Origin: Verrucomicrobiota bacterium
GTDB lineage: Bacteria > Verrucomicrobiota > Verrucomicrobiia > Opitutales > Opitutaceae
Length of the DNA: 50,480 nt
Direction of reading: 5' to 3'
Assembly: GCA_030601755.1 (NCBI GenBank)
Contig: JAUWBF010000016.1
Coordinates: 1 to 50,480, forward strand
Position 1 is the first letter of the stretch, and every line of letters begins with the position of its first letter. Of this stretch, positions 1 through 50,480 are shown one piece after another. The notes under the pieces are model-generated. The model was not told where the DNA came from, made no database searches, and was given only the letters and a program-made list of their open reading frames with translations. The position numbers were made by a program, and so were the translations under genes.

Positions 1-869
1 CCGCCTACATGGTGCTGGATGACGAAGGCCGCCTGCAGGGTATTCTGACCAAGACGGACATGCTCAAGCCTTCGCCGACCCGGCTCGTGCTCGTCGATCA
101 CAACGAGATGACCCAGGCCGTCACCGGAGCAGATCAAGTCACCATCACCGAGATCATCGACCACCACCGCATCGGCACGCTCGGCACCCAGCAGCCCATC
201 CTCTTCATCAACGAACCGGTCGGCTCCACCTGCACCATCGTCGCCGACCTGTTCCGTCGCGACGGGCTCGTGCCGTCACCCGATATCGCCGGCATCATGA
301 TGAGCGGCATTATTTCCGACACGCTGCACCTCAACAGCCCCACCTCCACCGAGAAGGACACCCTGCTGCTCGACTGGCTATCCAAGATCGCCGGTGTGGA
401 CTCTCGCCAACTGGCCGACACCATTTTCAGCTCTGGCTCGATCATCTTAGCCAGCCCCCCCGAAAAAGTCATCCGCTCGGACTTCAAGATCTACGACGAG
501 GACGGCACGCGTTTCTCCGTTTCCCAGGTCGAGGAGCTCGGTTTCGGCAACTTCTGGCAGCACCAGAAAAAACTGGCCGCCGCACTGGACGAACTCGCCC
601 GCGACGAAAAGCTGCTGTTCGCCTGCCTGTTGATCACCGACATCAACACCCAAAACTCTCTGTTGTTGGTCAAGGGCGCGCCCGAGTTCATCGAGCGCAT
701 CGCCTATCCCTGCGTGGAGGACGACGAGATCTTCGATCTGCCGGGCATCGTCAGCCGCAAGAAGCAGCTCATCCCCTACATCGGCACGGTGCTGCGCGAG
801 ATGGTCGGTGACGGCGCGCTGCCCGCGGGCGGCAACTCCGCGAGCAAGGACGAAGAGCCGCGAGACTGA
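1..869 (+). CDS. Manganese-dependent inorganic pyrophosphatase, CBS-containing type (3' part)
   Basis: The reading frame is open from the window edge, so the N-terminus lies outside. The visible part begins at the end of a CBS-like segment (VLDDEGRLQGILTKTDML), then continues as a DHH-family phosphoesterase with LVDHNE and the IDHHRIG motif around residues 30-55, followed by a DHHA2 domain (NEPVGSTCTIVADL, SGIISDTL, SRKKQLIPYI near the C-terminus). In family II pyrophosphatases these Asp/His residues hold two Mn ions and hydrolyse PPi to phosphate; the CBS-containing forms are nucleotide-regulated. This is probably cytoplasmic housekeeping PPi removal. The last 15 or so residues are a charged, unconserved tail. 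The following 150 bp hold a repeat and no gene. Confidence 0.85.
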   Translation, partial: AYMVLDDEGRLQGILTKTDMLKPSPTRLVLVDHNEMTQAVTGADQVTITEIIDHHRIGTLGTQQPILFINEPVGSTCTIVADLFRRDGLVPSPDIAGIMMSGIISDTLHLNSPTSTEKDTLLLDWLSKIAGVDSRQLADTIFSSGSIILASPPEKVIRSDFKIYDEDGTRFSVSQVEELGFGNFWQHQKKLAAALDELARDEKLLFACLLITDINTQNSLLLVKGAPEFIERIAYPCVEDDEIFDLPGIVSRKKQLIPYIGTVLREMVGDGALPAGGNSASKDEEPRD

Positions 870-884
870 GGCGGCTCTCCGATA

Positions 885-958
885 GGAGAACGGACATTCC
901 TGTCCGTTCCCCTTTGCACTGCCCTTCCGACGCGAACGGACAGGAATGTCCGTTCTCC
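885..958. repeat. Double-palindrome intergenic repeat (family A)
   Basis: Two 25-bp arms, 885-909 and 934-958, are perfect reverse complements of each other, separated by 24 bp. Each arm is itself palindromic around GAACGGACA-ttcc-TGTCCGTTC. The RNA could fold either as two small hairpins or as one long stem. It lies between the pyrophosphatase stop and the permease start and has the layout of a REP/BIME-type mobile palindrome. No T-run follows it, so it is not a typical intrinsic terminator. Confidence 0.8.
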
Positions 959-1022
959 CTTCGCCGCCTGAAAATCTGTTGGCCACGTCCCGCGCGCGTG
1001 CGCAACGTGCCCGACGCCGCGC

Positions 1023-2003
1023 ATGTTTCGCTTCATCGCCAGACGCCTCCTTGAGACGATCCCGGTCCTGCTCATCATCCTCACCGCCACGTTCTTCATG
1101 ATCCGGCTGGTGCCGGGCGGGCCGTTCACGACCGAACGCGCCGTCTCGCCGGAGGTCCTCAAAAACCTCAACGCTTACTACGGCCTCGACCGTCCGCTGG
1201 GCGAACAATACGCGCGCTACCTCTGGAACCTCTGCCCCAAGACCTTCGCGCCGTGGCGGCTCTTCGAGGGAGACGGTCTCGACCTCAAGGCCGCCTTCGG
1301 CATCGATCTCGGCTACTCCACCAAATACACCAACCGCACGATCAACGAGATCGTCGCCGCCAAGCTGCCCGTCTCGCTCGAGCTCGGCGGCTGGGCCCTG
1401 TTGGTGGCCTTGGGCGTCGGCCTGCCGCTCGGGGTGCTCGCGGCCGCGCGGCGCAATACCTGGCTCGACCACACCGCGTCCAGCTTCGCGATGCTCGGCA
1501 TCTGCGTGCCGACGTTCGTGATGGGACCGCTGCTCGTGCTTGTATTCGCCATCACACTACGTTGGCTGCCGTCCTCGGGCTGGTATTTCCCGTCGGACCG
1601 CGTGCTGCCGGCCGTCACGCTCGGGCTGGTCTACGCCGCCTACATCGCGCGCCTCACCCGCGGCGGCCTGCTCGACGTGCTCTCGCAGGACTACATCCGC
1701 ACCGCCCGGGCCAAGGGCGCGAGCGAGCTGCGCGTCGTTTTCGGCCACGCGCTGCGCGGCGGGCTGTTGCCGGTCGTATCGTTTCTCGGCCCCGCCATCG
1801 CCGGCGTGATCTCGGGCTCGTTCGTGATCGAGACGATCTTCCAGATCCCCGGACTCGGCCGGCAATTCGTCGAGTCGGCCTTCAACCGCGACCAGCCCCT
1901 CGTGCTCGGCACGGTGCTGCTCTACGCGGTGCTCATCATCGGCCTCAACCTGCTCGTCGACATCGTGCAGGTGTGGCTCAACCCGCGGCTCAAGTTCGAG
2001 TGA
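1023..2003 (+). CDS. ABC transporter permease, DppB/OppB type
   Basis: This 326-residue inner-membrane protein has the standard opening of OppB/DppB permeases (an amphipathic start, then LLIILTATFFMIRLVPGGPF), about six membrane segments, and the cytoplasmic EAA loop DYIRTARAKGASELRVVFGH that docks the ATPase. It would form half of the channel of a peptide or nickel-type importer. The partner permease starts 2 bp after its stop. No substrate-binding protein or ATPase gene lies in the window, so the substrate cannot be assigned. The ATG start is taken because the hydrophobic N-terminus follows directly. There is no clear ribosome-binding site. Confidence 0.85.
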   Translation: MFRFIARRLLETIPVLLIILTATFFMIRLVPGGPFTTERAVSPEVLKNLNAYYGLDRPLGEQYARYLWNLCPKTFAPWRLFEGDGLDLKAAFGIDLGYSTKYTNRTINEIVAAKLPVSLELGGWALLVALGVGLPLGVLAAARRNTWLDHTASSFAMLGICVPTFVMGPLLVLVFAITLRWLPSSGWYFPSDRVLPAVTLGLVYAAYIARLTRGGLLDVLSQDYIRTARAKGASELRVVFGHALRGGLLPVVSFLGPAIAGVISGSFVIETIFQIPGLGRQFVESAFNRDQPLVLGTVLLYAVLIIGLNLLVDIVQVWLNPRLKFE

Positions 2004-2005
2004 CG

Positions 2006-2950
2006 ATGTTTCGCCGCAAATTGAACAACCTCGAGGCGGGCAACTCCCTCGGCGCCGACGCTTGGCGACGCCTCCGTGCCAACCGCGCCGCCGTCGCGGG
2101 AGGCGTGTTCGTGCTCGGACTCGCGGCCGCCTGCATCCTGTTGCCTCCGTTGCTCGGCCTCTCCTACTCCGAGCAGAACCTCGCGCTGGGCGCGACGCCG
2201 CCCTCGGTGGAGCACTGGCTGGGCACCGACATCCACGGACGCGACCTCTTTGCCCGCATCCTCTACGGCGGTCGCATTTCCCTCATGGTCGGCGCGGTCG
2301 CTTCGCTGGTCGCGCTGGTCATCGGCGTGTCCTACGGGGCGATCTCGGGCTACGCGGGCGGACGCCTGGACCGCGCGATGATGCGCGTCGTGGACATCAT
2401 TTACGCCCTGCCATTCACCATCTTCGTCATCCTGATGATGGTTTTTCTGAAGGACCCCATGGATCGTCTCGACGCGTGGTTGCGCGGCTTCGACTGGCTC
2501 TCGGGCCTGCAAGGCGCGGGCCGCATCCTCGGGCTCTTCGCCGCCATCGGCGCGGTCGAGTGGCTGACCATGGCCCGCATCGTCCGCGGCCAAGTGCTCT
2601 CGATCAAAAAACTGGACTACATCGACGCCGCCCGCGTGCTCGGCTACGGCCCGATGCGCATCATTTTTCGCCACATCGTGCCCAACCTGCTCGGGCCGGT
2701 GATCGTGTTCACCACCCTGACCATCCCGTCGGTCATCCTGCTGGAGTCGTTCCTGAGCTTCCTCGGCCTCGGCGTGGACGCGCCGCTCAGCTCATGGGGA
2801 ACTCTCATCAAGGAAGGCGCCGAAAAAATGGAGGACGCCCCCTGGCTGTTGATCGGCCCCGGCTCGATCTTCGCGCTCACCCTGCTCTCGCTCAACTTCC
2901 TCGGCGACGGCCTGCGCGACGCGCTCGACGTGCGCTCGGGCAAACACTGA
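2006..2950 (+). CDS. ABC transporter permease, DppC/OppC type
   Basis: This 314-residue permease is the partner of the preceding gene. Family features are an N-terminal cytoplasmic segment with NSLGADAWRRLRANRAAV, a first membrane helix at about residues 30-50, LGTDIHGRDLFARILYGGRISL in the periplasmic loop region, and the EAA loop DYIDAARVLGYGPMRIIFRH. The frame is open far upstream, but that upstream part lies over the previous gene. The ATG at 2006 is the natural start, only 2 bp after the oppB-like stop. Both proteins are needed for one heterodimeric channel, so co-translation makes sense. Confidence 0.85.
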   Translation: MFRRKLNNLEAGNSLGADAWRRLRANRAAVAGGVFVLGLAAACILLPPLLGLSYSEQNLALGATPPSVEHWLGTDIHGRDLFARILYGGRISLMVGAVASLVALVIGVSYGAISGYAGGRLDRAMMRVVDIIYALPFTIFVILMMVFLKDPMDRLDAWLRGFDWLSGLQGAGRILGLFAAIGAVEWLTMARIVRGQVLSIKKLDYIDAARVLGYGPMRIIFRHIVPNLLGPVIVFTTLTIPSVILLESFLSFLGLGVDAPLSSWGTLIKEGAEKMEDAPWLLIGPGSIFALTLLSLNFLGDGLRDALDVRSGKH

Positions 2951-3002
2951 CGCTGAATCCATCGATGTGTTCGATGACCCCAACACCAAGGCGGACGCCG
3001 GT

Positions 3003-3096
3003 TTTTCAACGCAAAGGCGCAAAGACGCGAAGGAACGCCAAGCGGAAGCGTGTGTTCCTTGCGGCCCCTTGTGCCTTCGCGCCTTTGCGTTAAAAC
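3003..3096. repeat. Inverted repeat of the 'cgcaaaggcgc' type (family B)
   Basis: A left arm (3008-3032, aacgcaaaggcgcaaagacg then cgaagg) and a right arm (3074-3091, ccttcgcgcctttgcgtt) are imperfect reverse complements around a 41-bp middle. A related single arm occurs at 30322-30350, so this is a dispersed family. The right arm ends 13 bp before the probable start codon of the next gene. The frame of that gene is open through the repeat, which makes an over-long protein prediction likely. Confidence 0.65.
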
Positions 3097-3104
3097 TTTT
3101 TACC

Positions 3105-3500
3105 GTGGCCGATCCCAAGCAGCAACCGCACGCCTTCAGCCGCCTCGCCGAGGAACTCATCGGCGACCTGCGCGGCGTGGCCTACGACGTGCCCGCGCGC
3201 CAAGTGAAGCGCCCCACCAAGACCCTGACCGAACTCGTCGAGGACATCCTCAACAAATACCAGGTCGGCCGCGACGCCCCCGAACACACCATCCGCGCCC
3301 AATGGCCGTCGATCGTCGGCCCCGCCAACGCCAACTATTCGCACCCCGTGCAGATCGACGCCCGCGGACAACTGCTCGTGCTCGTCAGCCACTCGGTGGT
3401 CAAAAACGAACTCTTCCACCACCGCGCCACCATCCTTGAGCGCATCCAGGCCCTGCCCGCCTGCGCCGGCGTCAAGAAGCTCCATTTTCGCGCCGGATGA
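3105..3500 (+). CDS. DUF721 / DciA-like protein
   Basis: A protein of about 131 residues from the GTG at 3105. It contains the DUF721 core: TKTLTELVEDILNKYQVG, then IRAQWPSIVGPANANYSHPVQID, then LLVLVSHSVVKNELFHHRAT and ILERIQAL. DUF721 includes DciA, the helicase-loading partner of DnaB in bacteria that lack DnaC, so a role in replication initiation is plausible, but many DUF721 proteins are uncharacterised. An upstream ATG at 2967 in the same frame would add 46 residues translated entirely from the family B repeat. The GTG is preferred because conserved sequence begins soon after it. Confidence 0.7.
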   Translation: MADPKQQPHAFSRLAEELIGDLRGVAYDVPARQVKRPTKTLTELVEDILNKYQVGRDAPEHTIRAQWPSIVGPANANYSHPVQIDARGQLLVLVSHSVVKNELFHHRATILERIQALPACAGVKKLHFRAG

Positions 3501-3585
3501 CCGCCTTCGGCCGCGTCCAAGCTTTTGCGAAATTGTGCTTGCCCAGCCCTCGCCGATTCTGGAATTTAGCCCCTTGCGTTAGTGA

Positions 3586-3699
3586 AACTCCGTCGGTTGC
3601 GGAGTTCCACCATGACTGGTCCCGCCTCCGCGGGATTGGAACGGTGACACCGGTTTCGCCCCAAGCGGGACGGGTGGCACGGGGCCTGCAAAGGTCCCC
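3586..3699 (+). promoter_or_regulatory. Structured 5' leader of rpsO (possible S15 autoregulatory RNA)
   Basis: The 232 bp ahead of rpsO hold no convincing gene but several strong hairpins: 3586-3606 (AACTCCG/CGGAGTT), 3620-3635 (TCCCGC-ctcc-GCGGGA), 3642-3652 (CGGTG-a-CACCG) and 3681-3699 (GGGGCCT-gcaa-AGGTCCCC, one bulge). Ribosomal protein S15 represses its own mRNA through structured leaders of several unrelated folds in different bacteria. An equivalent role here is an inference from position and structure. No clear sigma-70 promoter could be fixed; TTGCCC at 3539 is one weak -35 candidate. Confidence 0.45.
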
Positions 3700-3732
3700 T
3701 ACAGTCGTGTAATTCCTTCCAAACAAAACCAA

Positions 3733-3996
3733 ATGTCCACCATCGTAAAACCCGAGATCATCGCAGAATACAAAAAGCACGACAAAGACACCGGCTCGTC
3801 CGAGGTCCAGATCGCGCTCCTCACCGCTCGCATCAATCACCTGACCGAGCACCTTCGCACCCATCGCAAGGACTTCCACAGCCGCCGCGGTCTGCTCCAG
3901 CTGGCCTCCCGCCGCCGCAAGCTCCTCGACTATGTGAAGCGCCACGACCTGGCGAAATACACCGAGCTCCTCCAAAAGCTCAACCTTCGCAAGTAA
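3733..3996 (+). CDS. rpsO: 30S ribosomal protein S15
   Basis: The protein has 87 residues, close to the usual 88-89, and is clearly S15: [40 protein letters not shown] and [14 protein letters not shown] are the conserved helices that bind the 16S rRNA central-domain three-way junction. It is followed by an intrinsic terminator and then pnp, the gene order conserved across many bacteria. The start ATG has an A-rich stretch (aaacaaaaccaa) before it but no Shine-Dalgarno sequence, which is typical of this window. Confidence 0.98.
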
Positions 3997-4007
3997 CCCT
4001 TTCGCCC

Positions 4008-4045
4008 ACAGGCGACCCGAACCGCGGGTCGCCTGTTGTCTTTTC
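4008..4045 (+). terminator. Intrinsic terminator after rpsO
   Basis: A perfect 11-bp stem, ACAGGCGACCC (4008-4018) with GGGTCGCCTGT (4026-4036), has a 7-nt loop and is followed by tgtctttt. It should end most rpsO transcripts before pnp. Confidence 0.8.
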
Positions 4046-4302
4046 CGCCCCCTCAACCGGGACCCAGGACATTTCCGTTTGCCGCCCGCCCGAGTAGTCT
4101 CGGCCGTCTCGGCCGATTCGCCAAAACCGGGCGGCAAACGGGAGTCTCTTGAGTCCGCCGAGGACCGCGAAAACGACGACAGTTCGTTTCAGACTTTTTC
4201 CACCAATCCCCTTTCAGCGACGACCCGCGCGCATCCGCGCACGGCCCTCTCGCGCCCACCGTGGCGTGAAATGTCGTCCATCGAAAACCCCGGGCGTCCG
4301 GC

Positions 4303-4342
4303 CGCGTGCCGCCGTTTCGTCCGTTCCCGTCCGCGGCACGCG
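4303..4342 (+). promoter_or_regulatory. Long stem-loop in the pnp leader
   Basis: The 314-bp gap between the rpsO terminator and pnp has no supported gene. Just before pnp it holds a perfect 10-bp stem, CGCGTGCCGC (4303-4312) with GCGGCACGCG (4333-4342), and a 20-nt loop. In enterobacteria PNPase represses its own mRNA after RNase III cuts a leader stem. A comparable role is possible here but is only inferred from position. The rest of the gap (4046-4302) shows no clear promoter or repeat. Confidence 0.4.
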
Positions 4343-4359
4343 CACCGTAAAACACGATA

Positions 4360-6579
4360 ATGAACCAAAAGCACAACGTCACCGTCCCGGGCCTCGGGAT
4401 CACCTTCTCCACCGGCACCTACGCCAACCTCGCCAACGGCGCGGTCAACGTCTGCGTCGGCGAGACCAACCTGTTCGTCTCCGCCTGCGTCGCTCAGTCG
4501 ATGCGTCCCGGCCAGGATTTTTTCCCCCTCACCGTCGATTACCGCGAGAAATACGCCGCCGCCGGCCGCTTCCCCGGCGGTTACTTCAAGCGCGAGGGCC
4601 GTCCTTCCGAGAAGGAAATCCTCACCTCCCGTCTTTGCGACCGCCCCTGCCGTCCCCTCTTCCCTGAGGGCTTTCTCAATGAGGTCCAGATCATCGGCCA
4701 GCTCATGTCGGCCGACCAGATCAACGACGCCGACATCTCCATGATCAACGGCGCCTCCGCCGCGCTCGCCATCTCCGACATCCCGTGGGCCGGCCCGATC
4801 GCCGGCGTGCGCGTCGCCGAGATCGACGGCCAGTTCGTCGCCAACCCCACCATCGAGCAGATGTTCTCCAGCTCGCTCGACCTCATCTACGTCGGCACCG
4901 AGACCGAGATGCTCATGATCGAGGGCTCCGCCGACCAGATCCCCGAGGAGCGCTTCATCGAGGCCCTCGAGTTCGGCCAGCAGTCCATCCAGCCGATCAT
5001 CGCCGCCATCAAGGAACTCGTCGCCATCGCCGGCAAGCCCAAGGCCGTGTTCCCCCTCGTCAAGGCCACCGACGAGGCCCGCGCCATCATCGAGCGCGTC
5101 GCCACCCACGAGCGTGTCTCCGCCGCCATCTTCGGCTTCGAGAAGGCCGTGCGCTCCGCCAACATCAAGGCCCTCAAGGATGAGGCCGCCGCCGCCCTCC
5201 TCGCCGAGCTCGGCGAAGGCAAGTTCACCGACGTCGACCTCAACATCGTCTTCGAAGACCTCCAGTATAAGGCCTACCGCCAGACCGTGCTTGAGCGCGG
5301 CGTGCGCGCCGACAAGCGCGACTCCAAGAGCCTGCGTCCCCTCCATGCCGAGGTCGGCGTCCTCCCCCGCGTTCACGGTTCCGCCACCTTCCAGCGCGGC
5401 GACACCCAGAACATCGCCATCACCACCCTCGGGCCGACCAAGGAAGCCCAGAGCCTCGACGCCCTCACCGGCGGCGTGACCTCCAAGTCCTTCATCCTCC
5501 ACTACAACTTCCCCCCGTTCTCCGTGGGCGAGACCGGCCGCTTCACCGGCCCCGGCCGCCGCGAGATCGGCCACGGCGCCCTTGCCGAGCGTTCGCTCGT
5601 GCCGGTGCTGCCCCCCGAGGACGTGTTCCCCTACTCCATCCGCGTGGTCTCCGAGATCATGGCTTCCAACGGCTCCACCTCGATGGCCTCCATCTGCGGC
5701 GGCTGCTTGTCCCTCATGGACGCCGGCGTGCCGATCATCGCCCCCGTCGCCGGCATCTCCTGCGGCCTCATGACGAGCAACAAGGACGACGGCTCCATCG
5801 ACAAGTGGGTCACCATCACCGACATTCTCGGTGAGGAAGACCACTTCGGCGACATGGACTTCAAGCTCGCCGGCACCACCACCGGCATCACCGGCTTCCA
5901 GCTCGACCTGAAGATCAAGGGCCTGCCCTTCGAGATCGCCAAGGCCGCCATCTTCCAGGCCCGCGACGCCCGCATCGAGATCCTCAAGACCATGCTCGGT
6001 GCCCTCCCGGCTCCCCGCAAGGACCTCAGCGCCTACGCGCCCCGCATCCAGACCATCCAGATCGACCCCGAGAAGATCGGCCTCCTCATCGGCCCCGGCG
6101 GCAAGACCATCCGTCGCATCGTGGAAACGACCGGCGCGCAGATCGACATCTCGGACGACGACTCCGGCAAGGTGTTCATCTACTCCAACAACGGCGAGGC
6201 CATGGCCCGCGCCATCCAGGAGATCGACTCCCTGTGCGGCGGCGGCAAGGGCGGCGCCGGCGGTGGCGAGCCCATCGAGATCGGCAAGATCTACAACGGC
6301 CGCGTGACCGGCGTTAAGGACTTCGGCGCGTTCGTCGAGTGCACCCCCGGCAAGGAAGGCCTCTGCCACATCTCCGAGCTGGCCGACTTCCGCGTCCGCC
6401 GCACCGAGGACGTGGTCAAGATGGGCGACTCCATCACCGTGAAGTGCATCGGCATCGACGAGAAGTCCGGCAAGGTCCGCCTCTCGCGCAAGGCCGCCAT
6501 GAAGGAGCTCGAGGCCCAGCAGCAGGCCCCCGCCGCCGAAGGCGAGGCTCCCGCCCCCGCCGCTCCCGCCGCCGAGTAA
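4360..6579 (+). CDS. pnp: Polyribonucleotide nucleotidyltransferase (PNPase)
   Basis: 739 residues with the full PNPase layout: first RNase PH domain ([31 protein letters not shown]), the all-helical linker, second RNase PH domain ([46 protein letters not shown]), a KH domain ([17 protein letters not shown], about 570-625) and an S1 domain ([16 protein letters not shown], about 645-715). The tail is Ala/Pro-rich. It degrades RNA 3' to 5' using phosphate and can also polymerise NDPs, usually in a degradosome. The ATG at 4360 gives the standard N-terminus. A strong terminator follows 40 bp after the stop. Confidence 0.98.
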
Positions 6580-6618
6580 TCGGTCCGGCGCGCACCGCGC
6601 ACAAAAGCCAATCCTCCG

Positions 6619-6653
6619 AAGCCGGAGTCCCTCGCGGGGCTCCGGCTTTTTTT
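6619..6653 (+). terminator. Intrinsic terminator after pnp
   Basis: The stem AAGCCGGAG (6619-6627) pairs with CTCCGGCTT (6640-6648) and runs into seven T residues (6647-6653). Confidence 0.85.
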
Positions 6654-6668
6654 GCGCGCGGCACGCCT

Positions 6669-6771
6669 GTGGCCGAGGGCGCCGCCCCCGGCGGTTTGTA
6701 GCAGCCGCGGTGACGCGGCTGGCGGTTCGCTTCGCTCCACCGGAGTTGGCGCCCCCGGCTACAGCTTCACG
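6669..6771. repeat. Possible degenerate inverted repeat between pnp and the lipoprotein gene (family G)
   Basis: The stretch contains gtggccgagggcgccgcccc on one side and ggagttggcgcccccggcta on the other. The second is roughly the reverse complement of the first. Between them is a smaller palindromic core, AGCCGCGGTGACGCGGCT at 6703-6720. It resembles the other intergenic palindrome pairs here, but the arms match less well. Confidence 0.35.
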
Positions 6772-6838
6772 AACGCCAACCTCCCAAAAGCGCACGGGCG
6801 GGTTGTCTGCGCGCGAGTTTCCCGTTTTATCAGCGGCC

Positions 6839-7519
6839 ATGAATCGCCACCTCTCGCCGCGCCGCCTGCCCGCATTGCTCCTTGCATCCGCGTTGCTCAT
6901 CACGCTGACGGGTTGTTCTAGCCTGCCCTTCGGCCAAAAACCCGCCGGCTCCGGCCTGCAAGAGGCCCCGGCCAGCACACCCGCCAACGAACTGGCCGCC
7001 CTCAGCAAGCAGCTCGACGCCGCAGAGAGCCAGTTGCAACGCACGCTCGGCAACCTCGCCCGCCTCACCAACGCCGGCGTCGCCAGCGAGGTTTACGGCG
7101 CGTTCAGCCGCGACCAGGCCGCCTTCGCCAAGGCCGCGGACCGGTTGCTGACCGCCTCCGCCCGCGTGCGCAACAGCGGCAAGGACTACTTCGCCGACTG
7201 GGCCCGCCACTCGACCTCCATTGCCGACGCTGAAATCCGCGCCGTGGCCGACGGTCGCCGCACCGAATTGGAGCAGCGCTACAACGCCATGCTGCCGCCG
7301 CTCGTGACCGCGCGCGCCGACCTCACCACCTTCATGAAGGACACCGCCGATATCGAGAAGGCGCTCGCCTACGACCAGACCCAGGCCGGCGCCGCCGCCC
7401 TCGCGCCGTTGATCCAGCGCACGCTCGAACGCGGTGAGACCGCCGCCGCCAGCCTGCAAAAACTGGGCGCCGAACTCGACGCGATCATCGCCCTGCTGCC
7501 GCCGGCGCCGGCGCGTTGA
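6839..7519 (+). CDS. Predicted lipoprotein with helical domain, DUF2959-like
   Basis: 226 residues from the ATG at 6839. The N-terminus is a lipoprotein signal: basic NRHLSPRR, a hydrophobic stretch, then the lipobox LTGC at residues 23-26 with Ser-Ser after the Cys. The mature part is almost wholly helical and rich in Ala/Leu/Gln (LAALSKQLDAAESQLQRTL; DYFADWARHSTSIADAEIRA; RTELEQRYNAMLPPLVTARA). The middle to C-terminal pattern is reminiscent of DUF2959, but this is a judgement by eye. An earlier in-frame start would place the lipobox too far inside the protein. Function is unknown; envelope anchoring is likely. Confidence 0.7.
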   Translation: MNRHLSPRRLPALLLASALLITLTGCSSLPFGQKPAGSGLQEAPASTPANELAALSKQLDAAESQLQRTLGNLARLTNAGVASEVYGAFSRDQAAFAKAADRLLTASARVRNSGKDYFADWARHSTSIADAEIRAVADGRRTELEQRYNAMLPPLVTARADLTTFMKDTADIEKALAYDQTQAGAAALAPLIQRTLERGETAAASLQKLGAELDAIIALLPPAPAR

Positions 7520-7635
7520 GCCGACTTGCAATCGCGGTTTCCTTCGCGCGATTCGCCCCGTTATTCTCAGCCCGATTCGCCGCCTCCGACCATTGACCTG
7601 CCGGCGGTGCGCGTTGTGCTTGGCGCGCAACCGAC

Positions 7636-9819
7636 ATGCCCGTTTCCCACCACGCCCTCCTCACGCTCGCGCTGGCCCTTTCGATCGGGTTGATCCTGAT
7701 CGTCGTCTCGCGCCGGCTAAAATTGCCCACGCTGGTCTTCCTCTTGGGCGGCGGTGTGCTCTGCGGCCCCGAGGGGCTGGGCATCCTCGATCCCGAGTCG
7801 CTGGGCGGATTTTTGCCGGTCATCGTGTCGCTGGCGGTCGGCATCATTCTCTTCGAGGGCGGGCTCACGCTCGACATCAAGGGCTACCTCACGGGCTCCA
7901 CCGTCATCAAGCGGCTGCTCAGCGTCGGCGTGCTCGTCACGTGGCTGGGCGTGACGGCCATCGTGCAGTTTTTCTTCAACGTCGGCTGGGACATGGCGCT
8001 GCTCACCGGCAGTCTAGTGATCGTCACGGGGCCGACTGTGATCGCGCCGCTGCTCAAGCGCATCCGCGTGCAACCGCGCCTGCACCACATCCTGCAATGG
8101 GAAGGCGTGCTGATCGACGCGGTCGGCGTGTTCATCGCGCTGCTCTGTTTCGAATGGGTCACCGCGCAGGCGGGCGGCGGGCAGGCGCTGGTCAACTTCG
8201 GCGTGCGCGCCGTCACCGGCATGGTGCTCGGCCTGGCCGGCGGCTGGGCCATCTACCTCGCGCTCAAGTGGCGGCTCGCCCCCGACAACATGGTCAACGG
8301 CTTCTCGCTCGCGCTGGCCGTGCTGATCTTCGGCCTGAGCGAGACGGTGCAGTCGGAGGCCGGTATTTTGGCCGTCACCGTCGCGGGCCTCGTCGTTGGT
8401 TGGAAACGCCCGGTCGACCTGCAAAAGATCCGCGAGTTCAAGGGCGAGCTCACCGAACTGTTGATCGGCCTGCTCTTCATGCTGCTCTCCGCGCGGCTCG
8501 AGCTCGCCCGCTTCGAGGCGCTCGGCGTCAACGGTCTGATCGCCCTCGGCGTCATGCTGCTCACCGTGCGCCCGCTCTCGATCGCGCTTTGCACTTGGGG
8601 CTCGGGACTGAACTGGCGCGAAAAGACCTTCCTCGGCTGGGTCGCCCCGCGCGGCATCGTGGCCGCGTCGATGGCCTCGCTCTTCGCCCTCGCGCTCGCC
8701 GACCGCGCGGCGCCGGGCTTCGACCCGAACTTCGTCGAGACCTTCACCTACAGCGTCATCGTCAGCACGGTGGTCCTACAGGGCTTCACCGCCGGCGCGC
8801 TCGCCTGGCTGCTCAAGCTCCGCCAACCCGTGCCCAAGGGCTGGCTCGTGCTCGGCGCCCACGGCTTCGCCCGCTCCGTCGCGCAGTTCCTCGGCCGGAC
8901 CACCGGCACGCCCGCCGTCATCATCGACCGCAACCAGCGCGAGGCCGCGCAGGCCGCGCGCGAGGGCGCCACCACCATCGTCGCCGATGCGCTCGAACCC
9001 GAGGCGCTCAGCACGCGCCAGGAACTCGTCCACTGCGGACACTTGCTCGCCCTCACGGAAAACTCCGACCTAAACGAACTCGCCTGCCACCGCTGGAGCG
9101 AATTCCTGCCGCGCGACAACCTGCACCGTTGGAGCACCGACGGCTCGGCCCGCCACCACCGCGTCACCCACGGCACGCCCGTCTGGACCGAGCTGCCCCG
9201 CCCCGGCCTCATCGCCGGCGAACTCGCCACCGGCGAAAGCTCCTTGGAGGAGTTCGCCGTCGCAGGCCCCGGCCCGTTGCCCGCGCAGACCGTGCCGCTG
9301 ATGTTTGTGCGCGACGGCCACGCTCGCCCGGTCAACACCGCCAAGCCCGACTTCCGCAAGGGCGACCGCGTGCTGCTGCTGCGCCGCTCCGGCAGCTACC
9401 TCGCCGGCGCGCTCGCCGCGGGCGGCCTGCTCGACCTGCCCAACAGCGAGATGCAGTCGCCCTACACGACGCTGATCGACTTCCTCCGGCGCAGTTATCC
9501 GGCGCTCGATCCCGAGGCGCTCGCCGAGGACCTGCGGACCCGCGCCGAGTCGTTCCCCTTTGACATCGGCCACGGCGTGTCGGTGCCGCATGGATACGCC
9601 CCGCAGTTGCCGGGTCGGGTCTGCCTGCTCGGCCGTGACAAGAGCTTCGGCGCGCTCACCTTCCTCGTGCTCAGCCCGCATTCCGACGCCGACAGCCACC
9701 TCGCCACGCTTGGCGAGATCGCTCGCATGTGCTCCGCGCCCGAGCGCCGTCAGGCGTTGCTCGAGGCCAACGACCTCAGCACCATCGTCGCCCTCGCCCG
9801 CGAGTTTGGTCACGGCTAG
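7636..9819 (+). CDS. CPA1-type cation/proton antiporter with RCK-like and PTS EIIA-like domains
   Basis: 727 residues. Residues 1 to about 395 are a Na+(K+)/H+ antiporter of the NhaP type (KLPTLVFLLGGGVLCGPEGL; FEGGLTLDI; VTGPTVIAPLLKRIRV; GWVAPRGIVAASMASLFAL). From about 400 comes a nucleotide-binding RCK/TrkA-N-like segment (LVLGAHGFARSVAQFLG; VIIDRNQREAAQAAREGATT), then a TrkA-C-like stretch. From about 610 the C-terminus looks like a PTS fructose-type EIIA domain, with the phospho-acceptor pattern DIGHGVSVPHG placing the candidate active His at residue 652. Such a domain could link ion transport to phosphotransfer or act as an unphosphorylated sensor. No PTS genes are nearby. The EIIA assignment is less certain than the antiporter. 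Confidence 0.8.
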   Translation: MPVSHHALLTLALALSIGLILIVVSRRLKLPTLVFLLGGGVLCGPEGLGILDPESLGGFLPVIVSLAVGIILFEGGLTLDIKGYLTGSTVIKRLLSVGVLVTWLGVTAIVQFFFNVGWDMALLTGSLVIVTGPTVIAPLLKRIRVQPRLHHILQWEGVLIDAVGVFIALLCFEWVTAQAGGGQALVNFGVRAVTGMVLGLAGGWAIYLALKWRLAPDNMVNGFSLALAVLIFGLSETVQSEAGILAVTVAGLVVGWKRPVDLQKIREFKGELTELLIGLLFMLLSARLELARFEALGVNGLIALGVMLLTVRPLSIALCTWGSGLNWREKTFLGWVAPRGIVAASMASLFALALADRAAPGFDPNFVETFTYSVIVSTVVLQGFTAGALAWLLKLRQPVPKGWLVLGAHGFARSVAQFLGRTTGTPAVIIDRNQREAAQAAREGATTIVADALEPEALSTRQELVHCGHLLALTENSDLNELACHRWSEFLPRDNLHRWSTDGSARHHRVTHGTPVWTELPRPGLIAGELATGESSLEEFAVAGPGPLPAQTVPLMFVRDGHARPVNTAKPDFRKGDRVLLLRRSGSYLAGALAAGGLLDLPNSEMQSPYTTLIDFLRRSYPALDPEALAEDLRTRAESFPFDIGHGVSVPHGYAPQLPGRVCLLGRDKSFGALTFLVLSPHSDADSHLATLGEIARMCSAPERRQALLEANDLSTIVALAREFGHG

Positions 9820-9853
9820 GAACAAACCGGCGGGCTGGTTGCTCATACCCCAC

Positions 9854-10411
9854 ATGAAACGCCTGCTCGCCCTCCTGTCCCTGCCCCTCCTCCTCGCCAA
9901 CCTGCGCGCCGCCGAGCCGCAGAAGGCCACCTTCGCCGCCGGCTGCTTCTGGTGCGTCGAGGCGCTCTACGAAAGCGTGCCCGGCGTGACCGAGGCCGTG
10001 TCGGGCTTCGCCGGCGGCAAGATGGACAACCCCACCTACCGCGACCACGGCGACCACACCGAGACGGTCGACGTGACCTTTGACCCCGACAAGGTCAGCT
10101 ACGAGGAACTCCTGCGCATCTTCTGGAACTCCCACGACATCACCGATCCGCGCGGCGTCTATCCCGACTTCGGCCGAAGCTACCGCCCCGCGTTGTTTTA
10201 CCGCACGCCCGAGCAACTCGCCACCATCCAGCGCGTGAAGGCCGAGCTGCAAAAGGGTCTGAAAAAGCCCATCGCGACCGAGATCGTTCCCTTCACCAAA
10301 TTCTGGCCCGTCGGCCCCGAACATCAGGACTTCGTGAAGCGCAACCCCAAGAACCCCTACGTGTGCAACGTCAGCATCCCCCGCGTGAAGGAAACGCTGG
10401 AGAAAAAGTGA
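9854..10411 (+). CDS. msrA: Peptide methionine sulfoxide reductase MsrA, exported
   Basis: 185 residues. A signal peptide (MKRLLALLSLPLLLANLRAA) precedes the MsrA core. The catalytic motif GCFWC has Cys31 and Cys34; further family motifs are GVTEAVSGFAGG, NPTYRDHGDHTETVDVTFDP, FWNSHDITDP and GPEHQDF. It reduces Met-S-sulfoxide in proteins, here probably in the periplasm or envelope. The resolving-cysteine region near the C-terminus has a single Cys (YVCNV). It starts 34 bp after the antiporter, so co-transcription is possible. Confidence 0.93.
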   Translation: MKRLLALLSLPLLLANLRAAEPQKATFAAGCFWCVEALYESVPGVTEAVSGFAGGKMDNPTYRDHGDHTETVDVTFDPDKVSYEELLRIFWNSHDITDPRGVYPDFGRSYRPALFYRTPEQLATIQRVKAELQKGLKKPIATEIVPFTKFWPVGPEHQDFVKRNPKNPYVCNVSIPRVKETLEKK

Positions 10412-10450
10412 CCTCGCCCGCCGGCGGCGCCGCGCCATGCTGACCAAGGC

Positions 10451-11257
10451 ATGCGACTCATCCGCCACCTCACCCCGTCCGGTCCCGCCCACGCCGCCGT
10501 CCAGCCCGACGGTTCCCTGCTCGCCGTCGAGGGGGATCCGCTGGCCGGCACTCATCGCGTCACCGACCGACCCGTGACCGCGGGCAAGCTGCTCGCGCCG
10601 GTCGTTCCGCCCAACATCCTCGCCATCGGCCTCAACTACCGCAAACACGCCGAGGAAGGCGGCAAGGGCGTGCCCGAGCGCCCCATGCTCTTCATGAAGA
10701 CGACCACCGCCGTGCAAAACCCCGGCGACCCTATCGCCATTCCCGCGACCGAGCCGGCCACCACCGAGATCGACTACGAGGCCGAGCTCGCCGTGGTCAT
10801 CGGACGGACCTGCAAGGACGTCGCGGTCGCCGACGCGTTGTCCTACGTTCTCGGATACACCTGCGCCAACGACGTGTCCGCGCGCGACTGGCAGTCCCGC
10901 TGGGGCGGCGGCCAGTTTTGCCAGGCCAAGAGCTTCGACACCTTCTGCCCGCTCGGACCCGTGCTGGTCACCGCCGACGAGCTGACCGATCCGCAGGACC
11001 TCGGCATCCGCACCCTGCTCAACGGCGTGCCCATGCAGGACTGGACCACGGGCGACATGGTTTTCGGCGTCGCCGAGCTGGTCGCGTTTCTCAGCCGCGG
11101 CCGCACGCTGCTGCCCGGCACCGTGATCCTCACCGGCACGCCGCACGGCGTCGGCTTCGCACGCAAACCGCCGGTCTTTCTCAAGGCCGGCGACACCGTC
11201 ACCGTCGAGATCGACGGCATCGGCGCGCTGACCAACCCCGTGGTCGGACCGTATTGA
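10451..11257 (+). CDS. Fumarylacetoacetate hydrolase family protein
   Basis: 268 residues. The short N-terminal part is followed by the FAH C-terminal domain: ILAIGLNYRKHAEE, RPMLFMKTTTAVQNPGD, the metal-binding acidic motif EIDYEAELAVVIGR, YTCANDVSARDWQ, AKSFDTFCPLGP, and GTVILTGTPHGVG. Members hydrolyse or decarboxylate beta-keto-acid compounds, for example acylpyruvate hydrolase or oxaloacetate decarboxylase; the precise substrate cannot be told. It starts 39 bp after msrA and is followed after 7 bp by a small gene. Confidence 0.85.
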   Translation: MRLIRHLTPSGPAHAAVQPDGSLLAVEGDPLAGTHRVTDRPVTAGKLLAPVVPPNILAIGLNYRKHAEEGGKGVPERPMLFMKTTTAVQNPGDPIAIPATEPATTEIDYEAELAVVIGRTCKDVAVADALSYVLGYTCANDVSARDWQSRWGGGQFCQAKSFDTFCPLGPVLVTADELTDPQDLGIRTLLNGVPMQDWTTGDMVFGVAELVAFLSRGRTLLPGTVILTGTPHGVGFARKPPVFLKAGDTVTVEIDGIGALTNPVVGPY

Positions 11258-11264
11258 AGAAACC

Positions 11265-11813
11265 ATGACAACCGTCTCGCCCAAGGCCTTGCAATGGACC
11301 GCCGCGGCGCTCGTGCTGGTCGCCGCGCTCTGGATCGCACCGCCGTTTGTGCTGCCCTCGCGCGGCCTCGACCACGCCTGGGACCGCCTGCTCGACGCGA
11401 TGGAGAACCGCGACCAGGATAGCCTGCGCGAGCTCATCGCCGAGGACTACCGCGACGGCTTTGGGCAATCCCGCGAAGAGGCCATCGCCCTCTTCGACCA
11501 GGCCGCCGGTCAGTTCGTCTCGATCAACATCCGCCGCCTGCGACCGGTCGTGCACGTCGAGTCCGCGCGACTCGGCACGACCGAGGCGATCATTCGCGTG
11601 GGCGGCCACGGCACGCCGCTGGCGCAGATGTTGGTGCAGGGCTCCGCCGTGATCGACGCGCCCACCGAGTTCCGCTGGCGTCGCACCGGCTGGCAGCCCT
11701 GGCGATGGCAGCTGACCTTCATCGACAACCCCGCCGTGCGCAACGACGTGCGGCAGTTCCGCGCGCGTCTGGAACGCCTGGACCGCGAGACCGGCGGCGC
11801 GTTGTTGCGCTGA
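11265..11813 (+). CDS. Membrane-anchored hypothetical protein, possible NTF2-like fold
   Basis: 182 residues. One N-terminal membrane segment (WTAAALVLVAALWIAPPFVL) is followed by a soluble domain whose pattern fits an NTF2-like fold (DHAWDRLLDAMENRDQDSLRELIAEDYRDGF; EEAIALFDQAAGQF; then beta-rich RVGGHGTPLAQMLVQGSA and WRWQLTFID). The fold is a guess by pattern. It starts 7 bp after the preceding gene, so it belongs to the same transcript. A GAAG stretch before the ATG is one of the few ribosome-binding-like sequences here. Confidence 0.6.
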   Translation: MTTVSPKALQWTAAALVLVAALWIAPPFVLPSRGLDHAWDRLLDAMENRDQDSLRELIAEDYRDGFGQSREEAIALFDQAAGQFVSINIRRLRPVVHVESARLGTTEAIIRVGGHGTPLAQMLVQGSAVIDAPTEFRWRRTGWQPWRWQLTFIDNPAVRNDVRQFRARLERLDRETGGALLR

Positions 11814-11834
11814 AGCCGACCACCAACCGCGCGC

Positions 11835-11864
11835 TTGACAGCCGGTGCGCGCCCGCGCTTTGTC
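11835..11864 (+). promoter_or_regulatory. Possible promoter of the attenuated aminotransferase unit
   Basis: TTGACA at 11835-11840 matches the -35 consensus perfectly. A -10 at 17-18 bp spacing would be ctttgt or tttgtc, which is weak. Transcription from about 11870 would place the leader-peptide ATG 10-15 nt from the 5' end. Confidence 0.35.
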
Positions 11865-11883
11865 GGCGTTTCCAACGTCTCTC

Positions 11884-11985
11884 ATGACCCTCGCCTCCGC
11901 CAACGTCCACAGCCTCGCCGCCCACATTTCCTCCGTGGTCGTCGCCGTCGTCGTGTCCGTTACCCGCGCGCCGCGAGGGGCTTGA
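11884..11985 (+). CDS. Valine-rich leader peptide
   Basis: A 33-codon ORF with the look of a branched-chain amino-acid leader peptide. Residues 18-26 are VVVAVVVSV, giving seven Val codons in nine, then TRAPRGA and stop. This is very like the layout of E. coli IvbL, which has a Val-run near its C-terminus and a short tail. A strong terminator starts 18 nt after the stop. Within the RNA, cctcgc (11913-11918) can pair with gcgagg (11973-11978), and gaggggc (11975-11981) can pair, with one bulge, with gccccctc (12003-12010), giving the mutually exclusive stems expected of attenuation. It has no obvious ribosome-binding site. Confidence 0.6.
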   Translation: MTLASANVHSLAAHISSVVVAVVVSVTRAPRGA

Positions 11986-12002
11986 TTGTGCAACCCACTT
12001 TC

Positions 12003-12038
12003 GCCCCCTCCGGTGCCAAACCGGAGGGGGCTTTTTTT
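12003..12038 (+). terminator. Attenuator-type intrinsic terminator
   Basis: A perfect 12-bp stem, GCCCCCTCCGGT (12003-12014) with ACCGGAGGGGGC (12020-12031), has a 5-nt loop and is followed by seven T residues. It sits just after the Val-rich leader peptide and before the small ORF and aminotransferase, as a transcription attenuator would. Confidence 0.85.
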
Positions 12039-12096
12039 ATGGGGCTCTCAACGGGAAAAACATCGGTCGGGGCGGTTTCCAAAACCACCACCGACA

Positions 12097-12315
12097 ATGA
12101 AGACCGCCACCCACACCCGCCCGACCCAACCCGGCCGCCCGCGCTGGCCCGAAGCGCGCGGACGCGCCCCGGAGCCGACCGCGCCCGCGTTCACGCCGGA
12201 TATCGCTCCCGACACGCCCGCCCATGACTTCTTGGTCATCAACCCGCGGCCAGACCTGATCCCTCCGCCGCCCCCGCCTGACGACCTCACCTTCTACAAC
12301 ATCGACTTCCCGTGA
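12097..12315 (+). CDS. Small proline-rich protein, coupled to the aminotransferase
   Basis: A 72-residue ORF with a basic N-terminal half (MKTATHTRPTQPGRPRWPEA) and a proline-rich C-terminal half (ending in six prolines, then DDLTFYNIDFP). Its stop overlaps the GTG start of the aminotransferase in the sequence GTGA, so the two are probably translationally coupled. No family is recognised. It could be a real small protein, or an ORF whose main role is to bring ribosomes to the downstream start. Confidence 0.5.
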   Translation: MKTATHTRPTQPGRPRWPEARGRAPEPTAPAFTPDIAPDTPAHDFLVINPRPDLIPPPPPPDDLTFYNIDFP

Positions 12316-13544
12316 CACCGCCCGACCATCCGCTGCCCCTCGCCGCCCGCGCCGAGGCTTTTCGCCCGAGCGCCATCCGCGAGATCCTGAAGCTCACCGC
12401 CCGTCCCGGCATCGTGTCCTTCGCCGGCGGCCTGCCCGCGCCCGAGCTCTTCCCCGTCGACGCCGTGGCCCGCGCCTGCGAGCAGGTGCTCTCATCCGGC
12501 GGCGCCTCCGCGCTGCAATACGACGTCACCGAAGGCCACGCGCCCCTGCGCGAGTGGATCGCCGCGCACCTCGCCGAACACGATGGACCGATCGCTCCGG
12601 TTGAAAACATTCTCGTCACCAACGGCGGCCAGCAAGCCCTCGACCTCGTCGCCAAGGTCCTGCTCGATCCCGGCGACACCGTTTTTACCGAAAACCCCAG
12701 CTACCTCGGCGCGCTCCAGGTGTTTCGCGGCTACCAAGCCCGCATCGTTGGCCTGGCCTCCGATCATGAAGGCCTGCTGCCCGACGCGCTCGAGCACGCG
12801 CTCGCGACCGCGTCCGCCAAGCCGAAGTTTCTCTACCTCATTCCCAATTTTCAAAACCCCACCGGCGTCACCCTCCCCTTGGAGCGCCGCCTGCGCATCG
12901 CCGAGATCGCCGCGCGTCACCGGCTCATCGTGCTCGAGGACGACCCCTACGGCCGCCTGCGCTTCGAGGGCGCGTCCCTCCCGGCCGTCTCCGCGCTGCC
13001 CGCCGGCCAAAGCTGGATTCACCTCGGCACCACCAGCAAGATCCTCACGCCCGGCCTGCGCATCGGCTGGGTCGCCACCGCCGACTCGCGGCTCCACGAA
13101 AAGCTCGTCAGCGCCAAACAGGCCGCCGACCTGCACACCGCGAGCTTCAACCAGCGCGTCGTCAACGCCCTCGTGCGCACGCCCGGCCTGCTCGAAAACC
13201 ACGTGCGCGAACTGTGCGCGACCTACCGCCGCCGCCGCGACCTCATGTTGTCCGCGTTGGAACAACACCTGCCGCCCGGCTGCACCTGGACGCGCCCCGA
13301 GGGCGGCCTCTTCCTCTGGCTGCGCCTCCCCGGCGAAGCCAACGCGCTGGCGCTGCTCTCGCGCGCCATGGAGGCCAAGGTCGCCTACGTGCCCGGCGCG
13401 CCGTTTTGGACCGACCGGCCCGACGCCGCCACGTTGCGCCTCAACTACAGCAACGCCACCGACACCGCCATCCGCGACGGCGTGGCGCGCCTAGGCCAAG
13501 TCATCGCCCACGAAGTCTCGCCCCCCGCCCCCGCTCTCGCCTGA
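12312..13544 (+). CDS. PLP-dependent aminotransferase, class I/II (2-aminoadipate/MocR-like catalytic type)
   Basis: 410 residues from the GTG at 12312. Fold-type I aminotransferase signatures are FAGGLPAPELFPVDAV, LQYDVTEGHAPLREWIA, TNGGQQALDLVAKVLLDPGD, PNFQNPTGVTLPLERR, EDDPYGRLRF and the PLP-lysine motif GTTSKILTPGLRIGW. It resembles LysN-type 2-aminoadipate/leucine aminotransferases and the catalytic half of MocR regulators, but has no GntR DNA-binding domain. The Val-rich attenuator upstream suggests a branched-chain amino acid (valine, leucine or isoleucine) as its product; that is an inference. It is coupled to the small ORF before it. Confidence 0.85.
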   Translation: MTPPDHPLPLAARAEAFRPSAIREILKLTARPGIVSFAGGLPAPELFPVDAVARACEQVLSSGGASALQYDVTEGHAPLREWIAAHLAEHDGPIAPVENILVTNGGQQALDLVAKVLLDPGDTVFTENPSYLGALQVFRGYQARIVGLASDHEGLLPDALEHALATASAKPKFLYLIPNFQNPTGVTLPLERRLRIAEIAARHRLIVLEDDPYGRLRFEGASLPAVSALPAGQSWIHLGTTSKILTPGLRIGWVATADSRLHEKLVSAKQAADLHTASFNQRVVNALVRTPGLLENHVRELCATYRRRRDLMLSALEQHLPPGCTWTRPEGGLFLWLRLPGEANALALLSRAMEAKVAYVPGAPFWTDRPDAATLRLNYSNATDTAIRDGVARLGQVIAHEVSPPAPALA

Positions 13545-13609
13545 CGCCCCCCTTCCCCTCCGCCCTCCCGCCCCCTCCAACCGCCTCTCCGGCTCACCTC
13601 GCCCCAAGC

Positions 13610-13636
13610 CGATTGTCACTTATTAAGTGACAATCG
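13610..13636. repeat. Palindromic repeat 'TTGTCACTTA' (family C), single copy
   Basis: Perfect 13-bp arms, CGATTGTCACTTA and TAAGTGACAATCG, lie around one T. The same core appears twice more, at 27101-27121 and 27167-27187, inside a coding sequence. This copy lies in the 202 bp between the aminotransferase and the DUF2937 gene; the rest of that gap shows no clear feature. Confidence 0.8.
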
Positions 13637-13746
13637 ACCGATGGCACCGTCTCGCGAAAGCGGACCGCGCCGCGCATTCGCGGCAGTCGAGCACGGCAGT
13701 CGACCGCGGCTTGCGTCGGCGGCGCGGGTTGGCGACGCTGGCGGAC

Positions 13747-14337
13747 ATGCGTTGGACCACTCCCCTGAAGCCCGCCCTCGGCGCGGGTGAAAGCCTCCTT
13801 GATCGCCTGCTCTGCGTGGCGGGCGCGGTCGCGTTTTCTCAGTTCCCCGAGTTCGTCCAACAATACCTGCAACGCCTCGGCGGCCACCTCGACGAGGCTC
13901 GTCGCCAGGTCGCCAAGTTCACCGAGACCGCCGCGCAGTCGAACCTCTCACTGCCGCAGTTCATCGACCGCACCTCCGCCAACACCGACACCGCCGTGGC
14001 CAAGCTCGGCGGCGTCATGCAGGACGCCGTCGACCGCGTCAACGAGCTGAGCTTCGCCAACGCCGCCATCCACGACGCCTCCCTCTGGGAACGCCCCTTT
14101 GTCTTCCTCCGCCACGTCGACCCCGAGATCGCCAGCGCCACCTGGGAAATCTACAAGCCCGCCGTGCCCACCACCACCGAGGGCCTCGTCTACGCCATCG
14201 TCGGCGTCGTCGTCGCGCTCGGCCTCTACCACGGCCTCATCAAGGCCCCCGCCCAGGCCGCGTTGCGCGCCCGCCGCGAACGCAAGACCAAGGTCAGCAC
14301 CATCAAGCCCGTGGCCCCCTCCGACTCCGCCCGATGA
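13747..14337 (+). CDS. DUF2937 family membrane protein
   Basis: 196 residues from the ATG at 13747. The DUF2937 hallmark is near the N-terminus: LLDRLLCVAGAVAFSQFPEF followed by VQQYLQRLGGHLDEARRQV. A second membrane helix lies near the C-terminus (GLVYAIVGVVVALGLYHGLI) with a basic tail. The frame is open further upstream, but the added residues are low-complexity Arg-rich sequence and include part of the family C palindrome. The stop overlaps the rmuC start (ATGA), so they form one operon. Function is unknown. Confidence 0.75.
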   Translation: MRWTTPLKPALGAGESLLDRLLCVAGAVAFSQFPEFVQQYLQRLGGHLDEARRQVAKFTETAAQSNLSLPQFIDRTSANTDTAVAKLGGVMQDAVDRVNELSFANAAIHDASLWERPFVFLRHVDPEIASATWEIYKPAVPTTTEGLVYAIVGVVVALGLYHGLIKAPAQAALRARRERKTKVSTIKPVAPSDSAR

Positions 14338-15668
14338 ACCTCCTTCAGCTCACGCTCGCCGCCCTCCTCTCGCTCGCGGCCGGTGCCCTCGTCGCCCACC
14401 TTTTGCAACGCGGCCGCGCCGTCGCCCTGAGCGAACGCCTCTCCGCCCGCGAGGCCGACAACGCCCGCCTCGCCGACGCCAACCGCGAGCTCGAGCAAAC
14501 CCGCGCCGACCTCGCTGCGAAACTCTCCGCCGCCGCCGCCGAGCTCGCCGCCGAACGCGCCGCCGGCGTCGAGCGCCTGCAGGCCGCCGAGGCGCGCCTC
14601 ACCGAGCGCGAGGCCCTCGCCGCCCGCTACCTCGCCGACGCCGAAAAACTGAAGGCCACGCTCCAGACCGAGTTCCAGGCCGTGGCCTCCAAACTGCTCG
14701 ACGAAAAATCCGCCAAGTTCACCGACCACAACAAGACCCAGGTCGAGGCCCTGCTCCACCCACTGCGCCAGCAGCTCTCCGACTTTCGCCAGCGCGTCGA
14801 CACCGTCTACAAGACCGAGAGCGACGACCGCGCCGCGCTCAAGGCCCAGATCGAGCAACTCCGCCAGCTCAACGCCGCCATCACCGACGAGGCCCACGCC
14901 CTCACCACCGCGCTCAAGGGCCAGTCGCAGGCCCGCGGCGCCTGGGGCGAACTCATCCTGGAGCGGCTCCTCAACTCCGCCGGCCTCGTCAAGGGCGAGA
15001 ACTACCTCACGCAGGAATCCATCACCACCGACGATGGCCGCCGCCTGCGCCCCGACATCGTCCTGCGCCTGCCCGACGAGCGCCACCTCGTCATCGACTC
15101 CAAGGTCTCGCTCATCGCCTACGAACGCGCCGCCAACGCCGCCGACGACACCGAGCGCGCCTCCGCCGCCGCCGAGCACGCGCGCGCCGTGCGCCTGCAC
15201 GTCGAGCAGCTCGCCTCCAAAAAATACGAGGACACCGGCAAGCTCTTCACGCCCGACTACGTGCTCATGTTCGTGCCGCTCGAACCCGCCTTCACCCTCG
15301 CGCTCGAGACCGACCGCGGCCTCTACGAGTGGGCCTTCGACCGCCGCGTCATTCTCTGCACCGCCCCCACCCTGCTGGTCACGTTGAAGACCATCGCCAC
15401 GCTCTGGAAACAAGACCGCCAGACCAAGAACGTGCAGGCCATCGCCGACCGCGGCGGCGCGCTTTACGACAAGTTCGTCGGCCTCGTCTCCGACCTTGAG
15501 GCCATCGGCCAACAACTCGGCAAGACCCGCGAGAGCTACGACGCCGCCATGAACAAACTCAGCACCGGTCGCGGCAACCTGCTCAACCAAGTCGAGGACC
15601 TCCGCCGTCTCGGCGCCAAGGCCAAGAAAGCCCTGCCCGCCCAAGGCGAGACCGACGAACTCGCCTGA
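14334..15668 (+). CDS. rmuC: DNA recombination protein RmuC
   Basis: 444 residues: an N-terminal membrane helix (LLQLTLAALLSLAAGALVAHL), a long coiled coil to about 200 rich in Ala/Glu/Arg, then the conserved RmuC domain: GQSQARGAWGELILERLL, RRLRPDIVLRLPDERHLVID, DSKVSLIAYERA, FTPDYVLMFVPLEPAF and TAPTLLVTLKTIATLWKQDR. RmuC has a predicted restriction-endonuclease-like core and limits rearrangements at short inverted repeats in E. coli, which is of interest in a genome with so many palindromes. It overlaps the DUF2937 gene by 4 bp. Confidence 0.93.
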   Translation: MNLLQLTLAALLSLAAGALVAHLLQRGRAVALSERLSAREADNARLADANRELEQTRADLAAKLSAAAAELAAERAAGVERLQAAEARLTEREALAARYLADAEKLKATLQTEFQAVASKLLDEKSAKFTDHNKTQVEALLHPLRQQLSDFRQRVDTVYKTESDDRAALKAQIEQLRQLNAAITDEAHALTTALKGQSQARGAWGELILERLLNSAGLVKGENYLTQESITTDDGRRLRPDIVLRLPDERHLVIDSKVSLIAYERAANAADDTERASAAAEHARAVRLHVEQLASKKYEDTGKLFTPDYVLMFVPLEPAFTLALETDRGLYEWAFDRRVILCTAPTLLVTLKTIATLWKQDRQTKNVQAIADRGGALYDKFVGLVSDLEAIGQQLGKTRESYDAAMNKLSTGRGNLLNQVEDLRRLGAKAKKALPAQGETDELA

Positions 15669-15710
15669 TCCCGCGCCCGCCGCGCGCCGCCAGCCCGACA
15701 CTTCCCGCCC

Positions 15711-16001
15711 ATGTCCGACGACTCCGAACCACACGCGACCGAATCCGTCTTCACCACGGTGCGCGACTTCAGTGACCGCGTCATCGAGGAGATGCCCGCG
15801 CGCGTCGTCGCGGCCATCGCCTTCGTGGCGTTTTTCTTTTTCTACGGCGCGGCCATCAACCTCATCAAACTCACCGGCCGCGACCTCGCCACGATCGACT
15901 TCCCCGTGGGCGTCGTCACCGGAGCGGCCGGTTGCGTCGCCGTGACGCTCTACATCATCGTCACCAAGCGGCGTCGGCGTGGTCGTGGTGATGATAGATA
16001 A
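15711..16001 (+). CDS. Small two-helix membrane protein, unknown
   Basis: 96 residues. It has a soluble acidic N-terminus (MSDDSEPHATESVFTT), a helix VVAAIAFVAFFFFYGAAINL, a second VVTGAAGCVAVTLYIIV, then a basic tail (TKRRRRGRGDDR). No family is recognised. It lies 42 bp after rmuC on the same strand and converges on menE with 29 bp between the stops. Confidence 0.6.
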   Translation: MSDDSEPHATESVFTTVRDFSDRVIEEMPARVVAAIAFVAFFFFYGAAINLIKLTGRDLATIDFPVGVVTGAAGCVAVTLYIIVTKRRRRGRGDDR

Positions 16002-16030
16002 ATCGCCACGTCGCGGCAGGCACCGGGATA

Positions 16031-17278
16031 TCACCGCCTGGCACCACCGGCCGAGGCCGCGAGCAGCAACGCGCCGCGATCCACCTTGCCCTGCGCGTTG
16101 CGCGGCCAGGGACTGACGGCGACGTAGGACTTGGGACGTTCCGCGGGGGAAAGTTTGGCACGCACGATTGTCTCGACATCGGCGTCGGGAAACGGGCCGG
16201 GCTCGGCCGCGTGGCAGGCGACGACCCGTTGGCCCCACTGCGCGTCGGGCACGCCGACCACGGCCACGTCGGCCCAGCGGCCAGTGGCGCGCAACACGGC
16301 CTCGACCGCGAGCGGGTCGACCTTTTTGCCGCCGGTGATGATGAAGGCATCGGCTCGACCAAGCACGCGCAGACGCCCCTCGCCATCGAGTTCGGCGAGG
16401 TCGTCGGTGCGCCAAGGGCCGGGCGCGCGCGACTCCGGCCAATAACCGCGGAAGAGCGACTCGGCCTCGACCAGCAGGCGGCCCTCGGCGTCGAGCGTCA
16501 GGCGCGCGTGGGGCAGCGCCGTGCCGCAGTCGCGGCGACCGGCCAGGAACTCCTCGGGGTGTTGCGCGGCGACCATCGCGGCGGTCTCGGTGGAGCCATA
16601 GGCGGCCGACACGGGCAGGTGCGCGGTGGAGGCCCGGTCGAGCAACTCCGGCCAGGCGGGACCGCCGCCGAGCAGAATGGCGCGAAACCCGCGCAGCCAG
16701 TCGACCGCCTCGGGGTCGCCGAGGAGGCGGGCGAGCTGCGTCGGGACGAGCGAGACAAACCAGTCGCCGGACGCGGGCAACGGTGGTCGCTCGCCCGCGG
16801 CGAGCGCGGTCCAGTCGGTCGGTTGATAGACGCCGCCGGTGAAAACCGTGCGCATCCACGCCATGAGTCCGCTGACGTGGTGCAGCGGCAACAGGCCGAG
16901 GACGTTGACGCGCGCGACGCCAAAGTGGCGCGCGAAGCCCAATGCGGCCGCGGAGAGCGTGGACTCGTCGTGCCGGGCGAGCTTGACGCCGCCGCCCGAG
17001 CCGCCGGTCGGCAGGCAAAGCCAGCCGTGGTCGACGCGACGAACGCCGGCATCGTCGGCGACGGTCGCGGGCGGAGTGGCGACGAGACGGTTGAACAACG
17101 CCCGGCGGGCTTCGTCCCAGTCGGGATCGGCCACGAAGACATGGCCCCCGCCGGCGACGGCCGCGGTGAAGGCGGCCATGAAGCGCGCCGGATCACGCTC
17201 GCAGACCACCGCGTCGCCGCACTCGCCGAGCAGGGGCTCGACGGAAAGCAGGCGCAGCAGTTGGTCGCGGGTGGGCAT
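16031..17278 (-). CDS. menE: o-Succinylbenzoate-CoA ligase-like AMP-forming enzyme
   Basis: 415 residues from the ATG at 17278, short for the ANL superfamily, as is normal for MenE. Motifs are LPTGGSGGGVKLARHDEST (adenylate P-loop variant), LGLLPLHHVSGLMAWMR, AAYGSTETAAMV, the hinge region TDDLAELDGEGRLRVLGRAD, FIITGGKKVDP, and RNAQGKVDR with the catalytic Lys near the end. MenE activates o-succinylbenzoate in menaquinone synthesis; no other men genes lie nearby, so the name rests on size and motifs. An upstream in-frame start would add about 55 residues without family similarity. It is divergent from the next gene across 219 bp. Confidence 0.75.
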   Translation of the reverse strand: MPTRDQLLRLLSVEPLLGECGDAVVCERDPARFMAAFTAAVAGGGHVFVADPDWDEARRALFNRLVATPPATVADDAGVRRVDHGWLCLPTGGSGGGVKLARHDESTLSAAALGFARHFGVARVNVLGLLPLHHVSGLMAWMRTVFTGGVYQPTDWTALAAGERPPLPASGDWFVSLVPTQLARLLGDPEAVDWLRGFRAILLGGGPAWPELLDRASTAHLPVSAAYGSTETAAMVAAQHPEEFLAGRRDCGTALPHARLTLDAEGRLLVEAESLFRGYWPESRAPGPWRTDDLAELDGEGRLRVLGRADAFIITGGKKVDPLAVEAVLRATGRWADVAVVGVPDAQWGQRVVACHAAEPGPFPDADVETIVRAKLSPAERPKSYVAVSPWPRNAQGKVDRGALLLAASAGGARR

Positions 17279-17497
17279 GGAGGCAAGCAAGCCCCGGCAG
17301 TTGATTGCCGCCAGCGGCTTTACGCAAAAACTAACTATGAACCTCCGCCTGTTCCGACCGGCATACGCGAAAGTGCGCTGTTTGGCCCCATACCAAGAAC
17401 CAGCCGGCCATGGTGCCGGCGCCCCTTGTCCACCGTATCCCAAATGTAAAAGACTCCCGAAAGGCTGGGCTTGCCCTGCCGCGAGAAGGCTTAACTA

Positions 17498-18124
17498 ATG
17501 AACGGTCTTAATCTGATGATCATTCACTGGGGATACCTTCTGGCCGGAGTATTTGTAGCGCTGTTTCCGGGCAAATACCTGCGCGGTTCCGAGTATCGCC
17601 ATTTCGAATACGACCAGCTCAGCCGCCGCTTGGCCGATAAAAACAAACGTCGGCGTCGTTGGTGGAAAATGCCGGCGGTCTGGATCGAACCGCTGCGGGG
17701 TTTCGCGGCGGCGTTTTTGCTTAGTCAGGCCCTTTCGCTGGAACCCGAGACCGTGGACAAAACCGCTAAGTTTTTGGTCATGGTGCTGCCGCTGCTGATC
17801 CTCACCGTGGGCGTTACCATCCAGTGCACGAGCGATCAGGACCGCATCAAGATGGTCACTCCCATCGGCTACCTTTCGGGCCTGATCATCGGCCTGCTGC
17901 CGCTCACGATCGCCCTGCCCGCGGTCGTGCTCGGTGCGTCCAGCGCGATCGCCTTTCGCCGCTGGGCGGCCGGTCACCTGCTTGGCGGCGTGGCGGCGGC
18001 GGTCATTGGCTATTTCTTTTTGGGGCCGCACATCAACGTGGCTTGGGCCGCCGGCATCTGCGTGTGGCCGGTGGTGCTCGCGTGGTTCTACCGGCGCAAG
18101 CTGGTGATCGTGGTGCGCATGTAA
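17498..18124 (+). CDS. Membrane protein of unknown family, tandem copy 1
   Basis: 208 residues from 17498, or 202 from the ATG at 17516, which aligns exactly with the start of copy 2 (MIIHWGYLL versus MTTHWGYLI). Features in order are a short helix, a basic block KNKRRRRWWKMPAVWIEPLRG, about four membrane helices, PIGYLSGLIIGLLPL, and FRRWAAGHLLGGV, ending with YRRKLVIVVRM. No family is recognised. The next gene encodes a clear paralogue. The 219 bp upstream holds a hairpin GCCGGC-catggt-GCCGGC near 17412-17429 and no other clear element. Confidence 0.6.
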   Translation: MNGLNLMIIHWGYLLAGVFVALFPGKYLRGSEYRHFEYDQLSRRLADKNKRRRRWWKMPAVWIEPLRGFAAAFLLSQALSLEPETVDKTAKFLVMVLPLLILTVGVTIQCTSDQDRIKMVTPIGYLSGLIIGLLPLTIALPAVVLGASSAIAFRRWAAGHLLGGVAAAVIGYFFLGPHINVAWAAGICVWPVVLAWFYRRKLVIVVRM

Positions 18125-18253
18125 GGCGCCTTCGGCAAGATGCTCGCATGAAGCAGGCTGCATAACCCCCCAAAGGCTGCCGAATAAATCGCCCGGGGTG
18201 CATAAACGTCGTTCCCGGCAGACATTTCGCATGTAAAGGAAATGTAACTGCCC

Positions 18254-18859
18254 ATGACGACACACTGGGGATATCTGATTTGTAGTTTGACGCTGGCGTG
18301 GCTCCCGGGCCGATGGCTCAGAAACGACCGTTGCCGTGAGTTTCAGTGCGAGCGTCTGATACGCCGCTTCTCAGAAACAAGCCGCCGGCGCCGGCGTTGG
18401 TGGAAGCTCCCCGCCGTATGGATAGAGCCGATACGCGGTTATCTGATCGTCGTGTTGCTCTCCAAGGCGCTGACAACCTCACCCGACGCCACCGGCCGCG
18501 CTCACCTGCTGACACTGCTGGCCACGCTGGCCGTCCTGCTCGTGGGGGTCTCGCTGCAGATGCCCAGCAAACGGCACAAGGCCAGTCTGGTCGCCCCCGT
18601 CGGCTACGTCGGCGGCATCCTGCTGGCCTGGCTGCCGTTCAAAATCGGTCCGGCGGCCATCGCGCTGGGCGCGGCGAGCGCGCTGGCATTTCGCTACTGG
18701 GAGGCCGGCTTTCTCATCGGGGGCGTCTCCTGCCTCGCGATAGGCTGGTGCTTCGTCGGAGCATGCGAACGCCTGATGGCCATCAGCCTGGTCTTTGTCT
18801 GGCCGGTCATCGCGGCCTGGTTGCTCCAAAAGAGACTGGTGCTCCCGGTGCGCAGCTAG
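18254..18859 (+). CDS. Membrane protein of unknown family, tandem copy 2
   Basis: 201 residues, paralogous over its whole length to the preceding protein. Shared blocks are HWGYL at the start, RRRRRWWKLPAVWIEPIRG, PVGYVGGILLAWLPF, ASALAFRYWEAGFLIGGV, and a basic C-terminal end LLQKRLVLPVRS. The conserved Arg-rich/WW segment between the first two hydrophobic stretches would face the cytoplasm. An AAGGA lies 13 bp before the ATG, too far to be a usual ribosome-binding site. Function is unknown. It converges on lolD with 26 bp between. Confidence 0.6.
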   Translation: MTTHWGYLICSLTLAWLPGRWLRNDRCREFQCERLIRRFSETSRRRRRWWKLPAVWIEPIRGYLIVVLLSKALTTSPDATGRAHLLTLLATLAVLLVGVSLQMPSKRHKASLVAPVGYVGGILLAWLPFKIGPAAIALGAASALAFRYWEAGFLIGGVSCLAIGWCFVGACERLMAISLVFVWPVIAAWLLQKRLVLPVRS

Positions 18860-18885
18860 AGAGTCCTTCGTCGGAAGAAAACGAC

Positions 18886-19540
<655 letters not shown>

Positions 19541-19548
<8 letters not shown>

Positions 19549-20773
19549 TGCGCAGGGCCTCCACGGGGTTGAGGCGCGAGGCGCGCCAGGCGGGCAGCAG
19601 GCCGGCGGCGGTCGAGATGCCGACGGCGCAGGCGATGATCAGGACGAGGTCACTCGTAGCGAGGTAGGCGGGCAGGTTGCTGAATTGATAAAAGCGCAGG
19701 AGCGCCTCCTCGCTGCCGGTGAGGCGGGTGAAGAGTTCGATGGCGTCGTTGCGCACGGCGAGCGCGCCGAAGCCGAGCGCGAGGCCGAGCAGCGTGCCGG
19801 CGACGCCGATGAAGAGCCCCTGAAAACAGAAGCACGCGGCGACCTGCGAGGGCCGCGCGCCGAGGGCGCCGAGCAGGCCGATCTCGCGGGTCTTGCGCAC
19901 GACGGCGATCAGCAGCGAGCTGGTCACGGAAAACGCGGCGACCACGATGATGAAGACGAGCAGGAAGAAGATCATGTTCTTCTCCAGCTGAAGCACGAAG
20001 AGGAAGTCCTGGTTGGCCTCCATCCATGAGCCGGCGCGGAGGTTGAAGGGCAGGCCGGCGTTGATCTTGCGGGCGACGAGGTCGGGGTCGGCGGAGGGTT
20101 TAATGCGCAGGTTGACGCCATGCACGCTGTCGCCGAGGCCGTAGAGGTCCTGCATGAGGCGCAGGGTCACGAGCACGACGCTGCTATCGAGTTGCTGGTG
20201 GCCGATCTCGAAGACGCCGGCGACACGCAGGTCGCGCGGGAGGAGGACCTCGTCCTGCTTGAGTTTTTCGAGCAGGAGCGGCGAGTAGATCTGCACGGTC
20301 GAGCCAATGCGCGCGCCGAGCGAGCGGGCGAGCTGAGAGCTGAGGATGACCGAGTCGTCGTCGAGTTCGTCGAGCGAGCCGGCCACGATGTAGTCGCGCA
20401 GCGGAATGACGTTCTCTATGCGTTGCAGGTCGACGCCCTGCACGGCGGGAAAGGCGGGGCGGCGATCGTGTTCGAGCAGCACGACGCCCTCGGCGAAAGG
20501 CGTGGCGGCGACGACCTCGGGCACGGTCTTGAGCGCGTCCAGCAGGCCGGACACGTCGTTGATGGTGGTGCCTTGCCCGCGGATCTGCACGTCGCCCTGC
20601 GTGTCGATGATCATGCGCCGGATCTCGCGGCCGAAGCCGCCCATGACGCTGATCGACACGATGAGCAGCATCACGCCAAGCGCCACGCCGAGGACCGAGA
20701 TCGCGGTGAAGAACGGGAAGCGTTTCCCCGAGGGAAAGAGCTGCTTCAGCGCGAGGTAGAGGGACCAGGGCAT
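19541..20773 (-). CDS. Lipoprotein-releasing system permease, LolC/LolE family
   Basis: 410 residues from the ATG at 20773. The N-terminus is PWSLYLALKQLFPSGKRFPF, then a first helix ISVLGVALGVMLLIVSISVM, a large periplasmic MacB-like domain (about 50-265), and three C-terminal helices (MIFFLLVFIIVVAAFSVTSS; CFCFQGLFIGVAGTLLGLAL; VLIIACAVGISTAAGLLPAW), ending with ASRLNPVEALRNE as in the FtsX family. One permease gene is seen, so this genome may use a homodimer (LolF style). The frame extends 17 codons upstream into the family D repeat; the ATG at 20773 gives the usual N-terminus. Confidence 0.85.
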
Positions 20774-20785
20774 GGGATTCAGAAT

Positions 20786-20890
20786 TTCGCCACGGAGGGC
20801 ACCGAGCTCGGACACGGAGGGCACGGAGTTCCAAGCAGGGCGACTTTCCGTCTCGGTGTTCTCTGTGTCATAGCTCCGTGAACTCTGTGG
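20786..20890. repeat. Dispersed inverted repeat, 'cacggagggcacggag' type (family D)
   Basis: A left part (20786-20830, containing cacggagggcaccgag and cacggagggcacggag) is imperfectly complementary to the right part (20851-20890, ctcggtgttctctgtgtcat then agctccgtgaactctgtggc). It fills the gap between lysS and the lolC/E-like gene, both on the minus strand. It has the layout of the other paired repeats but is more degenerate. Confidence 0.6.
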
Positions 20891-20906
20891 CCCAAATCAG
20901 GGATTT

Positions 20907-22382
20907 TTAACCCGCGGTGTTCCGCAGCTGCGGGAAGAGGATGACGTCGCGGATGCTCTCGGCGCCGGTGAGCAGGATGCAGAGGCGGTCGATGCCGATG
21001 CCCATGCCGCCGGCCGGGGGCATGCCGTGCTCGAGGGCGAGCAGGAAGTCGTGGTCGATTTTTTGAACCTCCTCGCCGGCCTGCGCCTCGAACATCTGGC
21101 GCTGCACGTCGGGGTCGTTCTGCTCGGAGTAGGCGGGCGCGATCTCCATGCCGCCGATGATGAGCTCGAACACGTCGATGGTGGTCGGGTCGTCGGCCGT
21201 GATCTTGGCCAGCGGGCAGAGTTCCTTGGGCAGGTGGGTGACGAAAGTGGGCTGGATGAGCTTGGGTTCGATGAGCTTTCCGAAGATCTCGTTGGTGATC
21301 TCGTAGTCCTCCCACTTGGGGTCGACCTTGAGACCGAGGGCCTCGACACCGGCGATTTTGTCGGCCTTGGAGAGGTTGAACCAGTCGGGATTGCCGGTCT
21401 TCTCGCGGATGATGTCCTTGTATTTCACCTCGCGCCAGTCGGCCGCGAAGTCGATGACCTCGCCGGAAGCAGCGTGGGTGATCTGCGCGGTGCCAAGCAC
21501 GTCGTTGCAGAGCGAACGAAAGAGGTCCTGCACGAGGGTCATCATGCCGCGATAGTCGCTGTAGGCCTGGTAAACCTCGAGCATGGTGAACTCGGGGTTG
21601 TGGCGGCGGGAGACGCCTTCGTTGCGGAAGTTGCGGCCGATCTCGAAAACGCGGTCATAGCCGCCGACGAGCATGCGCTTGAGGTAGAGTTCGAGCGAGA
21701 TGCGGAGGACGAAGTCGGTGCCGAGGGCGTTGTGGTGCGTCTCGAACGGACGGGCCGCGGCGCCGCCGGCGACGCCTTGGAGGACGGGGGTCTCGACTTC
21801 AAGGAACTGGCGGTCCTCGAGGAAGCGGCGGATGTGCGAGACGATGCGCGAGCGGGTCATGAGGCGCTTGCGCGACTCCTGGTTGACGATGAGGTCGAGG
21901 TAGCGCTGGCGGTAAACCTGCTCGGCGTCGCTGAGGCCGTGCCACTTCTCGGGCAGCGGGCGCAAGGCCTTGGCAACGAGGGTGAACGACTCAACGCGCA
22001 CGGTGATCTCGCCGGTCTTGGTCTTGAAGAGCGTGCCGGTGACGCCGATGAGGTCGCCGAGGTCGAGTTGCTTCTTGAAGACCATGTAGCGTTCCTCGCC
22101 GAGCACGTCCTTGCGGAAGTAGAGTTGGATGACGCCCTGCTGGTCCTGGATCTTCACGAACGAGCTGCCGCCCTGCACTCGGAAGGTGATCAGGCGGCCG
22201 GCGACGGTCACGGTGACGGTGTTGTCCTGCTCGTCCACGTATTGCGCGATGGCGTCCTGCGAGAAGTGGGTGGGCTCGACGTTGGCGCGGAACGGGTCGA
22301 AGCCGGCGGCGCGCAGGTCGGCGAGCTTTTGCCGGCGCACGGCATGCTGGTCGTGGGAAATGTCCTGGGTGTTGTCGCTCAT
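20907..22382 (-). CDS. lysS: Lysine-tRNA ligase, class II
   Basis: 491 residues from the ATG at 22382. The N-terminal OB-fold anticodon-binding domain (TVTVAGRLITFRVQGGSSFV; KIQDQQGVIQLYFRKDVLGE) is followed by the class II core: VETPVLQGVAGGAAARPF, FVLRISLELYLKRMLVGGYD, motif 2 EIGRNFRNEGVSRRHNPEFT, and motif 3 GGMGIGIDRLCILLTG near the C-terminus. It charges tRNA-Lys. The frame is open for another 88 codons upstream, but those residues do not match the family. It is divergent from the MgtC/DUF4010 gene across 139 bp. Confidence 0.96.
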   Translation of the reverse strand: MSDNTQDISHDQHAVRRQKLADLRAAGFDPFRANVEPTHFSQDAIAQYVDEQDNTVTVTVAGRLITFRVQGGSSFVKIQDQQGVIQLYFRKDVLGEERYMVFKKQLDLGDLIGVTGTLFKTKTGEITVRVESFTLVAKALRPLPEKWHGLSDAEQVYRQRYLDLIVNQESRKRLMTRSRIVSHIRRFLEDRQFLEVETPVLQGVAGGAAARPFETHHNALGTDFVLRISLELYLKRMLVGGYDRVFEIGRNFRNEGVSRRHNPEFTMLEVYQAYSDYRGMMTLVQDLFRSLCNDVLGTAQITHAASGEVIDFAADWREVKYKDIIREKTGNPDWFNLSKADKIAGVEALGLKVDPKWEDYEITNEIFGKLIEPKLIQPTFVTHLPKELCPLAKITADDPTTIDVFELIIGGMEIAPAYSEQNDPDVQRQMFEAQAGEEVQKIDHDFLLALEHGMPPAGGMGIGIDRLCILLTGAESIRDVILFPQLRNTAG

Positions 22383-22521
22383 GAAGCCGACCAGCGTGGG
22401 CGGCGGCGCGGGGTCGGGCAAACGGAAATTCCGGGCACGGCACGACCCTGAAGGAAACGCGCAGGCGTCCAACCGCCATTGCTCGTTGGACATTGGGAAC
22501 CGGTTATTTATGCTCCGAGCC

Positions 22522-23772
22522 ATGCCTCCGTTGCTCGCACCCATCATCGCCAGCGCCGGCCTGGGCGCGTTGATCGGCCTGATCCGGCAATGGCGCGACC
22601 AGAACAGCCGCAAGAACCCCGACGTGGACATGGGCGGCATTCGCACCTACACGTTTTGGGCGATTCTCGGCGCGGTGTCCGCCCTCGCCTCCCGCGACTA
22701 CGCTCCGTGGACGTTGCCCGTGCTGCTGCTGGTCGTGTCGGCCCACCAGATCGTGATGCGCTGGAAAACCCACGACGAAACCTCGCCCGGCGGCACGTCG
22801 TTCGCGGCCACGTTGCTCACCATCATGATCGGCGCGCTCATAGCCTGGGAACAGACCGAGAGCGGCGTCGTGCTCGCGGCGCTCACCATGGTCGTGCTCG
22901 GCAGCAAGAAACCCGTGCACGAGTGGACCGACCGCTTCACCGCGGCGGACATTCGCGCGACGCTGCAATTCGTCGCCGTCACCGGCGTCATCCTGCCGCT
23001 CGTGCCCGACCGCGACATGGGCCCCTACGGCGGCTTCAACCCCTTCTCGACCTGGCTGATGGTGGTGCTCATTTCCGGGCTCGGCTTTGCCAGCTACGTC
23101 GCCATGCGCATCATCGGCGAACGCGCCGGCATCGTCGTTTCCAGCCTGCTCGGCGGTCTCGCCTCCAGCACGGCGACCACCCTCGCCTTCAGCCGCCGCA
23201 GCAAGGAGGACCCCGACCGCTCCGCCCACTACGCGCTCGCACTCTCCATCGCCAGCGGCGTCATGTTGCCGCGCGTGCTGGTCGTGGTCGGGCTGGTCAA
23301 CCGCGAGCTCGCGCTCGGCCTCGTGTTGCCGTTCGCGTTGATGAGCATCCCGCCGATCTTGCACGGACTGTGGTTCTGGCTGCGCCGACCGGACGCCCCC
23401 GAGAACTCCGACGCGCTGGCGATCCAGAATCCGTTGAAACTCACCACCGCGATCAAGTTCGCCGCGCTCTACGCCGTGTTCGCCTTCATCGTCGAAGCCG
23501 CCTCCCAACACAACCTTCAGGACAGCCTCCTGCCGCTCAGCTTCGTCTCCGGCCTGACCAACATGGAGGCCATCTCCCTCTCCATGGCCAACCACGAGAA
23601 CGGAGCCTCCGGCGAACTCGCCGTGCAGGCCATCGTCATCGCCGCCGTGGCCAACTCCATTTCGAAAATCGCCATCGCCGTCTTCGCCGGCGACAAACGC
23701 CTTCGCCCACCCGCCCTGCTCTCCCTCGGCGCCACCGCGGCCATCGGCGGAGCGGCGGCCTTCCTGCTGTGA
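22522..23772 (+). CDS. MgtC/SapB-type and DUF4010 integral membrane protein
   Basis: 416 residues from the ATG at 22522; an ATG at 22510 in frame would add four residues. The N-terminal half is MgtC-like (LGALIGLIRQWRDQ; GIRTYTFWAILGAVSALAS), the C-terminal half DUF4010-like (ERAGIVVSSLLGGLASSTAT; TTLAFSRRSKED; LSFVSGLTNMEAISLSMAN). About 11-12 hydrophobic helices are visible. The role of this combined family is not established; MgtC itself is tied to magnesium stress and ATP synthase control in pathogens, which need not apply here. It is transcribed divergently from lysS. Confidence 0.8.
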   Translation: MPPLLAPIIASAGLGALIGLIRQWRDQNSRKNPDVDMGGIRTYTFWAILGAVSALASRDYAPWTLPVLLLVVSAHQIVMRWKTHDETSPGGTSFAATLLTIMIGALIAWEQTESGVVLAALTMVVLGSKKPVHEWTDRFTAADIRATLQFVAVTGVILPLVPDRDMGPYGGFNPFSTWLMVVLISGLGFASYVAMRIIGERAGIVVSSLLGGLASSTATTLAFSRRSKEDPDRSAHYALALSIASGVMLPRVLVVVGLVNRELALGLVLPFALMSIPPILHGLWFWLRRPDAPENSDALAIQNPLKLTTAIKFAALYAVFAFIVEAASQHNLQDSLLPLSFVSGLTNMEAISLSMANHENGASGELAVQAIVIAAVANSISKIAIAVFAGDKRLRPPALLSLGATAAIGGAAAFLL

Positions 23773-23839
23773 TACCCTTCCCCGCCGCGCCAGCGACAGG
23801 AGTTGCGGCCCGTGACATGCCGCGCAAACCTCCCCCGCC

Positions 23840-24526
23840 ATGACCAGCACCGCCGCCACCACGCCCGCCGCCGCCGTCCTCGACTGGGGCCGCACCCGCT
23901 ATGCCGACGCATGGGCCCGCCAGGACGCGCTCGTGGCCGCGCGCATCGCCGGCGAAATCGGCGACACGCTCGTGCTCAACGAACACGACCCCGTCTACAC
24001 CATCGGCCTGCGCAGCGGCGCCGACCAACACCTCGTCTGGGACCCCGCGCACCTCGCCCGCGAAGGCATCGAGGTCGTCAAGACCAACCGCGGCGGCGAC
24101 ATCACCTACCACGGCCCCGGCCAGCTCGTCGGCTACCCCATCGTCGACCTTTCCCCGCGCAAGGACCTGCACGCCTACCTGCGCTTCATCGAACAGGTCC
24201 TGATCAACACCGTCGCCGACTTCGGCCTCGTCGCCGCCCGCCGCGAAGGCAAGACCGGCATCTGGGTCGACACCCGCAAGATCGCCGCCATCGGCGTCGC
24301 CGTGCGTCGCTGGGTCGCCTACCACGGCTTCGCCCTCAACGTGAACGCCAACCTCCTGCACTTCCAAGGCATCGTCCCCTGCGGCATCGCCGCCGCCGAC
24401 GGCACCGTCACCTCGCTCCAGGCCGAGCTCGGCCGCCCCGTCGACCTCGCCGCCGTCAAGACCGCCGCCGCCAACCACTTCAACCGCCTGCTCCCCGGCT
24501 TCCTCGCTGGCACCGACAGCCATTAA
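23840..24526 (+). CDS. lipB: Octanoyltransferase LipB
   Basis: 228 residues. LipB motifs are LVLNEHDPVYTIGLRSGADQ, RGGDITYHGPGQLVGYPIVD, the catalytic Lys in DTRKIAAIGVAV (Lys147), and the catalytic Cys in GIVPCGI (Cys181). It moves octanoyl groups from acyl-carrier protein to lipoyl domains, forming an acyl-thioester on the Cys. It lies 94 bp ahead of lipA, which completes lipoate synthesis. It starts 67 bp after the DUF4010 gene. Confidence 0.94.
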   Translation: MTSTAATTPAAAVLDWGRTRYADAWARQDALVAARIAGEIGDTLVLNEHDPVYTIGLRSGADQHLVWDPAHLAREGIEVVKTNRGGDITYHGPGQLVGYPIVDLSPRKDLHAYLRFIEQVLINTVADFGLVAARREGKTGIWVDTRKIAAIGVAVRRWVAYHGFALNVNANLLHFQGIVPCGIAAADGTVTSLQAELGRPVDLAAVKTAAANHFNRLLPGFLAGTDSH

Positions 24527-24620
24527 TGTCCGGCCTCCACCGCATCAGCCCCGGCCATACCTGAAAAAAATCCGTGCCCCGCGCCCCGATCTTGGTAAGT
24601 TCCCGCCTTTGACCCTCTCG

Positions 24621-25517
24621 ATGGACACCACGCGCAAACCCTCCTGGCTCCGTGCCAAGCTTCCCTCCGGCCCCGGCTACGCCGCCGTGCGCCGCCTCGT
24701 GGACGACCACAGCCTCCACACCGTCTGCCAGAGCGCGCAGTGCCCCAATCTCGGCGAATGCTGGTCCCGCGGCACCGCCACCGTGATGATCCTCGGCAAC
24801 ATCTGCACGCGCTCCTGCAACTTCTGCGCGATCCAGACCGGCCGCCCAACCGAGCTCGATCTCAGCGAACCCGCCCGCGTCGCCGAGTCCATCGCACGTA
24901 TGAATCTTCGCCACTGCGTCATCACCTCGGTCGCCCGCGACGAGTTGACCGACGGCGGTGCCTCCGTCTGGGCCGCGACCATCCGCGCCGTGCGCCACCG
25001 CAACCCGCAGACCGCCATCGAGGTCCTCGTCCCCGACTTCAAGGGCAAATACGAGCACATCGACACCGTGCTCGACGCCAAGCCCGACATCTACAACCAC
25101 AACCTCGAGACCGTCGAACGCCTGCAAAAGCCCGTGCGCGTCCAGGCCCGCTACGACCGATCCCGCGACGTGCTCCGCCACGCCAAGTCCCGCGGCTTCA
25201 CGACCAAGACCGGCATCATGCTCGGCCTCGGAGAACGCGAGGACGAGATCGCCCAAACCATCCGCGACATCGCCTCGGACCGCACCGACATCCTCACCAT
25301 CGGCCAATATCTCCAACCCACCCCGCAGCACTGGAAAATCGACCGCTGGGTGCACCCCGACGAGTTCGCCCGCTGGAAGGAATTCGCGCTCGAGTGCGGC
25401 ATCGGCGTCTGCGAGAGCGGCCCCATGGTGCGCTCCAGCTACCACGCCGACGAGCAGTCGAAAAAATACACCGGCATCGAGCACCTCAACACCGTCAACG
25501 CCCTCGCCGGCGTCTGA
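24621..25517 (+). CDS. lipA: Lipoyl synthase LipA
   Basis: 298 residues from the ATG at 24621; an in-frame TTG at 24609 would add four residues. Both iron-sulphur motifs are intact: the auxiliary cluster Cys36, Cys41 and Cys47 (CQSAQCPNLGEC) and the radical-SAM CxxxCxxC of Cys62, Cys66 and Cys69 (ICTRSCNFCAI). The C-terminal RSSYHAD supplies the Ser ligand of the auxiliary cluster. It inserts two sulphur atoms into protein-bound octanoyl groups. It works directly after LipB. Confidence 0.96.
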   Translation: MDTTRKPSWLRAKLPSGPGYAAVRRLVDDHSLHTVCQSAQCPNLGECWSRGTATVMILGNICTRSCNFCAIQTGRPTELDLSEPARVAESIARMNLRHCVITSVARDELTDGGASVWAATIRAVRHRNPQTAIEVLVPDFKGKYEHIDTVLDAKPDIYNHNLETVERLQKPVRVQARYDRSRDVLRHAKSRGFTTKTGIMLGLGEREDEIAQTIRDIASDRTDILTIGQYLQPTPQHWKIDRWVHPDEFARWKEFALECGIGVCESGPMVRSSYHADEQSKKYTGIEHLNTVNALAGV

Positions 25518-25520
25518 GCC

Positions 25521-25623
25521 CCAAGGAGAGCCGCTTTTCAAGCGGCTTCGTCTCCCTCACGTTGTCCACCACCCCGTTGGCAACATCTCACCACAAAGCC
25601 GCTTGGAAAGCGGCTCTCTTTGG
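25521..25623. repeat. Double-palindrome intergenic repeat (family E)
   Basis: Left arm 25521-25550 (core gagagccgcttttcaagcgg) and right arm 25595-25623 (core aaagccgcttggaaagcggc then tctctttgg) are near-perfect reverse complements. Each arm is itself palindromic around GCCGCTT...AAGCGGC. The intervening 44 bp is unrelated sequence. It fills the lipA-amn gap completely, and its right arm ends 15 bp before the amn ATG. Confidence 0.8.
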
Positions 25624-25638
25624 AATTTAATTCCCGCC

Positions 25639-26409
25639 ATGAAAACCCGCCGGGAGATCGTGGAAAACTGGTTGCCGCGCTACACCGGCGTGCCGTTGGA
25701 CGAGTTTGGCGACCACATCCTGCTCACCAACTTCCAGCGCTACGTGAAGCTCTTCGCCAAGCTCCACGACGTGCCCGTGCGCGGACGCGACAAGCCCATG
25801 CCCAGCGCCACCGCCGGCCGCATCACCATCATCAATTTCGGCATGGGCAGCGCCACCGCCGCCACCGTCATGGACCTGCTCTCGGCCATCGCGCCCAAGG
25901 CCGTGCTCTTCCTCGGCAAGTGTGGCGGCATCAAGCACCGCGCCGAACTCGGCGACCTCATCCTGCCCATCGCCGCCATCCGCGGCGAAGGCACCAGCAA
26001 CGACTACTTCCCGCCCGAGGTCCCCGCCCTGCCCGCCTTCGCCCTGCAAAAGGCCACCTCCACCGCCATCCGCGAGGCCGCGCGCGACTACTGGACCGGC
26101 ACCGTCTACACCACCAACCGCCGCGTCTGGGAACACGACGCCGAGTTCAAGGAATACCTCAAAAAAATCCGCGTCATGGCCGTCGACATGGAGACCGCCA
26201 CCATCTTCAGCGTCGGCTTCCACAACGAGATCCCCACCGGCGCGCTGCTGCTCGTTTCCGACCAACCCATGCTGCCCGACGGCGTGAAGACCGCCGTCAG
26301 CGACAAGCTCGTCGACGAAGCCTACGTCGAGGACCACCTGCACATCGGCATCGCCGCGCTCAAGCAGCTCATCAACCGCGGCCTCACGGTGAAACACCTG
26401 CTCTTCTGA
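25639..26409 (+). CDS. amn: AMP nucleosidase, short form
   Basis: 256 residues. A nucleoside phosphorylase-type fold with LTNFQRYVKLFAKLHDVPVR, ITIINFGMGSATAATVMDLL, LFLGKCGGIKHRAELGDLIL, AAIRGEGTSNDYFPPEVPAL, TVYTTNRRVWEHD and MAVDMETATIF matches AMP nucleosidases that lack the N-terminal regulatory domain of the E. coli enzyme, which is much longer. It would split AMP into adenine and ribose 5-phosphate in purine salvage. Flanked on both sides by palindromic repeats, it is probably transcribed alone or reads through from lipBA. Confidence 0.88.
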   Translation: MKTRREIVENWLPRYTGVPLDEFGDHILLTNFQRYVKLFAKLHDVPVRGRDKPMPSATAGRITIINFGMGSATAATVMDLLSAIAPKAVLFLGKCGGIKHRAELGDLILPIAAIRGEGTSNDYFPPEVPALPAFALQKATSTAIREAARDYWTGTVYTTNRRVWEHDAEFKEYLKKIRVMAVDMETATIFSVGFHNEIPTGALLLVSDQPMLPDGVKTAVSDKLVDEAYVEDHLHIGIAALKQLINRGLTVKHLLF

Positions 26410-26419
26410 AGCCAGTGCC

Positions 26420-26510
26420 CGTAGGGGCCTCGCTCGCGAGGCCCTGAGCCGTTCGATTTTCCACTCTCGTCAACCCACGCTCCACGGGCCTTGCGAGCAA
26501 GGCCCCTACG
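26420..26510. repeat. Double-palindrome repeat 'TAGGGGCCTCGC' (family F), copy pair 1
   Basis: Left arm 26420-26444 (cgtaggggcctcgctcgcga then ggccc) and right arm 26486-26510 (gggccttgcgagcaaggccc then ctacg) are reverse complements with few mismatches. Each has internal symmetry GGCCTCGC/GCGAGGCC. The cta at 26506-26508 inside the right arm is the complement of the TAG stop of the minus-strand P-type ATPase. Related units lie at 30411-30436, 33935-33961 and 34004-34030. Confidence 0.85.
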
Positions 26511-28539
26511 CCTTCAACCCGCCGCCGCTGCGTAGCGCTCGCACCGACACAAACGCGCTCGAGCCCACCATCAGCAGCGCCGCGACCACCGGGTGCAGCA
26601 CGCCCGCCGCGGCCAGCGCCATGCCCACCGCGTTGTAGGCCGCCGCGAACCGCAGGTTGGCGCGCACGCCGCGCACCACCGCGCGCGCCAGCCGCACCGC
26701 CTCCGGCAAAAACCGCAGGTCCGTGCCCGTGAAAACCGCCGTCGCCGACGCCCGCGCCAGATCGCTGCCGCCGCCCATCGCGACCGACACGGAAGCCTCG
26801 GCCATCGCCGCCGCGTCGTTGATGCCGTCGCCGACGAAAAGCACCGCCCGCCCTTCGCCCGCCAGCGCCTTGACCCGCGCGACCTTGTCCTCCGGCGACA
26901 ACCCGCCCGACACCGGCACCGGCAGTCCATCCGGCGGATGCGGATCGCCCGTGAGCACCTCCGCGCGCAGCCCCAACGCGGCCAGCTCCGCCGCCGCCTC
27001 GTCAAGTCCCGCGCGCCAGACCTCGCCAACCACCGCCACCGCCGCCAACTCCCCATCCACCCACACCCCCGTCACCTTGGCCCCGGAAACCCCGGAAAAT
27101 TTGTCACTTAATAAGTTACAATCGGCCTTGGCCTCTTCTTCAGCAGTGCTTTGTGAAACAGAGAATTTGTCACTTATTAAGTGACAAATGGATTGGGGCG
27201 CGGGGGATGAGGGATTGAGGGAGGGGGAGCCGATGTGGAGGGTGTGTTCGATGCCGGCAGGGGTGAGGACGCGGGCGATGAGGCCGCGGCCGGGGATGAG
27301 TTCGCGGTGCGTCACGGTCACGGGCGGGAGGCCGGCGGCGGCGTCGACCAAGGCCCGCGCGATGGGATGCGCGGCGTCACGCTCGGCGGCACCCACCGCG
27401 GCACGCAGCCAGTCGGCGCGTTGTGCCCAATCGTCGCTGACATAGGTCCAGCCGGTCACCCGCAGGCGTTCCTCGGAGAGCGTGCCGGTCTTGTCGAGAC
27501 AGACAGTGTCGACGCGGGCCAGACCGTCGAGGAAGTCACCCGTGCGCGCCACGACGCCCAGCGACGCGAGCCGGGCCAAGCCGCCCCACACCGCGACCGG
27601 CGTGGCGAGGCCGAGCGCGCACGGGCAAGCCACCAGCAGCACCGCCATCGCGTTGAAGAGGGCCTGCTCCCACGGGCCGGCCAGCCACCAGCCGGCGAAG
27701 GTCGCGAGGCTCACCACGACGACCACGGGCAGGAACCACGCCATCAGCCGGTCGGCCTGTTCCTGGAGGCGCGAGGGTGCAAGGCGGGCCTGCTCGACTC
27801 GCTCCAGCAGGCGGTCGAGCCGGCGGGGGCCGGGTGACGGGCGGACACGCAGGTATCCGTCGATCGAATACGAGCCGGCCAGCACCGCGTCGCCCGGGCC
27901 GCGCGCGGAGGGTGCCCACTCGCCGGTAAGCGCGGTGTCGCGCACGTAGGCGCGACCGTCGACGATGACACCGTCGACCGCCACCGCGCCGCCGGGCGCG
28001 ACCAGCACGAGGTCGTCGGGCGCGAGGTCGGCGACGGCCTTGTCCGTCTCGGATCCGTCGGGCGCGAGCGCACGGCAGCGGGCGAAGTCGGCGCGCAGTC
28101 CGTCGGCCGCGCGCAGGGCGGCCACGCGGCTGCGCGCGCCGAGCATTTTTCCCGCGGTGTGCACGACGACGAGGATGGCCACGATCTCATAAAACACGGC
28201 GCCGACACCGGTGAAGGTGCTGACCAGCGACGCGCCCAGCGCGCCGAGCAGCGTGAGCAGGAACAACAGGTCAATGGTCACGCGCCGCCCGCGCAACGAG
28301 CGCCAGGCCGACCCAAGCAGGTCGCGTCCCAGAAAAACCAATACGGCGACCGACAGCGCGATGAGCACGCCGTGCACGACCCAGCGGCTGGCACCCTCGG
28401 CGGGCGTGAGGTTGAGCCCGAGGCTGAAGACCATGGTCTGGCCCGCCACGGCGAGCCCGATGCCGATGCGCAGCCACGCGCGGTCGATCAGGCGCTGGTC
28501 GGCCTGCAGGCCGGGTTCGGCAACGGGAGCGGATTTCAT
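26506..28539 (-). CDS. Cu(I)-type P1B ATPase without N-terminal metal-binding domain, with an in-frame repeat insertion
   Basis: 677 residues from the ATG at 28539. The P1B core is complete: TGEW actuator loop, ACPCALGLATPVA, VCLDKTGTLSEERLRVTG, AHPIARALVDAA and FVGDGINDAAAMAEASVSVA. C-terminal YNAVGM and MVGSSAF fit Cu(I) pumps. No HMA or CxxC domain precedes the first helices. Residues about 452-480 (CHLISDKFS...CNLLSDKFS) are encoded by two copies of a palindromic repeat and interrupt the end of the nucleotide-binding domain in frame. The stop codon lies in another repeat. Next to Sco, ctaA/B and the cox genes, a role in supplying copper for oxidase assembly (CcoI/CtpA-like) is likely. Confidence 0.85.
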   Translation of the reverse strand: MKSAPVAEPGLQADQRLIDRAWLRIGIGLAVAGQTMVFSLGLNLTPAEGASRWVVHGVLIALSVAVLVFLGRDLLGSAWRSLRGRRVTIDLLFLLTLLGALGASLVSTFTGVGAVFYEIVAILVVVHTAGKMLGARSRVAALRAADGLRADFARCRALAPDGSETDKAVADLAPDDLVLVAPGGAVAVDGVIVDGRAYVRDTALTGEWAPSARGPGDAVLAGSYSIDGYLRVRPSPGPRRLDRLLERVEQARLAPSRLQEQADRLMAWFLPVVVVVSLATFAGWWLAGPWEQALFNAMAVLLVACPCALGLATPVAVWGGLARLASLGVVARTGDFLDGLARVDTVCLDKTGTLSEERLRVTGWTYVSDDWAQRADWLRAAVGAAERDAAHPIARALVDAAAGLPPVTVTHRELIPGRGLIARVLTPAGIEHTLHIGSPSLNPSSPAPQSICHLISDKFSVSQSTAEEEAKADCNLLSDKFSGVSGAKVTGVWVDGELAAVAVVGEVWRAGLDEAAAELAALGLRAEVLTGDPHPPDGLPVPVSGGLSPEDKVARVKALAGEGRAVLFVGDGINDAAAMAEASVSVAMGGGSDLARASATAVFTGTDLRFLPEAVRLARAVVRGVRANLRFAAAYNAVGMALAAAGVLHPVVAALLMVGSSAFVSVRALRSGGGLKA
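27101..27187. repeat. Pair of family C palindromes inserted in a coding sequence
   Basis: TTGTCACTTAATAAGTTACAA (27101-27121) and TTGTCACTTATTAAGTGACAA (27167-27187) flank 45 bp. The unit is 87 bp, a multiple of three, and keeps the minus-strand ATPase frame open, reading C-H-L-I-S-D-K-F-S and C-N-L-L-S-D-K-F-S. The intergenic copy at 13610-13636 shows the element is mobile or dispersed. Confidence 0.85.
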
Positions 28540-28628
28540 GCGGCGGCCCCTTCGCACACGGTGCGCTCAACAAATTGCGGAACCAACGCATTGACGGCCG
28601 CTTCCAAACGCCCTAGGCCGTTCACACG

Positions 28629-29339
28629 ATGCCGTTTCTCACCACCCTCCGTCTCGCCGGCATGGCCGTATTGGCGCTGTGTCTGAACCTGTCTTTCCTG
28701 CGGGCCGAGCTGCGCACCTTCACCGACCACGAGGGACGCACCATGCAGGCGGAGATCATCAGCGCGACGGACCGCGACGTGAAGATCCGCCGCGACGACG
28801 GTCGGGTCTTCGAGGTGCCGGTGATGACGTTCACACTCGACGACCGAAAATACATCGAGAAGTGGCTCAAGGAAAAGAAGAGCGAGGCCACGCCCCTGCG
28901 CATCCGCGTCGAGGTCAGCCAGACCAAGAAGACGGTCGGGCGGGATCAAAGCTTGTCCTCCACTTCGCGCCAGGTGGAGGCCGGCTACCGCATCCTGATC
29001 AAAAACGAGGCCTCGGAGGCGCTGGACGGCATGAGGATCGAATACCGTGTCTTCAAGTTCGACGACCAGGTGGGTCTGAGCGACAGCAAGCGTCCGTTGA
29101 ACAAAATCGCCGGCAAGATCGACAAGGTCAGCGTGCCGCGGTTTGGACAGAACGAATTCACGACCAAGACGGTCATGCTGACGATCCATCAGCTCAAGCC
29201 GGAGTGGCGCTACGTCGGTGGCTACGATCCGCGCACGGCCGACTCGCTGGCGGGCATCTGGCTGCGGCTGGTCGATGCGAAGGGCACGGTCGTTCACGAA
29301 TACGCGAGTTCCGACAAGCTGACGGCCGAGGGTTGGTGA
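28629..29339 (+). CDS. Exported protein with SHD1 (SLA1 homology) domain
   Basis: 236 residues. A signal peptide (LAGMAVLALCLNLSFLRA) precedes a short SHD1-like module, RTFTDHEGRTMQAEIISATD to FEVPVMTFTLDDRKYIEKWL, about residues 27-80, common in Verrucomicrobia and Planctomycetes secreted proteins. The rest is a beta-rich domain (ASEALDGMRIEYRVFKFDD; GGYDPRTADSLAGIWLRLVD) of unknown role. It is divergent from the copper ATPase, with 89 bp between the starts. Its position in the respiratory block may be incidental. Confidence 0.65.
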   Translation: MPFLTTLRLAGMAVLALCLNLSFLRAELRTFTDHEGRTMQAEIISATDRDVKIRRDDGRVFEVPVMTFTLDDRKYIEKWLKEKKSEATPLRIRVEVSQTKKTVGRDQSLSSTSRQVEAGYRILIKNEASEALDGMRIEYRVFKFDDQVGLSDSKRPLNKIAGKIDKVSVPRFGQNEFTTKTVMLTIHQLKPEWRYVGGYDPRTADSLAGIWLRLVDAKGTVVHEYASSDKLTAEGW

Positions 29340-29362
29340 GACCGGACGCGCGGCTTCGCGTC

Positions 29363-30289
29363 TCATGGCACGACCTCGAACCAAAAGGGCGTGTAGTGAT
29401 CGGCACCGGCGATCCGGGTCTGGGCCCAGATGACGTAGAGGCCGGGTTGCGGGATGGTGAGCGTGAAGCGCAGTTGCGGCGCGCGCGGGTCCTCGGGGGG
29501 TAACAACGGGTCGACGGCCTGCGGGTGCAGGTGGGCGAAACCGCCGCGGTCGCGGTCGAAGGCGACGAGGTGCGCGTAGGCGTCCATGACAGGCTCGAGG
29601 TTGACCGGGCCGCCGTCGAGCGCGGTGAGGGTGTAGGTAAGCTCGGCGGGTTGGCCGGCGCGCACGACCTTGGCGTCGGGGCGGAGTTCGTGGCGGAGGC
29701 CGTCGTGCTCGGCGGTCCAGTTGAGGATGCGCATGTTGACCGGCACCTCACCGGGCACCTCGAAGTCGGCCGAGGCGTAGAGTCCGCGGCCGGTGGCGAC
29801 GGGCGTGAAGTCGGCGAAGACGCGGTAGGTGCCGGCCAGACGCGGCGTGAGGGTGAAGGTCCACTCGCCGGGGTTGGCGCCGGGCTCGGGGTGGACGTGG
29901 TGGTAGTCGGCCAGCGTGGGATCGACGACCATGAGGTGGAGCTTGCGGGTGTGGGCGACGAGCAGGTCGACCGGGCCGATGGGTTTGCCGCTGGCGGTGC
30001 TGAGGTTGAGCACGAATTCGGCGGGCTCGCCGATGGCCGGCGGGGTGAGCGCGCGCAGCGAGGTGACGATGGGCGAGCGCACGGCGACGACGGGCAGGAA
30101 CTGCGGGTTGGACGGGTCGCAGAACTCAAGCTGGGTGCCGCCGCCCTCGACGCGGAAGTCGCCTTGGTGGAGGTTAGTGCCGGTGGGCAGCGCGCGCAGG
30201 GCGAGGTAGAGCGCGACCGCGCCAAGCGTGAGCCAGAGGATCTGGCGCCATTGGACGGGGGCTTGGCGGTCGGCGGCGGTGGCGGGCAT
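29363..30289 (-). CDS. Membrane-anchored His-rich protein with FixH/YtkA-like repeats
   Basis: 308 residues. One N-terminal helix (ILWLTLGAVALYLALRALP) anchors a periplasmic part. Two regions share a pattern: HTRKLHLMVVDPTLADYHHV then HPEPG (about 115-140), and AYAHLVAFDRDRGGFAHLHP (about 235-255). Both resemble the metal-site motifs of YtkA/FixH-like beta-sandwich proteins. It lies on the same strand after sco, separated by 144 bp of repeats. Given the copper and oxidase genes around it, a copper-handling or oxidase-assembly role is plausible but not shown. Confidence 0.6.
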   Translation of the reverse strand: MPATAADRQAPVQWRQILWLTLGAVALYLALRALPTGTNLHQGDFRVEGGGTQLEFCDPSNPQFLPVVAVRSPIVTSLRALTPPAIGEPAEFVLNLSTASGKPIGPVDLLVAHTRKLHLMVVDPTLADYHHVHPEPGANPGEWTFTLTPRLAGTYRVFADFTPVATGRGLYASADFEVPGEVPVNMRILNWTAEHDGLRHELRPDAKVVRAGQPAELTYTLTALDGGPVNLEPVMDAYAHLVAFDRDRGGFAHLHPQAVDPLLPPEDPRAPQLRFTLTIPQPGLYVIWAQTRIAGADHYTPFWFEVVP

Positions 30290-30321
30290 GACGGGCGGGA
30301 TGATTTCGGAGGTTCGGAATC

Positions 30322-30436
30322 TTAACGCAAAGACGCGAAGGCGCTAAGGTCGCAAGGCAATGTGATGAGGATGGTTTGGCGAAGGCGCGATGATTGGCCG
30401 GCGGACGGTGAACGGGCCTCGCGAGCGAGGCCCCTA
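30322..30436. repeat. Adjacent repeats: single family B arm and family F unit
   Basis: 30322-30350 (ttaacgcaaagacgcgaagg then cgctaagg) matches the family B arm near 3008. 30411-30436 (aacgggcctcgcgagcgagg then cccctac) is a family F unit. The cta at 30434-30436 is the complement of the sco TAG stop codon, so again the repeat provides a gene's stop. Confidence 0.75.
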
Positions 30437-31330
30437 CTTGGCGGGCGGGAGTTTTTTGAGGAACTCGTCGGGCGTCCAGCGAGACCCGTCGGCGCGGTGA
30501 ATGATCCGTCCGTCGGGCGAAATGAGCACGGTGGCGAGGGTGTGCTGGATCATGTTGCCGTCAAACTGGGTGAGCACGCCGAACTGGGTGAGCAGGTCTT
30601 TGATGGCGCGCTCGGGGCCGGTGAGGAAGGTGAAGTTGGTGGTGTCGATGCCACGGGCCCGGGCGTATTCCTTGAGCACGCCGGGGGTGTCGAACTCGGG
30701 GTCGAAGGTGATGGAGATGAGCTCGAGGTCGGTGCGGCCGGCCTCCTTGGCGGCGGCCTGGGTGCGCATCATGTTCATGGTGGCGGCGGGGCACATGGTG
30801 GCGATGGGGCAGCGGGTGTAGATGAAGTTCATGAGCACGTGACGTCCGCGGAACTTGGCGATGTCGACGACCTGACCGTCCTGGTTGTAGAGGGCGAACG
30901 AGGGCAGGTTTTCGCCGATCTCGCGGTAGGCGCCCTTGCCGCGGATGGTGGTGTCCTCGCGCAGGCGGCCGGCGGCCTGGGTGACGCGGGAATCGGCGAG
31001 CGCGTCGACGGGCCAGATTTTTTCGAGGCGAAAGGTGCCGTTCTCGCCTTCGAAGAGTTCGGCGCGGATGCGTTGGCCTTCCCGGGCGTTGGCGATGTCG
31101 CCGGCGTTGACGTGGAACTCCATGGCCATGGGGGGCATGTAACCAGGGATCTCGTCGTGGTCGACGAGCAGGGTGCCGCGCTCGGCGTCGACGGAGAGGA
31201 TTTGTCCGGTGACGGGGCGGCCGGCGGGCTCGGCGGGGGCGGTCGGCGCGGGCTCGGGTCGCTTGCAGGAGGCGAGCGCGAGGCAGGCGGCGGCGAGAAC
31301 GGACAGGAGGTGCTGGGGCGACGGACGCAT
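30434..31330 (-). CDS. Sco1/SenC-type copper chaperone lipoprotein with CusF-like domain
   Basis: 298 residues from the ATG at 31330. The signal ends in lipobox LASC. An N-terminal domain (GQILSVDAERGTLLVDHDEI then PGYMPPMAMEFHV) looks like the copper-binding CusF fold, with its Met-rich PGYMPPMAMEF. The C-terminal thioredoxin-like Sco domain has LMNFIYTRCPIATMCPAATM, in which the two Cys are six residues apart rather than the classical CxxxC, and the third ligand His in MIQHTLATVLISPDG. Sco proteins deliver copper to the CuA site of oxidase subunit II. It is divergent from ctaA across 95 bp. Confidence 0.88.
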   Translation of the reverse strand: MRPSPQHLLSVLAAACLALASCKRPEPAPTAPAEPAGRPVTGQILSVDAERGTLLVDHDEIPGYMPPMAMEFHVNAGDIANAREGQRIRAELFEGENGTFRLEKIWPVDALADSRVTQAAGRLREDTTIRGKGAYREIGENLPSFALYNQDGQVVDIAKFRGRHVLMNFIYTRCPIATMCPAATMNMMRTQAAAKEAGRTDLELISITFDPEFDTPGVLKEYARARGIDTTNFTFLTGPERAIKDLLTQFGVLTQFDGNMIQHTLATVLISPDGRIIHRADGSRWTPDEFLKKLPPAK

Positions 31331-31425
31331 GGTGCAACCGTTTCGACCGGCGGAAATATTTGTCAAAGGCATTGCGGCGACTAGTGCTGTCCCTTCGCCC
31401 AGTGCCAAGCCGCCCTAATGCAGTG

Positions 31426-32505
31426 ATGAACCTCTCCGAAAATCGTCCGTCCAACGCCCCCACCCCGCCGCCGTCCGCGGCGGCCGAACCGGCGGCGCGC
31501 GAACGGCGCTCGGCCGGCTACAAGCCGGGTCTGGCGTGGTTCACCGCGATCGGCGGCGCGTGGGTGCTGGCGTTGGTGATGATGGGGGCGTTCACCACGA
31601 GCATCAACGCGGGTATGGTTTTCCCGGACTGGCCGTTGTCCAACGGTTCGCTGAATCCGGTGGGCTGGCTGCACGACGCGGCGATGTTCGCCGAGCATTC
31701 GCACCGGCTGAGCGCGGGGGTGATGAGCATCATCACACTGGCGGTGGCGGCGTGGGTGTGGACCGCCGAGGCGCGGCCGTGGGTGCGCAAGCTGGCGCTG
31801 GGCGCGGCGGCGTTGATTTTCGTGCAGGCGGGCGTGGGCGGGCTGCGCGTGCTGCTCGATCCGCAGCATCTGGATTTGCTCAACACGAGCGTGGGGCGGC
31901 TGTTCGCGATGGCGCACGCGGTGCTGGCGCAGATTTTCGTGGGTTGCCTGGTAGTGCTGGCGCTGGCGCTGGGCCGGCCGTGGATCGAGGGCGGCGCACC
32001 GGCGGCTCCGGCGGCGTGGCGCAAGCTGGGCGTGTGGTGCGTGGGCCTGCTCGTCGCGCAACTGGCGATCGCGGCGGTGATGCGGCACAGCTTCGCGGGG
32101 CTGGCGATTCCGTATTTCCCGCAGAGCACGGCGGAGGGCGGCTGGCTGCCGCCGGTGTGGACGTTCAAGGTGGGCATTCATTTCGCGCATCGCGTGATGG
32201 CGGTGGTGCTGACGGTGGCGCTGGTCGCGCTGGCGATCCGCGTGTGGCGCGACGGGCGCGCGGCGGGCGGGGCCAAGCGGTCGGCGATGATGCTGGTGGC
32301 GCTGCTGGCGCTGCAGATCGCACTGGGCGCGGCGTCGGTGCTGAGCCTGCGCGACGAGCGCTACACGACGGCGCACGTGATCGTGGGCGCGTCGCTCTTG
32401 GCGCTGACGGTCGGGCTGACGGCGTGGGGTTTCCGTTTCAAGCCGGCGCCGACCATCGAGGACGCGACGACGTTGGAGAAAAAGCTGAGCCTGCGCCGCG
32501 CATGA
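31426..32505 (+). CDS. ctaA: Heme A synthase, CtaA/COX15
   Basis: 359 residues from the ATG at 31426. After a Pro/Ala-rich cytoplasmic N-terminus there are eight helices. COX15 motifs are GAFTTSINAGMVFPDWPLSN, FAEHSHRLSAGVMSI (heme-ligand His pair), AMAHAVLAQIFVG and GIHFAHRVMAVVL with TTAHVIVGASLLAL. It oxidises heme O to heme A for the oxidase. Its stop overlaps the ctaB start (ATGA). Codons end in G much more often (GCG, CTG) than in the neighbouring cox genes. Confidence 0.93.
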   Translation: MNLSENRPSNAPTPPPSAAAEPAARERRSAGYKPGLAWFTAIGGAWVLALVMMGAFTTSINAGMVFPDWPLSNGSLNPVGWLHDAAMFAEHSHRLSAGVMSIITLAVAAWVWTAEARPWVRKLALGAAALIFVQAGVGGLRVLLDPQHLDLLNTSVGRLFAMAHAVLAQIFVGCLVVLALALGRPWIEGGAPAAPAAWRKLGVWCVGLLVAQLAIAAVMRHSFAGLAIPYFPQSTAEGGWLPPVWTFKVGIHFAHRVMAVVLTVALVALAIRVWRDGRAAGGAKRSAMMLVALLALQIALGAASVLSLRDERYTTAHVIVGASLLALTVGLTAWGFRFKPAPTIEDATTLEKKLSLRRA

Positions 32506-33434
32506 GCGAAGAGAACGGCAACAGGGAACCGGCGCCCGGGGTCGGCGGCGACGGCGGTGAGGTTGGCGGGGCGAAGTTCGGCGACTACCTTGAGCTGACC
32601 AAGCCGCGGCTGAGCTTTTTGTCCGTGGTGACGACGCTGGTCGGTTACGCGGCGGCGCGGCCGGGCTGGCATCCGAAGGAGTTTCTTTGCCTGGTGGCGG
32701 GCACGGCGGCGTGCGCGGGCGGCGTGGCGGCGCTCAACCAATGGATGGAGCACGACACGGACGCGCGCATGGCGCGCACGGCGGACCGGCCGATCCCGGC
32801 GGGCAAGGTGGCCACGGGCTCGGCGTTTGTGTTGGGCGGCGGGTTGTGCTGCCTGGGGTTGGCATTGTTGTTTGGCGGGGTCAACGGCTGGGCGGCGATC
32901 TTCGCGTTGCTGACGATCTTCGCCTACCTGGCGTGGTATACGCCGGCGAAGCGCACGTCGCGCTGGTCGACCGAGATCGGCGCGGTGGCGGGCGCGCTGC
33001 CGCCATTGATCGGCTGGGCCGGCGCGGAGAACGGCATCAGCCCGCTGGGCTGGGTGTTGTTCGGCGTGCTGTTTTTCTGGCAGATCCCGCACTTCATGGC
33101 GATCGCGTGGACGTATCGGCACGATTACTCGGCGGTGGATTTCCCGATGCTTCCGGTGCGCGACACCGAGGGCGGGCAGGTGGCGCGCTGGTCGCTGGTC
33201 AACACCGCGGCGTTGGTCGTGGTGGCGTTGCTGCCGGTGGCGCTGGGCGACTGCGGCTGGCTCTACGGCGCGGGCACGCTGGCGCTGGGCGCGTGGTTTT
33301 TGCGGGGCGCGGTTGCCTTTCTGAAACCGGAGGGACGCGACCGGGCGGCACGACGGCTGTTTTTGATCTCGATCGCATGGCTGCCGTTGCAACTGGCGCT
33401 GCTGGTGATCGACCGGCTGTGGTTGACGGCGTGA
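32502..33434 (+). CDS. ctaB: Protoheme IX farnesyltransferase (heme O synthase)
   Basis: 310 residues from the ATG at 32502. UbiA-family features are YLELTKPRLSFLSVVTTLVG, the first Asp-rich motif NQWMEHDTDARMARTADRPI, YTPAKRTSRWSTEIGAVAGA, IPHFMAIAWTYRHDYSAVDF, and nine or so helices. It adds farnesyl to heme B to give heme O, the substrate of CtaA. A 4-bp overlap with ctaA implies coupled translation. A frame open further upstream lies within ctaA and is not part of this gene. Confidence 0.95.
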   Translation: MSEENGNREPAPGVGGDGGEVGGAKFGDYLELTKPRLSFLSVVTTLVGYAAARPGWHPKEFLCLVAGTAACAGGVAALNQWMEHDTDARMARTADRPIPAGKVATGSAFVLGGGLCCLGLALLFGGVNGWAAIFALLTIFAYLAWYTPAKRTSRWSTEIGAVAGALPPLIGWAGAENGISPLGWVLFGVLFFWQIPHFMAIAWTYRHDYSAVDFPMLPVRDTEGGQVARWSLVNTAALVVVALLPVALGDCGWLYGAGTLALGAWFLRGAVAFLKPEGRDRAARRLFLISIAWLPLQLALLVIDRLWLTA

Positions 33435-33478
33435 GCGGGACGGTTTGCCTGCGGACTTTTTAAACCGAAAACGAACGT

Positions 33479-33913
33479 ATGAACGTGCACGACATTCCCG
33501 CGATCAACGCGGCCCTCAACGGACTGGCCACGCTGCTGATGACCGGCGGCTTCATCGCCATCATGTCGGGCAAACGCGAGGTGCACCGCGGCTTCATGCT
33601 GAGCGCGGGCGTGGTCTCGGCGGTGTTCTTGGTCGGCTACGTGGCGCACAAGATCCTGGTGCGCGGCGTGCACACGCCGTTCGGCGGCGAGGGGGCGATC
33701 AAGGCGGTGTATTACGCGATGCTGCTCTCGCACATCCTGCTGGCGATGAGCATCGCCTACCTGGTGCCACGGACGTTCTGGCTGGCGATCAAGGGCGACT
33801 ACGAGCGCCACAAGGCGTGGGCCCGGTGGACGTTTCCCATCTGGTATTACGTCAGCGTGACGGGCGTGCTGGTGTATTTCTTCCTGTATCGCTGGTGGCC
33901 GGCGGCGGTCTGA
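33479..33913 (+). CDS. DUF420 family membrane protein (CtaM-like)
   Basis: 144 residues, four helices: DIPAINAALNGLATLLMTGG, FMLSAGVVSAVFLVGYVAHK, VYYAMLLSHILLAMSIAYLV and FPIWYYVSVTGVLVYFFLYR. Conserved His residues (EVHRGFML; LLSHILLA; ERHKAWARW) fit DUF420, the family of CtaM, which is needed for heme-copper oxidase activity in some Firmicutes. It starts 44 bp after ctaB and shares its G-ending codon habit, so it belongs to the ctaAB transcript. Confidence 0.82.
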   Translation: MNVHDIPAINAALNGLATLLMTGGFIAIMSGKREVHRGFMLSAGVVSAVFLVGYVAHKILVRGVHTPFGGEGAIKAVYYAMLLSHILLAMSIAYLVPRTFWLAIKGDYERHKAWARWTFPIWYYVSVTGVLVYFFLYRWWPAAV

Positions 33914-33934
33914 AGCGGTGTCTCAGGGTGAAAG

Positions 33935-34030
33935 GTAGGGGCCGCACTCGCGCGGCCCGTTGGTCGTCATAGTAAGACCAACCTCGTCCGCGAGACCGTG
34001 CGCAACGGGCCTCGCGAGCGAGGCCCCTAC
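33935..34030. repeat. Double-palindrome repeat (family F), copy pair 2
   Basis: Outer arms 33935-33961 (gtaggggccgcactcgcgcg then gcccgtt) and 34004-34030 (aacgggcctcgcgagcgagg then cccctac) are inverted copies. Between them is a further perfect 7-bp hairpin GTTGGTC/GACCAAC (33959-33965 with 33976-33982). It fills the gap between the convergent DUF420 and cupredoxin genes. Confidence 0.82.
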
Positions 34031-34055
34031 CGCTGGTTACAAAACCACCTCGGGG

Positions 34056-34574
34056 TCACTGCACCACGAGCACGCCGCCCATGCCGCTGAGGAAGTGGCC
34101 GGGGAAGCTGCAGACGAACGGGTAGGTGCCGGGTTCCTCGGGGGCGTTGAACTTGATGGTCACGGACTCGCCGGGACCGAGCAGGCTGGTGTGCGCGATA
34201 ACCTTGTCGGCCTGGGCGGGCGGCAGGTAGTCGCTGGCGACGGCGGACATGGCGGCCATGCAGTAGGCGCGGGCGTCGGCGTCCTTGGTCAGGAGCACCC
34301 AGTTGTGGCCCATGGCGTTCTTGGGCATGCGGCCGTTGTTAGAGAGGGTGAGGTTGATCTCCGCGCCGGGGGCGGCCTCGATGCGCGTGACGGAGAACTT
34401 CATGTTGTCGCCCGCGAGCACGGTGATGTCGGGCGGCACGGCGGCTTGGGCGACGGGCGCGGCGGATGTCGCGGACGGGGCCTCGGCGGAGTCCTTGCGA
34501 CCGCAGCCGGTGACAAGGAGGGCAGACAGGGAGGCGAACGCGGCGACAGAAACCAAGCGGCGGGACAAGTTCAT
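34056..34574 (-). CDS. Azurin/auracyanin-like blue copper lipoprotein
   Basis: 172 residues from the ATG at 34574. Signal with lipobox VTGC, an Ala/Pro/Ser linker, then a cupredoxin domain of about 125 residues. Type 1 copper ligands are all present: His90 (NAMGHNWVLL), Cys155, His160 and Met165 (PFVCSFPGHFLSGMGGVL). The Cys-x4-His-x4-Met spacing differs by one from azurin's. It is probably a membrane-tethered electron carrier, and beside coxB it is a good candidate donor to the caa3 oxidase. It is divergent from coxB across 193 bp. Confidence 0.9.
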   Translation of the reverse strand: MNLSRRLVSVAAFASLSALLVTGCGRKDSAEAPSATSAAPVAQAAVPPDITVLAGDNMKFSVTRIEAAPGAEINLTLSNNGRMPKNAMGHNWVLLTKDADARAYCMAAMSAVASDYLPPAQADKVIAHTSLLGPGESVTIKFNAPEEPGTYPFVCSFPGHFLSGMGGVLVVQ

Positions 34575-34767
34575 GCGGGCCAACATGCACCCTGCCGAGA
34601 CCCGCGCAACGGAACAGTGCCGAGGCACCGGCAGACGGGACAAAATATGCGTGTGCTAATACCGGCGATCACGGGGCTGATAGCTGTTTTTATGGCTTGA
34701 AATACAGGGGGTCATCCAGACGCTCAAAAGTTTGCGCCTTCGCGGCCAAGTATTCCTAACCGGTCTC

Positions 34768-36063
34768 ATGAGTCTTTCTTCTTTTTCTCGCAGCGTTTCC
34801 CTTCGCGGTTTGGCCGCGCGGCTGTCCATGCTCGCCCTCCCCCTGCTCGTCGGCGGCTGGGTCAGCGGCCCGCAGTCGACGTTTGAGACCGCCGGCCCGG
34901 TGGCCCGCTCCCAGACGGGGCTGATGTATGTGACGCTGATCGTGGTGATGGCGATTTTCGTGATCGTCGCCGGCGTGCTCACCTACGCCACGTTCAAGTT
35001 CAAGGCCAAGGACGAGTCCGGCGAAAAGGCCCCCGTGCCCCCGCAGGGCCATGGCAACCCGCTCGTCGAGCTGGGCCTGATCGGCGCCTCCGTCTTCGCG
35101 CTCGTCATCATCGCCATCCCGACCGTCAAGGGCATCTGGTATACCTACGACGTGCCCGAGGCCGAGCGCGCCAACGCCTACGAGGTCACCGCCATCGGCT
35201 ACCAGTGGTGGTTCAAGTTCGAATACCCCTCCGAGCAGATCGACAACGTCGGCACGCTGGTCAACGCCAACGAGCTCGTCATCCCCGCCGGTCGCCCCGT
35301 GCGCATCAACCTGCGCACCTTCGACGTCATCCACTCCTTCTGGGTGCCCAAGCTCGCCGGCAAGGTCGACATGATGCCCAACCGCGGCAACCACCTCTGG
35401 CTGCAGGCCGACGAGCCCGGCTACTTCTGGGGCCAGTGCGCCGAGTATTGCGGCGACTCGCACGCCGTCATGCGCTTCCGTGTCATCGCCCTCGCCGAGG
35501 ACGAGTTCGCCGCCTGGGTCGCCCAACAAAAGCAGCCCGCCCGCACCGTCACCGCCCAGGCCGAGGCGCCCCGCCCCGCCCTCGCCGGCTACACTTTCAC
35601 CAACCCCGGCCGCAACGCCCCCGGCTGGACCCGCGAGTTCGACTCCGACCCGCTCGGCAACTGGCGCAAGATGCAGGCAGTCCCCTCCGCCGAGGACGCC
35701 GCCCTCATCGCCCATGGCCGCCAGCTCTTCCAAGAAAAGAACTGCATCACCTGCCACACCGTCCGCGGCCACGAAGGCGGCGGCGTCACCGCCCCCGACC
35801 TCACCCACGTCGGCTCCCGCACCACCATCGCCGGCGGCCTGCTCGAGAACAGCCCCGAGAACCTCCACCGCTGGCTGCGCTTCCCCGACGAGGTAAAGCC
35901 CGGCAACAAGATGTGGCTCGGCATCGGCGGCATGGCCAACGTCTCCATGCAGGGCTACGTGCACTGGGACCCCGAGACCCGCTCGTTCACCGACAAGCGC
36001 AACATCGAGGTCGACGACGACGAGGCCCGCGCGCTCGTCGCCTACCTGCACAGCCTCAAGTAA
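34768..36063 (+). CDS. coxB: Cytochrome c oxidase subunit II with fused cytochrome c domain (caa3 type)
   Basis: 431 residues from the ATG at 34768. After a signal-like helix come two membrane hairpin helices (LMYVTLIVVMAIFVIVAGVL; LGLIGASVFALVIIAIPTVK), then the CuA cupredoxin domain with IGYQWWFKFEYP, DVIHSFWVPKL and the CuA ligands Cys224, Cys228, His232 and Met235 (CAEYCGDSHAVM). A C-terminal cytochrome c domain follows, with heme motif CITCH (Cys326, Cys329, His330) and a distal-Met candidate in GNKMWLGIGGM. It takes electrons from a donor and passes them heme c to CuA to subunit I. Confidence 0.95.
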   Translation: MSLSSFSRSVSLRGLAARLSMLALPLLVGGWVSGPQSTFETAGPVARSQTGLMYVTLIVVMAIFVIVAGVLTYATFKFKAKDESGEKAPVPPQGHGNPLVELGLIGASVFALVIIAIPTVKGIWYTYDVPEAERANAYEVTAIGYQWWFKFEYPSEQIDNVGTLVNANELVIPAGRPVRINLRTFDVIHSFWVPKLAGKVDMMPNRGNHLWLQADEPGYFWGQCAEYCGDSHAVMRFRVIALAEDEFAAWVAQQKQPARTVTAQAEAPRPALAGYTFTNPGRNAPGWTREFDSDPLGNWRKMQAVPSAEDAALIAHGRQLFQEKNCITCHTVRGHEGGGVTAPDLTHVGSRTTIAGGLLENSPENLHRWLRFPDEVKPGNKMWLGIGGMANVSMQGYVHWDPETRSFTDKRNIEVDDDEARALVAYLHSLK

Positions 36064-36120
36064 TCCCCGCGCCGCCTCCCCGCGACCGACCTTAAGCAAC
36101 CACCCATTTTCGACCTCCTC

Positions 36121-38073
36121 ATGGAAGCCACCGCCAAAGCCTCCTTCACCGGGCACGACTCCCCCGCCAAGACCGAAAAACGGTCCTGGCTCTTCACCCG
36201 CCCGACCGCGACCACCGGCCTCGTCAGCTGGCTGACCACCGTCGACCACAAGCGCATCGGCTTCCTCTACGGCGTGTGCGCGCTGTTCTTCTTCCTGGTC
36301 GGCGGCTTCGAGGCGCTGCTCATCCGCCTCCAGCTCATCGTCCCGAACAACACCCTGCTCTCGGCGAACACCTACAACGAGATGTTCACCATGCACGCGA
36401 CCACGATGATCTTCCTCGCGGTCATGCCCCTCTCGGCGGCGTTCTTCAACTACATGATGCCGCTCCAGATCGGCGCGCGCGACGTGGCCTTCCCCCGCCT
36501 CAACGGCTTCGCCTTCTGGGTGTTTCTCGCCGGCGCCATCGTGCTCAACATCGGCTGGTTCGTGAAGTCCGGCGCGCCCGACATGGGCTGGTTCGGCTAC
36601 GCCCCGATGACCTCCCACCAGTTCGCCGACCGCTTCGCCGGCGACATGTCCACCGACCTGTGGATCATGGGCCTGCAGATCCTCGGCGTCTCCTCGGTGG
36701 TCGGCTCGCTCAACTTCATCGTCACCATCATCAACATGCGCGCCCCGGGCCTCACCATGATGCGCCTGCCGGTGTTCACCTGGATGACGCTCTTCACCGC
36801 CTTCCTCATCATCCTTTCCTTCCCCGCCATCACCATCGCGCTGGTCGAGCTGATGATGGACCGCTCCTTCGGCACCGGCTTCTTCGAGGTCTCGCAGGGC
36901 GGTCTGCCCGTGCTCTGGCAGCACCTCTTCTGGATCTTCGGCCACCCCGAGGTCTACATCCTCATCCTGCCCGCCATGGGCATCATCTCCGAGATCCTCC
37001 CGACCTTCTCGCGCAAGCCCCTCTTCGGCTACCCGATCGTCGTCTTCTCCGGCGCGGTCATCGGCTTCCTCGGCTTCGGCGTGTGGTCCCACCACATGTT
37101 CACCACCGGCATGGGCACCGTCGCCACCGCGGCGTTCTCGCTGGCCACCATGGCCATCGCGGTCCCCACCGGCGTCAAGATCTTCAACTGGGTCGGCACC
37201 CTCTGGGGCGGCCACCTCTCCATGCGCACGCCCATGATGTTCGCCCTCGGCTTCATCTGGATGTTCATGTTCGGCGGCTTCTCCGGCATCATGCACTCGG
37301 CCGCGCCGGCCGACGCCCAGCAGCAGGACTCCTACTTCGTCGTCGCCCACTTCCACTACGTGCTCATCGGCGGCTCCATCTTCGCGCTGCTCGCCGGCAT
37401 CCACTTCTGGTTCCCCCTGATGTTCGGCCGCAAGGTCTCCGAGAAGGCCGGCAAGCTGTCCTTCTGGATCATCTTCATCGGCTTCAACACCACGTTCTTC
37501 CCGATGCACTTCCTCGGCCTGAACGGCATGCCCCGCCGCACGTTCACCTACGACGGCAACATGGGCTGGAACAGCGCCAACTTCATCGCGACCATCGGCG
37601 CCCTCATCCTCGGCCTCGGCATCGCCTACTACTTCTACGTGATGATCTGGACCTACTTCAAAGGCGAGAAGGTCAAGCACGACGTCTGGGACGCCCGCAC
37701 CCTCGAGTGGGCCGTGCCCACCTACCCGCCTCCCGCGCACAACTTCCACGTCACCCCGACGGTCCACGCCCGTGACGCCTTCTGGTATGAGAAGACCCAC
37801 CAGGAGGAAATCGCCAAGGAAAAGGCCGCCCACGCCAAGGACGAGGAATCGCACGGCGGCATCCACATGCCCAGCCAGTCCTGGTTCCCGCTGATCGTCA
37901 CCCTCGGCCTGCTCATTGGCGCGATCTTCTTCGTGAACCACAACTACGTCGGCGCCATCATCGGCGGCGCCATCCTGGTGCTCGGCATCTACGGCTGGGC
38001 CATCGAGGGTCCCGGCGGCTACCACCTCCACGTCGACAAGGAAGGCAACGTCACCCGCGACGACAGCCACTGA
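36121..38073 (+). CDS. coxA: Cytochrome c oxidase subunit I
   Basis: 650 residues. Heme-copper oxidase core: TVDHKRIGFLYG, NEMFTMHATTMIFLAVMPLS (low-spin heme His), WIFGHPEVYILILPAMG (CuB His cross-linked to Tyr), WSHHMFTTGMG (CuB His pair) and VVAHFHYVLIGGSIFALLAG (heme His pair). The E of HPEVYI supports a type A family member. After about residue 550 there is an extension with a His/Lys-rich loop and two further helices (WFPLIVTLGLLIGAIFFVNH; IIGGAILVLGIYGWAIEGPG), as in caa3 subunit I/III fusions or extensions. It starts 57 bp after coxB. Confidence 0.97.
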   Translation: MEATAKASFTGHDSPAKTEKRSWLFTRPTATTGLVSWLTTVDHKRIGFLYGVCALFFFLVGGFEALLIRLQLIVPNNTLLSANTYNEMFTMHATTMIFLAVMPLSAAFFNYMMPLQIGARDVAFPRLNGFAFWVFLAGAIVLNIGWFVKSGAPDMGWFGYAPMTSHQFADRFAGDMSTDLWIMGLQILGVSSVVGSLNFIVTIINMRAPGLTMMRLPVFTWMTLFTAFLIILSFPAITIALVELMMDRSFGTGFFEVSQGGLPVLWQHLFWIFGHPEVYILILPAMGIISEILPTFSRKPLFGYPIVVFSGAVIGFLGFGVWSHHMFTTGMGTVATAAFSLATMAIAVPTGVKIFNWVGTLWGGHLSMRTPMMFALGFIWMFMFGGFSGIMHSAAPADAQQQDSYFVVAHFHYVLIGGSIFALLAGIHFWFPLMFGRKVSEKAGKLSFWIIFIGFNTTFFPMHFLGLNGMPRRTFTYDGNMGWNSANFIATIGALILGLGIAYYFYVMIWTYFKGEKVKHDVWDARTLEWAVPTYPPPAHNFHVTPTVHARDAFWYEKTHQEEIAKEKAAHAKDEESHGGIHMPSQSWFPLIVTLGLLIGAIFFVNHNYVGAIIGGAILVLGIYGWAIEGPGGYHLHVDKEGNVTRDDSH

Positions 38074-38124
38074 TCCCGCGTCCCGCCCACCGCGCCCTCC
38101 CAACACCCGCCACCCTTTCCAGTC

Positions 38125-38982
38125 ATGAGCACCCACGCGGCCTCCGCTGCCATCGACCATCACCACGATCACACCACCACGACCGGCATTCCCAACAAGA
38201 AGCTGTTCATGTGGGCCTTCCTCGCCTCGGACTGCATGTTCTTCGGCGCGCTGATCGCCACTCACCTGATCTATCGCCTGCATCCGGTGCCCGGCTCGCA
38301 GGAGCCCACCACGTTCTTCTCGATCGAGCTAACCTCGTTCTCGACGTTCATCCTCCTGATGTCGTCGCTGCTCATGGCGCTCGCGGTCAACGCCTGCCAG
38401 AAGGGCAACGTGCCCGCCGTTCGCAAGATGCTCATCGGCACGATCTTCTTCGGCGCGATCTTCCTCGCCTGCCAGGTTTACGAGTTCACCCACTTCGTGC
38501 ACCTCGGCCTCACGCTCTCCAGCAGCCAGCTTGGCAGCACGTTCTACACGTTGACCGGCACCCACGGCTGCCACGTAGCCATCGGCGTGCTCTGGCTGGT
38601 CATGATGTATGTGCGCACCTTCAAGCCCCACGACGGTGCCAAGGGCAGCAAGCTCTGGCCCTACTACAGCCTGCTGCACGTCGGCGTGGTCGTCGCGGCC
38701 ATCGTGTTCTGCACCTGGACCGTGCTCGACGCCACCCACGCCATCCTTGAGCACGGCTTCAACGGCGAGGCCATCAGCGCCTACCTGCACCACGGCATGA
38801 TCCCGCTGGTCGCCGCCGCCGTCTCGTTGATCGCCTGCCGCCTGATGGCCCGCTCCGCGTCGGCCGAGGACTTCGGCGAGGCCAACGCCATCGACGTCGA
38901 GTCGATGGGCCTTTACTGGCACTTCGTCGACGTGGTCTGGATCGTCATCTTCACCGTCGTCTACCTGCTCGAATACCTCTGA
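38125..38982 (+). CDS. coxC: Cytochrome c oxidase subunit III, with an extra internal helical segment
   Basis: 285 residues. It begins with a His-rich stretch (IDHHHDHTTTTGIPNKK), then KLFMWAFLASDCMFFGALIA, LSSSQLGSTFYTLTGTHGCH and the ending MGLYWHFVDVVWIVIFTVVY, all typical of subunit III. Caa3-type subunit III is usually about 200 residues. Here some 70-80 residues (about 165-245: a Lys-rich loop, LLHVGVVVAAIVFCTWTVLD, a loop, and IPLVAAAVSLIACRLM) separate the last two family segments, adding two predicted helices. The reading frame is clean, so this is not an error by frameshift. Confidence 0.92.
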   Translation: MSTHAASAAIDHHHDHTTTTGIPNKKLFMWAFLASDCMFFGALIATHLIYRLHPVPGSQEPTTFFSIELTSFSTFILLMSSLLMALAVNACQKGNVPAVRKMLIGTIFFGAIFLACQVYEFTHFVHLGLTLSSSQLGSTFYTLTGTHGCHVAIGVLWLVMMYVRTFKPHDGAKGSKLWPYYSLLHVGVVVAAIVFCTWTVLDATHAILEHGFNGEAISAYLHHGMIPLVAAAVSLIACRLMARSASAEDFGEANAIDVESMGLYWHFVDVVWIVIFTVVYLLEYL

Positions 38983-39040
38983 TCGGCAACGCCGAACAGA
39001 AATCTCAAATTCCAAAGGGCCAAATCTCAAAACTCGCAAC

Positions 39041-39394
39041 ATGAGCGCTCCCGCCTCCGCCCACTCCCACGACGCCGGTCACCACGAGGACAGCAAGTTC
39101 CCCATCTTCGTGCAGATCGCGATGATCCTCGCCGTCATCACCGGCGTCGAGATCGTGCTGATCTACCTGCCCCTCGCCAAGTGGCTGCTCGTCAGCTCGC
39201 TGACGCTGCTGTCGCTGGTGAAGTTCCTCTTCGTCATTTTCTACTTCATGCACCTGAAGTGGGACAAATTGTTCTGCACCATCCTGTTTTTCATCGGCCT
39301 CGTGCTGGCCTGCGGCACCGTCGGCGCGCTCATGCTCATCTTCAACGCCAAGGACAGCAAACCCGTCGGCGGCGTCTACGAAGAGGTGCTCTGA
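39041..39394 (+). CDS. coxD: Cytochrome c oxidase subunit IV, prokaryotic caa3 type
   Basis: 117 residues with a His/Ser-rich N-terminus (HSHDAGHHEDSKFPIF) and three helices (IFVQIAMILAVITGVEIVLI; LLLSLVKFLFVIFYFMHLKW-like VKFLFVIFYFMHLKWDKLFC; TILFFIGLVLACGTVGALML). The motif KFLFVIFYFMHLKWD is diagnostic of this subunit. It is the last gene of coxBACD and is followed by a strong terminator. The 58 bp before it contain a repetitive aaatctcaaattcc/aaatctcaaaa stretch. Confidence 0.9.
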   Translation: MSAPASAHSHDAGHHEDSKFPIFVQIAMILAVITGVEIVLIYLPLAKWLLVSSLTLLSLVKFLFVIFYFMHLKWDKLFCTILFFIGLVLACGTVGALMLIFNAKDSKPVGGVYEEVL

Positions 39395-39421
39395 CCGGGC
39401 GTCGGCGCCTCTTGTGTTTTT

Positions 39422-39452
39422 AAAACGGCGGCCGCGTGCCGCCGTTTTTTTT
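39422..39452 (+). terminator. Intrinsic terminator of the cox operon
   Basis: A perfect 11-bp stem, AAAACGGCGGC (39422-39432) with GCCGCCGTTTT (39438-39448), runs into eight T residues. Confidence 0.9.
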
Positions 39453-39522
39453 GGCCGCCTCCGGAGGATTCGCGTTCATTCCCCGCCGGCAGCGCGTTAG
39501 ACCGTTCCCCCTTTCCCATCCC

Positions 39523-40317
39523 ATGATCGACTGGAGACATTGGCACAACGAACCGCACCTGATCGGCGGCCTGATCATTCTCGCCTGGCTCTACGCGCTC
39601 GCCGTCGGTCCGTTGCGCGCGCGCCTCGCCCCCGGCCGGCCGCCGGTGGCGGGAGGCGTGCAGGCGACGTTCTACGTCGGACTCGTGTTGTTCTACCTCG
39701 CGGTCGGCTCGCCACTCGATCAGGCGGGCGAACGGTTTTTGTTCAGCGCACACATGGTGCAGCACCTGATCCTCACGCACCTGGTCGCGATCCTCTTCAT
39801 CCAAGGACTGCCCGAGTGGCTGACCGACGACCTGTTGCCGCGCTCGGCTTGGATCGACCGGCCCTTGCGCCTGGTGCTGCACCCGCTGGTCGTGGCGGCG
39901 CTCTACAATCTCACCATCGGCATCTGGCACGTGCCCGAGCTGTATGACTGGGCCCTGCGCGACCGTTGGGTGCACATCACCGAACACGTCATGTTCTTCG
40001 CCGCGGCGGTGCTCATGTGGTGGCCGGTCTTCAGCCGCTCCCGGCGTTTTCCGCCCACCTCCTACGGCGTGCAGATGCTCTACCTGATCGGCGTCACCAT
40101 CCTCGGCACGCCGCTTTTCGCCTACCTGGCGTTCTCCAGCAGCGTGCTCTACCCCACCTACGAGTTCGCACCACGCATCATCCCGGGCTTCAGCGCCCAG
40201 CAGGACCAGTTGCTCGGGGCGGCCATCATGAAGCTCGGCACCATGGGCGTGACCTTCCTCGTGCTCATCCGCTGCTTCTATAAATGGTATCTAAGCAGCG
40301 AGAAAAAGGGCGCTTAA
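39523..40317 (+). CDS. ctaG: Cytochrome c oxidase assembly factor CtaG (caa3 type)
   Basis: 264 residues from the ATG at 39523; the frame is open for 29 more codons upstream but they cover the spacer after the cox terminator. Caa3_CtaG features are seven helices, SPLDQAGERFLFSAHMVQHL, ILTHLVAILFIQGLPEWL, IWHVPELYDWALRDRWVH, and ITEHVMFFAAAVLMWWPVFS. This family is needed for making active caa3 oxidase in Bacillus; it is unrelated to the copper chaperone Cox11, which shares the CtaG name. It sits beyond the coxD terminator, so it probably has its own promoter. Confidence 0.9.
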   Translation: MIDWRHWHNEPHLIGGLIILAWLYALAVGPLRARLAPGRPPVAGGVQATFYVGLVLFYLAVGSPLDQAGERFLFSAHMVQHLILTHLVAILFIQGLPEWLTDDLLPRSAWIDRPLRLVLHPLVVAALYNLTIGIWHVPELYDWALRDRWVHITEHVMFFAAAVLMWWPVFSRSRRFPPTSYGVQMLYLIGVTILGTPLFAYLAFSSSVLYPTYEFAPRIIPGFSAQQDQLLGAAIMKLGTMGVTFLVLIRCFYKWYLSSEKKGA

Positions 40318-40326
40318 CCCATACCC

Positions 40327-40332
40327 TATAAT
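40327..40332 (+). promoter_or_regulatory. Possible sigma-70 -10 box for the SLC13-type gene
   Basis: A perfect TATAAT lies 44 bp before the start codon in a short A/T-rich spacer (40318-40375). The expected -35 region (about aaaagg at 40304) matches poorly. Confidence 0.35.
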
Positions 40333-40375
40333 TTTACTGGGATTTTAGGTTTATTCTCCGCATCGTGCTCGGTCT

Positions 40376-42187
40376 ATGACTTGGGAAATCGCCCTCGTAT
40401 ACGTCCTGTTGGTGGCCGTGCTGGCCAGCTTCGTGTGGGAAAAAATCCCGCCGGACCTGACCGCGCTCACGCTCTTCGCGGTGCTGCTGGTCAGCGGGTT
40501 GATTTCCAAGGCCGACGCCTTCGCGGTCTTCAGCAACAGCGCTCCGTTCACCGTCGGCGCGATGTTCATCCTCAGCGCGGCACTCGTGAAATGCGGCGCG
40601 ATCGACCGCATCAGCGGCTTGGTCGAGCGCACCGCCAACTGGGGCTACCGCCTCATCCTGATGGCCATCGTCGGCGTGGTGGGGACGATCTCGGCATTCA
40701 TCAACAACACGCCGGTCGTCGTGGTGTTCCTGCCCATCGTCCTAAAACTCTCCCGGCAGCTGAAGGTCACGCCTTCCAAGCTCCTCATTCCCCTTTCCTA
40801 CGCGGCCATCCTTGGCGGCACCTGCACGCTCATCGGCACCAGCACCAACCTCGTCGTCAACGGCGTGATGACCGCCCGCGACCTCCCGAGCTTCTCGATG
40901 TTTGAACTGGCCTGGCTCGGCATCCCCGCCGCTCTCACCGGTGCGACCTACCTGGCGCTCTTTGGCAACCGCCTGCTGCCCGCCCGTGAAATGCTTACCT
41001 CGATCCTCTCCGACGAGGAGCGTCGCGAATACATCACCGAGGCCTTCGTGCAGCCCGACTCCATCCAGATCGGCAAGACCCTCGGCGAAGCCGGCCTCAC
41101 CCGCTCGCGCGGCATCCGCGTGCTTGAGATCGTGCGCGACGGCGTCGCCCTCTACATCGAGCCGGAGAAAGTAAAGCTCCGCGCCGGCGACCGCCTCATC
41201 CTCGCCTGCCGGATGAAGGGCATCATCAACACCCGCGGCACCGACGGCATCGACCTCGCCGCCGAGCTCAAGCTCGGCCTCGAGCAGATCGCCGCCCACG
41301 AGGGTTCGCTGGTCGAGGCCGTGGTCAACCCCCACTCCTCGCTCGTCGGCCACACCGTGCGCGAGGTCAATTTCCGCCAGCGCTTCCGCATGGTCGTGCT
41401 CGCCCTGCACCGCCGCGGCCGCAACGTGCGCGAAAAGATCGAAACCCTGCCGATCGAGGCCGGCGACGTCATCCTGATGATGGGCACCGACCAGGCCATC
41501 GACGCCCTGCGCCACGGCGACGACCTCGTGCTCTTCGACCGCGCGCGCGTGCCCGCCGTTTCCCAGCATCGCAAGATGCCCTTCGTGCTCGGCATCATCG
41601 CCACCGTGATCGCCACCGCCAGCCTCGACCTCGTGCCCATCGAGATCGGCGCCATGATCGGGTGCGTGCTCGTCTGCCTCGTGCGCTGCCTCAAGACCCA
41701 GGAGGCCTACGACTCCATCGAGTGGAACATCCTCTTCCTCATCTACGGCATGCTCGCGATGGGCCGCGCCATGGAGGTCACCGGCGCCGCCGAGTGGCTC
41801 GCGCTCAACGTCGTGTCCTTCAGCCAACACGTCGTTCCCCTCGAGCATCAGGCCATCGTCCTGCTCGCCGTCGTCTATCTCTTCACGACCACCTTCACCG
41901 AGATCCTATCCAACAACGCCATCGCCGCGCTCATGGCGCCCATCGCCATCGGCATCGCCGCGCAGATGGGGCTCGATCCAAAGCCGTTCCTCGTCGCCGT
42001 CGCCTTCGCCGCGTCCGCCTCCTTCGCCACGCCCATCGGCTACCAGACCAACACCTACGTGTATGGCATCGGCGGATACCGGTTCGGCGACTTCATCAAG
42101 ATCGGCGTGCCGCTCAACGCCATCTGCTTCGGTCTGGCCATGCTGATCATCCCGATCGTCTGGCCGTTGCAGGCCGTCGCCCAGTAA
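40376..42187 (+). CDS. SLC13/DASS-type anion permease with two RCK-C (TrkA-C) domains
   Basis: 603 residues. Two sets of hydrophobic helices flank a cytoplasmic middle. The first half has FINNTPVVVVFLPIVLKLSR and GGTCTLIGTSTNLVVNGVM, both typical SLC13/CitT signatures. The middle (about 215-380) holds two TrkA-C domains (VLEIVRDGVALYIEPEKVKL; LVGHTVREVNFRQRFRMVVL). The second half repeats the transport signature (FTEILSNNAIAALMAPIAIG; FATPIGYQTNTYVYGIGGYR). Such proteins carry sulphate, dicarboxylates or similar anions with sodium. The nifA gene starts 40 bp later, after a small hairpin (GCTCTC-ac-GAGAGC, 42188-42201), so a link to nitrogen fixation is possible. Confidence 0.82.
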   Translation: MTWEIALVYVLLVAVLASFVWEKIPPDLTALTLFAVLLVSGLISKADAFAVFSNSAPFTVGAMFILSAALVKCGAIDRISGLVERTANWGYRLILMAIVGVVGTISAFINNTPVVVVFLPIVLKLSRQLKVTPSKLLIPLSYAAILGGTCTLIGTSTNLVVNGVMTARDLPSFSMFELAWLGIPAALTGATYLALFGNRLLPAREMLTSILSDEERREYITEAFVQPDSIQIGKTLGEAGLTRSRGIRVLEIVRDGVALYIEPEKVKLRAGDRLILACRMKGIINTRGTDGIDLAAELKLGLEQIAAHEGSLVEAVVNPHSSLVGHTVREVNFRQRFRMVVLALHRRGRNVREKIETLPIEAGDVILMMGTDQAIDALRHGDDLVLFDRARVPAVSQHRKMPFVLGIIATVIATASLDLVPIEIGAMIGCVLVCLVRCLKTQEAYDSIEWNILFLIYGMLAMGRAMEVTGAAEWLALNVVSFSQHVVPLEHQAIVLLAVVYLFTTTFTEILSNNAIAALMAPIAIGIAAQMGLDPKPFLVAVAFAASASFATPIGYQTNTYVYGIGGYRFGDFIKIGVPLNAICFGLAMLIIPIVWPLQAVAQ

Positions 42188-42227
42188 GCTCTCACGAGAG
42201 CGAAACCGGTCAAAAAAGGACGCGTCA

Positions 42228-43934
<1,707 letters not shown>

Positions 43935-43990
43935 ACCCACGCAGCCCGGACTCGCCACGCTGTCGCCCGAGCCTAGCCTGAACCGCGCCC

Positions 43991-44740
43991 ATGGTTCTTC
44001 GCCTCGTCAGTCTTGTCCTGTTTCTCCTGGCAGCCACCAAAACGAACGCCGCCGAGATCACGGTCTTCGCCGCCGCCAGCCTCACCAACGCCCTTAGGGA
44101 GCTCGCCGCCACCTACGAGACCTCGTCCGGCGACACCGTTCGCTTTAACTTCGGCTCCTCCGGAGCGCTCGCCCGCCAGATCAAGGAAGGCGCGCCCGCC
44201 GACGCCTTCCTGTCCGCCGACCAGCTCCGCGCCGACCAGCTCGAGCAGGCCGGCCTGCTGCTCGACGGCACGCGCCGAACGCTGCTGGCCAATACACTCG
44301 TGCTCGTCGTCAACAAGGACGACCCCACCGCAGTCAAGGGCTTCGACGACCTGACCGGCAAGGCCGTGCGCCGGCTGGCCATCGGCGAGCCCAAGACCGT
44401 GCCCGCCGGCACCTACGCCAAACAGTGGCTGCAGGACAAAAAGCTCTGGTCCGGCGTCATCGACAAGTGCGTGCCCCTAGACAACGTCCGCTCCGTGCTC
44501 GCCGCCGTGGAGACGGGCAACGCCGACGCGGGGCTCGTCTACAAGACCGACGCGCTCATCTCAAAAAAGGTGATCGTCGTCGCCGAGGTGCCGCTCTCCG
44601 ACGGACTCGACATCACCTATCCGGTCGCCGTCGTGAAGGACGCCCGCCAGCCCACGGCCGCCAAGACGTTCCTCGACTACCTCGGCACGGCCGGCGCCAT
44701 GGAGGTCTTCACACGCTACGGTTTCCTCTCGCCGAATTGA
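43991..44740 (+). CDS. modA: Molybdate ABC transporter, substrate-binding protein
   Basis: 249 residues with a signal peptide (LRLVSLVLFLLAATKTNA). ModA features are ITVFAAASLTNALRELAATY, VRFNFGSSGALARQIKEGAP, ADAFLSADQLRADQLEQAG, AIGEPKTVPAGTYAKQWLQ and VETGNADAGLVYKTDAL. It binds molybdate in the periplasm and passes it to ModBC. It follows nifA by 56 bp, and its purpose here is most simply to feed molybdenum to nitrogenase cofactor synthesis. No separate promoter was seen between nifA and modA. Confidence 0.94.
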   Translation: MVLRLVSLVLFLLAATKTNAAEITVFAAASLTNALRELAATYETSSGDTVRFNFGSSGALARQIKEGAPADAFLSADQLRADQLEQAGLLLDGTRRTLLANTLVLVVNKDDPTAVKGFDDLTGKAVRRLAIGEPKTVPAGTYAKQWLQDKKLWSGVIDKCVPLDNVRSVLAAVETGNADAGLVYKTDALISKKVIVVAEVPLSDGLDITYPVAVVKDARQPTAAKTFLDYLGTAGAMEVFTRYGFLSPN

Positions 44741-44767
44741 GGCGACGACTCCCTGCTGATTCGTCCG

Positions 44768-45436
44768 ATGAACGACGACATCGTCCAGATCACGTTCTTC
44801 ACCCTCTGGGTCGCCGCGCTCGGCACCGCCGTCATTCTGCCGCCCGGCATTCTGCTCGGCTGGCTGCTGGCGCGGCGCTCCTGGCCGGGCAAGACCGTGG
44901 TCGAGACGTTGGTCGCCCTGCCCCTCGTCATCCCGCCGGTCGCGACGGGCCTGATCCTGTTGAAACTGTTCGGACGGCGCGGCCCGCTCGGAGGCTTTCT
45001 CGAAAACGTGCTCGGTCTCGAGATCGTCTTCACCTGGAAGGCCGTCGTGCTCGCCACCGCCGTCATGTCGTTGCCGTTGCTCGTGCGCGCCGCGCGCGTC
45101 GCCTTCGAGGAGGTCGACCGTCGACTCGAGGACACCGCGCGCACCCTCGGCGCGTCGCCGCTCGACGTGTTTTTCAGCATCACGCTCCCCCTCGCCCGAC
45201 GCGGCTTGCTCGCGGGCACCGTGCTGGCCTTCGCCCGCGCCCTCGGCGAGTTTGGCGCCACCGTCATGGTCGCCGGCATGATCCCCGGCGAGACCATCAC
45301 CCTGTCCCTCGGCATCTACCAGCACGTGCAACTCGGCGAGGACTCCGCCGCGCTCGGCCTGCTCGGCATCTCCGTCGCCCTCGCGTTCGCCGCGGTCTGG
45401 GGTAGCGAACGCCTCCTCCGCAAACGCCCGGCATGA
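44768..45436 (+). CDS. modB: Molybdate ABC transporter, permease
   Basis: 222 residues, five or six helices. Family motifs are PPGILLGWLLARRSWPGKTV, LPLVIPPVATGLILLKLFG, DTARTLGASPLDVFFSITLP (EAA loop) and FARALGEFGATVMVAGMIPG. It forms the membrane channel with ModC. The start lies 27 bp after modA, and the stop overlaps the modC start by 4 bp. Confidence 0.94.
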   Translation: MNDDIVQITFFTLWVAALGTAVILPPGILLGWLLARRSWPGKTVVETLVALPLVIPPVATGLILLKLFGRRGPLGGFLENVLGLEIVFTWKAVVLATAVMSLPLLVRAARVAFEEVDRRLEDTARTLGASPLDVFFSITLPLARRGLLAGTVLAFARALGEFGATVMVAGMIPGETITLSLGIYQHVQLGEDSAALGLLGISVALAFAAVWGSERLLRKRPA

Positions 45437-46521
45437 ACACCACCGCCGACATTCCCGTTCTCAAGGCGCGCCTGCGCGTGCGACGTCCCGGCTTCGACCT
45501 CGACGTCGACCTCGCGCTGCCCGGCCGCGGCGTCAGCGTGCTGCACGGCCCGTCCGGCTCGGGCAAAACCACCTGCCTGAGGCTCATCGCCGGCCTCGAG
45601 CGCGCGCCCGACTGCGCCGTCTCGCTCGGCGACACCGTCTGGCAGGGCGAGACCGTATTCACTCCCGTTCACCGCCGCGACATCGGCTACGTTTTCCAGG
45701 AAGCCAACCTCTTCCCGCACCTCAGCGTGTCGCTGAATCTTGAATACGGCCGGAAGCGCCGTGACCGCGCCGGGCTGGTCGACTTCGACCACCTCGTCGG
45801 GCTGCTCGGCATCGGCCACCTGCTCGCGCGCGCGCCGGCCACGCTCTCCGGCGGCGAACGCCAGCGTGTCGCCATCGCCCGCGCCCTGCTCTCCGCCCCG
45901 CGCCTGCTGCTCATGGACGAGCCGCTCGCCGCGCTCGATGCGCGCCGCAAGGACGAGATTCTCCCCTACCTCGACCGCCTGCACGCCGAGCTCGACGTGC
46001 CCGTCGTCTACGTCAGCCACTCCGGCAACGAGGTCGCCCGGCTCGCCGACCACCTCGTGCTGCTCGATCAGGGACGCGTGATCGCCGAGGGTCCCGCCAC
46101 GACCCTGCTGTCGCGACTCGACCTGCCGGAGAACCTGCTCGACGAAGCCGGAACCATCCTCGACGGCCAGGTCACGCACCACGACTCCGCCTACGGTCTC
46201 GCCCGGCTCGCGTTCCCGGGCGGCGAAATCAACTTTGTGCATCCCGACGCCCGCCACGGTCAGCCCCTGCGCGTGCAGATCAAGGAGCGCGACATCAGCC
46301 TCGCCCTCGACCGCCCCGCGGCCACCAGTATTCAAAACCTGCTGCCCGTCACCATCACCAGTCTGGCGGACTCCGCCAACCCCGCCCACGTGCGCGTGCA
46401 GATCGACACCGGCGGCACCTTGATGGTCGCCTGCATCACGCGCCAGTCCCGCGACCGGCTCGGGCTGCGCGTCGGTATGCGGCTGTGGGCACAGATCAAA
46501 TCCGTCGCCGTGCTCGGCTGA
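45433..46521 (+). CDS. modC: Molybdate ABC transporter, ATP-binding protein
   Basis: 362 residues: ATPase domain with Walker A LHGPSGSGKTTCLRLIAGLE, Q-loop IGYVFQEANLFPHLSVSLN, signature LSGGERQRVAIARALL, Walker B LLLMDEPLAALDARRKDE and VVYVSHSGNEVARLADH; then a C-terminal molybdate-binding TOBE (Mop) domain (about 285-360, NLLPVTITSLADSANPAHVR; MVACITRQSRDRLGLRVG) that is characteristic of ModC. It powers molybdate import. Confidence 0.94.
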   Translation: MNTTADIPVLKARLRVRRPGFDLDVDLALPGRGVSVLHGPSGSGKTTCLRLIAGLERAPDCAVSLGDTVWQGETVFTPVHRRDIGYVFQEANLFPHLSVSLNLEYGRKRRDRAGLVDFDHLVGLLGIGHLLARAPATLSGGERQRVAIARALLSAPRLLLMDEPLAALDARRKDEILPYLDRLHAELDVPVVYVSHSGNEVARLADHLVLLDQGRVIAEGPATTLLSRLDLPENLLDEAGTILDGQVTHHDSAYGLARLAFPGGEINFVHPDARHGQPLRVQIKERDISLALDRPAATSIQNLLPVTITSLADSANPAHVRVQIDTGGTLMVACITRQSRDRLGLRVGMRLWAQIKSVAVLG

Positions 46522-46566
46522 TAACGCCGATAAGCACGGCGTTCACTTGAACGAATCCGCCGCGAG

Positions 46567-46582
46567 TGGCGCGTCGGCTGCT
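46567..46582 (+). promoter_or_regulatory. Weak sigma-54-like promoter ahead of draG
   Basis: TGGCGC-N5-CTGCT keeps the invariant GG and GC at the right spacing but departs from TGGCAC-N5-TTGCA/T at two conserved positions. Transcription would begin only a few bases before the draG ATG at 46599. Confidence 0.25.
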
Positions 46583-46598
46583 CGTTGCCGCGTTCATC

Positions 46599-47480
46599 AT
46601 GCCCACGCTCCACGAACGCGCGCTCGGCGCCTACCTCGGACTCGCCGTCGGCGACGCCTTGGGCGCAACCGTGGAGTTCATGACCGCCCGCGAGATCGCC
46701 ATCGTGCACGGCGTGCATCGCGAGATCACCGGCGGCGGCTGGCTGCGACTCAGGCCCGGCCAGATCACCGACGACACCCAGATGTGCCTCGCCCTCGGCA
46801 CCGCCATTCTCGCCCACTCCGAGTGGAACCTTGGCGCCGTTGCCGACGCCTTCGTCGAATGGATGCATGGTCGGCCGGTGGATATCGGCAACACCTGCCG
46901 CCGCGGCATCCGCCGCTACCTACGCGACGGCTCTCTGGAGGCGCCTCCCTCGGACCACGAGGCCGGCAACGGCGCCGCCATGCGCAACCTCCCCGTGGTC
47001 ATCGTCAACGTCGCCGACGAGCCCGCCATGCTTGCGCGCAGCCTCGCGCAAGCCCGGATCACCCACCACAACGCCGCCTCCGACGAGGCCACGCTCACCC
47101 TCGCCCGCATGACCCGCACCCTGCTGCTCGGCGGCTCGCTGGCCGATTGCAGCCACCTCGCCGAGGATCTCGTCGCACGCCACCCGCGCTTTCGATTCCG
47201 GCCGTATCCGAAACGCACCAGCGGCTTCATCGTCGACACGATGCAGACCGTGCTCGACGCCTTTTTCCACAGCGACAGCTTCGAGGACTGCCTCGTGCTT
47301 GCGGTCAATCGTGGCGGCGACGCCGACACCATCGGCGCCCTCGTCGGTCAGCTCGCCGGCGCGCTCCATGGAGTCGACGCCATTCCCGCCCGCTGGCTCG
47401 CGCGGCTCGATCCCGCGATCCACCGCGCCGTCCGCGAACAGACCGACGCACTGCTTCGCCATGGCGGCCAACCCTGTTAG
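46599..47480 (+). CDS. draG: ADP-ribosyl-[dinitrogen reductase] glycohydrolase
   Basis: 293 residues from the ATG at 46599. ADP-ribosylglycohydrolase fold with RALGAYLGLAVGDALGATVE, GQITDDTQMCLALG (metal-binding Thr-Asp-Asp), DIGNTCRRGIRRYL, GNGAAMRNLPVVI, ITHHNAASDEATL and the second metal site VNRGGDADTIGALVGQ. It removes ADP-ribose from the nitrogenase iron protein, reactivating it when ammonium or darkness signals end. It is located just ahead of draT, which catalyses the opposite step. The draT-draG order is reversed compared with Rhodospirillum and Azospirillum, where draT comes first. Confidence 0.93.
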   Translation: MPTLHERALGAYLGLAVGDALGATVEFMTAREIAIVHGVHREITGGGWLRLRPGQITDDTQMCLALGTAILAHSEWNLGAVADAFVEWMHGRPVDIGNTCRRGIRRYLRDGSLEAPPSDHEAGNGAAMRNLPVVIVNVADEPAMLARSLAQARITHHNAASDEATLTLARMTRTLLLGGSLADCSHLAEDLVARHPRFRFRPYPKRTSGFIVDTMQTVLDAFFHSDSFEDCLVLAVNRGGDADTIGALVGQLAGALHGVDAIPARWLARLDPAIHRAVREQTDALLRHGGQPC

Positions 47481-47580
47481 CGAACCGCATCGACGCGTTC
47501 AGCAAATCTCCTAAAACGCGCCGCCACGCGAACAGGCTCCCCGCTTCGCCACGGCATCGGCAGCATGCGGTCACCCCGCC

Positions 47581-48378
47581 GTGTCCGCCCCCACCGCCCA
47601 TTCCGTTTGCAGCCATTGCAACCTGCCCCCGTGGGTTATCGCCTCCGCCGACTTTCAGGAACACCCGCGGCCCTTGGAAATCGGGCAGTTGAGCATCACC
47701 GACCGCCGCCTTTGGGAGCGACTGGACGCCATCGACTGTCCCGAGGAACGCGGACGCGTTTTCCACGACTACGTCACCGTTAAATTTCGTCTGCACGAAT
47801 GGGCCGAGCACGCCGACAAGGCCCGCGCCGGACTGCGCCACAGCTACGTGCGCGTGCTGCGCGACTGGGGCGTCGACAGCAACGGCCCCGCCGGCGCCAG
47901 CCTCAAGGCCTGGGTCGAGAACCGCTTCGGCCTGCGCCCCACTTACCATCAGGGGAGACTCGCCGGCGACGCCGACGCCCGCGCCCTCTACGCCCGTCAC
48001 CACATGGAGAGCGCCGCTCGCTTCGCCGGGCTCTTCATGCAGCTCGACCTGCTCTACACCTTCACCCAACGCGAACTCCTCCGCCGCCACCCCGGCGAAA
48101 ACAGCCTCCAGCTCTACCGCGGCACCCACGACCCCGAGGAATACGCGCTCGCCGAGGACGACCCCGCGCACGGGCACGTCGTCACGTTGAACAATCTCAG
48201 TTCCTTCACCAGCGACCGCGAAGTTGCCTGGGAGTTCGGCTCCTCCGTGTGGGCCGTGCGCGTGCCCCTGCCCAAGGTCGTCTTCTTCAGCGGTTTGCTG
48301 CCGTCCAACCTCCTGCTCGGTGAATGCGAATACCTCGTGCTCGGCGGAGAATACCGCGTGAAAAGCCTGCTCTATTGA
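47581..48378 (+). CDS. draT: NAD+-dinitrogen-reductase ADP-D-ribosyltransferase
   Basis: 265 residues from a GTG at 47581. DraT features are CNLPPWVIASADFQEHPRPL near the start, WERLDAIDCPEERGRVFHDY, RSTXLRH-like RHSYVRVLRDWGVDSNGPAG, LQLYRGTHDPEEY, LNNLSSFTSDREVAWEFG (ART-type Ser-containing strand) and GECEYLVLGGEY (catalytic Glu region). It transfers ADP-ribose from NAD+ to one Arg of dimeric NifH, switching off nitrogenase. The target Arg is present in the NifH encoded next (Arg97). No GlnB/GlnK, the usual partner, is in the window. Confidence 0.92.
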   Translation: MSAPTAHSVCSHCNLPPWVIASADFQEHPRPLEIGQLSITDRRLWERLDAIDCPEERGRVFHDYVTVKFRLHEWAEHADKARAGLRHSYVRVLRDWGVDSNGPAGASLKAWVENRFGLRPTYHQGRLAGDADARALYARHHMESAARFAGLFMQLDLLYTFTQRELLRRHPGENSLQLYRGTHDPEEYALAEDDPAHGHVVTLNNLSSFTSDREVAWEFGSSVWAVRVPLPKVVFFSGLLPSNLLLGECEYLVLGGEYRVKSLLY

Positions 48379-48421
48379 GCAAAAAGGCCGCTCGTATCAG
48401 GTTTTAAAATACGACTTTCGG

Positions 48422-48475
48422 CCGATTCCTACATTTCGGTAGGAATCGGTCCTACATGGCGACAAGCGTGTAGGA
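48422..48475 (+). promoter_or_regulatory. Inverted-repeat cluster upstream of nifH (possible operator)
   Basis: CCGATTCCTAC (48422-48432) and GTAGGAATCGG (48439-48449) form a perfect 11-bp inverted repeat with 6-bp spacer; TCCTACA (48450-48456) and TGTAGGA (48469-48475) form another with a 12-bp spacer. The shared half-site TCCTAC occurs four times in 48 bp. It lies 110-160 bp before the -24/-12 promoter, where activator sites are expected, but does not match the NifA site TGT-N10-ACA. It could also act as a folded 3' end for draT mRNA, though no T-run follows. Confidence 0.5.
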
Positions 48476-48555
48476 AAATCAGAGGGTGCCTACCTTGGCA
48501 TGCCAGCCATCTGGAAATTTTTAAATTTTGTAAGCATTGCATAACAATGGTTTAA

Positions 48556-49473
<918 letters not shown>

Positions 49474-49485
49474 CCAATCCCCCAA

Positions 49486-49559
49486 GACGGCGGCCGGAGT
49501 AACCGGCCATCTCAATCGGCTTCATGACAGGACCGGACATCCCCGGTCTCCGGCCGCCG
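49486..49559 (+). promoter_or_regulatory. Structured nifH-nifD spacer
   Basis: A perfect 12-bp stem, CGGCGGCCGGAG (49488-49499) with CTCCGGCCGCCG (49548-49559), encloses two competing smaller hairpins: GGCCGG/CCGGCC (49492-49497 with 49503-49508) and GACCGG/CCGGTC (49531-49536 with 49543-49548). With no T-run it is unlikely to be a full terminator. It could protect the 3' end of nifH mRNA and so raise NifH over NifDK. Confidence 0.5.
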
Positions 49560-49614
49560 CCTTGTCTCCAAACATCCGCAAACCGCGATCAGCACCACGA
49601 CCCACTTCACCACC

Positions 49615-50480
49615 ATGAGCGAAATCTTCGATCCCTCAGATGCCGGCTCGGCCGGCGCCACGCCCGAGCCCAACCGCCCGCTGCCCGACCCCGTCGCCGC
49701 GCGCGAAGAGATGCTCAAGGCCTATCCCGACAAGACCAAGAAGAAGCGCGCCAAGCAGCTCCTCGTCAACGAGACCCCCGACTCCCCCAAGCAGATCGGC
49801 GCCAACTCCCGCACCATCCCCGGCATCATGACCCAGCGCGGCTGCACCTACGCCGGCTGCCGCGGCGTGGTCATCGGCCCGATGCACGACGTGCTCCACA
49901 TCACGCACGGCCCCATCGGCTGCTCCTTCTACTCCTGGCAGACCCGCCGCAACCTCGCCCGTCCCACCGAGGGCCAGATCAATTACCTCCAATACAGCAT
50001 GACCACCGACATGCAGGAGGATAACATCGTGTTCGGCGGCGAGAAGAAGCTGGCCGCCGCCATCCGCGAGGCCTACGCGATCTTCAAGCCCAAGGCCATC
50101 GCCGTCTACGCCACCTGCCCCGTCGGCCTCATCGGCGACGACATCCACACCGTCTGCCGCCAAGCCAAGGAAGAGCTCGGCATCAACGTCTTCGGCTTCT
50201 CCTGCGAAGGCTACAAGGGCGTCTCCCAGTCCGCCGGTCACCACATCGCCAACAACGGCGTGTTCAAGCACATGGTCGGCCTCAATGACACCCCCGACGA
50301 GGGCGAGTTCCGCATCAACATCCTCGGCGAATACAACATCGGCGGCGACGCCTGGGAGATCGACACCCTCCTGCGCAAGTGCGGTATCCACGTCACCGCT
50401 ACGCTCTCCGGCGACATCTCCTACGAGCAGGTCACCAAGTGCCACACCGCCGACCTCAACGTCGTCCAGTGCCACCGCTC
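49615..50480 (+). CDS. nifD: Nitrogenase molybdenum-iron protein alpha chain (5' part)
   Basis: The first 288 codons from the ATG at 49615; the gene continues beyond the window. P-cluster cysteines are Cys77 (MTQRGCTYAGCRGVVIGP), Cys103 (HGPIGCSFYSW) and Cys168 (YATCPVGLIGDD). SCEGYKGVSQSAGHHIANN and NILGEYNIGGDAWEID follow. Several stretches (RGCTYAGCRGVV, ITHGPIGCSFYSW, VYATCPVGLIGDDI, ADLNVVQCHRS) match the Clostridium pasteurianum type rather than the Azotobacter type. With NifK it forms the N2-reducing enzyme. Spacing to nifH is 141 bp. Confidence 0.95.
   Translation, partial: MSEIFDPSDAGSAGATPEPNRPLPDPVAAREEMLKAYPDKTKKKRAKQLLVNETPDSPKQIGANSRTIPGIMTQRGCTYAGCRGVVIGPMHDVLHITHGPIGCSFYSWQTRRNLARPTEGQINYLQYSMTTDMQEDNIVFGGEKKLAAAIREAYAIFKPKAIAVYATCPVGLIGDDIHTVCRQAKEELGINVFGFSCEGYKGVSQSAGHHIANNGVFKHMVGLNDTPDEGEFRINILGEYNIGGDAWEIDTLLRKCGIHVTATLSGDISYEQVTKCHTADLNVVQCHR

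Follow-up and report, generated by a model that had tools for sequence, protein, structure and literature searches.

Amino acid attenuators are known on biosynthetic enzymes. In a 50,480-nucleotide stretch of DNA (hereafter the window) from a draft genome of 3.55 Mb in the family Opitutaceae, a short open reading frame (ORF) crowded with valine codons and followed by a terminator precedes an aminotransferase gene. This raises the question of whether the gene lies under ribosome-mediated attenuation that responds to valine and, if so, whether the aminotransferase is the main target. The original prediction, made from the letters of the window, proposed an attenuator of the ivbL/ilv type on an orphan aminotransferase and not on acetolactate synthase. 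Here, we report a comparative analysis of this locus across the family.

Layout and conservation of the leader locus

All features described are on the forward strand. The upstream gene occupies 11265-11813, and the terminator lies 190 nucleotides past its stop with a -35-like box of the putative leader promoter, TTGACA (11835-11840), in between. A scan of the region for sigma-70 promoters with a -10 element returned no sites. The leader ORF (11884-11985, MTLASANVHSLAAHISSVVVAVVVSVTRAPRGA) runs for 33 codons from an ATG at 11884 to a TGA at 11983-11985. Codons 18-26 (11935-11961) read VVVAVVVSV, i.e. seven Val in nine, and no other nine-codon stretch of the 50-kb window, in any of its six frames, contains seven or more. 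The codons for RAPRG contain the predicted 5' arm of an antiterminator (region 2, about 11968-11980) that pairs with about 12005-12016, which is the 5' arm of an intrinsic terminator (12003-12038) found by a terminator scan and composed of a 12-bp stem (12003-12031) and seven T residues (12032-12038). The box, the ORF with its Val run, the stem with its T tract and the mutually exclusive pairing are all present as originally described. The scan found one terminator in the region against a mean of 2.2 in shuffled sequences, hence the terminator alone is within chance expectation. A comparison of the window with Rfam gave no family at its gathering score; the nearest, anti-hemB, came to 25.4 bits where 49.5 is required.

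Behind the terminator lie a gene for a microprotein of 72 residues (12097-12315; core HDFLVINPRPDL) and the gene for a PLP-dependent aminotransferase of class I/II (410 residues, 12312-13544), the GTG start of which (12312) overlaps the microprotein stop. Between the aminotransferase gene and a DUF2937 gene, a perfect 13-bp inverted repeat with a 1-nt centre (CGATTGTCACTTA/TAAGTGACAATCG; 13610-13636) is a possible operator. Elsewhere in the window (7636-9819), a sodium/hydrogen exchanger has a TrkA-N domain and a PTS EIIA-like C-terminus that scores just under the Pfam cut-off.

A search of 252 family genomes for the aminotransferase gave a match at E <= 1e-80 in 45, and 30 loci were read upstream. 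Conservation upstream of orthologous genes had been put forward as the check on the prediction, and the Val run and terminator do recur in all 17 assessable loci at an identity of at least 54%, the window's own locus and 16 homologous leaders in aminotransferase-bearing relatives. None of the 12 loci at 52% identity or less has a leader with terminator. Locus L069 was excluded from the 17, its sequence beginning 36 nt upstream of the match; its element seemingly lies at the end of another contig (L132). Four of the 15 matches without a fetched locus were covered (L014, L015, L016 and G263). Five further distant loci (L014-L018), of which L017 and L018 are the most remote, all lack the element; G263, with an aminotransferase fragment at 51% identity, carries it nonetheless. 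Val is abundant in each of the 17 leaders, which close with APRG plus one residue (TPRG in L070); the leader of L068 starts with TTG instead of ATG. APRG itself is found in 16 of the 17 and the residue preceding it varies (R, N, T, C, I, Y), which suggests that the motif is held by RNA pairing and not by the peptide. The microprotein stop overlaps the ATG or GTG of the aminotransferase (as ATGA or GTGA) in 16 of the 17 loci, among them L079, where the aminotransferase frame breaks later; L077 has no overlapping start.

Similar leaders (85 pairs) keep the reading frame in 53 of 54 one-sided gaps, with a weak codon-position bias (0.35/0.28/0.37). In a looser set of 1577 pairs, codon bias was absent and 3734 of 8259 gaps had a length divisible by three; this set is trusted less because its alignments were gap-rich; in these gap and codon counts the leader pairs are non-independent. 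Over 115 leaders, the 16 residues before the APRG-like motif are 40% Val, 19% Ser and 14% Ala. The mean number of Val among the 16 is 5.7 in the aminotransferase class (18 leaders), 6.4 in the microprotein class (82) and 7.0 in the ilvB class (15), a count that drops leaders without a recognisable motif and includes only 15 of 31 ilvB leaders. Leaders that end otherwise (ARREG, APREE) still match the RNA model.

Distribution and RNA pairing of the element

A covariance model built from the 17 element sequences and applied at E <= 0.01 matches 147 of the 252 Opitutaceae genomes. In a sample of 337 genomes from the phylum, all matches below 1e-6 fall within the family, and the best one outside it (G386, same order, 5.3e-6) is on an ilvB. 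A second model match in the window's genome (C29, E 0.005) was rejected as not being a leader. Among the matches listed, 147 loci in 138 genomes were read, a contig-end match in G129 being among those left out. Behind the element there is an ilvB in 31 loci, the aminotransferase in 18 and neither in 98. The small ORF, sought with an iterated profile at E < 0.01, follows the terminator in 103 loci, namely all 18 with the aminotransferase, 85 of the 98 others and none of the 31 with ilvB. By target, the 147 loci comprise 85 with the small ORF alone, 18 with small ORF and aminotransferase, 31 with ilvB and 13 others. Four of these 13 end within 200 nt, two have a below-threshold variant, two appear spurious, one has an ilvN-type gene (G004) and four have related MFS transporter genes. 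One of the transporter loci (L263 in G005) has a clear Val leader, MHFAGLPIHANLSVCLVDVVVVAVVSN. The leaders of the other three (L198, L209 and L262 in G232, G235 and G239, of one genus) are weaker (MNIRCLNPGAKAAHITVAAWVAVLVVGTP), and the MFS genes of the four loci are 60-86% identical to the L198 copy.

The microprotein is thus the element's commonest target and the aminotransferase joins it in one clade. We rejected the aminotransferase as sole target, given the 85 loci that have element and small ORF and no aminotransferase. With a second ilvB behind it in 31 of the 147 loci and an ilvN directly behind it in one, the element is placed in an acetolactate synthase attenuator family, and in this respect the original contrast between an orphan aminotransferase and acetolactate synthase does not stand.

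This second ilvB shares 40-46% identity with the ilvB of the window's genome. A loose pattern found an ilvN ORF behind it in 23 of 30 stretches (22 of 30 without L366, where the ORF is probably in the wrong frame), and NCBIfam models of the acetolactate synthase small subunit match the ilvN products of L355 (over one cut-off) and G004 (below all). Two ilvB copies (E <= 1e-150) occur in 46 of the 252 genomes. They are present in 27 of the 30 family genomes with an ilvB element and in none of the 99 with a microprotein element and no ilvB element, ten of the 103 microprotein genomes being drafts without any ilvB match at that threshold. In 19 of the 46, the loci read included no ilvB element. 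Both kinds of element occur together in four genomes, G029, G034, G131 and G263. The single ilvB match in the window's own genome has no such leader, and an attenuator on this gene was rejected, its upstream region holding a tRNA-Met gene and another terminator instead. A crude scan of 19 best-match ilvB loci of the family (among L090-L113) returned no Val leader with terminator; L090 and L096 have hydrophobic ORFs upstream and no terminator.

Region 2 is predicted to pair with the 5' arm of the terminator at -22 to -28 kcal/mol (15 of the 17 sequences), and 96.6% of antiterminator cells are paired in the 17-sequence clade. An excess of paired changes was not seen there (93 of 500 shuffles reach the observed value), and covariation could not be demonstrated in this clade because the antiterminator columns vary too little; the terminator does show covariation within it. 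A wider test used 100 attenuators, aligned by a model without the antiterminator and after 25 antisense or partial rows had been dropped. In this set 91.1% of antiterminator cells are paired and five pairs, with ten cells, are changed on both sides, whereas 300 shuffles gave a mean of 1.3 such pairs and none reached five. Slid antiterminators are paired in 43-58% of cells, with covariation scores of 0.036-0.080 against 0.142 for the real one. Since they also give 3 pairs and 7 to 30 cells changed on both sides, the count of such changes proves little by itself, and support from the 100 attenuators comes from the cells paired, the covariation score and the shuffles. The terminator is paired in 99.3% of cells (10 tested pairs).

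Arms were also swapped between loci, in 121 of 134, the others having no recognisable arm or upstream sequence. For 2:3, own arms gave -22.2 versus -21.5 for swapped arms (sd of swapped means 0.08) and -14.2 for a shuffled arm, and for 3:4, too, own arms pair better than swapped ones. The 1:2 protector stem, which is part of the textbook attenuation scheme, gave -20.6 versus -20.3 swapped and -20.0 shuffled in the same loci, values that are indistinguishable. Comparison therefore supports the predicted antiterminator and terminator and not the 1:2 stem, and because the latter is not convincing our proposal is confined to a two-state switch. The promoter box is conserved too: TTGAC is invariant in the 17 aligned loci, and of 132 wider loci with sufficient upstream sequence, 123 have it at a distance of 60-200 nt (median 124 nt) before the antiterminator arm, against a background of 28 in 710 windows of 140 nt.

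The microprotein and the aminotransferase

The microprotein measures 58-111 residues from the first Met (median 69; 103 copies) and is variable outside the core HDFLVxNxRPDL, in which the L after F is invariant and the D is kept in 101 of 103 copies. Its substitutions are distributed 0.26/0.23/0.50 over the codon positions (59 pairs), a pattern that the protein-based alignment favours. Pfam and NCBIfam searches assigned it to no family, and a sequence-only search for relatives among 16250 ORFs of 231 loci gave nothing above noise. No common gene lies beside the lone microprotein gene, the largest cluster covering 8 of 85 loci and lying on the opposite strand, and a crude scan found a terminator after it in 0 of 84 loci versus a background of 5 in 414. 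In G238, a genome from a genus that also includes several carriers, the small ORF persists and the aminotransferase is missing. Its microprotein gene (L130), under the attenuator, adjoins what appears by eye to be a convergent gene for a 2-dehydropantoate 2-reductase-like protein; 2-dehydropantoate 2-reductase is an enzyme of a branch from 2-oxoisovalerate.

The core, as HDFLVLNxRPDL, aligns ungapped and with equal spacing to L[HY]DVLxVRxRPDL at the C-terminus of IlvN. Comparison of the microprotein and IlvN profiles, the latter from a set of 24 that takes in the doubtful L366, scored 22.1 against a mean of 7.6 and a maximum of 14.7 in 150 column shuffles and 7.5 for reversed IlvN; an earlier set of nine IlvN scored 21.5 (maximum of 60 shuffles, 10.4). 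Seven of the nine IlvN ranked in the top nine of 459 single-sequence templates, and the other two, including that of G004, ranked 30 and 38. Plain hmmsearch with the microprotein profile left IlvN in the noise, and hhalign probabilities were low (14% and 28% for two profile forms). IlvB also exceeded its shuffles, if by less: its score of 16.9 was equalled in 1 of 100 and 0 of 60. This tells against the IlvN reading, and IlvB itself was rejected as the source of the microprotein, its score being weaker than that of IlvN. Taken together, these results are suggestive of a resemblance between the microprotein core and the IlvN C-terminal tail. No ACT domain was seen in the microprotein: the window's copy has no Pfam match, and no ACT family is among the five that gave a hit to one or more of 71 members (E <= 0.5). 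The resemblance is strengthened because the attenuator is shared and an ilvN-type gene stands directly behind it in G004.

We tentatively put forward, as a possibility that is more likely to be wrong than right, that the microprotein is a remnant of IlvN cut down to its C-terminal tail and kept under the old ilvBN valine attenuator after the operon was copied or lost. As a free peptide it might now target acetolactate synthase or the regulatory subunit of that enzyme, and the aminotransferase would have been recruited to a starvation-induced unit. If true, bacteria would have here a microprotein that descends from a regulatory subunit and is governed by codon-specific attenuation.

The aminotransferase matches PF00155 at 125.2 bits (cut-off 19.7) and PF12897 just under its cut-off, and does not match PF01063, the class IV family of IlvE-type enzymes (Aminotran_4). 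Its best solved relative is the Thermus 2-aminoadipate aminotransferase LysN (2egy, E 3e-93), and archaeal relatives are also among the nearest solved structures. The likeness to LysN/KAT-II-like enzymes consists of this match over residues 16-398 and of Ser20 and Arg23, which align with the same residues in LysN, where we take them to govern broad specificity. None of the 25 NCBIfam families listed for the enzyme scored over its cut-off; valine-pyruvate transaminase (NF006967) reached 83.9 bits versus a curated 402. As to compensation for a loss of ilvE, the window's genome has two class IV aminotransferase genes, neither over the cut-offs of the NCBIfam models that it matches. Because a valine attenuator precedes the gene, the enzyme is predicted to act on valine or other branched-chain substrates.

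Proposed mechanism, alternatives and known systems

Comparison of the loci shows conservation of the leader frame, the Val run, the predicted antiterminator and terminator, the promoter box and the operon. The Val-codon run thus stands in a short ORF of conserved frame, and the terminator is paired with a mutually exclusive antiterminator; together with the promoter box, these features uphold ribosome-mediated attenuation of the ivbL/ilv type. We consider it very probable that the element is such an attenuator, sensing valyl-tRNA, on a microprotein-aminotransferase operon. RNA synthesis would begin downstream of TTGACA, with a ribosome following on the 33-codon leader. When charged tRNA-Val is ample, the ribosome would reach the stop codon and cover region 2, the terminator at 12003-12038 would form and the RNA would end near 12038. 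When tRNA-Val is uncharged, the ribosome would stall on the Val run, upstream of region 2, which would then be free to bind the terminator's 5' arm, and the polymerase would continue into the microprotein and aminotransferase genes. The overlapping stop and start would then couple translation of the two. The transcription start, the stalling, the response to valine and the coupling are thus predictions from the conserved layout.

Among the other explanations, the one that comes closest holds that the element controls the microprotein alone, with the aminotransferase expressed mainly by other means and its position secondary. The 85 of 147 loci without an aminotransferase, the orthologues read at 52% identity or less that have no element, and G238, which keeps the microprotein, all speak for it. 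We regard it as unlikely nevertheless, as the overlap of stop and start in 16 of 17 aminotransferase loci speaks for a single transcript with coupled translation. Stalling could also depend on the nascent peptide, the C-terminal APRG arresting the ribosome and the Val codons being incidental. RAPP-type arrest peptides do stall ribosomes, and APRG is nearly invariant in leaders of the aminotransferase class and common in others. Its conservation is however explained by the coincidence of its codons with the antiterminator arm; moreover, leaders ending in ARREG or APREE are still recognised by the RNA model, APRG is preceded by a variable residue and the 40% Val would be left unexplained, which makes peptide-specific arrest improbable.

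A metabolite-binding riboswitch or a protein-binding leader with an incidental ORF is, in our estimate, improbable as well. A short hairpin in the SVV codons does seem, by eye, to be changed on both sides in a few loci; the Val run and the 53 of 54 gaps in frame speak against this explanation, and no Rfam family was matched at its gathering score. In a GC-rich genome where a single terminator is no more than shuffles give, one might suspect that the ORF stands by chance next to a terminator belonging to the gene at 11265-11813. This explanation is refuted: all 17 assessable orthologous loci share the layout, the model matches 147 of 252 genomes, and the element has its own -35 box between the upstream stop and the terminator.

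Under the attenuator reading, the microprotein can be placed in the physiology of valine starvation and linked, in a testable way, to acetolactate synthase, and a function can be predicted for the orphan aminotransferase. The targets of this one family of Val attenuators would range from a second ilvB and ilvN to an aminotransferase operon, an MFS gene (two genera) and, in the largest number of loci, a microprotein by itself.

In E. coli, the leader of ivbL-ilvBN (AHAS I) is Val-rich, its antiterminator arises from the end of the leader ORF, and a terminator follows. The window element has these three features in common with it, and in relatives the likeness extends to the target, the element preceding ilvB with ilvN next in most stretches read. 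At the window locus, in contrast, microprotein and aminotransferase follow in place of ilvB and ilvN, and the leader ends in APRG. As described in PMC10272879, the Corynebacterium ilvB-II uORF, ilvB-OMG and Leptospira ilvB motifs likewise combine an upstream ORF rich in branched-chain codons with a terminator/antiterminator, and every member of the Leptospira motif contains three or more Val codons in a row; those motifs are on ilvB and in other lineages, and are likened here by description and not by sequence. A literature search over titles and abstract openings listed no paper on a Val attenuator in the phylum of the window, PMC11611912 (on EF-P) and PMC10242142 (on Chlamydia) dealing by their titles with other subjects. 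Hence, the general kind of control, ribosome-mediated attenuation, is known, and the element is homologous to the ilvB attenuator of its own family; the arrangement of its targets is new.
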